Source: Echinarachnius parma (lineage: Eukaryota > Echinodermata > Echinoidea > Clypeasteroida > Echinarachniidae). Taken from it: a DNA stretch of 64,000 nt. The stretch spans positions 90,863 to 154,862 of the forward strand of contig JBAMJV010009710.1 of the NCBI GenBank assembly GCA_037951105.1, read 5' to 3'. Shown one piece after another: positions 1 to 64,000 of the stretch. Below the pieces are notes generated by a model. The model worked only from the letters and a program-made list of their open reading frames with translations. It did not search any database and was not told the DNA's origin. Numbering within the stretch: position 1 is the first letter of the stretch; each line of letters opens with the position of its first letter. Made by a program: the position numbers and the translations under genes.

Positions 1-117
1 GGCTGAGATTTAGGTTCAAACACTGTAAGGCCTTTTACCTTGTCCTGCCTTTTTATTTTCACTCCGGCTGTTTCAAAAGATTTCTCTCCTGTTTTCCACA
101 GTTTCCTGCCAACATGA

Positions 118-804
118 TTCCCCTGGAAAATGCTGAACTGTCCTCTTTGTGGTACCATCTCCACCAACATAACAAGACTGTTGAAGAAGGTGAGGAGTGA
201 CTTCAAAGACAGGAATGAAGTCAAGCTGAACTTTGCCCCAAAACGAGGCCCAGATGGCAAACTTGTTGGGCCTGGAAAAAAGGCAAAGCGGCCCCTGAAG
301 GGGGAGATCAACTGGGCCCCTGAAGTTCCCAAGGGGGAAGACAGTGCAAGTCTTCAATGCCACACTCAGCTTCTGGAGCAGGAAATGAAGAAAGCAAGCC
401 ACTGCCGCAGTGATGGGAGGATCAGTGCAGCAATGAATGCCACATATGCGCAACGACGTGTATACATAAACACCAATCCATCCCTGAAAGAGGTCCAGCT
501 AAAACATCCAGCTCTCTTCACCACCAGGGAGATTGTGGCAGAGTTTGGCCGGCTGATGCCCAAGCACACTCTGAACAGCACCATGACCCAGAGGTTGCTA
601 GCCCTGGGGAAGGGCATCACCAATCACATCAAGACCCTGAAGCGTGCCAAGAACGACCCAAAGTTCCAAATCTTGCTTGCACAGCTGGAACGTAACGTGG
701 AGGACGCCACAGACCGCGAAAGTCGACTAGCGTATGGGACAATGGCAGCAACCTTCATGCCATACCTATTCAATGAGGACCTGGATCTTGTGAAGCTGTT
801 GCCA
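118..804 (+). CDS. SAMD3-like uncharacterised protein, penultimate coding exon (partial gene)
   Basis: Open frame of about 229 codons from just after an in-frame TGA at 115 to a probable splice donor (CCA|GTAGGT) at 804/805. The protein has a basic segment (GPGKKAKRPLKGEINWAPE), then a segment with LLEQEMKKA, MNATYAQRR and ALFTTREIVAEFGRLM. That order resembles the invertebrate and fish proteins usually named 'sterile alpha motif domain-containing protein 3-like', whose function is not known; no SAM domain is visible here. The exon joins in phase 0 to the exon at 2041. Its 5' edge is unclear: a good acceptor (TTTTCCACAG) ends at 101, but the frame that runs on is closed by TGA at 115, so either the acceptor is further in, the 130 ATG is used, or there is a frameshift. 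Earlier exons would lie outside the window. Past 804 the frame reads into a MITE and is not coding. Confidence 0.65.
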
Positions 805-828
805 GTAGGTTTCTATTTCTATTATATA

Positions 829-1609
829 CCGTATTTGTCGGTGTATAAACCGCGGGGTTTTTTCTGGCTAGAGAACCGCAAAAGTAGGGGGGGGGGGGGG
901 CTTATACACGGAGATAGGGTAAATTGTACAAAAATCCCCACTAGCACAATACAGCATGAAACACTATGCATGGGACAGTACTAAACGGTAAAACACAAAT
1001 GAATGCAAAACAAAACATGAATCAAATCAAAGATGAAACAAAATGTACCTTGATATGTTTATTCCTTCTTACAAGTCTAGATTTGGTTGAATCTACCCTT
1101 GAAAATAGTAAATCCTAAGCTCTTTTTTGAGAAGAAAAATTGCGATCGTAACTTTCCAACTGGTGGGGAAAAGTAAGCATAGCACATGCACACAGACCAC
1201 ATGAGAGTTGACTGAAATTAGCGATCATCCTATCGTGATTGAGTCAAATCTCATCTGGTCTGTGTGCATGTGCTATGCTTACTTTTCCCACCAGTTGGAA
1301 AGTTACGATCGCAATTTTTCTTCTCAAAAAAGAGCTTAGAATTTACTATTTTCTAGGGTAGATTCAACCAAATCTAGACTTGTAAGAAGGAATAAACATA
1401 TCAAGGTACATTTTGTTTCATCTTTGATTTGATTCATGTTTCGTTTTCTGTTTGTTTGTCTTTTACCGTTCAGCACTGTCCAATCCATAGTGTTTCATGT
1501 TGAGTTGTGCTAGAATTATACAATCAATTTAATTTTTTTTCACTGAAAACCCTCCAAAGTTGGGGGTGCGGTTAATACACGGGAGCGGTTAATACACCGG
1601 CAAATACGG
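829..1609. mobile_element. Palindromic MITE with TA target duplication, inside the SAMD3-like intron
   Basis: Left end CCGTATTTGTCGGTGTAT and right end, reverse-complemented, CCGTATTTGCCGGTGTAT, both flanked by TA. The arms match almost continuously inward: 1046-1200 pairs with about 1253-1415. The loop lies near 1205-1245. No transposase is encoded, so this is a non-autonomous DNA transposon. It occupies most of the 1.2 kb intron. Confidence 0.8.
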
Positions 1610-2040
1610 TAACATGAATGTCCTTATATTCATGGTACATACATGTACACTTGATACAGGTTGCAGCATCATTACATCTGCAGCAGAATATTTTCAATTA
1701 AGATGAATTTTATGTATGGTACCATACTAGTCTACATGTACTTGGATTTATAAATTATAGTCCAAAATGACGTAATCCGTGAATTTGTTATCCCGCGAAA
1801 ATTTAGATAATGCACTGTTTGGCCATTACCATGCATTGCATGGCTAGCAAATCCGCAAACATTTCCTCCCGCTAAAAGTCTAAAATAGCAAAACCGCAAA
1901 CTTTTACAGCCGGGAATATTTCATGTTTTACAGTAATATGTACAGAGGTCAGCTTCAATGAACAAGCCATGAGTCAAACTTTCTATTCATTTTGATGCTC
2001 TTGTCTAATCCACATTGTGTTGACATTGTGCTTGTTTCAG

Positions 2041-2358
2041 GAACATGGAGCAGAGACCATGGCTACTCTCGCTCGAGATTCTGTCCACCCTGTGGTGATC
2101 GTCTCTGGGGACATTTTCAAGACGGAACTTGTGAGTGTGGCAGCAGAAGGCCAAGAACTCTTCCACTGCTGTGAAGTGACAGAGGGACTTATCTGCCTCT
2201 TTGCACTGTTTTATGGGTGCAACCTGCAGTATCCATCTCCATGCAAGAAGACATGCTCTTTTGTTCAGCATGGACTGATGGACGTGAGGGGAGGACCTCT
2301 TCCTGTGTGTGTTGTCAACACAATGGAGAAATTCAAGAGTGCTCTGCCCAAACAGTAA
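2041..2358 (+). CDS. SAMD3-like uncharacterised protein, last coding exon
   Basis: Follows a clear acceptor (CTTGTTTCAG at 2031-2040) and continues the reading frame of the exon at 118-804 without a phase break. It encodes about 105 residues to TAA at 2356. The segment ELFHCCEVTEGLICLFALFYG then NLQYPSPCKKTCSFVQ matches the C-terminal pattern of SAMD3-like proteins (a hydrophobic 'L..LFALFY.LNL.YP' block followed by a short final helix), so the stop is probably the true C-terminus. No AATAAA is obvious before the repeats that start near 2370. Function not known. Confidence 0.65.
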   Translation, partial: EHGAETMATLARDSVHPVVIVSGDIFKTELVSVAAEGQELFHCCEVTEGLICLFALFYGCNLQYPSPCKKTCSFVQHGLMDVRGGPLPVCVVNTMEKFKSALPKQ

Positions 2359-2477
2359 CTGTACTCCGGCCGGAGGCCAGATGAGCTTTTGTCGTGGCGC
2401 GGCGTCCGTTGTCCGGCTGTTGTCTGTCCGTCGTCCGTCCGTCCACAATTTGCGAAAATTGCTATTTCTCCTAGTAG
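2359..2477. repeat. GTCCGTC-rich repeat downstream of the gene
   Basis: Short degenerate GTCCGTCC/GTCGTCCG iterations (2402-2445) followed by an A/T-rich stretch. Similar motifs are common in repeats of marine invertebrates. Could include the 3' UTR of the SAMD3-like gene; no polyadenylation signal was seen. Confidence 0.4.
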
Positions 2478-3897
2478 TAGAGATGTTAAGACCCCAAGAT
2501 ATGGGTGTTCACTGCACTTTGGGGTACAGAGTTTTTAATAACTTTAAAATATTCCTTGGATGAAAAGAAGAAAATTCATCCAAAGAGACACTTTGTATCT
2601 ATGCAAATTAGGCCTAATTTCCATAATTTATGCAAATTTATTCATGAAAACGGGATATTTCATGAAAATTGTGTTTTTATTGACATATTTTATGGGGAAC
2701 ATATTCCTTGGATCAAAAGAAGAAAATTCAATTAAATAGACACCCTGTTTATATGCAAATTAGGTCTAATTTCCATAATTTATGCAAATATATGGATGGG
2801 AATAAGATATCTAAGCCAATGGTATTTTTGTTGACATATTTAGGAGAACATAATCCTTGGATCAAAAGAAAGAAAATGTTTCAAAGAGACACTCTGCATT
2901 TATGCAAATTAGGCCTAATTTCCATAATATATGCAAATTTATTCATGGCCCCAGAAAATAACTTCCCCTCAATAAAGCCACAAAATGACTTTGTCCATCA
3001 GAAAGAGTGTCTTTTCATAAGAAAATTGATACCAAGAACATTAATTTTGGTAGTGTAGTTTTTGTTTTACAGCGCTGTGAGTGACACCATGTCAGGGTTC
3101 ATTTTTCTTCGATTTGTGACATACCTATTAGCTAAAGAATGACCCGAACAGCTCGTCATAGAATTACGGTGAACAATAATGCGAACACCTTTGTTAATGT
3201 GCAATCGACTGAATAGCCACAGCACAGAATTCTATAACGAGCCGCTTTGGGTCATTCTTTAGCCAATAGGTCAGTTAAAATTGAAAAAAATGAACCCTGA
3301 CATGGTGTCACTCACAGCGCTGTAAAACAAAAACTACACTACCAAAATTAATGTTCTTGGTATCAATTTTCTTATGAAAAGGCACTCTTTCCGATGGACC
3401 AAGTCATTGTGTGGCTTTATTTTTGGGAAGTTATTTTCTGGGGCCATGAATACATTTGCATAAATTATGGAAATTAGGCCTAATTTGCATAAATGCAAAG
3501 TGTGTCTTTGGATCATTTTTTTTTCTCTTGATCCAAGGATTATGTTCTCCTAAATATGTCAACAAAAATACCATTGGCTTAGATATCCCATTCCCATCCA
3601 TATATTTGCATAAATTATGGAAATTAGACCTAATTTGCATATAAACAGGGTGTCTATTTAATTGAATTTTCTTCTTTTGATCTAAGGAATATGTTCCCCA
3701 TAAAATATGTCAATAAAAACACAATTTTCATGAAATATCCCATTTTCATGAATAAATTTACATAAATTATGGAAATTAGGCCGAATTTGCATAGATACAG
3801 AGTGTCTCTTTGGATAATTTTTTTTCGTTTTATCCAAGGAATATGATAAAGGTACTAAATCAATTGTACCCCAGATTGCAGTGGCGGACATCTTAAC
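2478..3897. repeat. 1.4 kb inverted repeat (foldback/MITE-like) with internal ~150-bp units
   Basis: The two arms, about 2478-3140 and 3240-3897, are reverse complements over nearly their whole length with few mismatches; the loop is about 100 bp. Each arm holds three related units starting near 2550, 2703 and 2849, each beginning ATTCCTTGGATCAAAAGAA and containing ATGCAAATTAGG and TTTATGCAAAT. Open frames of 60-116 codons within it are by-products of the repeat and occur on both strands. Confidence 0.85.
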
Positions 3898-4239
3898 CAC
3901 CCTACTATAGAGTCTTTAGGGGGTTTCATTCAAACTTGCACACAATGTTCACCATGTTGCTGTGTATATAAGGTCAAGTGACAATTGCAGCAAATGCTAT
4001 TTCTCCCGAAATATGTTCAGGATTTAACTCGAACTTATACACAATTCTTCTATTGACCCTGCCATTACAGGGTGTCTTCCAGGTGGCGCCACCTATCATG
4101 GTTGTGGCGATACATGTAAGGTCAATTCATAATCTGTGAGATTATACAACTGTTTTAAGATTTCACACTTTGCGCCAAACGCTATTTTTCCCAAACTAGC
4201 TACACTGTTATTGACACTTTTCTTTTTTTTTCTTCTTTT

Positions 4240-5010
4240 TTTTTCATTTAGTATGTGTACTGTGTTGATTGAGTTTGTGAGCATTGTATTTGTGAGCATT
4301 GTATTTTCCATGACATGATACAGTGAGATATTCCGTCCGATGGTCATGGCAATTTGTACATGCACTTGTATATAGACTTTAAACAATTTGGATGTTGTTG
4401 AAGGGTACTTTCAATTCACGTTTAGTACACATTTCAACTCGGGTTTATTACCCATTTATTATGTGTACTCTGTTGATATGATACAGTGAGATCTTCCGTC
4501 CGATGGTCATGGCATTTTGTACATGCATTTGTATATAGACTTTAAGTAATTTGGATGTTGTTGAAGGGTACTTTCAATTCACGTTTAGTACACATTTCAA
4601 CTCATGTTTATTACCCATTTATTATGTGTACTCTGTTGATATGATACAGTGAGATCTTCCGTCCGATGGTCATGGCATTTTGTACATGCATTTGTATATA
4701 GACTTTAAGCAATTTGGATGTTGTTGAAGGGTTCTTTCAATTCACGTTTAGTACACATTTCAACTCAGGTTTATTACCCATTTATTATGTGTACTCTGTT
4801 GATATGATACAGTGAGATCTTCCGTCCGATGGTCATGGCATTTTGTACATGCATTTGTATATAGACTTTAAGCAATTTGGATGTTGTTGAAGGGTACTTT
4901 CAATTCACGTTTAGTACACATTTCAACTCAGGTTTATTACCCATTTATTATGTGTACTCTGTTGATTGGACAGTTTGTTGTGAGCATTGTATTTTGCATG
5001 TACACATGCA
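4240..5010 (+). repeat. Tandem repeat, 163-bp unit, about 4.5 copies
   Basis: The phrase ATACAGTGAGAT recurs at 4318, 4481, 4644 and 4807, exactly 163 bp apart. Copies 2-4 are nearly identical; the first is a little diverged, and a partial copy ends at about 5010. Two T/A-rich stretches (4207-4240 and 5047-5068) flank the array. No coding content. Confidence 0.9.
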
Positions 5011-5379
5011 GTGAGATTGACTTGTTTTATCTAGATAGCCTGAAATCTAGTAAAATAAAAAAAAAAACAATCAAATCAAATTCTCAATTAAATCCTCAAT
5101 TTCTGATGCATTTGTTAACTGGAAAAGAGTGTAATTTAATGAAATAGACTCTGTTTCATATCATTTTGTTGAATACAATTTTTGTCTCAGTACAAATGAA
5201 AGCTTGGAAAACGACTCAATTAAAAATGAAATTTATCTTCAAGTTGGTATTCTAAATGTAAAGTTTCCTGCCTTTTGGTAATCTCATGGATAAAATGGGA
5301 TTAATTACTGTCAGATCAATGTTCAAATCAATTTAGATTCTTTATTCATGGAGTTTGTTTGTGAAAAAAAGTTGTCTTG

Positions 5380-5950
5380 GTAAGTTTGCTTTGGATTATC
5401 ATGACAAAAAATTGTCTTGTGATCATGCGGACAAACTGTAACGTGAGTTACCGCTTCACATGACGATACCTGGAGAATGTAAGACAATTTGAATTTTTAC
5501 CATACTCTGTGATGTATGTTGTTAGTCCATGACTTTGACACAATAGACTTTAGAGTCTCTCTGTTTCTTGTTTGAGGAAACTTTTGAATATAATATATGC
5601 CAAATTTTTGCATGTCCAAATTATGTAACGTGAGTTACCGACATTTGTAGTTTTTTCTCATAGTTCTCATTAGAGTCTGTGGATGTAATGTTGCTGTGAG
5701 GTAGGATGGAGGTGCATGATGCTCATTCACATATAGTAACTCGTATCACTAATTGGGCTTTAAGGATATTGATCTCAACGACCTAATTTTGAGTTCAAAA
5801 TGTAACGTGAGTTACCGTGGAAATGCCCATATGCATTTGTATCTTGGTGACATTAGATTTTAGAGAGTTGTGAACATTATTTTGAATGTATGATGTCGCT
5901 ATGGACTTTAGGCAATTTGAGCATGTAACTCAGGTATACAGTGAGATATT
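5380..5950 (+). repeat. Diverged ~180-bp repeat with a conserved 17-mer
   Basis: TGTAACGTGAGTTACCG occurs unchanged at 5437, 5624 and 5801 (spacing 187 and 177). Surrounding sequence shares only weak similarity, such as the GACTTTAGAG/GATTTTAGAG motif about 110 and 60 bp downstream. The end (5905-5950) resembles the 163-bp unit (GACTTTAGGCAATTTG, ACAGTGAGATATT), so this region may be an old part of the same array. Confidence 0.65.
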
Positions 5951-6637
5951 TTAATATTGCAGGCCTTTGCAGCCATACCTGGTGTATTTTGCAGCCATAT
6001 ACACATGTACTGTATATGATTATCTGCCATTTGTATAAGGAAACTATCCGGGGGGGGGGGGGGGGGACTCCATGTCTGGAGGGTGGTGGGGTAGCTTGAC
6101 AGTTGTGGGAGGGGGGGGGGGCATTGATGAGCAGTCTTGTCCGGAGGGGGAGGGGTCTGAAGAAAAATATATTATCATATCTGGCCTAACCACCCTCCAT
6201 ACATGTAGGGTGTCATGATAGGGGATCATGTAGAATATATCATCAAAGCCACATCTGCTATTTTCCTACTAGTGTGCCTTTTAAAACATGAAAAAGCCCA
6301 GCCTCTCTGTGTCTTTAGGTAAATCTTGTAAGATGCTGCATAATATTCATGGTATTATTGTTTTTGTGACATATTTTCACACTTCAGTTATGTTCATTCA
6401 CTAGTACTCGATTGTCAATTGAATGACATTTGTTCACATGTATTCTATGAATGTTTACATAAACAAAATGTATTCAAACTATTGCATTTGTTGGTGTGCC
6501 TTTTTAATGAGACAAACCGGAGACTAAAGTGTAGTACAGGCCCAGTAAAGTCCAAAATTAGTGTCCACAAGTGAAATAATAATTGAATCGAGATAAGCAA
6601 AGGTCCTATATTCAGTGCCCATATGCCCCAGTGATCT

Positions 6638-6856
6638 GGGGCGGTATTCTGAAAAGTAACAAAAGATTTTAGTGACGTAGATAAAATATTTTTTAGTGGA
6701 TGGTGATCCAATTTTAATGCGCAATGAGGTACTCCAGTGCGCATTGTTTTGGCTAGCCAGTGCGCATTGTTTTGACATTAAAAAGGATCACCATCCACTA
6801 AAATAGATTTTATCTACGTCACTAAAATCGATTGTAACTTTTCAGAATACGGCCCC
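6638..6856. mobile_element. 219-bp MITE with ~75-bp inverted repeats
   Basis: Left end GGGGCGGTATTCTGAAAAGT and right end, reverse-complemented, GGGGCCGTATTCTGAAAAGT. The arms continue through TTTTAGTGACGTAGATAAAA and TAGTGGATGGTGATCC. The centre holds two CCAGTGCGCATTGTTTTG copies. Non-coding. Confidence 0.85.
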
Positions 6857-6879
6857 TGCACTAATCAGTGCAGTTGAAC

Positions 6880-7620
6880 TCCAATATTCGGATTCCATGA
6901 GCTCCAATAATAGGTGCCCAGTATACCATATATACCATATAACTTCAAAATAGGGATTCCATGAGCTCCAATAATAGGTGCCCAGTATACCATATATACC
7001 ATATAACTTCAAAATAGGGATTCCATGAGCTCCAATAATAGGTGCCCAGTATACCATATATACCATATAACTTCAAAATAGGGATTCCATGAGCTCCAAT
7101 AATAGGTGCCCAGAATACTGTCCACGTCTGTACTGAACCAATTATTGGTGCTGCGTGAGCTCCACTGTACGGACCCACACTGGTCCAAAAACAGGGGCCC
7201 ACGAAGCCAATTAATGGTTGCAGCTGGGTTACATCCAGTATACCATATAACTTCAAAATAGGGATTCCATGAGCTCCAATAATAGGTGCCCAGAATACTG
7301 TCCACGTCTGTACTGAACCAATTATTGGTGCTACGTCAGCTCCACTGTACGGACCCCCTGGTCCAAAAACAGGTGCCCACGAAGCCAATTAATGGTTGCA
7401 GCTGGGTTGCATCCAGTATACCATATATACCCTATAACTTCAAAATAGGGATTCCAGGAGCTCCAATAATAGGTGCCCAGAATACTGCCCACGTCTGTAC
7501 TGAACCAATTATTGGTGCTGCGTGAGCTCCACTGTACGGACCCACACTGGTCCAAAAACAGGTGCCCACGAAGCCAATTAATGGATGCAGCTGGGTTACA
7601 TCCAATTATTGGACCCGGAT
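6880..7620. repeat. Composite tandem array: 64-bp units then ~184-bp units
   Basis: GAGCTCCAATAATAGGTGCC recurs at about 6899, 6963, 7027 and 7091 (64-bp period) and then at about 7271 and 7458 (180-187 bp). The longer unit adds a block with CCAATTATTGG, CTCCACTGTACGGACCC and CCAATTAATGG. Open frames exist on both strands (for example a repetitive 147-codon frame on the - strand) because the unit has few stops. The repetition and two-strand openness argue against a gene. Confidence 0.85.
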
Positions 7621-7639
7621 AGGAGGATTTTTTTAACAG

Positions 7640-8205
7640 TGTAGATATACCTGAAGGGGGCTTTTAATAAATGGACAAAACACCCGGTCTCATGATATCC
7701 TGATATCCCTTTCCCCCATCCTATTTCCCCGTGGCTACTCCATCCTAAAAAATATATTATTGTTTTATCTGTATTTAATATAGAGCCTTACTAAGCAAAC
7801 CCTACCCCCCCCCCCCCCCCCCCCCCCCTCAGCTACGCTAATCAGAATTATAGTTTTCTCTTTAAAAAAATATATAGAGCCTTTATTTAACAAGCACCCA
7901 CGCCCCCCACCCCCCCCCCTAATCAGAATTATAGTTTTCTATTTTTTTGTGTGTAAATACAGGAGCCTTTATTTAGCAAGCCCCCACGCCCCCCACACCC
8001 CCCCCTAATCAGAATTATAGTTTTCTGTTCTTTTTTAAAAAATATAGAGCCTTTATTTAACAAGCACCCACGCCCCCCCCCCCCCCCCCCTAATCAGAAT
8101 TATAGTTTTCTATTTTTTTGGTGTAAATACAGAGCCTTTATTTAGCAAGCCCCCACCCCGCCCCCCCCCCTCATGTGGCTACCAATCTGAGATTATCGTT
8201 TTCTC
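7640..8205. repeat. ~85-bp tandem repeat with variable poly-C tracts
   Basis: GAGCC followed by (T)TTATTTA(A/G)CAAGC, a C tract of 8-26 and TAATCAGAATTATAGTTTTCT. Unit starts are at 7783, 7877, 7963, 8047 and 8132. Related to the array at 9540-10515. Non-coding. Confidence 0.85.
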
Positions 8206-8211
8206 TTTATT

Positions 8212-8990
8212 TAGAGGGATAGTTGAAGGGGTAGTTTGAGTATTGGTCAAACTTAACTTTAGTAACCAAAACCTGCACGATTACAGTACAAACTAATAGT
8301 TATTACTTCACCATGCTCGAAAAGTATACACAATTACAAACACAAAATAAAACCCTGTTATCATTCAAAAAGAGCCGTTACAACTCGAAGTGTGAAATTA
8401 ACGCCAGCGCGAAGAACTAGCGTTCTAGGTCCTAATACGGGACTGTACAATAGTGCAGTGCGCGGTAATAGTACGTGTAGTATGTACCGTGTAGTATGTA
8501 CATGTATTACAAGCCCCGTTTGGTTTGCCTTTCGTTTCGGAGTCGCGCTATACACACGGAGACAAGTCCATGAGGCGCATATATCACTGCTTTTTTGCGG
8601 AATGGAGGGAAAAATCATAATCCTTAATCACACCCGATAGTTGGATCACATATTGGAGAGTGAATTGCTGGTAAGTACCGTATCATATGTATAGTTTTTA
8701 AGCACAATTAGCGTGCACACAAATATTTAGTTTCAGTTTTCTATCAAGACGACCTAGATCGCTAGCGACTCGCGCTAGCGTTCTCTAAAAGTGATGTCCG
8801 GACGTCAAACACTTTTATATAATATTTTGAAAGCAAATTGCACAACAATTAGAGCATTTGATTTGGGAATTATTTCCCATGTTTTTTTCGATGATCTTTC
8901 ATATGGAACTGAAATCAACCAAATCTGTTGGAATTAATTTTGGGGGGGGGGGGGGGGGGGCACTTCGGAAAATACCAATACTCAACGCTC
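8212..8990 (+). mobile_element. MITE family A, copy 1 (central part replaced)
   Basis: Starts AGAGGGATAGTTGAAGGGG, shares the family A left part (GTAACCAAAACCTGCACG, CTCGAAAAGTATACACAATT, AAAGAGCCGTTACAACTC) to about 8391, and ends with the family A right part (CACTTCGGAAAATACCAATA) near 8985. The sequence between (8392-8950) does not match other copies and includes an 18-G tract. Two short overlapping frames there are not convincing genes. Confidence 0.65.
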
Positions 8991-9547
8991 CCTTTGAGTA
9001 TTGGTCAAACTTACCGTTAGTAACCAAAACCTGCACCATTACGGTACAAAGTAATAATTATAACTTCACCAAGCTCGAAGAAGTGATAGCACAATTACGA
9101 ACGACTGAGTAAAACCCGTGTTATCATTAAAAAGAACCGTTACAACTCAAGAGGGCGCTATCTAACAAAAATCATTTGTTTGAGATTGAGCCTTTTTTTC
9201 ATACAAAATTGTTTGTTAAAATAATGATTCAATAGAGATATCGTCCACGCTTTTTAAAAACCTATTAGATTTTATTCAAAGTTATGACTAGTTCCAAGCA
9301 TTGTTTACAATTTTTCTAAAAACTCTAAATATCGCCCGGTGATTGCCGGTGAAAAACATTTTGAATAAAATATATTTATGGATATTTCAGCCGTTTGTGT
9401 ATCGATTTTGATCAAATAAAATTTATTTTGTCATCTTGTATTTGTTCTTTCGAATTTTGACAGTCAGTTTTTTCATTATCTACACAACAAATATCGGGGG
9501 GGGGGGGCCACTTCGAGGGAAATACCAATACTCAACACTACCTTTAA
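8986..9547 (+). mobile_element. MITE family A, copy 2
   Basis: Lies head-to-tail after copy 1. Left part from TGAGTATTGGTCAAACTTA, right end ACTCAACACTACCTTTAA. Contains the family landmarks GAGGGCGCTATCT and CGGTGATTGCCGGTG plus a G tract near 9496. Non-coding. Confidence 0.8.
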
Positions 9548-10515
9548 TATACAGCCTCGTATAAGCTAGCCCCTTTTTATTTCATTAATCAAGCCCCCCC
9601 CCCGCCCCCTCCTCTTCCCCACTTGGCTACGCTTATCAGACAGTTATAGTTTTATTTTCTCTATGTTTAACAAAAGCGTGCATAAAAGCGAGCCCCCCCC
9701 CCCCTGGTCTACGCCAATTAGTTTTGTTTTCTCCTAATTGAATATAGAGCCCAATCACAGCAAGCCCACCTTCAGAATATCAGAAATGTTTGCTTTGCTT
9801 TTCAGTTTGTTGCTTTTTAATTTTATTAAGCAAGCCACCCCCCGTGGCTGTGCCAATCTGACATTATAGTTTTGTTGTATCTTTATTCAATACAGAGCCT
9901 TATTAAACAAGCCCCCCCCCACCCCTACCCCTCTCTCTCTCCACCCCCCCCCCCCCCCCCCCCCTTGGCTAAGCCAATCTTAATTTATAATTTTGTTTTC
10001 TCTGTATGCTAATATAGAGCATTATAAAGCCAAGGCCACCCCCCCCCCCCCCGTGGCTGTGCCAATCTGATATTATAGTTTTGTTGTATCTTTCTTCAAT
10101 ACAGAGCCTTATTAAACAAGCCCCCCACCCCTACCCTCTTTCTTCTCCCCCCCCCCCCCCCCCCCCCTTGGCTAAGCCAATCTTAATTTATAATTTTGTT
10201 TTCTCTGTATCTAATATAGAGCATTATAAAGCAAGCCCCCCCCCCCCCCCCTTCCCTACGCCAATCAAAATGAAAGTTTGTATTTCTTTTCATTGTATTC
10301 CCCAACCCCTTTCCTACTTTGGCTACGCCAATCAAAATTGATAGTTTGTTTTTCTATTCATGTTATTAAGCAAGCATCCCATTCCCTCCCTTGGCTACGC
10401 CAATCACAAATTATAGTTGTTTTTATTTTGATTCATTTAAACAAGCCCCCCTATCCTCTTCCCACTTGGCTAAGCCAATCTCAAATTATAGTTTTGTTTT
10501 CTCTTTGTTTAACAA
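9548..10515. repeat. Poly-C tandem array, ~100-bp subunits with ~205-bp higher-order period
   Basis: Units carry (T/A)ATAGAGC or ACAGAGCCTTATTAAACAAG, a poly-C run, then TGGCTA(C/A)GCCAATC and ATTATAGTTTTG. Near-identical units recur at 9893 and 10101, and at 10014 and 10216, giving a two-subunit higher-order repeat. TGGCTACGCCAATC persists in every unit. Proline-rich short frames here are not genes. Confidence 0.8.
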
Positions 10516-10522
10516 GAGCGTT

Positions 10523-10669
10523 GTTTTGCACCTCCGATCAGTACACTTGGTTACAATCCCTTCTTCACGGTGTACTCAGTAATGATTTAGTGAGTATTTT
10601 TTTCAAATTTGGAGCTTGTCTCCGACTCGCAATGATTTTGGAATTAGTTTAAAACTTTCTTATCATCAA
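10523..10669 (-). mobile_element. Inverted fragment of the adjacent Penelope-like element
   Basis: Reverse complement of about 11583-11732 of the element downstream, starting GTTTTGCACCTCCGATCAG and ending CTTTCTTATCATC, with a small internal deletion. The - strand reading matches the ATTCCAAAATCATTGCGAGT to CGGAGGTGCAAAAC part of the ORF. An inverted partial copy lying 5' of a truncated copy is a known type of Penelope-like insertion structure. Confidence 0.85.
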
Positions 10670-10907
10670 AGGTCCTGCCTTTCAAAGCTCAAAACAAAAG
10701 GCTACATTAATTGATGCAAATTCATGCAACATTTATTGTACATTGGTACTTTGGAAACATTATATAATTATTATTTGTAGTCTAAAATAATTCATTATGC
10801 GCAAAAAACAGGAAAAAGAATGAAGTTGATCTAAAAAAAAATATTCCATCTTTATGACCAACAGTGTATATATTGTTAATGTGTGTAATTCATGTGCAAT
10901 TCAGTTG

Positions 10908-10956
<49 letters not shown>

Positions 10957-11035
10957 AAATAAATTTAACTTAAAAAGTCCTCGTCGATGAAATAAATATT
11001 AAAAAAGTCAATAAAATATGTAAATATGTAAAAAA
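10670..11035. other. Spacer with (TATC)n microsatellite
   Basis: A/T-rich sequence between the inverted Penelope fragment and the forward copy. It contains a (TATC)n run at about 10905-10957 and poly-A-like patches. A second (TATC)n run lies downstream of the element at 12373-12421. No gene seen. Confidence 0.7.
10905..10957. repeat. (TATC)n microsatellite
   Basis: About 13 uninterrupted TATC units, 80 bp upstream of the Penelope-like ORF. A matching run is at 12373-12421. Confidence 0.95.
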
Positions 11036-12108
11036 ATAACTGGTTTAGGTATCTGGATGATTGTTTTATTATCTGGAATGACAAACTTGGTGATATTGAC
11101 AAGTTTACTGACATTTTGCAGAAATTACATCCAGACATTCAATTTACAATTGAACGTGATTCTAAAAAAGTAGATTTTTTGGATATAACGATTATTGAAC
11201 GTGAACGGAAAATTATTACTGATATTCATTATAAAATAACGGACACTCATCAATATTTACATTTCGATTCATGCCATCCACGGCATACGAAACGCATGAT
11301 TCCATACAATCTTGCAAGACGAATCTGTACAATTGTGTCGGACAAGGATTTAAAAGAAAAGCGGCTGGATGAGCTCAGACATTTGTTGATAGATAGGAAA
11401 TATCCTAAGAAACTTATAGAAGGAGGCATATCGAGAGCCATCCAACAGGAAATTAAAGAATTAAGAAAAAAGAAAGAGCGAGAAAAATCAACTGATATAA
11501 TTCCGTTTGTTCATACGTTTAATCCAAACAATGTTAATGCTTATCAGCTTGTACAAAATACAATTCCTTGTATATTAAATGATGATAATTTTATGAAGAA
11601 AGTTTTAACTAATTCCAAAATCATTGCGAGTCGGAGACAAGCTCCAAATTTGAAAAAAATACTCACTAAATCATTACTGAGTACACGTGAAGAAGGGATT
11701 GTAACCAAGTGTACTGATCGGAGGTGCAAAACCTGCCCGTATATGCCCTCTGTGAAATCAGTCACTTTTAAACATACAAACAAAACTTTCATCCTTAAAT
11801 CATCATTCACTTGTAAAAGTAAAAATTTGATATATTGCATGACATGTAATGGATGTTCGAAACAGTATATTGGCGAAACAGGAGACGTGTTAAGGAATAG
11901 AATGACCGTCCATCGCCAACATATTCGAGATTCAAAATATCAAATTCTGAGTGTGAGCAAACATATAGCAAAATGTGCCAAAGGCATAACGCCAGAATTT
12001 ACCATTTCTCCATTTTACAAAATGAGAAATGAAAATGACATTGAAAGGAAAAACAAAGAAAGTTTCTTTATTTCTGTTTTCAAACCAGAATTAAATGCTA
12101 AGGAATAA
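11036..12108 (+). CDS. Penelope-like element: C-terminal reverse transcriptase plus GIY-YIG endonuclease (5'-truncated)
   Basis: The frame opens upstream of any ATG at the reverse transcriptase catalytic box: RYLDDCFIIWND, where YLDD corresponds to the (Y/R)xDD active site of Penelope-like RTs. It continues through DKFTDILQKLHPDI and KKVDFLDITI, a long basic linker, and a C-terminal GIY-YIG domain with LIYCMTCNGCSKQYIGETGD followed by LRNRMTVHRQHI and a CxxC-type pair (CKTCPYM). The fold and order are typical of GIY-YIG-containing Penelope elements, which copy themselves by target-primed reverse transcription in the nucleus. The fingers and most of the palm are missing, so this copy cannot be autonomous, yet the remaining ~357 codons contain no stop, which suggests a fairly recent insertion. 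TAA ends the frame at 12106-12108. Confidence 0.9.
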
Positions 12109-12374
12109 AAAGTTGAATTTGAAAGATTCCGCTATATTTACATGCTCTGCTTTTTTATTTATTTTTTTAATTTTGTTTATCTAATCATTTGTATTGATTT
12201 GTTTATAAAAGATAACAAAAATGTTTTTGTTTATATTCGAAAATGTTTGGCAATCACACAACAATAGAATATGAAGCGCGTTGTACACATTACAATGCGT
12301 TTTTCATAATGATGTTGTTATTATTATTATTAATTACGCGTTGTCAAAACATTGTACACATTACAATGCGCTTT

Positions 12375-12423
<49 letters not shown>

Positions 12424-12467
12424 GTATTATTTGGTTGAAAAAAAATAGTAAGATTTTGCCAAAATCC
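12109..12467. other. Penelope 3' flank with short direct repeat and (TATC)n
   Basis: A/T-rich. GTACACATTACAATGCG occurs at about 12283 and again at 12355, with GCGTTGT preceding in both. A (TATC)n run covers 12373-12421. The end of the Penelope 3' UTR cannot be fixed. Confidence 0.55.
12373..12421. repeat. (TATC)n microsatellite
   Basis: About 12 TATC units downstream of the Penelope-like element, same phase and orientation as the upstream run. Confidence 0.95.
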
Positions 12468-13014
12468 TTAAAGGGGTAGTACAGTTTTGGTAAGGCTGAA
12501 CTTTAGTAACCAAACCTGGACAGTAACATTATAAACTAATAGTTATTACTCCACCATGCTCGAAAGGTATACAAAATTACAAACGACTAAGTAAAACGCC
12601 TGTTATCATTCAAAAAGAGCCATTAAAACACAAGAGGGCGCTTTCTAAAAAGGCATTGGTTTCAACCATTATTTTTTCATACAAAATAATGCATGTGATG
12701 TTCTATTGAAATAATGATTAAGTAGATAGATCATCAACAACTATTTAAAAAACACTTTTGACAATTTTTTAAAAAGTGTAAGCATTTTTTTAATTTTTTG
12801 AAAAAAATCATCTAATTATTTGGGCCCAAAATAATTATAAGATCAAATATATTTATTGATATTTCAGCCGTTTCTGGACCGATTTTGACCAAATAAAGTT
12901 TATTCTGCCATTAAAATTTCATGTTCTCTCGAATTCGACACTCAGTTTTTCATTATCTCACAAAAAATTGTGATGTGCAGCGCCCTCTCTACCAAAACTA
13001 AACTACCCCTTTAA
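12468..13014 (+). mobile_element. MITE family A, copy 3 (full length, TTAA-flanked)
   Basis: Bounded by TTAA at 12468 and at 13011. Left end AAGGGGTAGTACAGTTTTGG; right end, reverse-complemented, AAGGGGTAGTTTAGTTTTGG. Internal landmarks: GTAACCAAACCTGGACAGT, CTCCACCATGCTCGAAAGG, CAAGAGGGCGCTTTC, and GGCAGAATAAACTTTATTTGG on the opposite strand. TTAA duplications are typical of piggyBac-mobilised elements; no transposase is present. Confidence 0.85.
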
Positions 13015-13069
13015 TCCCCGGAGTTTCGGTCCCCCGGACCCTCTATTATGCCCCTATCCATAGGCGTAC

Positions 13070-15411
13070 CCATGATTCAAAATATTAAAATAACCCGTTG
13101 AATGCCCGCCATTCGTTACACAACTACTTATATCTTTTTATAAAATCTGTACCCAATTACAAAAATATTCACAAAATCCAAACAGTTGTAATACATGAAA
13201 TAAATACTTGTGTGAAAACAGAAAATCAACGGCGCCTAAAAATCCAACAGATTTATTCACATAATAAAAAAAAACATATCATCTATTAAACGTACTGCTT
13301 CCCCTATATTTCTATTTTGTTTATATACATGTACCCAACTTAATCATTATTAATTATTTCCCCAAGTACTTCTTTTATTCTCTTTGCTAAAACGTTCAAG
13401 ACAATCTTATAATCAACATTTAAAAGAGTTATTGGTCTATAATTGTTCACAAATTAAAACATCTTTACATTCCTTCTCAATCAATGTTATGACCCCTTGA
13501 GAGAAGTTAACAAATCTCCTCTATCAAAAGCTTCATTAAATGCGCCTACCACCATGTCTCCCAAAATAGCCATACAGTGCAATGAAATTCTACAGTACAA
13601 CCGTCATTACCCGGTGATTAAATGTATTAAATTTAATTGTCTTTAAAACATGTTGCATTATGGCATTCTTCTTTTAACAGTTTACCTGACTCTCCCAACA
13701 TAATTTAGGTATAACTTTTACAAATATAGTATCACTTTCATACAATAATTTATAAGATTTTTGATAAAACATTTAAATCACATTTAATATATGATTTTTT
13801 ATCTTGTATAATTTCCCCCTCTTCATTATAAATCTGTCTTATTACAATTCTCTCTTGTTAGATTTTAAAAGCTGTTCAAAATACTGAACATTCCTTTCTC
13901 CCTCTTCAAACCACCTGCCCGGGACCTCATCATTGCCCCTTGATTATAATAATCATAAAACTCCAATCGTTTCTTATCAATTTGTTCACTTATAAATTTA
14001 ATGGGTGGATTGACGAATTGTCCTTCTAAATCTTCCACTTCTTGTTCTATCTTTTCAATCTTTTCTCTTCTCATCTTAGCTTTTCCAGAGAAGTATCTAA
14101 TAGTATATTTACTCACCTTCATTTTAATAAAATCCCAAAATATATATTTATTCCCAATGTGTAGACGCAATTTCTTATCTAAATTAAAATCTTCTCTTTT
14201 CATCCCCTCAGCAAATGCCTTGTCCAAGCACAAACTATTATTTTCAATATGAACACAGTTTATCTACCATATGCCTAAGTTTATTCCTAATGCCAGAATG
14301 AACCAGTGTAATTGATATCAAAATATCACTTCCCCTTACTAATTTTTCCAATTTGATGATATGATCCAAACTACTTTGAACGATACGGGCCATTACTCTC
14401 TAAAAGTAAATTGTCTTCCTTGAGGAATTCGTTTTCTCCATATATCTATCAAACCATACTTAGAAAGAAAATCCATCAATTAATCTCAAAACTTTGTTTT
14501 AAATGCAACATTGTAGCCCTCATAATCAAACTCAAAATTCATTATAAACCCCTCAAAAAAAGTTCGGAAACTCAACTTTGATCGATTATATCACTCTTAA
14601 TGTCAAATTGTATTTTTTTTCCTTTTAGTGTCATTGCAATGCATGATGATTAACACGCTTCAACATGATGTTGAATTTCATAATGATTATGTAAAGTAAA
14701 GTACTAAAATATCCCCACAAAAAGTCGTTTTTGGATGCAACGCCTTCAATTTCACACAATCAAATGCATTTTGTTTACATTTTGCTGTCGATCTTCCCCA
14801 ATATTCACCTTAATTGTACCTACCCGGCTTTCATAATCATTCCAAGTGAGGTGATATGGGTGTCAGACATTCCAACTGAAGTTTTTTGGCGCATTTTGTG
14901 ACATTTCACTTCTGACATTCCCCCATTCTTAAATATACTGCGCATACCACGTGCTCGTGATGCTTATGAATTTGGTATCATTTTAAAGAGGTATACACAC
15001 TCTTTCAAGTGATACAAAATACAACCATTATGATTTCATAAGAAAATAGATATAATCGATCAAACTTGAGTTTCCGAACTTTTTTTGAGGGGTTTAGTAT
15101 TAAAGTCTCCTCATAATAAAGTTATATAATCTCGAACTACTAAATTAGAAATTACTCAAACTCCAAACAACTAACCTTTTCTTTGTAGGAAAAATAAACA
15201 TTACCTTACAATACCTTTGCTCCTTCAACTTTTCCTTTAAAAAAATGTATTTCCCCTCTCCATCTTTTATCGTTTTGTATATCTTAAAACCAAAACTTTG
15301 AGTAACAAGGACTATAGAACCCCTCTAACATGATTTGTCCCATGACTAAAAATCATTGGCCCTCCCCAATCTGACTTCCAACTATCCTCAACCTCATAAC
15401 TACTGTACGTT
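13070..15411 (-). pseudogene. L1/Tx1-like LINE relic (endonuclease to mid reverse transcriptase), interrupted by a MITE
   Basis: On the - strand this is homologous to the better preserved copy at 47898-52420: for example CGTTGAATGCCCGCCATTC (13098) and TCAACGGCGCCTAAAAATCC (13227) recur at about 50188 and 50335. The RT part is heavily decayed with many indels. The longest open piece (13865-14233) reads FISEQIDKKRLEFYDYYNQG, the linker between endonuclease and RT that is deleted in the 50 kb copy. The endonuclease part resumes after a MITE (14547-15094) and stops near 15411, beside a (CA)n repeat, so the copy is 5'-truncated. Its 3' half is missing beyond 13070. Confidence 0.85.
14547..15094. 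mobile_element. 548-bp TA-flanked MITE (mariner-like) inserted in the L1 relic
   Basis: Terminal repeats of about 45 bp: AACCCCTCAAAAAAAGTTCG then GAAACTCAA(C/G)TTTGATCGATTATAT at both ends in opposite orientation. Flanked by TA on each side. The interrupted LINE sequence (TTCATTATA / GTATTAAAG) is continuous in the related LINE near 51625, confirming the boundaries and a TA duplication. The TA duplication points to Tc1/mariner transposases. Internal sequence non-coding. Confidence 0.9.
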
Positions 15412-15430
15412 TCACACGCACACGCACACG

Positions 15431-15476
<46 letters not shown>
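15410..15476. repeat. (CA)n microsatellite at the 5' end of the L1 relic
   Basis: CACACGCACACG variants grading into pure (CA)n, ending at CACATACATA. It directly abuts the truncated 5' end of the LINE relic, as a CA tract also does at 40826. Confidence 0.9.
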
Positions 15477-15478
<2 letters not shown>

Positions 15479-15684
15479 TAATATACGCACATCCAAACGA
15501 AATCGTAAGCAGCGTACATTATAGTATATTAGTTTTAAATTAATTTCGCCTCGTCAAGTCAAAAGTGTTAAGATTTGAAATTGTTCAAAATGAGCAGCCA
15601 ACTAGAAATTAACATTTGACTGAGTTACATAGTGTATAATTGCAGATCTACATAATTATATAGTTAGACAATTTTGTGTATTTC

Positions 15685-15935
15685 TTAAAGGGGTAGTTGA
15701 GTTCTGGTAAGGAGAGTACAGTTTTGGTGAAACTTAATTTTAGTAACCAAAACCTGCATCATTACATTACAAACTAATAGTTATAACTAGAAAGGAACAC
15801 AAAATTACAAATGACGTAGTAAAGATCATGTTATCATTCAAAAAGAGCCGTTAAAACGTAAGAGGGCGCTCTCTAAACACTCATCGGTTTCAACCATTTT
15901 GAATAAAATATTGTGCATGTGATGTTAGATGATGG
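15685..15935 (+). mobile_element. MITE family A, copy 4 (left half only)
   Basis: Starts with TTAAAGGGGTAGTTGAG at 15685 and keeps the landmarks GTAACCAAAACCTGCATC and AAAGAGCCGTTAAAACG; similarity fades after GTGCATGTGATGTTAGATG. The right half is missing. 15477-15684 is A/T-rich with no recognised feature. Confidence 0.75.
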
Positions 15936-16424
15936 GGTGTGAAATTAATAAACAAAAAATTGGCCCGATATATATTTTACCCAAAAAACCATTGTTCATA
16001 ATTTTGCCCGAGAACACGATGTCGCTGTCCACATAGTATTTTGTAACAATATGTGCTGAAGATTGATCTCTCGAATGTCACTCTTTTCAAAACTCCCGGG
16101 ATAGGCAGGCAGTATAACCCTTGCGTCGAATATATTATTGTTTCTCTCTCTCTCTCTAAACAAAAAGAAGAAACGATGCACCCATTCCTGTTACTGGTTC
16201 GTAACTAATTACAGAATTATGTCAGAATGTGACAATTTTCATTCTCTTTCCTAATAATTTCAGGTGGTCAGCGCGCTGATAACGTATTTCACCATCCTCC
16301 TGCAGTTTAAAGGAACCAGTCAGACCGACGTCACAACGACGACGATGACGACAATGACTACGGATGAATACACGACGGCATAAAAAACGTCGTAGAAACG
16401 GGGCTAACGGAGTAGAATCTACTT
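15936..16424. other. Unassigned sequence
   Basis: No gene or clear repeat recognised. A (TC)n run lies at 16143-16157, and a CGACGACGATGACGACAATG tract at 16337-16360 gives a spurious basic frame on the - strand (16222-16443). Confidence 0.4.
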
Positions 16425-16426
16425 TA

Positions 16427-17266
16427 CCGTATGTCCCCAACAAAATTACAATCAGACTTTCTGTAACGATAACTTTAAAGAAAATAGATCAATCATGATG
16501 CTATTTCAGGGTATGAAACTATAACTTATTACCTACATCTTGCAGAAAACCCTATTCGATTTGCTTCAGTAGTCATGGAGAATGGGGATCTTTAGAAATC
16601 ATTGTCATGGGTCCGTTTCTTCCAAGTTTGACATGATGGGTGCTCTTTGCACCCATCATTGCTCACAATTGTCAGGGCAACTAACAAATTAATTCAAACT
16701 CTGTGCATACCTTTGTATCAATGGTGTGTACTCGTGTGAGTTTTTGTTGTTGAAAGATGTATTGATCTCTCAGGGAAAAAAAAAACATAAGAGAAAGCCA
16801 TAAAGGAGGAAGAGCTCAAATCAAGTCTTCCATGAGTTAATGATTTAATTTCATTCTTTAACCATTCATTTTCACACCTTACCAATGTTTGCAAAACTCA
16901 TAAATATGATTCCCCTTTACTTCATTGCATTCATTGTTTCTTTCGTTAGTTGAAAATGAAAGGAAACCAGCAGTCACTTTCTCAAAAGATATTTTGAGCG
17001 AGAACAAAATGAACAACTTCGTATTTGTAAGGCGTGAACACAATGGACAACGCGTCTCCGTGACATAACCTGGAGGGAAGGGACATCTGACATGATTTCT
17101 AAAGATCCCCATTCTCCATGACCACTGAAGCAAATCGAATAGGGTTTTCTGCAAGATGTAGGTAATAAGTGATAGTTTCATACCCTGAAAAAGCATTATG
17201 ATTGATTTACTATTTTTTAAGTTATCGTTGCAGAAAGTCCGATTGTAATTGTTTTGGGACATACGG
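16427..17266. mobile_element. 840-bp inverted-repeat element, TA-flanked
   Basis: Arms 16427-16610 and 17090-17266 are reverse complements with scattered differences: CCGTATGTCCC, ATTACAATC(A/G)GACTTTCTG, GATTTGCTTCAGT, GAATGGGGATCTTTAGAAAT. The ends begin CCGTAT and are flanked by TA, like the element at 829-1609. The central 480 bp is not coding; a 127-codon frame there spans the arm and has no recognisable family. Confidence 0.75.
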
Positions 17267-17548
17267 TAGTCTTCGAAGAAACAGCAAAGGAGTCGATGTA
17301 TAGAAATTCGCGAAACGACATAAAATGCCGCCCGAAAGTCAAAGAAACGGCATGGAAATGACGTAAGAACGTCACGGACGTCACGAAAAAGAATGTCAAT
17401 TGATTGGTAGTAAAGATGCAGGTAATAATTATCTGGAACTTTGCTATTTCTAATGAAGCGTCTGCTTTTGATATTTTCGGGTTGAATTTTGTTTGATTAA
17501 ATTTGATTGCAACACAACTCTTACATTAAAATCAAATTTTAATCAAAT

Positions 17549-18088
17549 AAGTCGTGTTGAGTATTGGTAATTCCCAATGTGCCCAAAGTGCCCCCCGATA
17601 TTTTTTGTGAGATAATGAAAAACTGACTGTCAAATTCGAAAGAACATACAATTTTAATGACAGAATTAACTTTATTTGATCAAAATCGGTTCAGAAACGG
17701 CTGAAATATCCATAAATATATTTGTAATCAAAATGTTTTTCACCGGCAATCACCGGGCGATATTTTTAGAAAAAATTCAAAAAATGCTCGAAGACTACTT
17801 TGAAAAAAAATCAAAATAGGTTTTTAAAAAGTCGTTGATGATATCTCTATTGAATCATTATTTTAACAAACATTAAATAACAATTTTGTATGAAAAAAGG
17901 CTAAAACCAATGATTTGTTAAAATAGCGCCCTCTTGAGTTGTAACGGCTCTTTTTTAATGATACTTAGTCGTTTGTAATTGTGTATACTTTTCGAGCATG
18001 GTGAAGTTATAACTAATACTTTGTGACGTAATGGTGCAGGTTTTGGTTACTAAAGTTAAGTTTGACCAATACTCAACTATCCCTTTAA
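17549..18088 (-). mobile_element. MITE family A, copy 5
   Basis: Reverse orientation. Begins GTTGAGTATTGGTAATTCCC and ends ACTCAACTATCCCTTTAA at 18088. Shares CACCGGCAATCACCGGGCGA with copy 2 (same subfamily). TTAA is present at the right end only. Confidence 0.85.
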
Positions 18089-18490
18089 CATTTTGAAAAG
18101 GACATAATGTTATTGTTCACAATGTGTGAACTGTGTATGAGCTGGTCTCATCGGCGCATGCTGTACTGAAATAACTGAAACGGCTGTATGTAAATAATGT
18201 TAAGATTGTGTTAGATCTGATGCTGTTTATAAGTATCGGTTTATTAATGTTTGTAAGTATCTAGTTATTAGTATTTTGTAATATATAAAAGCATATCGTA
18301 GTGTTTCATGGTTTGTTTAAACTCAAATATAAATGTTATTTTGTGAGGAGAATAATAACTTTGATTAATCAGACAAGCATTAATTGTGTATACTCATTTT
18401 CATCTCAATTTGAATAAGGCTACATAATTAAAACGAAAATGTTTGATTTTGACTGTACTCACTTTGCTTATTTGATTGGTTTTGTTGTTT
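18089..18490. other. Unassigned A/T-rich sequence
   Basis: No ORF or repeat boundary recognised. Contains TTATAAGTATCGGTTTATTAATG-like iterations near 18227-18270. Confidence 0.4.
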
Positions 18491-18494
18491 AATC

Positions 18495-18581
18495 CATGGC
18501 GTAGCGTGTTCGGACTGATGGGGGCCGGGAGGGGGGGGGGGGCGCACCCCCTCCCCCTTGCCCTCCGTAGCTACGCCACTG
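18495..18581. mobile_element. Short hAT-like MITE remnant
   Basis: Ends CATGGCGTAGCGTG and, reverse-complemented, CAGTGGCGTAGCTACGG, with G and C tracts between. The CAGTGGCGTAGC terminus recurs at 21879-22096 and is typical of hAT-type MITEs. Target duplication not resolved. Confidence 0.6.
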
Positions 18582-19482
18582 TATGACATTAATGTTTCAT
18601 TGTTTTGCCTTGCCAATTTGTCCTTTTGATTAAACATAATATCGGGATTTTGTTGATAAATAGACATATTACAGTATAGCTCAATGTTTTTATTTTATTT
18701 TCTTAAATAGCGCCATCACATATGATAATTTAACGCCGAGTGGAATTAATCACGAAAAGGCACGGAAGTACAATCATGTACTATGTGCCGATTGTAACCA
18801 ACATATAACCTGGAAATCGTATTGGCTAATTGTTAATGATACGAACGGTGGTACTTGCCCTAGGCGTAGGAGGCAGATGGGCTGGGGGTGGGGGGGGGGG
18901 GGGGGGGCGGCTACAGCCCCCCTTGGAGTTTCGAAAATGCCCGTGTTTAAAAAGCAAAACCATGTCATATGATTACAAACAGTATATCCTTTTCGGGCTG
19001 TTAATCGTTATATCCTTCCCTTTGTTTGGCTTGTCGGGAATATGGGGAAGATGGTATTAGGGCCAAAGACCTTAGTCCCCTGGAGAAAAAAAAACGGGGC
19101 CCGTTCGTCCATGGTACATTGTACTTGCTAACATGCGATACCAAATAACATTCACAATTTGAGAACATGTCATCGCGTGTATATTGCCAATGTTTGGTAT
19201 ATAGCGTACACATAATCCTCCCTAGGACTAGCCCAACTGAAAATGTATAGTAGACTAATTATAACAGACTATAATAGACTAAGAACAAGAGTTGGTAATG
19301 TATTACGTAATATACTAATTATGTTGTGTACAGGCACGGTGTTTTTGAGGGGATATTTGCCTTCTATTTTAGATTAACCAAAACCCAAAGTGATAAAATA
19401 GTTCATTCATTACCTTTCCGAAGGTCATGGAGGTGCTGAATCACTAAATTGATACGAATAGGAAGGAAATAATGGTTGCGTA

Positions 19483-20244
19483 TACACTACTCACAAAAAG
19501 TAAGTACCCCCCTATTATTTTTTTCCCATATATCTCAAAAAGTATTTCACCGATTTTGATCATTCAAACGGTAATGGATGCGCAATTTCCTTACGCACAA
19601 TGTGAGTGGTAAATGGTGGCCATAGCATTACGTTTTCATCATCAAAATATGAATTTTCTAAAAACAAAGTGCAACAAAAAAAGTTGCACTTTCAGTTTTA
19701 TGTGGCATAGTGGGTACATTTTGTCTTCGAGTAAGCATCTTCATTGAAGATGACCCGACACACAAATCTATTATGTAATCCAGTACTACTGCTGCATTGT
19801 TCTTAGTGACACCATTTGTCTAAAGCATGCATTTTTCTAAAACAAAAGGCCTTTCAATATGAAATTGTTGGGGATTTGAGTGGCCGAAGTCATGTCCTGT
19901 TTTCATCTTTATTGGAGTTGGCCTAGTTCACAAATCTGATATGTAATTCAGTACTACTGCTGCATTGTTCACAGTGGAACCAGTAATGTTTTCAAAAGCT
20001 TACTCGTATACAAAATGTATCCACTATGCCACATAAAACTGAAAGTGCAACTTTTTTTTGCACTTTGTTTTAGAAAATTAATTTTTTGATGGTAAAAACG
20101 TAATGCTATGGTAACCATTTACCACTCACATTGTGCGTAAGAAAATTGCGCATCCATTACCGTTTGAATGATCAAAATCGGTGAAATATTTTTTGAGATA
20201 TATGAAAAAATGCTAGGGGGTACTTACTTTTTGTGAGTAGTGTA
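19483..20244. mobile_element. 762-bp palindromic TA-flanked MITE (mariner-like)
   Basis: Left end TACACTACTCACAAAAAGTA; right end is its reverse complement, each flanked by TA (19481, 20245). Arms pair over about 270 bp, including AAAGTGCAA(C)AAAAAAAGTTGCACTTT and GTGGCATAGTGG. The inner loop has two diverged direct units containing AGTACTACTGCTGCATTGTTC (19789 and 19955). Non-coding. Confidence 0.9.
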
Positions 20245-20248
20245 TAGG

Positions 20249-20816
20249 TTAAAGGGATACTTGAGTTTTGGTATAGAGGGCGCTACACAAAATAATTTTT
20301 TGTGAGATAATGAAAAACTGAGTGTTAAATTCGAAAGAGCATACAATTTTAATGACAGAATAAACTTTATTTGATCTAAATCGGTTCAGAATGGCTGAAA
20401 TATCCATAAACATAACCATTTGTAATAAATATTCGACAATTTTGAACCAGCCGTTAAAAATATTTTTTAAATGCTTCCTCTTTTAAACAATTTACAAAAG
20501 AGGTATTTAGATAGTTGTTGATTTGATTATCTATCTATCTAATCACTGTTTCAACAAAATATTAAATGCACAATATTTTATTTTAAATGGCTGAAACCGG
20601 CTGAGTGTTTTAAGAGGCGCCCTCTTGATTTTAACGGCTCTTTTTTTAAATGATAGCAGGCTTTTTACTTAGTCATTTGTAATTTTGTATTCCTTTCGAG
20701 CATGGTGGTGTTATAACTATTAGTTTGTAATGTAATGGTGCAGGTTTTGCTTACTACCAAAACTGTACTCTCTTTACCAGAACTCAACTAATTTATATCC
20801 CTTTAATCAAATTGCC
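20249..20816 (-). mobile_element. MITE family A, copy 6 (TTAA-flanked)
   Basis: TTAA at 20249 and 20813. Begins AAGGGATACTTGAGTTTTGG and includes GAGGGCGCTACAC and GAGCATGGTGGTGTTATAAC. It starts four bases after the end of the palindromic MITE, so the two insertions are adjacent. Confidence 0.85.
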
Positions 20817-21235
20817 AATTTATTTATTGAGCATTCATCGCCAATAGCGTAACAGATTCATTTCAAACTCACCATGACTAGGTTTCAAGCTCATAGTATA
20901 ATATGATAACGATTATGAAAGCAGCCTTGACGATTACTATGTAGGCCTACTTATATAAATATATTTTAACTATAGATTATATTAATGGATTTCTCCGATT
21001 TCATTTTTGTTTTACTTCCTGTACGTGTCCGGAGAAAATGAAAGTTAGTCAGGATGTCACGAGTTGCATAATTGTTTCCCATTTGGGGGTGGAAAAACCG
21101 ACAATTGGTAAAATGATATATGATCCACAATTAAACACATAGTTGGTGATGCTTGAAATAAAAACATATTTACTTGATAGTGAACCATGAATTGTTACTT
21201 CATTTTCCCGAAAAAAGGATACATAATGGAACGAA
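20817..21235. other. Unassigned sequence
   Basis: No gene, RNA or repeat recognised on either strand in this 0.4 kb. Confidence 0.4.
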
Positions 21236-21536
21236 CGCAGTGTTTCAAAGTGTGAACACAAAATGTGGATCGTATTGTCAACACACTGTGAATACTGTGA
21301 ACACACTGTGAGTGTGAGTACACATTGATACGCCCTTTGTTCGCAGTTTGATACATTATGTCATGCGCATATTTCGTATCACAGTTGTAAATAGTGCACT
21401 CACAGTGTGTGTCTATTTTGGTGCTCACACTTTGCAATCACAGTGTGAACACACTGTGCTCTGTATCACAGTATGCATATTATACTGAGTATGTCACAGT
21501 GTGTTTCCCCTGTGTTCACAGTGTGTTCATTATGTG
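21236..21536. repeat. Cluster of CACAGTGTG/CACACTGTG motifs
   Basis: At least ten short, mostly palindromic variants of GTGAACACACTGTGA and TCACAGTGTGTTCA are packed into 300 bp without a fixed period. Frames across it are interrupted or repetitive. It could be a degenerate minisatellite or a clustered binding site region. Confidence 0.6.
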
Positions 21537-21878
21537 AGATACTTTCTTCGTGACAGGGAACTGGATGCAGTCATGAGGAGGGGGGGGGGGGGGGGGGGGG
21601 TGGGAGTGCAGTCTCCCCTTACCCCGTATCTACGCAATTGGTATACATACACAATGTTGCAGGTGATATCGCTGTATATATGGATTATTTATACAATCAT
21701 TCAGTTCCGATACACAAGAGGAAATGAAGCCAGTTGGGTTTAAGGGAAGACGCGAACTTGAAGAGAGACAAAATACATGTACTAAAGAGAACGAATCTAA
21801 AGAAATTTCAAATAGCTCGTATTTTCCTTTCTAGTGTGCACTCACATATTTCTTAGTCACTATAAAGTGCCCGAAAGT

Positions 21879-22096
21879 CAGTGGCGTAGCGTGATCAGAT
21901 TTTTTGTTGGGGGGGGGGGGGGAGCATGATAATTATTGGGGGCAGGGGGGAGCACATCTCATTTATTTCTTTATTTGTTCACAGGTTTTACTCTTTTGTT
22001 TTTGTTTTTTAATTATTCATTTCGTCAAATTATTAGGGGTGGGCACATGCCCCTAGTTAGTAACCCCCCCCCCCCCCCCCCGTAGCTACGCCACTG
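21879..22096. mobile_element. hAT-like MITE with G and C tracts
   Basis: Left terminus CAGTGGCGTAGCGTG; right terminus, reverse-complemented, CAGTGGCGTAGCTACGG. The middle has ATTATTGGGGGCA and a 17-C tract. The sequence at 28800-28965 looks like a diverged relative. An exact 8-bp duplication was not seen. Confidence 0.7.
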
Positions 22097-22413
22097 CTGA
22101 ACGAATACTTGCTCAGGGGGTAATTATATTATCTGACTGTCAATCGATCAGAAATAAATCAGCCGAAGGAAGGTTCATCGAGTCTCTATTCGTCTCTATT
22201 CATTCGAGTGGAAATATATCTATTTTAAACTCACTTGTATTCTTTCTTAATAAAAAAAACAAAAAAACATGTCATCATATAAATTATGATAATGATAGTG
22301 AATAATGAACGTTGTAACAATGGTGGTATTGATGTGGCAAAATGACGTGTCTTGTTGTGCCTGTAATCCTGTATCATGTTATGATAATGGTGATAGCGGT
22401 GATGATGGTGATT

Positions 22414-22419
22414 ATCATA

Positions 22420-22484
<65 letters not shown>

Positions 22485-22535
22485 ACTGATGATGATGATG
22501 ATGATGATGATGTTGATGATGATGATGATGACATG
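22414..22535. repeat. (GAT)n microsatellite
   Basis: About 120 bp of (GAT)n with minor interruptions. It yields poly-Asp and poly-Met frames on the + strand and poly-His on the - strand, none of which is a gene. Confidence 0.95.
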
Positions 22536-22739
22536 ATGACGCTGTCGTCAATGATGTTAATGATGTTCATAATCTTGATTATTTAAAAATTATATAATAA
22601 TTACACTGTTTTCGGAAGAAAATTCCAAATATAATTTCCATAAAGACCTTCGGAGCTATGCTACATTTCGCACTACATTCAAAATATTATTCTGACAAAA
22701 TCCCCAACAACCTTCACATTCATCGTCAAATTTATGTTC

Positions 22740-23020
22740 TACCCATCAGGTAGAAACAAAATCGTGATATTCAATCAACCAGAGCTATTATAATGAACTG
22801 TCTTCACCCTTTTCTGATTATTTCTGATTAAAATGTACCTCATATGAAGACATAAAGGACACGGTCTTATCCCATAAATCACATCAAGTCAACTTAATCT
22901 ATTTGACAGTCATGTTACAATTCGTGGAAAAAAATCGTGATATTCAGTCAACTTGAACAATTGTGATTGCAAAGGACACGGTCTTTTCCCATGAATTCCA
23001 TCAAGTCAATGAATATTCTT
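22740..23020. repeat. Two diverged units containing GGACACGGTCTTNTCCCAT
   Basis: AATCGTGATATTCA(A/G)TCAAC at about 22761 and 22935 is each followed by AAAGGACACGGTCTT(A/T)TCCCAT (22855, 22973). A third copy of the latter phrase is at 26966. Non-coding, old dispersed repeat. Confidence 0.6.
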
Positions 23021-23021
23021 G

Positions 23022-23569
23022 TTAAAGGGGTAGTTTAGTTTTGGTAGAGAGGGCGCTGCACATCACAATTTTTTTGTGAGGTAATGAAAAACTGAGTGTC
23101 GAATTACAGAGAACATGTAATTTTAATGGCAGAATAAACTTTATTTGGTCAAAATCGACCCAGAATCGGCTGAAATATCAATAAATATATCTGATCTTAT
23201 AATTATTTGGGGCCCAAATAATTAGATGATTTTTTTCAAAAAATTAAAAAAATGCTTGCACTTTTTTCAAAACTTTTCAAAAGCGTTTTTTAAATAGTTG
23301 TTGATGATCCCTCTATTTAATCATTATTTCAATGAAACATCATATTTATGCATAATTTTGTATGGAAAATGGTTGAAACTAATGTCTTTTTAAAAAGCGC
23401 CCTCTTGTGTTTTAATGGCTCTTTTTGAACGATAACGGGCTTTTTACTTAGTCGTTTGTAATGTTGTATACCTTTCGAGCATGGTGGAGTTATAACTATT
23501 AGTTTATAATGTTACTGTCCAGGTTTGGTTACTAAAGTTCAGCCTTACCAAAACTGTACTACCCTTTAA
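23022..23569 (-). mobile_element. MITE family A, copy 7 (full length, TTAA-flanked)
   Basis: TTAA at 23022 and 23566; AAGGGGTAGTTTAGTTTTGG at the left and GTACTACCCTTTAA at the right. Closest to copies 3, 8 and 10 (shares TTATTTGGGGCCCAAATAAT). Confidence 0.9.
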
Positions 23570-23633
23570 GGTTCTTGTTCTCTTCAACAACACTCAGGTA
23601 GGACACAGTGTGTGTCGGACACACATTGTGATA

Positions 23634-24084
23634 TTAAAGGCATATATGCGTGGGTTATAAAGGGTAGTCAGCAAATTCCAACTCGACTCTACCGTAATCT
23701 CTCGAGGTAAACTCACGATATGTGTTGGATCGATCGAAGAGCGGTGCTTCGAAATATCTGAACACGGGCCTTCTTATGAAATTGCATGCAGCAAGAATTT
23801 CTCACGCTGTCACATAAGCTCATCAAACAGCGGCGCTTTGAAGTATTTGTGGTTAAGCGTGTTACGTGATATTTTCGCTCGTAAACATCTCTGATGGATT
23901 TCCATTCGACTAGTACAAACATTCCGAACGCGACTATTTTTTATGCATTTTTTACTCGGGTATTCGGAAGTGGGGACAGTTTGAGATCGCTACTTATAAC
24001 TGAGTCAATGGGGATTACGTACCGTGCGTAAAAGTGCGCAAGATGGATCCACGCGTCTAATAACCCACGCATATATGCCTTTAA
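23634..24084. mobile_element. MITE family C (TTAA-flanked)
   Basis: Terminal repeats AAGGCATATATGCGTGGGTT, inverted at the right end (24055-24080), flanked by TTAA at both sides. Internal sequence has no match elsewhere in the window and no coding content. Its right TTAA also serves as the left TTAA of the next element. Confidence 0.85.
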
Positions 24085-25127
24085 AGGGATCTAGTAACTG
24101 TGTTGACATGTCCAACTCATTGCACTGACTATGAACAAGATTATGAATATCCAGTGGATAGTTTAACATCTGAACAATTGTCAATATCTTTTTAGCGAAA
24201 GGGAAATTCGTAAAACCAAAACCTGTCCCGTGCTTATATTGTTAAGCACGGGACAGGTACCTAGCTGACATGATGAAACCATACACACCGGGCCGTAACC
24301 TCCGCTCCAGCAACCAACTCTTACTAGATGTCCCCAAATGTAACACCTCGTTTTATGGCTCTAGATCCTTTCAATATGCTGTCCCCAACCTGTGGAATAA
24401 ACTCCCCCTTGCTATTCGACAATCCACATCCCTTGGTCAATTTAAATCCTCACTGAAAACCCACCTCTTTCGCTCTGTGTAAAATTAAGACAGTACCCAA
24501 TGTATATTGTAATGTTTGCTTGCATGTATGTTCTGTTTTAGATGTAAGCATTTGTAATTTAATTTGTTTCAAGACTTAAGTATTGAATTGTAAATTATGT
24601 ACCATGTGTAAAGCGCGTAGAGAATATATATATATTATTACGCGCTATAGAAGCAATGTCTTATTATTATTATCATTATTAATACGAATACAACAATGTT
24701 GAGGGAACCGCTAGAATTGGATTTTTAGGATTTGGACAATGTTACTAGATTTTAAAGTGACTTGAATAGTAACATTGTCCAAATCCTTAAAATCCAATTA
24801 GATTTCTAGCGGTTCCCTCATACCTTGTTTCATTCGTATTAACAATAAAAGCATGGGACAGGTTTCTGTTTTTCAAATTTCCATTTCGTTCAAAAGATAT
24901 TTACGATTAAAGTGTTCGGATATGAAATTATCCACGGGACCTTTTCTGCCGTGTACAAAGTGCAATGAGTAAGTGAATATCACTTTGCATTTTTGCTCAT
25001 TTCTCTGCCAAATAACATCCAATTTTCACACATTACTTTCTGGACATATCAGATCACACCAATACACATTTTATTAACCACACATCACTTTTTGCACTTG
25101 TCAACAAAGTCACTAGAATCCCTTTAA
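24081..25127. mobile_element. MITE family D, interrupted by a LINE tail
   Basis: Left AAGGGATCTAGTAACTGTG and right, reverse-complemented, AAGGGATTCTAGTGACTTTG, both at TTAA. The arms also share ACCTGTCCC(G/A)TGCTT and ATCCAGTGGATA/TATCCACGGGA motifs. An internal hairpin (24690-24840) pairs GAGGGAACCGCTAGAA and GGACAATGTTACTA with their complements. Relatives: 27465-27870, 34903-35199, 42830-42955. Confidence 0.8.
24258..24690 (+). mobile_element. 3' tail of an L2/CR1-like LINE
   Basis: The frame 24258-24482 reads YLADMMKPYTPGRNLRSSNQ, then YGSRSFQYAVPNLWNKLPLA and FKSSLKTHLFRSV, ending in TAA. This is the extreme C-terminus of the RT protein of L2/CR1-type LINEs, where PYTPxRxLRSS, RSFxxxxPxLWNxLP and FKxxLKTHLF are standard. 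The 3' UTR ends in GCGCTATAGAAGCAATGTC followed by (TTA/ATT)n, also typical of that group. Severe 5' truncation; the remaining 75 codons are intact. It sits inside MITE family D. Confidence 0.9.
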
Positions 25128-25182
25128 CAATGAAATGTCATCACCCTTCACTGAGTGTATGTACCTCACGAAGGACACGTCT

Positions 25183-25812
25183 AAAGGGGCCGTCACAAAT
25201 CACAAACGGAGCCCGCCCGACTTCTCTGCGAGCTCAAAAGGGCATTTTCGCCAGGACTACGGCCGGTGTTCGCGCGAATACTGCGGGCTCCGCCCGTTTT
25301 TTAGGGTTCGGCCGACGTCCGCAGGGCACCGAAACCTGCTCCCAAATCAGCGATTTTTAATCGCCGAATTTTGAGGTCGCAGAGCTCGTAAACAGGTCGC
25401 CCGTAGATCGCCCGTAGATCGCTCGGGCATCGGCAAACATTAGGTCGATATTCGGGCGACAATCCGAAAACTTTAGACCATTTTAGGCTTTAAAATTCGG
25501 ACGGACACGGCAGAGCTGCACGACTGCCGCACGGCCTCCTTGCGATACTTGACCGACCTACTCCCGTATCCCGCGCGACTTGTACAAAGTCGGGCGTGCT
25601 TCGAGCGCGATCCGTGCTGGTGCCGGGCTGCCGTCGGTCGGCCGTCGGGCGGCTTCTACGGGCCCCGGTCGATTTATAATCACTTATGTTCAACGGGCGC
25701 CTCCCGAGCCCCGTCCAATATGTGACAGCGTAGATGTCAAGCGAACAATACGGCGACTCTCGGGCGATCTACAAATTCGGCCGGAGTCCGTTTGATTTGT
25801 GAAGCAGGCTTT
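25183..25812. mobile_element. GC-rich, CpG-rich inverted-repeat element
   Basis: Ends AAAGGGGCCGTCACAAATCA and, reverse-complemented, AAAGCCTGCTTCACAAATCA, continuing AAACGGA(G/C). The interior is about 60% GC and dense in CpG and in CGGGCG/TCGGGC/GATCGCCCG words, unlike the AT-rich surroundings. Several overlapping frames are open simply because of composition and show no protein family. Likely a non-autonomous DNA transposon. Confidence 0.7.
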
Positions 25813-25827
25813 ATACCACGAATCATG

Positions 25828-26687
25828 TTAAAGTGACACAGGTAAAGTGTCTAACTCCACGAAAAATACTTGGAGCTTCCTCGTTTCTCTTCTGCCGTGT
25901 TGTTTAGCTTATGGTAAGAGAAGAATAAAATAGGGTTCTGTTTTTTCAAATGTCCCTTTAGTATGAAGATAATTATCATTGAAAATCATTATATCAAAAG
26001 CGTTAGCTAAGGGTATTGATAAAAAGTACAATTGACGTCGCTGAATACGTCCCGCCAGCGCGCGTGTGAAATTTTCCCGACCCACTGCACAGTAAAAAAA
26101 AATTAACAACTTTTTAAACAACCAAAAACGCTGTTTAAGCCGGTCCCTCTAACAACGTTGTTTAAAATTTTGAACAACCAAGATGTTGGTTGTTCAAAAT
26201 TCTAAACAATGTTGTCAGAGGGACCGGCTTAAGCAGCATTTTTGGCTTTTTAAGCCGGTCCCTCTAACAACATTGTTTAAAATTTTGAACAAGATCTTGG
26301 TTGTTCAAAATTTGAAACAACGTTGTTAGAGGGACCGGCTTAAACAGCGTTTTTGGTTGTTTAAAAAGTTGTTAAATTTTTTTTTACTGTCTTTGAGCCT
26401 ACCGTGCGCAAATTCCATGAATTCCGTACGTCTGTAGCTGTATACACGGGTGCGGATATCGTCAAGATCAAACGGATGATTATCACTGCAACAAATCTAC
26501 AACAGACCATCAGTATTCGGTGATAAAATATGAACTCAATATTCGTTTTTTCACTAGGTTAACAGTGTTCGTTTTCTTATAAACTTTCACAAATCTTTCA
26601 ATTCTATTTTACAATGATATTGATATAGGATTGAAGTCTCAAATGTCAGTTTGTGCAATATCTGACACTTTACACGGATCACTTTAA
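25828..26687. mobile_element. MITE family B, copy 1 (contains a nested MITE)
   Basis: TTAA at 25828 and 26684, left AAGTGACACAGGTAAAGTG and right GACACTTTACACGGATCACTT. Matches copy 2 at 46079-46478 in opposite orientation: CATTTGAGACTTCAATCCTA and ATTTTATTATTCTCTTACCA of copy 2 are present here as complements. Enlarged by the insertion at 26089-26390. Confidence 0.85.
26089..26390. mobile_element. Double-palindrome MITE nested in MITE B
   Basis: Outer ends ACAGTAAAAAAAAATTAACA and its inverse pair for about 90 bp (CTTTTTAAACAACCAAAAAC, GCTGTTTAAGCCGGTCCCTC). The interior consists of two successive palindromes (about 26140-26235 and 26258-26342), each flanked by AAGCCGGTCCCTCTAACAAC and its complement, so four copies of that phrase alternate in orientation. 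Confidence 0.9.
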
Positions 26688-26736
26688 GTCAGTTAATGAA
26701 TTTAAAATTCGCGTTAAGTTTCCCTTTCTCTTCAGC

Positions 26737-26942
26737 ATTAAGCCCGGCGCAGACAGAGTGGACTCGACCCGATCCGAATAGTTTTCAGTCGGATCTGCTC
26801 TGTGTGCGTTGTCTCACGACTCCGATTTTGCAGTCGGAAGCCAATAGGGCTGGATTCGGCCGCAACTGAATCGGCAGACTGTGGATTTCAGTCGGGTTGG
26901 GTCAAATCGGGTCGTGTCGGCTCTGTCTGCGCCGGGCTTTAC
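26737..26942. mobile_element. MITE family F, copy 1
   Basis: Inverted ends AAGCCCGGCGCAGACAGAG and CTGTCTGCGCCGGGCTT, with subterminal GACTCGACCCGATCCGA. Other copies: 28300-28527, 28572-28775 and 35424-35651. About 205-230 bp, non-coding. Confidence 0.9.
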
Positions 26943-27009
26943 CCAGGTTGGAAAAAAATTGTGATAGGCATTGTAGGACACGGTCTTATCCCATGAACCA
27001 CATTAATAG

Positions 27010-27390
27010 TCACTTAATAAATTGGATTCTGGATAGAAAAGCCTTTGGGGCGTAAACAATATAGGGCGAATCACCCCCCTCCCTCGTTTGATGACCAATT
27101 ATGTCTGCCATGTCACATGCGCCGTGGTGCATTTTGTACACATGTACATTATGTACATTATACTTTACACCCTCCTCACGTTAAGTCATTAATAAACATA
27201 AATTGGATTCTAGATAGGAAAGCCGTTGAGGCGTAAACAACATAGTGCGAATCACCCCCCCCCCCCCCCCCCCTTTGATGACCAATTGCATGTCCACTTT
27301 GTCACATGCTGGTGCGTTTTGTACCCATGTGTGTACATTACATAACCCCTTCCTCACGTTTAGTTAATTAATTGGATTCCCTAGATTGAA
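27010..27390 (+). repeat. Tandem repeat, ~175-bp unit, just over two copies
   Basis: ATTGGATTCT recurs at 27021, 27202 and 27371. Each full unit has GCGTAAACAA(T/C)ATAG, GCGAATCACCCCCC, TTTGATGACCAATT and a (GTACAT)n-like stretch. The C tract varies between units. Confidence 0.85.
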
Positions 27391-27464
27391 AGTGGATAGC
27401 CACCGAAGCGGATCCAGCATGGGGTGAAACTGGCGTACCTCCTTCCCAACACCCCCGCTAAAAG

Positions 27465-27870
27465 GGATCTGGTGACTTTGTTGAAATGCGCAAAAACTGA
27501 TGAATATTGATGAAAATAAAATGTTTGATAAAGTTGTTTGATCTGATATAGTGTCCACTGAGTGATGGGTGAACATTCCACGGTAGATAAATGTCATTAT
27601 ATTACCGAGTAATGAGCGAATACCGTATGCAAAGTGGCATTTTACTAACTATATACATTTCCTTTGTACGCTGTCCTAATTATCCACTAGTTGACCTTTA
27701 ATCCGAACACTTCCATCATAAATATGTTTATGACGAAACAAGAGAAATGTGAAAACCAAAACTGAGCTGCTCCATGTTTCTACTGGTAATGCGGATACAA
27801 CACGATATGGGAGAATCACTATAGAGTTCTGATTAAGTTTTGTGGATTTGGAAAATGTTATTACTACATC
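27465..27870 (-). mobile_element. MITE family D relative (degenerate)
   Basis: AAAGGGATCTGGTGACTTTG at the left; the right part in reverse complement (TAACATTTTCCAAATCCACA) matches 34920-34945. Internal indels are many and the ends are not clean. Confidence 0.55.
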
Positions 27871-27873
27871 CCT

Positions 27874-28117
27874 CAGTGGTGGATCCAGCATGGGGTGAAA
27901 CTGATGTACGACCCCCCCCCCCCCCCCCCACCCCCCTCCCCCCTCCACACACACACCCCCGCTTATGACAAATTGTGAAAATCACAGCGATCACTAAAAC
28001 TAGTATGACACACACTGCATAGTGCCTTCGGTATCCCGATTTACAACCGACACTACCCCACCCTGGCGTTTCAACATCCACTACACCCCACCCTCTGTTA
28101 GTTCTGGATTCACCACT
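27874..28117. mobile_element. hAT-like MITE
   Basis: Left end CAGTGGTGGATCCAGCATG; right end, reverse-complemented, AGTGGTGAATCCAGAACT. Contains an 18-C tract. GGATCCAGCATGGGGTGAAA also occurs at 27409, indicating another partial copy. Confidence 0.6.
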
Positions 28118-28299
28118 TGAAGATAATGAGTGACCACATTACTTTAAATGGAAGAGGATACAGTCTAGCGGTATATTAAAGTATTTAATCAAATTTTCCC
28201 TCACTCAAAGATAACAAGATGCATCGTGCGGTCTAAACCAACTTCGCATTAGCCATAGCGGAGGAGAAGCATATCCAGATATTCAGGGTCTACTCTAAT

Positions 28300-28527
28300 G
28301 CCCGGCGCAGACAGAGCCGACTCGACCCGATCCGACTGGATTTCAGCCTGATTAACTCAGTATGTGATGCCTCAGGACTCCAGCTTTGCCAGTCAAGTGC
28401 CAGTCGGAGGTCATTCGAGGCCGATTCAACATGTTGAATCGGCTCTGACTGAGCGAAATCGACTCTAGCCTGACTAAAAAAAAAAAAGTCGGATCGGGTC
28501 GAGTCGGCTCTGTCTGCGCCGGGCTTA
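28300..28527. mobile_element. MITE family F, copy 2
   Basis: GCCCGGCGCAGACAGAGCCG at the left and the inverse at 28508-28527. Internal GAGGCCGATTCAACATG lies opposite GACTGAGCGAAA, as in copies 3 and 4. Confidence 0.9.
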
Positions 28528-28571
28528 ACGGGTAGGGGTATGATGAAGCGTCCGATGAGCCCCCGATTCCC

Positions 28572-28775
28572 TACACACAGAGCCGACTCGACCCGATCCA
28601 GCTGGTTTTCAGTCGGATGAGCTCAGTGTGTGTTGTCTCAGCCCTCCGATGTTGCCAGTCAGGAGCCAGTCGGATGTAAGTCGAGGCCGATTCAACATGT
28701 CGAATCGGCTCCGACTGAGCGAAACCGAATCTAGCCTGACTGAAAACCAGACGGATCGGGTCGAGTCGGCTCTTA
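28572..28775. mobile_element. MITE family F, copy 3 (ends degraded)
   Basis: Starts CACACAGAGCCGACTCGACC and ends GGGTCGAGTCGGCTCT. The outer AAGCCCGGCGC is lost. It lies only 45 bp from copy 2 in the same orientation. Confidence 0.85.
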
Positions 28776-28799
28776 TCTAAACCAACATTTAAAATGGTA

Positions 28800-28965
28800 C
28801 TACGTCCCTTTTTTCGGGGGGTGGGGTTAAGCGAATTATTGGGGGCACCCTATGTATTTCTTGATTTTGTTTAGGAAGTTACCCTTATGTTTGTCATTTT
28901 TTGTACTAAATTATTGGGGGCGTACCCCCGTTACCCCCCCCCCCCCCCCTACAGATGACCTCAAT
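28800..28965. repeat. G/C-tract segment resembling the 21.9 kb hAT-like MITE
   Basis: ATTATTGGGGGCACCC, a T-rich middle and AAATTATTGGGGGCGTACCC followed by a 16-C tract and TACAG; same order as 21900-22080. Clear termini are missing. Confidence 0.5.
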
Positions 28966-29234
28966 ATGTAATATCACCATGTTGTTTCTATTTTCCGCAT
29001 GCGTTTGGTTGTACAATAATATTTATCTTATGGGTCAACTATCGCCCCATCCCATCGTTCTTTTGTTTAGGGTATACGCCATTGCATTAGCGGTGCCGCT
29101 GAAGATGATGCATCGTTCACCTCCAGGCAAAGATAACCGACCTTTTATTCACCTCAAAATAAAAAGCATTATTAACATACCCCGCTGCATACATTCACAC
29201 TGCAGTCACGTTTGACCCCGCATCTCGTGTGCAG

Positions 29235-29644
29235 TTAAAGGGGACCACCAGGCAAAGAACAACACATTATTATATGTTTGGTTTGTGTAATTCATAAACA
29301 AAGCAATTCATGTACACCACTTACGGAACCACTACTATTTCCCGGTTCCATACGGGCCAACCATTTGCGAGTGCGCCAATGCTATTCACGCGTACGTTTG
29401 TAGACAATAGATTCCCGGGTGATTCGTTCGCTCTGCACACATTAGTCTTCGCAATTCAGACCGCATGAACGCATGCTTTAGAATAGTGATGCGTTTTCCA
29501 ATTATATATTTTTGTTCTGGAAACATATTTTTGTGAACTTGTTGATGGATTATTTCCATTATTAATGATACCCAAGAGGAAATATACTGCTAGACCTATC
29601 AGTAACAGTATAGGCGAAAATGCCAGCGTTTGGCTCCCCTTTAA
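29235..29644. mobile_element. MITE family E (TTAA-flanked)
   Basis: TTAAAGGGGACCACCAGGCA at the left and, reverse-complemented, TTAAAGGGGAGCCAAACGCT at the right. About 410 bp with no coding content. Only one copy in the window. Confidence 0.7.
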
Positions 29645-29670
29645 ATGTTATGTCGCCTAGTCTTGGGTAC

Positions 29671-29771
29671 CATGGGCGTCGATCCTTATGTAATACCTAT
29701 TCATCAGCGGGGATGAATGAATAGATCATCCCCCTTGATGAATAGGTATCAATTACAGATCGACACCCATG
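29671..29771. mobile_element. 101-bp hAT-like MITE
   Basis: CATGGGCGTCGATCC and its inverse GATCGACACCCATG, with an inner palindrome ACCTATTCATCA/TGATGAATAGGT. The terminus resembles the CAGGGGCGTCGATC end of the element at 53180-54216. Confidence 0.7.
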
Positions 29772-29799
29772 GGCTACACTATACATACAATAGTTTCAT

Positions 29800-30166
29800 A
29801 ACGCTGCGTCCACACGGATAAGCATGTCAAACTCATATGTCTTGGGCCCTCTTCTATAAACTGACCCAACCCATCCACATAAGCGTTTCAAACTCAGAGT
29901 CTTAGGCATTCGAATATAGACTGACCTAACGCTTCGTCCACATAAGCATATCAAACTCAGAGTATTGGGCACTCTAATATAGGCTGACCTTACGCTGCGT
30001 CCACATAAGCAAGTCAAACACAGAGTCTTAAGCACACTAATATAGGCTGAACTGACTCTGCGTCCACATAAGCATGTTCAACTCAGAGTATTGGGCACTC
30101 TTATATAGGCTGAACTAGAGCGCTGCGTCCACATAAGCATGTCAAACTCAGAGTCTTGGGCACTCT
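29800..30166. repeat. Minisatellite, 63-65-bp unit, six copies
   Basis: TCCACATAAGCA...CAAACTCAGAGT(C/A)TTGGGCACTC recurs with CCACA at about 29809, 29875, 29938, 30001, 30064 and 30129. The - strand frame 29796-30035 is a repeat artefact. Confidence 0.9.
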
Positions 30167-30167
30167 C

Positions 30168-30641
30168 TATAGGTATGAAAAATGGTTGAAACCAATGCCT
30201 TTTTAAAAAGCGCCCTCTTGTGTTTTAATGGCTCTTTTTGAATGATAACAGGCTTTTTACTTAGTCGTTTGTAATTTTGTATACCTTTCGAGCATGGTGG
30301 AGTTATAACAAAATTATGCATGTAATGTTTTATTGATATAGTGATTAAATAGAGAGATCATCAACAACTATTTAAAAAACGCTTTGGAACATTTTTGAAA
30401 AAGTGCAAGCATTTTTAAATTTTTTTCTAAAAATCATCTAATTATTTGGGCCCCAAATAATTATAAGATCAGATATATTTATTGATATTTCAGCCGTTTC
30501 TGGGTCGATTTTGACCAAATAAAGTTTATTCTGCCATTAAAATTGCATGTTCTCTCAAATTCGACACTCAGTTTTTCATTACCTCACAAAAAAATTGTGA
30601 TGTGCAGCGCCCTCTCTACCAAAACTAAACTACCCCTTTAA
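30168..30641. mobile_element. MITE family A, copy 8 (internally inverted)
   Basis: 30168-30314 matches the family in the - orientation (CGCCCTCTTGTGTTTTAATG, GAGCATGGTGGAGTTATAAC), then 30315-30641 matches in the + orientation from the middle to the right end (ACCCCTTTAA). The junction lies at GGAGTTATAAC/AAAATTATGC. This looks like an inversion of the left half with loss of the left end. Confidence 0.85.
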
Positions 30642-32040
30642 ACATGTTAAAAGGTTCGAAATACAGCGATCTGTTACCACAGATCATTCAATTCAACCGC
30701 ATGCGCTGCTTGCGAAAGCTATGCGAGCGCACGTGTGCACGACATCTCCAGCCCAGCGGGGCAGCGCGAACGGGCGGTGAATTTAGGTCAAATCTTGAAT
30801 TGCGGTTCCACCGATATTTATGCATTTAACAATACTTAAGATTCGAATTTTACCGCACAAGCCTTTGTTATTCTAATTCAACACTATTGATCAATTAGTT
30901 TGGCCAATATAGATGTTTTCAGTAACTTTCCCAATACTGTTATTTGGCTTTAACATATGACCCTCCAAAGTAACTAAATACGGTTAAATAAGTAGGTACC
31001 GAAGGCTTAACCAGCTATAATTGATTGTTACTCAGTAAACTGTATATCATGGAACTAAGCTATCGGGGTTTCATGAATATTGGCCCAGGTTAGTATCATG
31101 TTTGCTCACATAGAAGCGTCAAGGAACACTAAACATGTATTTGTATCCCCTTGTGTACTTTATATCGGGACCAATAAGTTCTGCTATGTGTACAGTGATT
31201 GAATCTAAACCCACTCATTTGTTGTGTTTTTTAGACGAAAAACAGCCAAATCAACATTTGAACGGTATCGTACCCGGGAGTAAAGCCTTGTCTAGTGGCG
31301 TTACGTAGCTATTCTTCGCCGTCTGCAGCCAGTTACACATTTCCAACATCCTGAACATAGATCTAACTTACTGTGCGTGCAGAAATCATTCACACCGTCA
31401 CTGTTTTACGAGTAAAAAACTAAATTATTATTCTATCAGCTGTTTGTGTGAGATGTTTTAGCTCAGTCATGTTGTCCATTTTAAGAAAATTGTATTTTGT
31501 GTCATTCGGAAAGTCCAAAGCGAAAATACCCCAAAAGCGGCATTTTCAGTTAAGCACGTTTATATTTACACACCAACGCATGCTGCTAGATAGCCACGCC
31601 CTTACACCCGGGTACAGTATTGTGTTAGCCAGTTGTTTTCATAAAATGAGGGACATTGTTCCATATGATACCCGACTATCAAATTACATTCAGATTCCAA
31701 ATTTTAAGTACAATTTTCTCGCTCCACAATTATGTATATCGGTCAAATACGAAATTGCCCCATTTCAAAAAGAAATATTAAAAGTTACTTATTATTTCAT
31801 ATAGTTGCACCCAATAACAACAATTCATAACTTGCCATTTCCCCGTTTTGTACGTTGCAGTTTGTCATGTTTGTGATTGCTTATCTTGTTTTGTTTTTTG
31901 GCTTTTTTGGTCTTTGCAATCAATTTCGATATAATTATATATTGAATTTATATTTCTTAGGATACACCTTTGATAGGCCATATTGGCCTCTGTGTGGAAA
32001 TAAAATGAAATGAATTGAATTAAATTGTTATAAATCTAGA
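30642..32040. other. Unassigned 1.4 kb, ending in a LINE/SINE-like tail
   Basis: No recognised gene. The + strand frame 31448-31804 (118 codons) has no similarity I can name and no splice or start context; I do not call it. The end, CCTTTGATAGGCCATATTGG to AATAAAATGAAATGAATTGA (31969-32030), looks like the 3' terminus of a retroposon with a (GAAAT/GAATT)n tail. Confidence 0.45.
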
Positions 32041-32127
32041 ACACACATTGTTTCTTGCTTTAACTTTGTATACCTGACAGAAAGAAGAAAGAACATGATA
32101 TATTGCTTTATATTTGTTTCTAACTAT

Positions 32128-32665
32128 AGAGAGTACAGTTTTGGTCAAACTGAATTTTAGTAACCAAAACCTGCACCATTACATTACAAACTAATAGTTA
32201 TAACTCCACCATGCTCGAAAGGTATAACAAATTACAAACGACTAAGTAAAAAGCCTGTTATCATTCAAAAAGAGCCGTTACAACTCAAGATGGTGCTCTC
32301 TAAAAACTCATGGTTTCAACCATTTTAAAATTGTGCATAATAAAGTTTTGTTAAAAAGATTAAACAGAGAGATCATCAACAACTATTTAAAAACATCTTT
32401 TGTAATTTTTTGAAAAGCGTATATAACCACTTTTTTTTTTCAACAGCTGCTTCAAAATTATTTGATTATTGTGGTACCCCACAATAATTAAAAATGGTTA
32501 TATTTATGGATATTTCAGCCGGCTCTGAACAAATGTTGATGAAATAAAGTTTATTTTGTCATTAAAATTGTATGCTCTTTCGAATTTGACACTCAGTTTT
32601 TCATTACCTGACAACAAAGTAATTCGTACAGCGCCCTCTATACCAAATCTGAACTATCCATTTAA
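32128..32665 (+). mobile_element. MITE family A, copy 9
   Basis: From GAGAGTACAGTTTTGGTC to GAACTATCCATTTAA. All landmarks present, including GGTACCCCACAATAATT in place of the GGGCCCCAAATAATT of other copies. Left TTAA lost. Confidence 0.85.
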
Positions 32666-32799
32666 GTACACCATGTTATGTTCAAATTAGTCTTAGAATA
32701 GTAGTGGCCTTTGGGAACCTAAATCATTATCCGCTATATCGAAAAAAGAGATGCCAATTTTGGAATGTTTGTTTAAATTGGACAAATTTGGAACCTGAC

Positions 32800-33260
32800 C
32801 TATAACAAAAGGTTATAAAAAACTAAGTGTAACATTTGAAGAAAAAGATAAATTTTCAATAGAGAATAAACTTATTGTATCAAAATAGTTCAGAAACAGA
32901 TTGAATCATCCATAAATATGAATATATCTGATATGAATAAATCTCGGGGCCCAACATGTATTCAATAATTTGAAAAAAAATATGTATAAATCCTACAGAT
33001 TTTAAAGACATAACAAAGCGGCTTTGTTTTTGATGGCCTCTCTATTGAGGTAATTATTTTAACCAGACATCACATTCACTTTTGTTTTTAAAAAGAAAAA
33101 AAAGTTGAAACTCTCAGCTCTCTGGAGGGTGCCCCTCGTGTTAACGGCTGCTTTTTGAATGAAAACAACCCCATAATATGGCCGTTTACATGTTTTGTTT
33201 TTCTTCTAACATTCAAGCAGTCACTACAATTCAGTGTGACCAGACATGTACTATCCCTTA
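32800..33260 (-). mobile_element. MITE family A, copy 10 (highly degenerate)
   Basis: Weak but ordered match in the - orientation: AGAATAAACTTATTGTATC, CAGAAACAG(A)TTGAATCATCCATAAA, TCTCGGGGCCCAAC and GTTAACGGCTGCTTTTTGAA. Ends not definable. Confidence 0.6.
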
Positions 33261-34215
33261 AACCAACATGGCTGATATTGGTATCAGTTTTGTTGTTGAA
33301 ATATAAACCATATCTAATGAAACAAATGGTCTCGTCTCTATTGTATGGAAATTATGCCATTCCGTTTAATTTTGGCCATGCCGTATTGGCGTGACCCTTT
33401 GACTTATGATAATACCTATAATTATGAAACCTGAAGTACACCTTGCAACGTTGATTCAACTGCCAGGGATCACCCAAATTAATGCAAGTTGTAAATCGAT
33501 AGAATGACAAAAACATATCGGAAGTCACTGACTTTTAGTACCATTAAAACATGCAAATGGATGGGGAGCGAGGGGCTTCCAATTCTGCCAGAAATTTCTT
33601 TGAGACCAATTCAAAAAATAATGGGAGCCTACTATAGTATGGTGTATGTCAGCTTGGGGTGGTTTCAAACAGATGGAGAATAAATCTTACCTCTAATTCC
33701 GTCAATGAAGATTCGAAGCAGTTGAAGTTGGTTGGTTGCAGGTTACACTCGGAGTGATGCTCTGGGGTGGTCTGGTCTGGTGTGCTTCAGATCGTAGGAA
33801 TGATGAGCCGTCGAATTCGGTATTCTGTTATGGACATTTTCAGGTAAATTTTGGATAGCAGTCATCCCCATGAACCATGAAACATAATATTCTCCAAACA
33901 TAATACAGTCTGTCAATATTCGCATCATATATTTTGTTTGATTGGGGATTAATTCATGATAGCGAAATTGCTCGTTTGGCTTTCTAGGCATGTTGCGGGT
34001 TAACTTGTCCTTCAATACTTTTTCCAAGGTTACTTTCATCGTTATTTGTTTGATTCCGTAATAGGCACGTTATCAGATAAATCAATAATGAATTTGTTTC
34101 AATGAATCCATTTGAACCCATTCAGGACTAACTGATTTGGTTAAAACAAGCATTTCCGGAGACTGCAGTTTGGATAATATCACGGGACTTAAATTTTTGG
34201 TAGAAATTGGCATCG
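33261..34215. other. Unassigned 0.95 kb
   Basis: No transposon ends recognised. The - strand has a 98-codon frame (33743-34039, FRYHELIPNQTKYMMRILTD) and a donor-like GAG|GTAAGA downstream at about 33690 on that strand, but a stop lies between them. Without homology this is not enough to call a gene. Confidence 0.35.
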
Positions 34216-34865
34216 TAATTATTATGTTAGTGATTATTGCCTTATAGCGAAAGATAGCGCGTTTATACCCAAGGTTAGTCTGCTATTGCTATACAGGGTG
34301 GACCAAATAAAACAGAACGACATACTTGCCGAAATATTAGGACGAATGACTAGTTTCACAATGTGCTCATCTTTCACTCTGAAAATGATACCAAGATCAG
34401 CCATTTCGATTAAGTAGTTTTCGTTCGAAGTCGAATTTTGTGACCCCATGTCAGGTTTCAAATTTGACCAACTTGGATAAAACTGTGGACTGTTATTTGG
34501 CATCTTTTGCTTTGTCATAAAATACACATTGTTAGTGAGCATTCTTTACAATTTGTGGTTTAGCTAATGAATGAAGATGTATTGTTCACTTCGACCTATC
34601 ACAAGCGAAATATGCGAAATAATATTCCAAAGTTGTGTTGAAATCGGTCACATTTGAACCCTGACATGGTATCACAAAACGAAACCTATAGAACTATAGA
34701 AAAATAAACCAAAATGGCTGATCTTGCTATTATTTTTCACAGTGAAACTAGTCATTTGTCGTAATTTTTCGGCAAGTATGCCGTTCCTTTGTTTGTGCCA
34801 CCCTGTATAACAATAGCAGACTAACCTTGGGTATAAAAGGAATAATCACTAACATAATAATTATT
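34216..34865. mobile_element. 650-bp inverted-repeat element
   Basis: Ends TAATTATTATGTTAGTGATT and its inverse; the arms continue with ACCCAAGGTTAGTCTGCTAT, ATACAGGGTGG and CATACTTGCCGAAA. The - strand frame in the middle (34234-34542) overlaps an arm and is not a gene. Arms are about 150 bp with moderate divergence. Confidence 0.8.
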
Positions 34866-34902
34866 CATGCCAATATATACCAAAAATATCAGGTTTACGA
34901 AT

Positions 34903-35199
34903 AAAAGGGATAGCCTAGTAACATTATCCAAATCCACAAAACTTCTTTCTCTCATACCTTGTTGTATGCGTATTACCAATATAAGCAGGGTTCATGTTTT
35001 TTTCTCTCGAATTTCCCTTTCGTTTGAAAGAAATTTAAGATTGAGAAGTTCGGATTTTTAACTATCCACTGGATAGTCATAACTGTGTGCAATGTCAGTG
35101 CAATGAGATAGCAAATATCACTTTGCATTTTTGCTTAACATACAGATCCAACCATTTATCACTTTCTGCACATGCCACAAGGTATCTAGATCCCTTTAA
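34903..35199. mobile_element. MITE family D, second copy (half)
   Basis: AACTATCCACTGGATAG, TGCAATGAG(A)TA..CAAATATCACTTTGCATTTTT and CTAGATCCCTTTAA match the right half of the copy at 24081-25127. Left end AAAAGGGATAGCCTAGTAAC. Confidence 0.7.
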
Positions 35200-35423
35200 T
35201 GCCTCGTCGATCTGTGACCTTGTATGTCTTAATTTGCGTGCGAGACATAGCTTGGCTCTCGCCAGGTTTTATATTGACTTTGTCTGTGTAATTATTAGCA
35301 TTACCTTCAAATAATAATAATTATAAAACTTATAAAGCGCGTGATGCATGTGTTTCAAGCACTGTACATATTATGTACATCACAAGTATCGACTGCAATT
35401 TCATCATGTATGATGGTGTGTGT

Positions 35424-35651
35424 AAAGCCCGGCGCAGACAGAGCCGACTCGACCCGATCCGACTGTTTTTCAGCCTGATTATCTCAGTATGCGCTGCCTC
35501 AGGACTCCGGTTTTCCCAGTCAAGTGCCAGTCGGAGGTCATTCGAGGCCGATTCAACATGTTGGGTCGGCTCCGACTGAGCGAAACTGACTCTAGCCTGA
35601 CTGAAAACCAGTCGGATCGGGTCGAGTCAGCTCTGTCTGCGCCGGGCTTTA
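35424..35651. mobile_element. MITE family F, copy 4 (best preserved)
   Basis: AAAGCCCGGCGCAGACAGAG at the left and CTGTCTGCGCCGGGCTTT at the right, perfectly inverted. The 197-codon frame starting at 35489 runs from this MITE into the following simple repeat and is not a gene. Confidence 0.9.
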
Positions 35652-35723
35652 ATCACATGATCAGATGCTTATATACAAAGCGGGGAGCTAAGGAGGAAAA
35701 GGGGCCGACTCAGGGAACTAACC

Positions 35724-35981
35724 AACCTACCGACCGACCGACCGACCGACCGACCGACCGACCGACCAACCGACCAACCGACCATCCAACCAACCAACCA
35801 GCAACCAACCAACCAGCCAACCAACCGACCATCCGACCAACCGACCAACCGACCAACCGACCAGCCGACCAACCGACCAACCGACCATCCAACCAACCAA
35901 CCAGCAACCAACCAACCAGCCAACCAACCAACCAATCAACCAACCAACCAACCAATCAATTAACCAATCAATCAATCAATA

Positions 35982-36059
<78 letters not shown>

Positions 36060-36095
36060 CCAATCAATCAATCAATAAATAACTAAATAAAATAA
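35724..36095. repeat. Tetranucleotide repeat grading from (CCGA)n to (ATCA)n
   Basis: (ACCG)n from 35733, then CCAACCGA/CCAACCAG mixtures with an internal duplication (ACCATCCAACCAACCAACCA at 35780 and 35884), then (ATCA)n to 36078. It produces repetitive frames on both strands (NQPT..., VGWL...), none of them a gene. Confidence 0.95.
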
Positions 36096-36554
36096 ATTTC
36101 ACTAAAATAATACTGTCAAGTGAACAGTGAAAAGTGTGGCATATTCCACACAAACAATTAGTTCGATACTTGATATCATAAAATATGAATGAGTTAGTAG
36201 ATTCATTATTTTGTTCATATAAATAAACGTTTCGTTATCTTTGAAAATAGTGCATTTCGTCGGGGGTTGTAAGGATTATTATAAACAAAGCAGCTCTCGT
36301 TTAAACAAGTAACCAAAACTTCTGTAGAATATTTGGAATCTATTTCGATATGGGCACGGGAAGGACTTTAATTTTAACTTGTTTATTTTAAATCTTCTTG
36401 GATTTCATCCGACCAGTGTAGCTAGTTTTACCTATAATACAGGCAAATCAACTTGTCTGTGTACAGAAGTAGGGGGAAGAGGCATTTCCATGAAAAGGGA
36501 AATTGTGTGAAGTCGTTTTGTACAGTTCCAATACCAACACCATGTTTACCTTTG
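36096..36554. other. Unassigned sequence
   Basis: No gene or recognised repeat on either strand. Confidence 0.4.
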
Positions 36555-37100
36555 TAGTTTCTCCATTGGCATTCTTTTTTTTCTTCTTTTATTAAACCTG
36601 CAAACACTCAATTTAGTTGTGAATAACTGATGTTCTCGAGGGATTGGTTCGGGTTATTTGGGTTCTTTCTTTTATTTGAATTTTCAGATCTCCTTGGAGA
36701 TCCGGAAAAATTGCTACAGCCGACGGTATTTCACGTCGTCAGAGCGGGGTATTGGGATAAGTTTTCAACTAGCAATAATCGCGCCTCGGATAAACCTCAT
36801 TGGCTACGATATTGCCTCTGCGCAAAAAAAACATTATTAGACAAATTGCCTTCATATAATGATTTTGAAGACCGCATCTTTCGTGGTTAGTGAAAAATCG
36901 GAATAACTGCGATCCCTCATGAATGCAGTGATCCGTATCAATAAATGACAATACATCACTTTGCATCGCTAATTTACATGACAATGCCCACTGAACAGTA
37001 CTTAAAGGTATATTGTGCACAATCTCCCCTTTACTTCAGTACTAATGATTAAACACTACAAAACATTCATGGACCTACACATACGGAAACACACTCACAC
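36555..37100. repeat. Dispersed repeat R, copy 1 (empty-site copy)
   Basis: About 95% similar to the second copy at 46020-47760 apart from two insertions there. Shared blocks: TTTTGTAG(T)TTCTCCATTGGCATTC (weak), GGAAAAATTGCTACAGCCGA, TTCACGTCGTCAGAGCGGGG, GAAGACCGCATCTTTCGTGG and ATATTGTGCAC. Both copies end in CA-rich DNA that abuts the poly-A end of an L1-like LINE. Short frames within it are not conserved as protein. Confidence 0.85.
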
Positions 37101-37102
37101 AC

Positions 37103-40100
37103 TTTTTTTTTTTTTTTTTTAAATGATTTTTATTTCTCCAAATTAACATGACATTTACAATTGAATAACATTTTAAATAATACCAGTTTACAGTGTACAA
37201 ATCAAGTGTAATGCAAAAATTAAACACAATGGAGATTTAACAAAATATAAAAAGAAGTAACACATGCTACTTCTCCCTTCCCCACCGCCCCCACCCACCG
37301 CCCCCTCCCCCACCCCTTTACACACTCACCCTCTCCTCCCTGCCCCGGAAATCTGCTCACATTAAAAAAAAAAATTTTACCAAATACATACTTAAATCAA
37401 TTCTTTTTAAATGTTACAAGCTCACGGGAGAAACATCGCGTTTGAAGAGTTCATGTCAATATTATTCTAATTTTACTGTTTCCCATTTTTGTAAATGTAA
37501 TCCTAATTTCCCCATTTTAGTTGCTATTCCCTTTTCCTGGTCCTTATAATCTAATAACAGTTTCTGAATTGTATCGATATTTGGTAGAACACCGTCTTTT
37601 CTTAATACAAATAAAATATATTTTACCATAAAAATAGGGGTATTACAGCATTTTATTCTATTTGAATTACCTAATAAACCAACAAATATATCCCGCCACT
37701 TTAAATCCTTTATTTCATCTAACTTAAAACGTTGTATCAAGGCTTTCCATATCACTTTTACATTTAAACAAAATAAAAATATATGCGAATATGTTTCCCT
37801 TTCCCTTTTACAGTACGAACACAAATTATCTTCAACAAATCCAAATCTAAATAAATGATCTTTAGTGTATATTGCCCCATGCAGTAACTTAAATTGAAAC
37901 TCTCTCTGTTTCCCAATAATTAATGTTATTCTTGGTTTTAAAAAACATTCATACATTTCTTTATCCATAAAATTAAAATCATTTTGTCCATCTCTTATCT
38001 GTAAAACATATGACTTTTGTAATTCTCTAATAAAATAATCATATATTTTTCTAGATGGTACATCCTTAAAACTTACATTTTTATCCAAAAGATATAAATT
38101 AATATCATAATTTATTAAGTCTACCTCACAAAATCGTATCAAACCTAAATCATTTTTCCAATCCCTCGGAATCGCATGATATATATCAATTATTGTAAGT
38201 AAATTCTCACTTCTCATACCAAAATTCAAAAAATATGCAACGGGTTTAACATGTCCATTATCCATTATATGGTTCAACATAACTATCCCTCGTTCTAATA
38301 ATTCTTTATCAAATACCATCTTATTTGTTGTTATACATATGTTCCTATTATTAAATATAATTGGATTCATACGACCATTAAAATGCCTTAAATTATCAAT
38401 CTCTTTCCAAGCTTTCAACATTTCCAAATAATAAGGTGGAATCTTCAACATAAACTTCATCTTTGACATTTCATAATCACATACAAAAATGAACCTTCCT
38501 CCTACTGAACTTAAAGAGTAATAAAAAAATAACTTCCATCCCAAATTTCTTTCTCCATATAATAGTCGTTTAACCCACATTATCCGCTGCGTTCTAACAA
38601 ATATTTCAAAATTAATCATTTTTACTCCACCATAATTATAATTTTGATACATAATTTTTCTTTTTATACGATCTTTCCCTCCCCATATAAAATCAAACGA
38701 TATTTTCTCCACTTCTATATAAACCCATACGGGAACAACAAGGAGAGATGAAACATAATTCAACTTTGTTAACGCATACGTTTTTAATAAATGTATTTTA
38801 CCCATAATAGTCAAATCCCGTTGTTTCCACCAGCCTAGAAGCTTTTTAATTTTACTTAATATTTCTTTATAGTTTAAATCGTCTTTTAATCTAAAATCAA
38901 CCGAAAAATTAACCCCTAAAATTTTTACTTCCTTAACAAATTGTCCAAACAAAGGCCCATCTGGTTTCCCAGTTTCCTCACCCATATACATAAAATGTGT
39001 CTTTTCTTTATTAACTTTCAAACCACTTACTTTTTCAAATTCTTCAAATATATATTGCAACCTTCTTATAGAGTTTATATCTTTCAAAAAAATTGTCATA
39101 TCATCTGCATACAATACTTGTCTTATTTCATGCTCCCCAAAAAGTATCCCTTTAATTATTTTGTCCCTCCTTACTTCATGTGCCAACAATTCTATTGCAA
39201 TTAAAAACAAATAGGGCGACAATGGATCACCTTGTCTAACACCCCTTTCTATATTGAAATAACCAGTGGAATACCCCCCATTCATAATACAACTACTTAT
39301 ATCATTATATAATATTTTCACCCAAGAACAAAACGAATCACCAAAACCAAACAATTTTAGCACTTTCAATAAATATTGATGGGATACAGAATCAAAAGCT
39401 TTTTCAAAATCTACCGCAATCAAAAACCCTTGTCCTTTCTCCAATGAATGTTTAGAATAAAATAATATATCTTCTATTAATCGAACCGCTTCCCCAATAT
39501 TCCTATCTTTTATATATCCCACCTGATCATAATGAATTATTTCATTTAAAACATTTTTAATCCTAGTTGCTAAAACCTTCGATAATATTTTATAGTCTAC
39601 ATTTAACAACGTAATGGGTCTATAATTTTTAATATGCATCGCATCTTTTCCCTCTTTCTCTATCAATGTTATAGTCCCTTGTTTTTGAGATACAGTCAAT
39701 TCCCCCCTTACAAATGTTTCATTCAATACTTCTACCAACAAATCCCCTAATATGGGCCAAAATGTATCATAAAATTCTACTGTAAAACCATCATTTCCAG
39801 GGGATTTATTCCATTTCATTTCTTTCAAAACTTTAAAACACTCATCTTTCGTCAATTTACCTTCACATAATTCTTTATTCTGTTCACTTAACTTTAAAAT
39901 ATCATCAAAAAATAAACCATTATTTTGACCACTATCATTCCTCAAAGAATATAATTGTTCATAAAATATCTTTATCTCTTTTAAAATATCATTTTTATCT
40001 CTAGTAATTTCTCCATTTTCCTTATATACTTCTCTAATGACACTTTTCCTTTTATTTACTTTCAACAATTGTTCAAAATACCGAGTATTATTCTCCCCTT

Positions 40101-40808
40101 CTTCAAACCAAGCTGCTCTAGAACGAACTTTAATGCCCTGTCGAGAAAAATCATACAATTTATTCAACTTATCTTTTTTCAATTTAATACTATCAATAAC
40201 AAACCTAGATGCCCTTTCGACTAACTGATTTTCTAAATCCTTAATTTCAGTCTCTAACGTCTCTATTTCAAATTTTCTTAACTTCGCCTTTTCACGCGAA
40301 TATTTCATAGCGTATTCCCTCATTTTCATTTTCAAAAAATCCCAAAATACTAATTTATTCGAAATCCTAGGTCCCCATTCATTTTTCAATTCAAATAATA
40401 TATCATGCATCCCCTCAACAAAATATTTATCCATACATAAACTATTATTAAATTTCCAATACGACTTTCCAAAAACAAACTTATCCACTAAATGCTGAAA
40501 TTGCAATTTGATGCCCGAATGATCCGGTGTTATGGATACCAAAATTTCACATTTATTCACTAATTTTTCTAAACTACATGATATAAACCAATAATCTAAA
40601 CGACTTTGGACTAAGGGCGACGTTTGTCTAAAAGTGAACTGTCTAGCATTAGGGTTCCTTTTCCTCCATATATCTTCTAAATCATATTTATTCAAAAATC
40701 TTTTTAATACCTCAATAAATCTAGATTTTAATACAATATTTGGCCCTTCATAATCCATACCCCCTTCCATTACAGTGTTAAAATCTCCCCCTAATATTAC
40801 TGAATAAT
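37103..40808 (-). mobile_element. L1/Tx1-like LINE A (5'-truncated, long intact ORF)
   Basis: On the - strand the element enters within the endonuclease domain at about 40808, runs through RT, and ends in a ~340-bp 3' UTR and an A18 tail (T run 37103-37120). The 5' break abuts a CA repeat (40826-40886), the 3' tail abuts CACTCACACAC. No target duplication is obvious because both flanks are CA-rich. Confidence 0.9.
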
Positions 40809-40820
40809 CCTTATAAAAAA
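37462..40820 (-). CDS. L1/Tx1-like ORF2: endonuclease remnant, reverse transcriptase, zinc-knuckle C-terminus
   Basis: The formal open frame runs from 40998, but its first ~62 residues (CACVCVRVFFF...) are translated CA repeat and flanking LINE 3' UTR. LINE homology starts at YSVILGGDFNTVM (endonuclease GDFN at residues 71-74 of the open frame) and goes on to RLDYWF and SITPDHSG (the SDH-type motif, ~155-162). RT motifs follow: SPGNDG (~399), NYRPITLLNVDYKI (~458), catalytic Asp in AVDFEKAFD (~530), GVRQGDPLSPYLF (~586) and YADD (630-633; DNA 39100-39111). A C-x2-C-x8-H-x4-C zinc motif (CSYCKRERETYSHIFLFC) is at ~1060. RT/YADD, 'YRPI(T/S)LLN' and the C-terminal zinc motif place it in the L1/Tx1 group. 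More than 1,100 codons with no stop or frameshift imply recent insertion; loss of the N-terminal endonuclease makes it non-autonomous. Confidence 0.9.
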
Positions 40821-40825
40821 AAAAC

Positions 40826-40886
40826 ACACGCACGCACACACACGCACACGCACACACACACGCACGCACAAACGAACACACGCGCA
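40826..40886. repeat. CA-rich microsatellite between two LINE fragments
   Basis: (CACG/CACA)n lying between the truncated 5' end of LINE A and the A-tail of LINE fragment C. Both LINEs are on the - strand. Confidence 0.9.
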
Positions 40887-41005
40887 CATACTTTTTTTGG
40901 TGATTTGTATTCCTCCAAAGTATAAGCATACAACATTTACAATTGAATAAAACATGTCCAATGTTATCATCATATTCATAAATAAGGAATACAAACAATT
41001 ACAGT

Positions 41006-41520
41006 TTAAAGGGATAGTACAGTTTTTGGACAGTAACATTATAAACTAAGAGTTATAACTCCACCATGCTCGAAATGTATACAAAATTACAAATGACTAA
41101 GTAAAAAGCCCGTTATCATTCAAAAAGAGCCATTAAAACACAAGAGGGCGCTTTCTAAAAAGGCATTGGTTTCAACCATTTTTCATACAAATTTATGCAT
41201 GTGATGTTTTATTGAAATAATGATTAAATAGAGAGATCATCAACAACTATTTCAAAAACGCTTTTGAAATTTTTTGAAAAAGTGCAAGTATTTTTGTTAT
41301 TTTTTGAAAAAATCATCTAATTATTTGGGCTCCAAATAATTATAAGATCAGATATATTTATTGATATTTCAGCCGTTTCTGGGTTGATTTTGACCAAATA
41401 AAGTTTATTCTGACATTAAAATTGCATGTTCTCTCAAATTCGACACTCAGTTTTTCATTACCTCACAACAACATTGTGATGTGCAGCGTCCTCTCTACCA
41501 AAACTAGACTACCCCTTTAA
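41006..41520 (+). mobile_element. MITE family A, copy 11 (TTAA-flanked)
   Basis: TTAA at 41006 and 41517; AAGGGATAGTACAGTTTTTGG at the left lacks about 30 bp of the usual left part; right end GACTACCCCTTTAA. Same subfamily as copies 3, 7 and 8. Confidence 0.9.
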
Positions 41521-42089
41521 AGGGATAGTTGAGTATTGGTCAAACTTAACTTTAGTTACCAAAACCTGCATCATTACGGTACAAAATAATTATTTTTTTA
41601 ATTATTATTATTATTTTTATTATAGTTATAACTTCGCCGTGCTCGAAAAGTATACACAATTACAAATGACTAAGTAAAACCCTTGTTATCATTCAAAAAG
41701 AGCCGTTACAACTCAAGAGGTCGCTCTCTAAAACATAATTGGTTTTAGCCATTTTTCATTTAAAATTGTGCATTTAATGTTTTGTTAAAATGATGATTCA
41801 AAAGGGATATCATAAAACAACTTTTACAAAAACCTATTCAGATTTAAGTAGTCTTTAAGCATTTTTTAAATTTTTTCTAAAAAGTCAAAATATCCCCTGG
41901 TGAAGAATTTTTGAATACAAATATGTTTTTGGATATTTCAGCCGTTTCTGAACCGATTTTGTTCAAATAAAATTTATTCTGTCATTGAAATTGTATGTTC
42001 TTTCATATTTGACAGTCAGTTTTTCATTATCTCACAAACAAATATTTTATGAAGTGCCCCCCTATACCAACACTCAACTATCCCTTTAA
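41517..42089 (+). mobile_element. MITE family A, copy 12 (TTAA-flanked, shares TTAA with copy 11)
   Basis: TTAA at 41517 and 42086; AAGGGATAGTTGAGTATTGG to CACTCAACTATCCCTTTAA. Belongs to the other subfamily (like copies 2 and 5). An (ATT)n expansion is at 41588-41620. Confidence 0.9.
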
Positions 42090-42236
42090 TGAAAGATAAA
42101 GTAGAAATGATTCTTACATTAAACGAAAAAATACAAATGCAAATACAATTCACATAACCCATGAAGTAAACATAATGGAGGTTATAACAAAAGATAAAAA
42201 GAACTAAGACATGATACTTCCTCACTTCTCTTTTAC

Positions 42237-42278
42237 CCTGTCACGCGGAAGATCCGGGTTCGATTCCCCGCCAAGGAG
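42237..42278 (+). pseudogene. tRNA-Asp(GUC) 3' half
   Basis: CCTGTCACGCGG (anticodon loop with GTC and 3' stem side), then a perfect B-box type GGTTCGATTCC and the 3' acceptor strand CCAAGGAG. The 5' half is missing where LINE fragment C begins, so it cannot fold as a tRNA. Confidence 0.8.
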
Positions 42279-42358
42279 GATACAAACTTTTCCTTTTCCC
42301 ATTTTCTCTCGTATTCAATACAATGTTGCCTGCTCCTGTTGCATACAAATCATCTAAA

Positions 42359-42425
42359 CCCTTTGTAGTATAGCGGTGAGTATCTCCGCCTGTCACGCGG
42401 AAGGGTTTGATTCCCCACCAAGGAG
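42359..42425 (+). pseudogene. tRNA-Asp(GUC) pseudogene
   Basis: TAGTATAGCGGTGAGTAT (D arm and A box), TCCGCCTGTCACGCGGA (anticodon stem-loop, GTC) and GGTTTGATTCC, but 4-5 bases of the T stem are deleted after GCGGAAG and the acceptor stem mispairs (CCCTTTG against CCAAGGA). Followed by a TTTGTAGG..TCAATTGGTATT segment shared with the copy at 45939. Confidence 0.85.
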
Positions 42426-42639
42426 AGTAATTTTTATTTTATTTTTATTTTTGTAGGTCCTCAATTGGTATTTATCGGTTGTTGTTTTTAAACTTGCAGC
42501 TTTAAACAAAATAGTTGGGAATGTAGCATGATAAACATACATTTTCGTTAAAAAAAGAGACAAACGAACACATGAAGAAGTACTTGAACATGCACATACA
42601 CCCATTTCCACATCAGGACAACAAACCTACTCGCAAGCT

Positions 42640-42825
42640 CGCACATAGAAAAACCGACAAAAACAACACATACATGTACTCATACACGCTAACATATACA
42701 CACACACACGCACAAACATAAATACACAAACAAACGCACACACTTACACACCCACAAACACAAACATCTTCTCCTGCACACACACCCACGCATACCCACA
42801 CACATACACACATACTTACACACAC
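42640..42825. repeat. CA-rich degenerate repeat
   Basis: ACACAC/ACGCAC/ATACACA variants. It generates a Cys/Val-rich frame on the - strand (42613-42876) that is not a gene. Confidence 0.85.
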
Positions 42826-42829
42826 AAAC

Positions 42830-42955
42830 ATAAGATCCATTGAACGTGTAATGTTCACACATGACTTATTTGACATACCAGATCACAAATGTACACATGT
42901 TATCAACTATTCATCAATGTTTGCAATACGTCAACAAAGTAACTAGATCCCTTTG
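42830..42955. mobile_element. MITE family D fragment (right end)
   Basis: ACATACCAGATCACA and GTCAACAAAGTAACTAGATC followed by CCTTTG match the right end of the copy at 24081-25127 (25045-25125). Confidence 0.65.
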
Positions 42956-42979
42956 AAGTAAGCATCTGTTTGGTTCTCA

Positions 42980-45905
42980 CTGTAGTAGAGCAGATAAGTG
43001 TAATAATCGTTCAAAGTTTGATACAAGCAAGAGCCTTGGTATGTAGGCTACCATAGGGACACTTTTCAGGAAAAAAAACACTTAGCCACGCGAAAATCCA
43101 AGATGGCGGCCATTTTCCAAATTGGCCGCCAAAAAGCTACTTTTTGATATAAAAATTGACTGGGTTGGCCGATTTTAGTAATCTTGGTGTCGTTTTATAT
43201 GTTTATTGACATGCTGAACACAATTGTGATATATACGGACTTATACGATGGCCAAAATCCAAGATGGCCGCCATTTTCCCAGCTGGCCCAAAAAAGCTTC
43301 TTTTGATATAACAATTGACTGAGTTGGCCGATTTTAGTAATCTTGGTGTCGTTTTATATGTTTATTGACATGCTGAACACAATGGTGATACATACAGATT
43401 CATATGATGGCCAAAATCCAAGATGGCCGCCATTTTCCAAGATGGCCCAAAAGAGCTACTTTTTTATTTAAAAATTGACTGAGTTGGCCGATTTTAATAA
43501 TCTTGGTGTCGTTGTATATGTTTATTGACATGCTGAACACACTGGTGATACATACGGACCCATACGATGGCCAAAATCCAAGATGGCTGCCACTTTCGAA
43601 GATGGCCGCCAAAAAAGCTACTTTTTGATATAAAAATTGACTGGGTTGGCCGATTTTAGTAATCTTGGTGTCGTTTTATATGTTTATTGACATGCTGAAC
43701 ACAATTATGATACATACGAACTTATGCGATGGCCAAAATCCAAGATGGCCGCCATTTTCCCAGATGGCCCAAAAAAGCTTCTTTTGATATAAATATTGAC
43801 TGAGTTGGCCGATTTTAGTAATCTTGGTGTCGTTTTATATGTTTATTGACATGCTGAACACAATGGTGATACATACAGATTCATATGATGGCCAAAATCC
43901 AAGATGGCCGCCATTTTCCAAGATGGCCCAAAAGAGCTACTTTTTGATTTAAAAATTGACTGAGTTGGCCGATTTTAATAATCTTGGTGTCGTTTTATAT
44001 GTTTATTGACAAGCTGAACACACTGGTGATACATACGGACCAATACGATGGCCAACATCCAAGATGGCTGCCACTTTCCGAGATGACCGCCAAGGCAAAT
44101 TTTGTTCATAAAAGTTGACCGAGTTTGCCGATTTTTATTATGATCTTGATGTCGATTCACATGTGACCTGATATGCTGAAGACGATTATGATACATACAT
44201 ACATATATAATGGCGAAAATCCAACATGACGACCATTTTTCAAGACGGTTGCCCAAAAGCATGTTACATTTGTTTCCCAAAACTGACTGAGTTTGTTGAT
44301 TTTAATAATCTTTGTACTGATTAAAAGGTTGTTTGATGAGCTGAAAACTATTTTCGTACAAATGGATCTAAATAATGGTACAAATCGAACATGGCGGCCA
44401 TTTTCCAAGATGGCGTAGCAAGGGGATAAAGGAGGGATTAGCCATCCCTCCCTAAGCATGCTTAGGAAATCTCATGTTTTGGTTAAGGCTGCTACCTTAT
44501 AGGAAATATTGCCCTAAAAGTTTGTTTGCCACCCCTCTCATCATTGGTAGTCCTTTGGTTATGCCTCTGAACTTTTGAGATGATTGAGTGACAATAAATG
44601 TACGATTTAAATCATTATGAACGCGATATCTTTGCTATCCCGTGCATCGCCCTATCCCCCTATCCACCTTCCCTGCCCCCATTAGGCTCATAGCCTGAGA
44701 CTGGCAACGACATGGTCCTTTTTACGATATATACCAAAAGAATATCTTGTAAGAGTTTGGTCACCGTCTGTTATTTGCTTCTCTGTAATGATTCAGTTTG
44801 GGACGTAAGTATAATTGGTTATACAATGACTCGGACACTATAGTCACCCATCTATCACCTATATGGATACAAGTACGTCAGTCTTTAAAACATGGAATAA
44901 CCCACTCCCGTCAGGCTCATCATTTCCTTGAGTATGGTGACCATTCAGGGTGTAAAGATACACTGCTAATTTGACCAACCACCATGAGCAAGTAGTGCAA
45001 ACTCAGTCCCACTTCAATAAGAGAATGGATAAGCAATTTAACGTATCCCAGGAAATGGATGAACCCCTAAAAGAAAGAAATTTGCAAGACACTAAGGATA
45101 TATAATACACCTCATATGGTGTTGCTAAACAATTATATTTACACTGATGTGTACAGATCATGCTTCTGGAATGGTTCAAAGGCGTGGCTAAGGGGATGGA
45201 TATGCAGACAGCATGCTATTTATATCTATCATACGTCCTAGACAATAGCTATATATAATACATCTTATGGAAATCTTTTTTTCTAAACTTTTAGGATATA
45301 AAGACTGTTGCCCTTTAATTGTACACTAAAAAAACAGAAGTGCTGTTTTCAGCACATTTTCGGTGCTCGCATAGGGACAGCACAGCCTGTGCTGGTTCGG
45401 CACTAGTACAAGTGCTAGTACAAGGGGCCATCTGAACAAATGGCGGCCATCTTAGATTTTGGTCATCATATGAATCTGTATGTATCACCATTGTGTTCAG
45501 CATGTCAATAAGCATATACAACGACACCAAAATTATTAAAATCGGCCAACTTAGTCAATTTTTATATCAAAAAGTAGCTTTTTTGGGCCATCTGGGAAAA
45601 TGGCGGCCATCTTGGATTTTGGCCATCACATGGGTCCGTATGTATTACCATCGTGTTCAGCATGTCAGTTAACATATAAAACGACACCAAGATTACTAAA
45701 ATCGGCCAACCCAGTCAATTTTTATATCAAAAAGTAGCTTTTTGGCGGCCATCTTGGAACATGGCCGCCATCTTGGATTTTCGCTTGGCTAAGTGTTTTT
45801 TTCTAAAAAGTGTCCCTAAGGTAGTCTGCATACCAAGTATGTTGCTTGTATTAAACTTTGAACGATTTCCATGATATGTTACACTTATCTGCTCTACTAC
45901 TGTAC
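42980..45905. mobile_element. Foldback-like element with tandem-repeat arms rich in AAGATGGC
   Basis: Terminal arms: GTAGTAGAGCAGATAAGTGT, CGTTCAAAGTTTGATACAAG, ACACTTAGCCACGCGAAAAT (43000-43096), with the inverse at 45770-45905. The left arm goes on with eight ~160-bp units (next feature); the right arm has two inverted units and a partial (45425-45780). The ~1 kb middle (44420-45420) is unrelated and non-coding, with a MITE-like hairpin GTGCTGTTTTCAGCAC at about 45340. Inverted arms made of internal tandem repeats recall Drosophila FB elements; the family here is unknown. Confidence 0.75.
43093..44420 (+). repeat. ~160-bp tandem units, eight copies, each with paired AAGATGGC/GCCATTTT motifs
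   Basis: AAAATCCAAGATGG recurs at 43093, 43254, 43413, 43573, 43735, 43894, 44054 (AACATCC), 44216 (diverged) and partly at 44382. Each unit: CAAGATGGC(C/G)GCCATTTTCC, AAAAGCTACTTTTTGATATA, TTGACTG(A/G)GTTGGCCGATTT, AATCTTGGTGTCGTTTTATA and GACATGCTGAACACA. Alternate units are more alike (43254 and 43735; 43413 and 43894; 43573 and 44054), a ~481-bp higher-order period. AAGATGGC matches the core of the YY1 binding site. Confidence 0.9.
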
Positions 45906-45938
45906 TTCATTCGTTGTGCTGCTCAACCCACATCCAAA

Positions 45939-46007
45939 TCCTTGGTAGTATGGCGAGTATCTCCGCCTGTCACGCGGAAGACCGGGGTTCGATTTCCCGT
46001 CAAGGAG
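45939..46007 (+). tRNA. tRNA-Asp(GUC)-like gene, short D arm
   Basis: Acceptor TCCTTGG pairs with TCAAGGA plus discriminator G; anticodon stem TCCGC/GCGGA with loop CTGTCAC (anticodon GTC); T arm CGGGG/TCCCG with loop TTCGATT. At 69 nt it is about three bases short, all in the D arm (TAGTATGGCGAGTAT against the usual TAGTATAGTGGTGAGTAT). It could be a slightly degenerate gene or the head of a tRNA-derived SINE, since the ~60 bp after it are shared with the pseudogene at 42359. No TTTT terminator follows closely. Confidence 0.6.
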
Positions 46008-46078
46008 AGTAAATTGTATTAATCTTTGTAGGTTATCAATTGGTATTCTTCTTCTTGTTTCTGTGTAAAACCTGCAGC

Positions 46079-46478
46079 TTAAAGTGATCCATACACTTTG
46101 TTAGATATATATTGCCCAAAATGACATTTGAGACTTCAATCCTAAACCAAAATCATTGTAAGATATGTCCGAATGATGTGTGAAAGTTTCATTGAAAAAG
46201 AACACTGCATGCTTTCCTGGTTAAAAAAGCACAAATTTGCGTCAGATTATGAGCTCTCTGCCGTAGATTCGAACGTGACCTTTATGACCGTCTGTAGATC
46301 ATAGACGGTCTTCAGCTGAATGATATTCAATGATAGATATCTTCATACTAAAGGGACATTTGAAAAAATCTAACCCTATTTTATTATTCTCTTACCATAA
46401 GCTAAACAACAAAGGTGAGAAATGTGGAAGCTCAAATTATTTTTCGTAGAGTTAGACAAAGTTCATGGATCACTTTAA
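46079..46478. mobile_element. MITE family B, copy 2 (TTAA-flanked)
   Basis: TTAA at 46079 and 46475; AAGTGATCCATACACTTTG at the left and GTTCATGGATCACTT at the right. Lacks the nested MITE seen in copy 1. A hairpin GACCGTCTGTAGATCATAGACGGTC is inside (46288-46312). Confidence 0.9.
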
Positions 46479-46704
46479 TTAACAAATTGATTCAATAATA
46501 AACACTCAATGTGGTTGTGAATAACTAATGTTTTCAAGCGATTGGTTTCGGTTGTTTGGGTTCTTTCTTTTATTTGAATTTTGAGATCTCCTTGGGGATC
46601 CGGAAAAATTGCTACAGCCGACGGTATTTCACGTCGTCAGAGCGGGGTATTGGGATAAGTTTTCAACTAGCAATAATCGCGCCTCGGACAAACCTCATTG
46701 GCTA

Positions 46705-47497
46705 TAGCCTATCCGATAGGCATCGTGCTGTCTGGCAGGTTCTACAACGAAACTGTATACTAACCGCGAAAGGCCGAGTTTGAGCGCGCAGCGCGAATGC
46801 CTATCGTCACTCGTGAACGTGAAAAGTTTTATTTTCTTTTATTTATACTGATTCGTTCGTAGAAACTCTACGAAGCCCATATTCATATGACACGGACCAG
46901 GTAGATCAGCTGCTGTTTGTGAGTGTTAGTCTTCGTTTTAAAGCTGCATAGTAAAACCAAGCGCAACATTGCACAATACACTGTTAGTGGCATAGAGTAG
47001 TGGTTGTTATAGGGTCTCCGCGACAGACTAGCGTGGGCTGTATGCACTGAACGGATGCCTGTGCGGACGCGTCCATTATTGATAGGGTACGTCATTACAA
47101 AATATGTTGTTTTCTTTTAAAATAAAGAGTTGAGATTTGATATGGATGCAAAAAGGTATTTCTATGCTTTAGTTTTTATTGTAATGTATCTCAAATGTTA
47201 TCATTATGATAGTTATGATAATTTTAATGTCTGATACTAACTAAACCCCTTAATACACGATGGAACACGCCACCGATTAGGCAGACGGTATCCACATCTA
47301 GCGATCTGATTGGTTGATGATTTCTCTCATGAATTAGTCATGCCTTATTCTCGTTGCTCATTAATAAATTACTGCGAATCGATTGACTAAAGGCTATATA
47401 TTGGAGCCAGTTTAATAGTATCTAGCTCTCTTACAGCTAGCTAGCTCGCGATCGCATAGGGAATATCCAAGCCATATAGAGCCTTGACTAAAGGCTA
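46705..47497. mobile_element. 793-bp insertion with 9-bp target duplication (Mutator-like)
   Basis: CATTGGCTA occurs on both sides (46696-46704 and 47498-47506), while repeat R copy 1 has a single CATTGGCTA at the matching place (about 36798). The ends are TAGCCTATCCGATAGGC and, reverse-complemented, TAGCCTTTAGTCAAGGC: short imperfect terminal repeats. Nine-base duplications are characteristic of Mutator-type transposases. No transposase fragment was seen; short frames inside are not recognisable. Confidence 0.8.
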
Positions 47498-47756
47498 CAT
47501 TGGCTACGATACTGCCTCTGCGCAAAGATACATGTGGTTAATCGAATTCCCTCTGTATAATGATTTTGAAGACCGCATCTTTCGTGGTTAGTGAAAAATC
47601 GGAATAACTGCGATCCCTCATGAATGCAGTGATCCGTATCAATAAATGACAATACATCACTTTGCATCGCTAATTTACATGACAATGCTCACTGAACAGT
47701 ATTAAAAGGTATATTGTGCACATCGTCCCTATACTTCAGTTCTAATTAACACAAAA

Positions 47757-47772
47757 ACCCCGCACAAACACA

Positions 47773-47847
<75 letters not shown>

Positions 47848-47880
47848 ACACCCAAACACACCCATAAACACACACATACA
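47757..47880. repeat. (CA)n microsatellite next to the 3' end of LINE B
   Basis: Nearly pure (CA)n from 47771 to 47850, degenerate at both sides. Confidence 0.95.
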
Positions 47881-47897
47881 GGAACTAAAACAATGAC

Positions 47898-50800
47898 TTT
47901 TTTTTTTTTTTTTTTTAAAGTAATTTTTATTCCTCCAAATAAACATTTACATTTGAATATACATACCAAAGCAAATATACATATACAACTATAATGAACG
48001 AAAGTAGAAATGATTATCTTACATACATAAACAAATACAAATCAACTGTATATTCAATTTCCTGACTTCATGGAATTAACATAATGGAGGTTTTGTAGCT
48101 AAAAGTAAAAGGAACTAAAATATGCCCCTTTACCCCCCCCCCCCCCCCACCCCACCCCCAATTTAGCCCAAGAAAAACCCCATCCCCATCCAACCACCGA
48201 TCGCACCACAATCACACACATACCGCAGACACCCATTCCAGTATTCTGCTCGTTTTTATTTCAACCAAAAAGGTAATTAATTAACAATATAGAAAGCTGT
48301 CACATTCAACTAAAGAGGGTAGAAACCCAGAACCTTAATAATCATAAACGAATTCCCTATAATTCTAACAAAATTAAATTAATCATATTATACATGTATT
48401 TTATGGTGTTCCCACTTTTGTAAGTGAACTCCTAGTTTACCCTTTTTAATAGCCATTTTTTTTCTTCTTCTTCATAATCCAAAATAATTTTCTGTACTTT
48501 CCGTACAGAAGGAAGTACACCTTTTGTTCTAAAAGAATAAATAGTATATTTTAACAAAAAAATAATAGAGTTACAATACTTAACTCTATGCGATCTACCT
48601 GTCAGTCCTACAAAAATTATTTTCCAATCAACATTCCTAATTTCAATCAAATCAAAATATTCAATTATATCTAACCAAACCCTTTGTACGTATAAGCATT
48701 TTAAAAATAAGTGTGAAAAAGTCTCAATCTCATTTTTACAAAAAGAGCATAAATTATCAATAACAAATCCAAAACTAAATAAATGTTCTTTTGTATATAA
48801 TGCCCTATGTAATAATTTGTATTGAAATTCTCTCAACTTACCCACCAAAACTGCGCTCTTTAATCTTAAAAATATATCCTTCAATTCTTCATTACTATAA
48901 TCAAAATTTGTATGTCCATCCCCAATACACAAATTATATTCCTTTTGAAATGTTTTAACTAAATATTCATACATATGCCTAGATTTTAAATCAATTAATA
49001 TTCCTATATATCCCGAAACTTTTAATCTAATTTCAAATGTTCGAATATCTACTTGAATAAAGTCACTCGTAGTTTTATCATCTTTCCATTGAAGAGGCAA
49101 TGCCCCAAAAATATCATGAATCTTTAATAATCCTTCTCCTTTTATTCCCAAGCCTACAAAGTGAGCAACAGATCTCAAATTACCATTCAACATTATATCA
49201 GATACCTTGCTTATACCTCGTTGTAATAAATCTTTATCAAAAATCATTTTATTTCTTAAGCACACATGTCTATTATTAAAAACAAGGGGATTACTTTTTT
49301 TCATTTTCAAAGTGTCTAAAATTATCTATATCTTGCCAAACTTTCAACATGTCTACATAAAAGGGCGGAACTTCTTTTAAATCCATCTTATGAATATCAT
49401 AATCACATAAAAACACAAACCTTCCTCCTACTGATCTACAACAATAATCAAAATATACTTTCCATCCTGAATGCTTATCCCCATACAAAAGACGTTTAAG
49501 CCACATTATTCGTTGAGTTTTAACAACAATTTCAAAATTATTCATTCTAAGCCCTCCAAATTCATAATTCTGATACAAAATTTTTCGCTTAATTCGATCC
49601 TTACCATTCCACAAAAAATCAAATGAGAGTTTATCAACTTCCTCATAAACCCACCGAGGTACCGAAATTAAAGAAGAAACGAAATTTAATTTTGAGAGTG
49701 CGTACGTTTTTAATAACTGAATTTTTCCCATCATCGTTAAATCCCTTTGCTTCCACCACCCTAATAAACGTTTTATCTTACTTAATACTTCTTTATAATT
49801 CAAAACATCTTTCCGTATCTTATTACGTGTATAATACACTCCTAAAATCTTTATTTCATGAACTAAATTTCCAAAGGTGGGTTCTCCTGGTATTTCAGTA
49901 TCACATCCCATCCAAAAAAAATAGTTTTTTCCTTATTTACCCTAAGTCCACTAATTTTCTCAAAATCTTCAAAAATCTTTTGTAATCTTTTTATAGATTT
50001 TAAATCTTTAACAAATATTGTAATATCATCGGCATACATTACTTGTTTAACTTCATGATCCCCAAATTTAATTCCTTGAAAATTAACATCTTTCCTAATA
50101 ACCAGAGCCAAAGTTTCAATGGCTACCAAAAATAAATAAGGCGAGAGAGGATCCCCTTGCCTCACCCCTCTCAAAATATCAAAATAACCCGTTGAATGCC
50201 CGCCATTCATTACACAACTACTTATACCTTTATATAACATGTGGACCCAGTTACAAAATGATTCCCCAAATCCAAATAATTTTAAAACATTAAATAAATA
50301 CCTATGTGAAATAGAATCAAATGCCTTCTCAAAATCAACGGCGCCTAAAAATCCAACAGATCTATTCAATGAATAAAATACCATATCATCTATTAAACGT
50401 ACTGCCTCTCCTATATTTCTATTTTTAATATATCCAACTTGATCATGATGGATTATTTCACCAAGTACTTCTTTCATTCTCTTTGCCAAAACTTTCGAGA
50501 CAATCTTGTAGTCCACATTTAAAAGTGTGATTGGTCTATAATTTTTTACAAACAAAACATCTTTACCTTCTTTCTCAATCAATGTTATGACCCCTTGTTT
50601 TTGAGAAATTGACAATTCCCCTCTATCAAAAGCTTCATTTAATGCGTCTACCAACATGTCTCCCAAGATCGGCCAAAAAGTGCAATAAAATTCTACAGTA
50701 AAGCCATCATTACCCGGTGATTTATTTAATTTCATTTCCTTCAAAACATTATGACATTCTTCTTTCACCATTTTACCTTCACATAATTCCTGACTATCTC

Positions 50801-52420
50801 TACTTAATTTAGGTATATCCTTTAAAAATACAGTTTCACTTCCATCTAATAATTCCATATCCTTTGATGCATACAAATTTTTATAAAATATTTTAATCAC
50901 CTCTAATATGCCCTTTTTATCTTGTATAATATTATCCTCTTCATTATAAATCTCTCTAATTACACTTTTTCTCTTATTAGTTTTTAAAAGCTGTTCAAAA
51001 TACTGCATATTTCTTTCTCCCTCTTCAAACCATGCTGCCCGGGTTCACTAATAATTTTTAAAGGTGTATTTACTAATTGTTCTTCTAAATCTTCCACTTC
51101 TTTTTCTACTTTTTCAATCTTTTCTCGTCTTTCCTTAGCTTTTCCAGAAGAGTATCTAATTGTATATTCCCTCATCTTCATTTTAATAAAATCCCAAAAT
51201 ATAACTTTATTCTCAATTTGCAAACGCCATTCCTTATCCAAATTCAAAATTTCACCTGTCAATCCCTCAACAAATTCCTTGTCCAAACACAAACTATTAT
51301 TAAATTTCCAATATGATTTACCATAGCACAATGTATCTACCAAATGCCTAATCTTAATCCTAATGCCAGAGTGGTCTGGTGTAATTGATATCAAGATATC
51401 ACTTACACTTACTAATTTTTCCAATTTGGATGATATGAACCAATAGTCCAATCTACTTTGAACTACTGGCCATTTCTGTTTAAAAGTAAATTGTCTTTCT
51501 TGAGGATTTCGTTTTCTCCATATATCTATCAAATCATATTTAGAGAGAAAATTCACCAATAAATCACGAACCTTTACTTTAAAAACAGTATTAGATCCCA
51601 AATAATCCAATTCAAAATTCATTATAGTATTAAAATCTCCTCCTAACAAAATAATATAATCTCGAACTTCTAATTCAAACATCACCTTATCTAACTTCAC
51701 CAAAAATTCAACTTGCATCTTTTCTTTATCTTTTGTAGGAAAATAAACATTACCTAACAATACTTTTACTCCTTGAACTTCTCCTTTTAAAAATATGTAT
51801 CTTCCCTCTCCATCTATTATCGTTTGTTCTATCTTAAAGCCAAAACTCTGAGTAACCAAAACTAAAACTCCTTTACTGTGATTTGTCCCATGGCTAAAAA
51901 TCATTGGCCCTCTCCAATCTAACTTCCAATTTTCTTCAACGTCACGAGTACTATACGTTTCTTGCAAAAAAATAATATTACTTCCTTTACTTTTACACCA
52001 TTCTAATACATTCCTCCTCTTAACTTTATCTCTAAGACCTCTTACATTTAATGATACAATAGTCAAATTGGAGTTTATTTTATCTAACTCAACCATAGGC
52101 GTTAACAAAGAAAATGACAGCCCTATATATTCTTCCTATAACACCGCAACCTAGCACAAAAATATACAAATATGAGCAGAAAACGGAACCCACAACATCA
52201 CACCACACATACACACACATCCTACAGAGCCCCACTGACCCAACCCGAAGAGCTGAGATCCCAACCATGTCCATCATCGAGAACTAAATAAAAGAAGAAA
52301 ATATAAGGTAACGTACGAGTATCAAACCAAAGAGGTGTATAACCTCCCTGATTGAACTGGCCTCTCCAGCCTAAACGGCAAAAAATAAAAATAAATACAA
52401 CAAAAAATTTAAATAGCAAT
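47898..52420 (-). mobile_element. L1/Tx1-like LINE B (near full length, broken ORF)
   Basis: - strand element with A19 tail (T run 47898-47916), 3' UTR to ~48430, ORF2 remnants 48432-52108 and a 5' leader extending to at least 52280, probably to ~52420 where repetitive AATGCTATTAAATTTAAATA begins. Protein sequence is roughly two-thirds identical to LINE A by eye, so it is a separate subfamily. The relic at 13070-15411 is closest to this one. Confidence 0.85.
48432..52108 (-). pseudogene. L1/Tx1-like ORF2, complete endonuclease and RT, three frame breaks
   Basis: Starts at MLTPMVELDKINSNL (52108) followed by TIVSLNVRGLRDKVKR, FLQETYS, LLGGDFN, RLDYWF and ITPDHSG: a full APE-type endonuclease of about 230 residues. 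RT motifs NYRPITLLNVDYKI, DFEKAFDS, RGVRQGDPLSPYLF and YADD are intact in 49863-51050. The C-terminal zinc motif CSFCKNEIETFSHLFLKC is in 48432-49310. Breaks: a ~75-bp deletion with frameshift at about 51040 (the linker kept by the relic at 13.9-14.2 kb is lost), slippage at an 8-A run (49914-49921) and at a 7-T run (49295-49301), both + strand coordinates. Not functional. Confidence 0.9.
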
Positions 52421-52835
52421 GCTATTAAATTTAAATATCAATGCTATTAACGAAGTTTCCCGCATGCATTATAATAAGCATAGAATCTACTGTGTTTTTT
52501 TTTTTTTTTTTTAACATACAAAACATAAAAATACAGAGCACGCACATAATCCCTTCACTTATCTAACCTACAAATAAAGACTTCTTCTACCAATGGTATA
52601 CAATAGACCATCTTAATAACAGTCAGCGTGCTTCTACTGAGAATTTACTCTTTTTATACCACATTTTTGTACTAAAAAAAAAGAAGAAAATAAGAACACA
52701 CTCTTCTTCTACCAATGGTATACAATAGACCATCTTAATAACAGTCAGCGTGCTTCTACTGAAAATTTACTCTTTTTATACCACATTTTTGTACTAAAAA
52801 AAGAAAGAAAATAAGAACACACTCTTCATTCAGAG
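52421..52835. repeat. LINE-flank repeats: A/T repeat, T run and 122-bp tandem duplication
   Basis: AATGCTATTAAATTTAAATA repeats at 52417-52450, an 18-T run at 52495-52512, then two 122-bp copies starting CTTCTTCTACCAATGG at 52581 and 52703 that differ at only a few positions. On the - strand the tandem units lie 5' of LINE B, so they might be promoter monomers, or belong to another element ending in the A run. Confidence 0.7.
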
Positions 52836-53179
52836 ACCACATGAAAATCAAATCTCCTGTGCATCCCAATTAAAAGGACTGCGTTCCCCATTGTATACTA
52901 GAGCCTGCAATACGCTCGCCTAATAACATAGCAACAAGCGGGGCAAATACTGTAGAATAGGCCCAATTGTTACTAAATGACCAAACGCATTCAGTGCATG
53001 TTTCCTTTGTGTCTATAAACCTTCTATAATAAAGAGAAAACCCGAAAACACGCGTCCTGCGTGACCAGGCCCCAAGCAATAATTACACATTCAATTACAT
53101 TCAATAACACAAAGTACCCGTAATCACACTTGTGTTATAAACCTGCATCTCAAATTGGTTCATTGGGCTTGGTACGAAC

Positions 53180-54216
53180 CAAGGGCGTCGATTTCTTCTC
53201 ATGGTTGGGGGGGATGATCAGGGGGTTTGACCCAATGACGATGCGGAGCATCGTCCACGAGCCGCGAAGCGGCGTGGCGATTTTTTGGGCTATTTTGCTA
53301 AGATGGGGGGGGGGTTGACCCAATGACGATGCGGAGCATCGTCCACGAGCCGCGTAGCGGCGAGGCGATTTTTTTTTGTTGCTATTTTGCTAAGATGGGG
53401 GGTTTGACCCAATGACGATGCGGAGCATCGTGCACGAGCCGCGTAGCGGCGAGGCGATTTCTTTTGGCTATTTTGCTAAGATGGGGGGGGTTGACCCAAT
53501 GACGATGCGGAGCATCGTCCACGAGCCGCGTAGCGGCGAGGCGATTTTTGGGGGGCTATTTTGCTAAGGGGGGGGGGGGGGTTGACCCAATGACGATACG
53601 GATACTGTGTGGGTCTGGACACAATGATGGCGTTTTTCTATGCACATCACACTATCACTTGGCAGCCCAAGGGGGGGGGGGGGTTAAACCCATGATGGCG
53701 TTTGTCTATGCACATCACATTTTCACTTGGCAGCCCAAGGGGGGGGGGGGGGGGTTTAAACCCCCTAAACCCCCCCCCCCCCCCCCCGTAGATCCGCGCC
53801 TGGGGGGGGGGGGGGGTGGGTGTGGGAGGGGGGTGTCCCCCCTCCCACGGTAGGAAGCTTTTGCATTTTGGGGCTTGAAATTGTGCAATCTGGAGCATAC
53901 CTAAGGCATCAATTTCACGTTTTATAAACTTGTTTCTGAGTTACCGTGTTATAGATAAACACAATTAATGAAATCAAGTTTGCAGAAAACCAAAGGGCGG
54001 ATCGCACTTCTTTTGCTTATGGAGGAATGAGTAAGGACTTTCTAACATAAGACATACGATAGTAGCCTCTTCCACAATTACATGCGCCAGTATACTCTTT
54101 TTTTGTTTTGTTTACCCTTCCAAATATTGGGGGGGATGATAATACAGGCCATCCCCCCCACCTCAAATATTGGGGGGGATATATCCCCCCCATCCCCCCC
54201 GTGATCGACGCCCCTG
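53180..54216. mobile_element. hAT-like MITE with 8-bp target duplication
   Basis: GTACGAAC lies on both sides (53172-53179, 54217-54224). Ends CAAGGGCGTCGATTTC and, reverse-complemented, CAGGGGCGTCGATCAC. The inverted repeat at 60165-60175 carries the uninterrupted site (GGCTTGGTACGAACAGTCAC, - strand), which confirms the insertion. Eight-base duplications and CAG..G(C)GTCGAT ends fit hAT. The interior is tandem repeats and G/C tracts with no transposase. Confidence 0.9.
53225..53580 (+). repeat. ~95-bp tandem repeat with paired palindromes, 4-5 copies, inside the hAT-like MITE
   Basis: GACCCAATGACGATGCGGAG recurs at about 53228, 53318, 53406 and 53491, with a diverged copy at 53583. Each unit has GATGCGGAGCATC and CGAGCCGCG(T/A)AGCGGCG (both palindromic), then CTATTTTGCTAAGATGGGG with a variable G tract. 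Confidence 0.9.
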
Positions 54217-54224
54217 GTACGAAC

Positions 54225-54340
54225 AGTCACGTCACGTTCACGTTAACGTCACGTGAACGGTTCTGTACCTTTTGTGAAACAGGTCACCCAAATCTACGAA
54301 GTGTAGGGTAAAGTGACCCAACAATTTGTCGTTTTCCATG
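54225..54340. repeat. Left arm of a distant inverted repeat (with 53150-53179)
   Basis: CACGTCACGTTCACGTTAAC to GGTTCTGTACCTTTTGTGAA, GGTCACCCAAATCTACGAAG and GTGACCCAACA. Reverse complement at 60058-60185. With the hAT-like insertion removed, the arm is about 150 bp. Rich in CACGTGA/CGTCACGT words. Confidence 0.85.
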
Positions 54341-54409
54341 CCGGTAAAACTCGAAGTGTCGCGTTAACCAAATCGTGACGTGAGCGTTTAATCAAGATTT
54401 TTTAAATTG

Positions 54410-54811
54410 CAAACGCTTGTTACTAAGACTAGACATACCGCACAATCAAAACAGACAAACTCGTCACACACAAAACAATTGTTAAACCCCCAAAGAGAGC
54501 CGTCTAGAGCCCCTAAAAATAGCAGGGCCAAAGAACAGATTATTCAACAAAAGAGTCAACAGTCGACGACAAACGAGCTGGGTACAAACGTAGCCACAGA
54601 TAGAGTGATGAACTCGGGTAATGAAGGTAGAAAAAATAACGACAATTTTCTCATCACTGCTTCAAGCGAAGAGATTGTGATTTTTATCACACAATTGGTT
54701 GTTACTCTTGTTACAAATAAACCACAAGAAGAGTGCGCAAATATTATAAAGGAAGCCGTGCATAACATTTTCTTGAAAAATGTAAACATAAATAATGGCA
54801 CGGCTAATTAA
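54410..54811 (+). pseudogene. I-like LINE ORF1, C-terminal remnant
   Basis: About 134 codons ending GTAN-stop, overlapping ORF2 by 17 bases. Low complexity and basic-polar at the start (TKTRHTAQSKQTNSSHTKQ), with a hydrophobic helical end (EEIVIFITQLVVTLVTNK, ECANIIKEAVHNIF). The CCHC zinc knuckles expected in I-type ORF1 would be upstream and are lost by 5' truncation. Confidence 0.7.
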
Positions 54812-57800
54812 TTTATTATTAATGTCTGCGCTACTAATCCTCCAGTGGAATGCGCAGGGCATGAACGGACACGGAGGGGAATTAATTAGATATATAGACA
54901 CTCACAAGGATACAACTTTCCATTTACTATGTATTCAGGAAAGTTGGTATGATGATACGAATATTATTCAAATTCCTAATTATACATGTATATGTAAAAA
55001 TAGAAAAACGCAACGTAGAGGAGGTTGTGTCTTCTATATACATGATACACTTAATTATGAATATGTGGAGATTGATACAAATATTGAAATGCAGTTGATT
55101 AATATATATTATGATGGCTCATTTGTGTCAGTTGTGAATTATTATAATCCTTGTAAAGAAATTACTATGGACATTTTAGCAACTTTGGTAAAGTATGCTA
55201 AAGATCCACAAAAATTAATTATTGTGGGTGATTTTAATTCACATAATGTTTTGTGGGGTAGTAAAATAAATGATAGAAATGGAATTTTGATTGAAGAATT
55301 TTTGATGAAAAATGATATGATTGTTTTAAATGATGGTTCAGGAACTAGACTAGATCCTTTTACTGGGAAAACATCCTGTCTGGACTTATCGTTAGTGTCA
55401 GCACCTCTAGCAAATAAATGTCAATGGCAAGTGCAGCCAAATCAATTTGGAAGTGACCACTTCCCAGTTTATATTGAATTTTATATTCAAGGCCATTGTA
55501 ATAAAACAAAATATGAAAATGAAGGTGAACAGACGAAATGGTCTTTTAAAAAAATGGACTGGACTGCTTTCAGTCGAATGTGTGAAGAGAAGATTACAAT
55601 TGAAGCTCTATATGATGAGGATGTAAATATCTTTCATGCAAACTTGATAGAAACGTTGTATGATATATTTAGAATATTATTACCTAGTAAAAATAATAAG
55701 TAAAGGGGCAACCCAGTCCCATGGTGGACAGAGACGTGTTCCGCCAAAATAAAGGAAAGAAATAAATTAAAAAATAAATTGTTGAAAATGTGGACTCAAG
55801 AAAATTTACAAACTTTCAAAGAAAAGAAAGGTGAGGCACAAAGGACAATTCGACAAGCAAAAAGAACTTATTGGCAAGCATATTGTGCAAAATTGAATAG
55901 ATTTACATCCATGTCTCAATTATGGCAGTTTATTCGCCTTTTGAGTGGAATTCCAAAGAAATCTATGCACAATTTTCCTACTTTAAAGGTAGGACAAGCG
56001 ATTGTGTTAGACGATAAAGAAAAAGCAAATGAGTTAGGAAATTATTTTGTAAAGGTTGGAAAAAAGGATAAGAGTAAAGATAATTCTAAAGTAGATGGGG
56101 AATTCAAAGAAATAGTAAATTATTTAAATGAGGAGATGGATCAAAATATCGAGTTGACAATAAATGAACCATTTAAGATATTTGAATTAGAAAATATTTT
56201 ACAATTGAAAAATGCCTCGGCCCCTGGCAACGACGGTATCACGTATGAGATATACCAACACTTACCAGCAAAGGCCAAGCATGTGATATTAGATTTATAC
56301 AATCTAATATGGAAGACTGGAAATATTCCTACCCAATGTAAGCACGCTATTTTAATTCCAGTTTTAAAATATGAAAAGAATCCACAAGAAGTATCCTCTT
56401 ACCGTCCAATAGCACTATTACCGTGCTTTATTAAAATATTAGAAGGCTTGGTAAAGGAAAGGTTGAATTATTATATTGAGAAACACTCTCTATATTCCCC
56501 CATTCAGAGTGGTTTTCGAAAACGCCGAAGTACAATTGATAATATTGTTCATTTAGAAAATGAAATACAAAAACATTTACGAGTTGGAGTGAAAACTATG
56601 GCAGTTTTCATAGACTTGCAAAAGGCGTATGATACGATATGGATAAAAGGACTCATTGTTAAATTAAACAAGTTGGGTCTCAAAGGAAATGTATTGAAGT
56701 TTTTAGTAAATTATTTGCTACAAAGATCTTTCCAAGTTCAACTTGGGAAAGAAAAATCTGAAGTAAAATACTTAGTGAATGGTCTTCCCCAGGGAAGCAT
56801 CCTAAGTCCTCTATTGTTTAATTTAATGCTTAGTGATATTCCACAATCACCTGAAATACACCATTTAATATATGCAGACGATTGCGTTATTTGGAAATCG
56901 GGGAATGATATAAGAACAAATATGAAAATAATGCAAGATTATATAAATGAATTATATGATTGGTTATTTTCTTGGGGATTGCATATATCTCAAGAAAAAA
57001 CAGTACCTATACTGTTTTCAAATTGTGGGAAAGATGAAGGCCTAAAATTATATTTGAAAGGGAAACTATTAATCCCTCAAAAGGAATATAAATATTTAGG
57101 TGTCATATTTGATAAAAGATTAACATGGAGACCACACCTGTAGGATGTGGTCAAACGATGTAAAAAAAAGATAAATGTGATCAAAAGTTTGGCCCATGCA
57201 AAATGGTGTGGAGACTCTCGGGAATTATTGATGGTATACAAATCTTTAATACTATCAGTTATTGACTATGCGTGCGAAGCATACGACTCCGCTGCAACAA
57301 GTGTAAAAAATAAAGTTAACTCTGTGCAATACCAATCTTTATTGGTATGTGCAGGAGCTCAAAAGGGAACTTCCCTCAGAACACTGCAGGTTGAATTAGG
57401 GGAAATGCCCCTTGACCTGCGACGAGAAATGATGAGTTTGAAATTTAAAAAACGTATTGAAAGTGTTTTGGAACATCCTCTTAAGAAAGATATAAAAGAT
57501 TGTTGGCAATTCCATTTTTATGGAACATCACATGCATCATTTGGAGAAAGAACGTTTAAACTGGAAAAACAATTTAAATATGAAATGGAAGTAATAAGTC
57601 CCTCGGAGATGCCTTTCTGGCAAATGGCTTTACCCTCTGTATCAACGGAGTTGACAGAGACAATAAGTAAAAATGATAATCGATTACATCAAAAACAAGC
57701 AGCTTTAGAAATAATAAACACAAAATGGAGTAATCACTTGTCTATTTTTACTGATGGATCCAAATCCCCAGAATCAGGAAGAGCAGCTGCTGCCTTTTAT

Positions 57801-58581
57801 GTTTCTTATTATAATTATTCTCAGTCAAAGAGATTACAAGACAATACCTCATCATATAGAGCAGAAATGGCTGCCATTGCACTTGCTCTTGAATGGTTAT
57901 GTCAACTCCCTAGCCTTCACACAGGAGTTGTGGTATGTAGTGATTCTTTAGAGTTCACTACAGTCCATACAAAATGGAATAAATAAAGAAGATACATTTG
58001 TATATGAAATATTGGTATTATGCACTCACTTGAACTTACAAGGAATTGTGGTGAATTTTGAGTGGATACCGAGTCATTGTGGTGTTAAAGACAATGAAAT
58101 GGTTGATAGAGAAGCAAAAAATGGCTTGAAGAAAAAAAAGGAGATTTTTAATAAATTAAGTAGAAGTGAAATAAATTGTATGATTAAACAAAAGTATTAT
58201 GTTAAATGGCAACAAAGATGGGAGGACACCGAATCTCCCTTGAAAAATATTCAAAATAATGTAACTCAGACATACTGTTGTAAATTGAATAATAGAAAAT
58301 TTGAATCTATATTGCACCGTTTACGGATGGGAAATATTGGTTTAAATACTAATTTAGTAGTAATAAATAAGCATGAAACTGGATTATGCTCACATTGTGG
58401 ATTGTTAGAAACTTTAGAACATTTTTTATGCCATTGCCCTCAATATTTGATTGAGCGAGCAATGTTGATGTGTGAATGTGGAATTACACATCAAGATCAT
58501 ATTGTATTTTTGTTAAAATCTGAAGTTTTAGCTCACCAAAGAGCATTGATAGATTATGTCATTAGGACAAATAGATTTTGA
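54795..58581 (+). pseudogene. I-like LINE ORF2: endonuclease, reverse transcriptase, RNase H (two stops, one frameshift)
   Basis: Frame from ATG 54795. Endonuclease: ILQWNAQGMNGHG, CIQESWY, IIVGDFNSHN, GSDHFPVY. RT: ASAPGNDGI, SSYRPIALLPCFIKILE, SGFRKRRST, VFIDLQKAYDTIW, NGLPQGSILSPLLFNL and YADD (56871-56882), then YKYLGVIFD. RNase H: FTDGSK, YRAEMAAIALALEW, VVCSDS, and WIPSHCGVKDNEMVDREAK in the downstream frame, so D-E-D and H residues are all present. A C-terminal C-x2-C-x7-H-x4-C motif follows (CSHCGLLETLEHFLCHC). Breaks: in-frame TAA at 55701 just before NPVPWW, in-frame TAG at 57141 after RPHL, and a one-base insertion near 57952. Otherwise collinear, so decay is recent and slight. Confidence 0.92.
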
Positions 58582-59116
58582 TTGATTGATTGATAATTAT
58601 TTTGTATGAAGTATTTAATTTTGCACACGCACCTTTGAAAGGCCAATCTGTTTGCTTTACTCTTGTATTGTATGAATATAAATATTTTGTTATGTATGTT
58701 GGAAATTCGGTTATGAGAAAAAAAAAAAAAATATGGCATTGACCTGCCTTGTCTGTGTATCGGAGGGGCCTAGGCTATTAAAGCTGAGAAGTCTGCTCGA
58801 CGTACGGAGCCGGATTGGCCAGATGATACCTAGACAGCGGACAAGGAAAAGCGATTGATTCCCCACATTTATATATTCTCAATATAATTTAATTTTGGTC
58901 CTGTTTATATGAGGAACAAAAAACAAAAAAAATGAAACGTGTATATAAAAAGATACATATTATATATAATTTTAAAAGGAGCAATTAGTTTGAGTTGAAA
59001 TAAATAAGACAAAAGAAAGAAGGAAAACAAAAAAAAGATTGGCGTAAATATTCAAAATGAATGAAGAACGCCAATAAACTTAAAACAACAACAACAACAA
59101 CAGAGATTTTAAAATG

Positions 59117-59651
59117 TCGACGAAAATGCCGATACCCCCTTATCAAATCTTTTCAGTCATTATGTTTATAATATGTACGTGCATAATTCAGAGTAATCTG
59201 AGACGATAATATGCAGTTCTGTCATTTAGGTAATGTACAACCATACCACTTGCATTATTTGTCTTGTTATTGGAGTATTTCTAAAGACGTGTCGTGCGTG
59301 GATTTTGGCAAATGTTGATTTCCAGCTGAATTGCTACACGCAGCGGACAATTCAGTTCGCATACGCCTGAAGTTCCCGTGCGCTCGACGTCTGAGCGTAC
59401 TGCACTGGCCCTTAACGGCGTTGTATGCATGCCTGTGAAAGTGAGTGAGTGAGTGAGTGAGTGAGTTGCAGTGATCAATGAGTTTAAAAGTAATAAAACA
59501 ATGATTTGATTAATAGTGTGTATTTATGGTTATTGAATCGAGTCAATCTATCAATTAATCAGTCAATCATTATAATGAAACAATCACACCAACCAATCAA
59601 TATTAAATAAATCAATTAATGTATTTGACATTCGAACTAGCTACTTGTAGG
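59117..59651. other. Unassigned sequence with (GTGA)n
   Basis: A (GTGA)n run at 59441-59465 and an AATCAAT-rich stretch (59530-59620). No gene seen. Confidence 0.4.
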
Positions 59652-59907
59652 CAGTGGCGTACCCAGGATTTTTTCAAGGGGTGGGTGGGACGTGTAGGGG
59701 GGGATATTTCGTCAGACAAATTGAAGTAAGCGGGGGGAGTGTGGGTAGGGGGTGTCCGTAGAACATGACCGCAGCCGAGGACGAGACCAGGACCGGTCAC
59801 AAATTTCGAGGCCGAGACCAAGACATTTCTTGAATTATGTAAGGGGGTGGGGATGGGGGTAGGGGGTGTCCATCCCCCTGCCCCCAGGCCTGTGTACGCC
59901 TATAATT
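59652..59907. mobile_element. hAT-like MITE, G-rich
   Basis: CAGTGGCGTACCCAGGATTT at the left and, reverse-complemented, ATAGGCGTACACAGGCC at the right. Interior has GGGGGTGTCC twice (59749, 59860). No clear 8-bp duplication. Confidence 0.6.
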
Positions 59908-60057
59908 GGTATTTACAGTATAGGTAGGACGGGTTCGTTCATGATTAAATTTACCGAGAATTAGTCTCTTCTCAACGACAATTTACATTAATTTGTTTTA
60001 CGCAAGCGCCAATTTACGTGAGCTTTCATGAATTGCATATAGTATATCTACAAACTG

Positions 60058-60190
60058 TTGGGTCACGTAACCCAACACTTCGTAGATTTGGGTGACCTGT
60101 TTCACAAAAGGTACAGAACCTTCACGTGACGTGACGTGAACGTGACGTGACTGTTCGTACCAAGCCGGTTCATTGCATGACCTTAGCAAC
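60058..60190. repeat. Right arm of the inverted repeat, uninterrupted
   Basis: GTTGGGTCACGTAACCCAAC, CTTCGTAGATTTGGGTGACC, TTCACAAAAGGTACAGAACC and CGTGACGTGAACGTGACGTG, then GTTCGTACCAAGCCGGTTCA. The last block preserves the pre-insertion site of the hAT-like MITE. Confidence 0.85.
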
Positions 60191-60213
60191 AAAAACAAAC
60201 TCTGTCAACAAAG

Positions 60214-60360
60214 AAAAGATTTGGCCCAAGTAGCAATCACAACAGATCCCCAAGTATCCCTACCATTACCCAAATTATCTAGACTAGACAACCCAGATAA
60301 CGATGAAAACACCCAGAAGTCCGGTATGGCCACCACCTGGGTCAAATAAGACCCGCATAC
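60214..60360. repeat. Dispersed repeat shared with the window end
   Basis: GCCCAAGTA(G/A)CAATCA, CC(A/T)CCATT(A/G)(C/T)CCAAATTATC, GA(A)AACACCCA and CACCTGGG(T/G)CAAATAAGA match 63858-64000 in order and spacing. Confidence 0.8.
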
Positions 60361-60950
60361 TTTTGTCTTTAAAGCCAACCCATCAGTGACTTCATTCATT
60401 AAACCGAAAACACCCTTTTCTTCTCCTCAATTATATATAAAGTACTATAACACGTGACTGTCACAAACATCTGTGCTCTGTTTGTCTATCATTTCTATGC
60501 AACACCAAATATGTTCACCCTTATCTAAATTCATACAAATAGAACCTATACTATAGTTATCTCTTTGCCTACAATTCTAACTGCCGCACCTGCATAGTTC
60601 CACGAGCCATCTTAACAAATTAACCATTCTTATTCTCTACATTCCCCTACATAATAATGGGTGAAGAAATTCAAAATTGTCAATAAACTATCCAATCGTA
60701 GACCAATTCAATGTAAAACAGAATCAGTCATTGAACAAACAGTTTGTTATTTTAATCATGTCACTGCCTATCTATAATAAGAGACTAGCAATTTACCCGT
60801 CACCAGATCTTTGAGTAAGATAATGTTGTATGTTGTATTTTTGTATTTCGTTATTTTTTGTATCTGTCCAGTAAAAAACATTTGGTCAATTAATGGAATC
60901 TCTGTTTGTATGGTTATAATATGATTTAATCAGTGTATAATTAAAAATAC
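60361..60950. other. Unassigned A/T-rich sequence
   Basis: No ORF of note, RNA gene or repeat recognised. Confidence 0.4.
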
Positions 60951-61642
60951 AATCTCATATTTACAGGCATATGCGTACACGGGGGGGGGGGGGGGGGGGG
61001 GGGGGGGTTCAAATCCCACTTTGATGAAAAAGGGCTGTTTTGGGGGGTTCCCCCCCTCAAAAAATATTCACGGACATCAACCCCCCTCACAAATTCTTCA
61101 CCGACACCCCCCCCCCCCCTTTTGAAAGAATCTTCACCAGTACCCCCTCTCGAAAAAATCTTCACCGACACCCCTCCCCTCGAAAAAATTTTTCACCGAC
61201 AACCCCCCCCTCGAAAAACCTTCTCCAACACCCCCCAACACCCCCCCCCCCCCCCCCCGTCGAAATACTTGACCGACACCCCGACACCCGGCCCCTCAAA
61301 AATGTTGTTTTTTTTTCGAAAGAATCTTCACTGGTACCCCCCTCTCGAAAAAATCTTCACCGACACCCCCCTCGAAAATTCTTCACCCCCCCCCCCCCCC
61401 CCCCCCCCCGTCGAAATACTTGACCGACACCCGACACCCGGCCCCTCAAAAATGTTTTTTTTTTTTCGAAAGAATCTTCACTGGTACCCCCTCTCGAAAA
61501 ATCTTCACCGACACCCCCCTCGAAAATTCTTCACCGACAACCCCCCCCTCGAAAAATCTTTACAGACACCCCCTCCCCCTTCAAGATTATTCACCGACAC
61601 CAAACCCCTCCCCCCCCCCCCCCTCCCCGGTGGTGATTCAAT
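60951..61642. repeat. G/C minisatellite, unit CGAAAAATCTTCACCGACACCC, first block
   Basis: Opens CAGGCATATGCGTACACG followed by a 26-G tract, then 25-35-bp units of TCGAAAA(A)(T)TCTTCACCGACA with C tracts up to 24. The opening (CTCATATTTACAGGCATATG) is repeated at 62338 where the second block starts. Pro/Thr-rich frames (for example 61122-61691) are repeat artefacts. Confidence 0.9.
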
Positions 61643-62335
61643 GGGCCGTATGCATAAAAACAAGCAATTGCTTATAAAGCAAATGCTTTAAGCACAAGCA
61701 AGAGCTTGTCAAGCAAAAGATCAAGTTCAAGCAATTGCTTAAATTCGTATGCACAAGCCTTTGCTTGTGCTCAAACCTTTTGCTTGCACTGCCAAGCAAT
61801 TGCTTACGTGTTGGACAAAGGATCGTTACGGTTGTGCGAACATCGCACTGCAGGGCAACAACGCTTCGTGCCCGACCTGGCAGCAGTATTTTTTATTACG
61901 CAAATAGGGGGGAAACAGCGCGGAGCATCAGGGGGGTTCTGTGCAGATCGATGGACAAAAAATTGCCGTAAAAAGTCTAAAATAACAGGAATTTGATCAC
62001 AACATAACCTCTGGAATATGGAGCTTGAAATCATCCTGAAACGGTACGAAAAATTGATCCTTATACGCGAATGCCCTGAGTAAGCAAGAGCTCAAGCTGG
62101 TCTGGATGTGCTTGAAAAAACGCAAGCAATTGCTTATCAAGACAAGTAAAAGGTTCGTTTTATGCATACGGTTTTAAGCAATTGCTTGTTTGGTAAGCAT
62201 TTGCTTACGAGCAGTAAGCAATTGCTTGTGCTTGTAAGCAAATGCTTTTGCTTGCAAGCAATTGCTTGTTTTTATGCATACCGATTCAAGCAAAAGGCTA
62301 GCACAAGCAATTGCTTGTTTTTATGCATACGGCCC
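61643..62335. mobile_element. 693-bp MITE built from AAGCAATTGCTT palindromes
   Basis: Ends GGGCCGTATGCATAAAAACA and its inverse. Both arms are packed with AAGCAATTGCTT and AAGCA(A)ATGCTT variants (about ten copies: 61672, 61730, 61793, 62122, 62173, 62217, 62258, 62306). The centre (61805-62100) is unrelated; two overlapping frames there have no recognisable domain. It splits the minisatellite into two blocks. Confidence 0.85.
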
Positions 62336-62971
62336 ATTCTCATATTCACAGGCATATGCGTACCCGGGGGGGGGGGGGGGGGGGGTGGTTCAAATCCCCC
62401 TTGGATGAAAAAGGATTGTTTTGGGGGGGTTCAACCCCCCCCCCCCCCTCAAAAAATATTCACGGACACCCACCCCCCTTACAAATTCTTCACCGACACT
62501 CTCCCTCGAAAATTCTTCACCGACAACCCCCCCCCTCGAAGAATCTTCACAAACACCCCCCCCCCCCACTCGAAATACCTTGACTGACACCCGACCCCTC
62601 AAATAAGTTGGTTGAGGAAATAACCCCCCCCCCCCCCCCCCTCTCAAAAAATATTCACGGACACCCACTCCCCTCACAAATTCTTCACCGAAACCGAAAG
62701 AATCTGCACTGGTACCCTCTCTCGAAAAATCTTCACTGACACCCCCCCTCGAAAAATCTTCACAGACACCCCCCCCCCCCCCCCCCCCCCCCCTTTGAAA
62801 GAGTCTTCACCGATACCCCCCTCTTGAAAAAATCTTCATCGACACCGCCCTCGAAATTCTTCACCGACACCCCCCACGAAATACTTGGCCGACACCCAGC
62901 CCCTAGAAAATGTTGGTTGACGAAATAACCCCCCCCCCCCCCCTTGTAAAAATCCTGGGTACGTATGCCAG
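62336..62971. repeat. G/C minisatellite, second block, ending in a hAT-like terminus
   Basis: Opens CAGGCATATGCGTACCCG with a 21-G tract and closes AATCCTGGGTACGTATGCCA, so CAGGCATACGTACCCAGGAT-type ends bracket the block. This suggests a hAT-like MITE whose interior has expanded into a minisatellite. Confidence 0.75.
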
Positions 62972-63857
62972 CGATCACAGGTAAAACAATATACAGTATT
63001 CATTAAATCGTTGGCAAGTACTATCAATAACCTAATTCCTTGCTCTTCTTGTTTACATATTATTTACAAAAAGCACACCTTTTTTATACTTGAGTACAAT
63101 AAATTATGCACTTCTAGTAAACATTTACAATTAGCCTTTAGTGCATGAACATAGTTCTGGTAGGCTGGTAGCCATTCACGAAAAGATTCCCTGTTTTTTC
63201 TTCTTCAAATTTTGCGAGTTGAAACAACACTCGACACAGCTCCGATCAGATCATGCAACGCAGACATAAGCCGGGCATAAGCCACGCCGTACATTAGGTA
63301 TTATATGAAGAGCTTTCTTCCAAAAGGCGCTATATCCACTTTTTCAACTTTCGAGGAAAACAGATTTCTTTTATTATGTACATCGAGTCGAAGGCTCGAA
63401 GCATTCCGCAAGTAAACAACGAATATTTAACAGCTATTTTTAAGTACACCAAAGAACTATCTAAATACAGCATTATATTCGCACAAGTCGACAATGAATA
63501 TCAGTCATGTTCTGCTTCAAAATTAGAATATCACATCGCGATCGCGAGGCTTTCACTCTCCGTATAATACCGTACTCGTAGTACACAATACATGCAGATG
63601 CACATAGTACCATGGTACAGTGCATAAGTACGTAGGGTAAGATAATGGTATGCTGCCAAATTCGTTCTATGTTTGACGTATCACTTTGGTTGATAAAACG
63701 CACTATCGGCTTGGTTTTCGCACGCACGTAACATAACGGTAGAAGCTGCATCCCGATTTTACTGACCAGACGCGGCTTGAAACTGCATTCTGGACACATC
63801 TTGGCGACGGAAAAATATTGGCGACCGACACGAAACCCGTCCTCCTATTATAATATA
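62972..63857. other. Unassigned 0.9 kb
   Basis: Several short frames on both strands (63376-63567, 63473-63799) with no recognisable domain or splice context. No repeat ends seen. Confidence 0.4.
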
Positions 63858-64000
63858 GATTCGCCCCAAGTAACAATCATCATACACCCTAAAGTGTCCC
63901 CACCATTGTCCAAATTATCCAGACCGGACAACTCGGACAGCAATGAAAACACCCAATTAGGTCCGTAATGGTCACCACCTGGGGCAAATAAGATGCGCAT
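63858..64000. repeat. Dispersed repeat, second copy, running off the window
   Basis: Matches 60214-60360 at roughly 80% by eye, same orientation. Probably continues past the window end. Confidence 0.8.

Follow-up and report, generated by a model that had tools for sequence, protein, structure and literature searches.

Positions 42983-45899 of the window, the 64,000-nucleotide stretch of Echinarachnius parma DNA analysed here, are a complete copy of a non-autonomous, foldback-like DNA transposon. Its parts are the following:

42980..42982: left 3-bp target-site duplication, CTG, identical to 45900-45902
42983..43089, plus strand: left outer domain of the terminal inverted repeat (TIR), 107 bp, beginning TAGTAGAGCAGATAAGTGTAA
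43090..44377, plus strand: left arm, eight full units of about 160 bp with a 481-bp higher-order repeat; units start at 43090, 43251, 43410, 43570, 43732, 43891, 44051 and 44213
44381..44422, plus strand: left tail, a 42-bp partial unit, barely more than the double motif block ATGGCGGCCATTTTCCAAGATGGC
44423..45409: non-coding spacer, 987 bp
45410..45462, minus strand: right-arm partial unit, 53 bp
45464..45784, minus strand: right arm, two full units (45464-45623 and 45624-45784), inverted relative to the left arm
45785..45899, minus strand: right outer domain of the TIR, 115 bp
45900..45902: right target-site duplication, CTG

The architecture proposed in a preliminary description of the window was confirmed. 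The inverted ends share 20 identical bases (42984-43003 and 45879-45898), and the tandem units of about 160 bp are present as eight full copies and a 42-bp piece on the left and as two full copies and a 53-bp piece, inverted, on the right. The higher-order repeat of about 481 bp was supported both by the period that TRF finds in the left arm and by pairwise identities between units, with L2 and L5 98% alike, L3 and L6 97%, and L1 and L4 93%. Only the exact ends, first placed at 42980 and 45905, were off by a few bases: base 42983 is where most genome copies start, and what the window alone had suggested to be a 5-bp duplication (ACTGT) was reduced to 3 bp after comparison with those copies. 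Long TIRs of tandem, number-variable units flank a middle domain, and the element is foldback-like in this sense.

Several other features lie in the window. A tRNA-Asp-like sequence (45939-46007, 41 bits) is separated by 39 bases from the right end of the element, and two matches to U4 spliceosomal RNA are found on the minus strand at 36689-36829 and 46587-46722 (116 and 79 bits). Reverse-transcriptase frames (Pfam RVT_1) occur at 37462-40998 (minus strand, E 7e-41; 1178 codons, no stop), 49863-51044 (minus strand, 7e-37) and 55704-57143 (plus strand, 2e-38), and their neighbouring frames suggest that the three belong to non-LTR retrotransposons. At 4311-4966 there are four tandem units of 163 bp, 97% alike, for which no inverted partner was noted.

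A mobile family in the source genome

We searched the source assembly (1.2 Gb, 14,790 contigs) with the outer domain plus first units as query. A first look returned 1117 candidates, of which 40 were scored, giving at least 40 places with the outer domain. The exact 21-base terminus TAGTAGAGCAGATAAGTGTAA matched 404 times genome-wide (204 forward, 200 reverse; positions were listed for 100 of the 404), and its reversed control did not match at all. Apart from the window copy there were 39 scored places; long stretches were examined for 20 of them, and five of these 20 showed no right end within the stretch.

Exact 3-bp target duplications flank 39 of 41 end-pairs, namely 15 of 16 complete copies (the exception being L026), both longer copies and 22 of 23 further end-pairs (the exception being L055/L056), and among these 22 the duplication is exactly 3 bp and never longer. 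The end-pair counts include records of the same site (L021 and L022 with the window copy, L024 with L036, L053/54 with L077/78, and L045/46 with L086/87). Unique target sites, 32 when L041 and L042 are left out, are mostly A+T-rich and share no fixed word. Most further ends (63/66; 45/46 and 18/20 in the two sets) continue into units, and the exceptions in the 20-end set are L093/L108, which has a nested insertion ahead of the units, and L101/L109, which has a deleted arm. The suggestion that this is a mobile element is thus backed by genome copies, precise termini and target duplications; a lack of other copies with inverted ends, the outcome that had been set against it, was not what the genome showed. 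No copies of the element were detected in viral contigs (two exact patterns) or phage records. The insertion of the window element is also present on two other contigs (L021 and L022), whose flanks are 99.5-100% alike mutually and 91.5-92.8% alike to the window, pointing to either a diverged haplotype or a duplication.

In the comparison across copies that had been proposed, unit numbers vary and differ by whole units. The 16 complete copies have 4-9 unit matches in the left arm and 3-5 in the right (partial units included), and the spacer of the other complete copies measures 1.0-4.4 kb, mostly 1.6-2.4 kb. L024 and L036 are records of one site, with flanks 97.8 and 99.75% alike. In the left arm they differ by a single gap of exactly 160 bp; over their 3628 aligned bases there are otherwise 14 mismatches, together with nine short gaps (1-15 bp), all within the spacer. 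This one-unit difference implies that a unit was gained or lost after insertion, unless a record is misassembled. Among 125 units spanning at least 140 model positions, 67 form an outer class that is uniform over its whole length, and the classes of inner units mostly track position in the arm. Arm-to-arm gene conversion after insertion was considered and is not supported, as the first left and first right units of 12 elements score 0.918 within an element and 0.915 when compared between elements.

The longest frame in the window element has 108 codons and no gene was recognised in the spacers, so the element must be moved by a protein from elsewhere. Frames were listed for the longer copies L035, L041, L042, L108 and L109, among which no autonomous partner was found. 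A Pfam scan of seven frames picked by eye (from L035, L041, L108 and L109) produced one match, to a LINE endonuclease (in L108), and none to a transposase.

The target duplication of Drosophila Foldback is 9 bp long. Tetris, a foldback element of Drosophila virilis, is in the relevant sections of its description (PMC4079207) apparently non-autonomous and consists, like the present family, of an outer flanking domain, tandem units and a non-coding middle; it also has two allelic copies that are one unit apart, as L024 and L036 are here. However, its units measure 220 bp instead of about 160 bp and share a stretch with the outer domain, which those of the present family do not, its target duplications are 8-10 bp long, and those sections mention no YY1-like motif of the kind arrayed here. 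The exact 3-bp duplications therefore do not fit Tetris or Foldback.

A different affiliation would be with Helentron-type elements (pearl / Cg_HINE), which in bivalves carry satellite repeats of the BIV160 type. Those elements, as far as the portions of PMC5139131 and PMC7492417 dealing with them and with BIV160-Cg170 repeats go, are likewise non-autonomous and have tandem units of about 160-170 bp. Besides the unit length, a weak match of our unit to the BIV160 primer bivF (its score is attained by 8 and 3 of 1000 shuffles) speaks for this relationship, whereas the second BIV160 primer has no match (1000 and 373 of 1000 shuffles). Moreover, pearl and Cg_HINE are described in the same portions with short subterminal inverted repeats and no target duplication, and Helitrons make none according to part of PMC7492417; in contrast, the inverted repeats of the element studied here are truly terminal, and its target duplications are exact and 3 bp long. 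We consider a Helentron carrying BIV160-type satellite repeats very improbable and reject it as contradicted by the target duplications.

Abundance and conservation of the motif block

The element contains 15 occurrences of the octamer AAGATGGC and the rest of the window one, where chance predicts 1.64 for the whole window. We counted a 12-mer as YY1-like if its GCCAT was unchanged and it differed at no more than two positions from GCCGCCATTTTG or GTCGCCATCTTG, which are named YY1 sites in the part of PMC11602158 devoted to them. There are 20 such 12-mers in the element, compared with 0.165 per shuffle of the element and with one in the other 61 kb of the window, and 12-20 in each of the 16 complete copies. 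Shuffles ruled out a chance origin for both the motif excess and the inverted ends.

The near-palindrome had been thought to be present in every unit, which proved correct for most units and wrong for unit 8 (44213-44377), which has AACATGAC in place of AAGATGGC, and for its class, the innermost-left one, where the octamer is lacking in 15 of 15 units. Counting either strand, 43 of 44 outer left units have AAGATGGC, as do 16/17 of the second-innermost left units and only 1/17 of the innermost full left units (two truncated arms, L028 and L031, included). From outside to inside, the right units retain it in 19/21, 11/13 and 10/14 cases. It also survives in 16 of 18 tail fragments (12/14 without same-site duplicates), where the rest of the unit is gone.

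Whether the motif is the best conserved part of the unit, as had been proposed, depends on the material compared: the proposal holds, with mixed statistics, for outermost units over many copies and fails for the window copy alone. There, AAGATGGC ranks 6 of 153 8-mers, slightly above the rest, and the blocks around AAAATCC, GAGTTGGCCGATTTT and GCTGAACAC are equally or better conserved. These data are compatible with the motif having no function at all, the units being expanded by unequal crossing-over and the motif conserved by chance or low mutability, since its conservation in the window copy is only slightly above that of other blocks. Between unit classes, likewise, 27 of 153 windows match the conservation of the motif.

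To look at constraint over many copies, we contrasted variants found in two or more units (shared) with those found in one unit (private), leaving CpG sites out of the counts unless stated. One set comprised 78 complete outermost first units from 88 ends, both ends of an element being counted separately and L077, L078, L086, L087 and L079 (same site or too short) as well as L093, L101, L041 and L042 being excluded in addition to the same-site duplicates L021, L022, L036 and L040. The other was the set of 125 units, which excludes the same-site duplicates L021, L022, L036 and L040 and unit matches below 140 model positions; rate comparisons left out clusters 2, 6 and 7 (4 units) and thus used 121. 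All p-values from these tests are rough because units of related copies are not independent.

In the 78 units, the 18-bp palindrome CAAGATGGCGGCCATTTT had three shared-variant events on 32 class-sites, compared with 87 on 238 elsewhere (p 0.0022), whereas private variants per base were 0.0089 in the palindrome and 0.0118 in the rest (p 0.48), and private variants in AAGATGGC gave p 0.29. The block ATGGCGGCCATTTT has no shared variant whatsoever and ranks first of 148 14-base windows at non-CpG sites (14 of 148 when CpG sites are counted), and the quietest stretch by between-copy shared variants at non-CpG sites is ATGGCGGCCATTTTCCAAG. The full palindrome ranks 18 of 144 without and 22 of 144 with CpG sites, and AAGATGGC with all variants counted ranks 62 of 154, because a few shared variants sit in its first bases. 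When shared and private variants were set against each other directly, the palindrome alone (3:11, versus 87:109 elsewhere) was not significant (p 0.16); adding the second motif copy gave p 0.022, an addition chosen after the data had been seen.

In the larger set (121 units used), the shared-to-private ratio was no different (p 0.41) and the shortage of shared events in the palindrome was weak (p 0.07). Among the 8-mers of outer units in this set, AAGATGGC was retained best, though narrowly (0.93 versus 0.91), and it had slightly few private variants (5/939 versus 191/14,452; p 0.034, uncorrected). A shortage of shared variants in one block is thus present in one of the two data sets. Other copies in which the motif varies as freely as the rest of the unit, which had been named as counting against its special status, were not found. 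Constraint seems to act on elements that are still moving and not on settled copies, as far as these mixed statistics indicate.

The absence of function would draw support from the rank of 14 of 148 with CpG sites and from the two ratio tests on the palindrome (p 0.16 and p 0.41). Against it, ATGGCGGCCATTTT combines zero shared variants in the 78 units with ordinary private ones, which low mutability would not explain, and the motif block survives in the tail fragment. We therefore hold this explanation to be a possible one, of rather low probability.

Candidate functions of the motif block

YY1 dimerises and loops DNA. If this host factor binds the motif, the arrays might let it open, loop or silence the element, or pair its ends. 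Apart from the abundance of YY1-like 12-mers, such a role has precedents in the mouse L1 Tf 5'UTR, whose tandem monomers each carry a YY1 site of nearly the same 12-mer (PMC11602158, in the part concerned), and in silencer segments of mariner that are bound by YY1 (PMC4777549, likewise in part). However, the L1 Tf monomers described in that part of PMC11602158 are direct repeats in a retrotransposon promoter for which YY1 function was shown, whereas the present element offers a sequence match to YY1 sites. With no frame above 108 codons and no gene in the spacers, the element has nothing obvious to transcribe, and settled copies show no clear retention of the motif (the private-variant tests on the palindrome and AAGATGGC above). 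We consider binding by YY1 unlikely. More doubtful still is the further idea that YY1 was co-opted as an architectural helper, drawing the arm arrays together and pairing the ends, so that each transposition would seed a YY1 cluster.

Also relevant to this question is a second foldback-like element, known from one copy:

2475-3907: second inverted-arm element, termini TAGTAGAGATGTTAAG and TAGTAGGGTGGTTAAG, 3-bp duplication TAG, 152-bp units in both arms

Its terminus type, TAGTAGRGNNGWTAAG, is related to the termini of the first element, suggesting that the two may belong to one transposon group. Compared with those of the first element, its units show no similarity beyond chance (109 and 123 of 200 shuffles attain the scores). 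They carry a near-palindrome of another kind, octamer-like and of the form TATGCAAATTAGGCCTAATTTC, which is found three times in each arm, six times in all, and shows no more than one difference in the compared part. If both elements are of one group, a different palindrome in each family would fit family-specific protein sites better than YY1.

The explanation that we rank first, and to which we give about an even chance, is that the motif block is a putative secondary binding site of a transposase that we have not seen, with decay of settled copies and unit turnover included. The element would move by cut and paste, through a transposase presumably made elsewhere. The motif block of each unit (ATGGCGGCCATTTTCCAAGATGGC in the outermost ones; near-palindromic and YY1-like on both strands) would bind the transposase or a protein of the end-pairing complex, and stacked blocks would make for stronger end recognition. 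Unequal exchange would add and remove units; copies with intact outer sites would continue to move, keeping the motif constant in source lineages, while settled copies would decay at the usual pace, the motif having been lost from the innermost left class of units.

What places transposase sites first is the lack of coding content together with a Galileo-like layout, the motif being present in outer units and lost from the innermost left ones, although it is also kept in the tail fragment. Further support comes from the shortage of shared variants in the outermost units, the survival of the block in the tail, and the second element, whose unrelated units again hold one near-palindrome each. 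In Galileo, a member of the P superfamily, footprints and gel shifts located THAP-domain sites close to the terminus and within TIR repeats one and two of four, with none found in the third and fourth (PMC3688188, in its binding-site data). As presented in parts of PMC3688188 and PMC3573991, Galileo and the present family both have long, internally repetitive TIRs, but Galileo includes transposase-coding copies, none of which were found here, and its end-proximal site recurs in its repeats, which is not so in our family. A further difference is the 3-bp target duplication of the present family.

Several observations weigh against transposase sites. The scanned frames of longer copies contained no transposase; unlike in Tetris and Galileo, no site is common to the outer domain and the unit beyond what chance gives (scores attained by 155 and 255 of 500 shuffles); and one inner unit class is without AAGATGGC in all 15 units. 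The two non-significant ratio tests on the palindrome, its weak shortage of shared events in the larger set, and the lower ranks of the palindrome and, with CpG sites, of ATGGCGGCCATTTT also count against this reading. On balance, transposase sites appear to fit at least as well as a YY1 cluster, and our order is transposase sites, then no function, then YY1.

Foldback-like arms, variation in unit number and binding sites in TIR repeats are already known. Among the listed open-access literature matches, no title described a foldback element with YY1-type arrays, and of the matches to the motif and unit strings, that in PMC5139131 corresponds, in the matching part, to the BIV160 primer, the others being unrelated by title. 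This family bears on the question of why the inverted arms of some transposons are long and internally repeated; for Foldback elements, the pertinent section of PMC3688188 calls the role of such tandem repeats untested. With hundreds of ends available in a single genome, shared and private variants can be tested as in a population, and here the test points to one short stretch within the unit. If YY1 binds this stretch, the spread of the family would, in addition, have dispersed clusters of a regulatory motif in large numbers.
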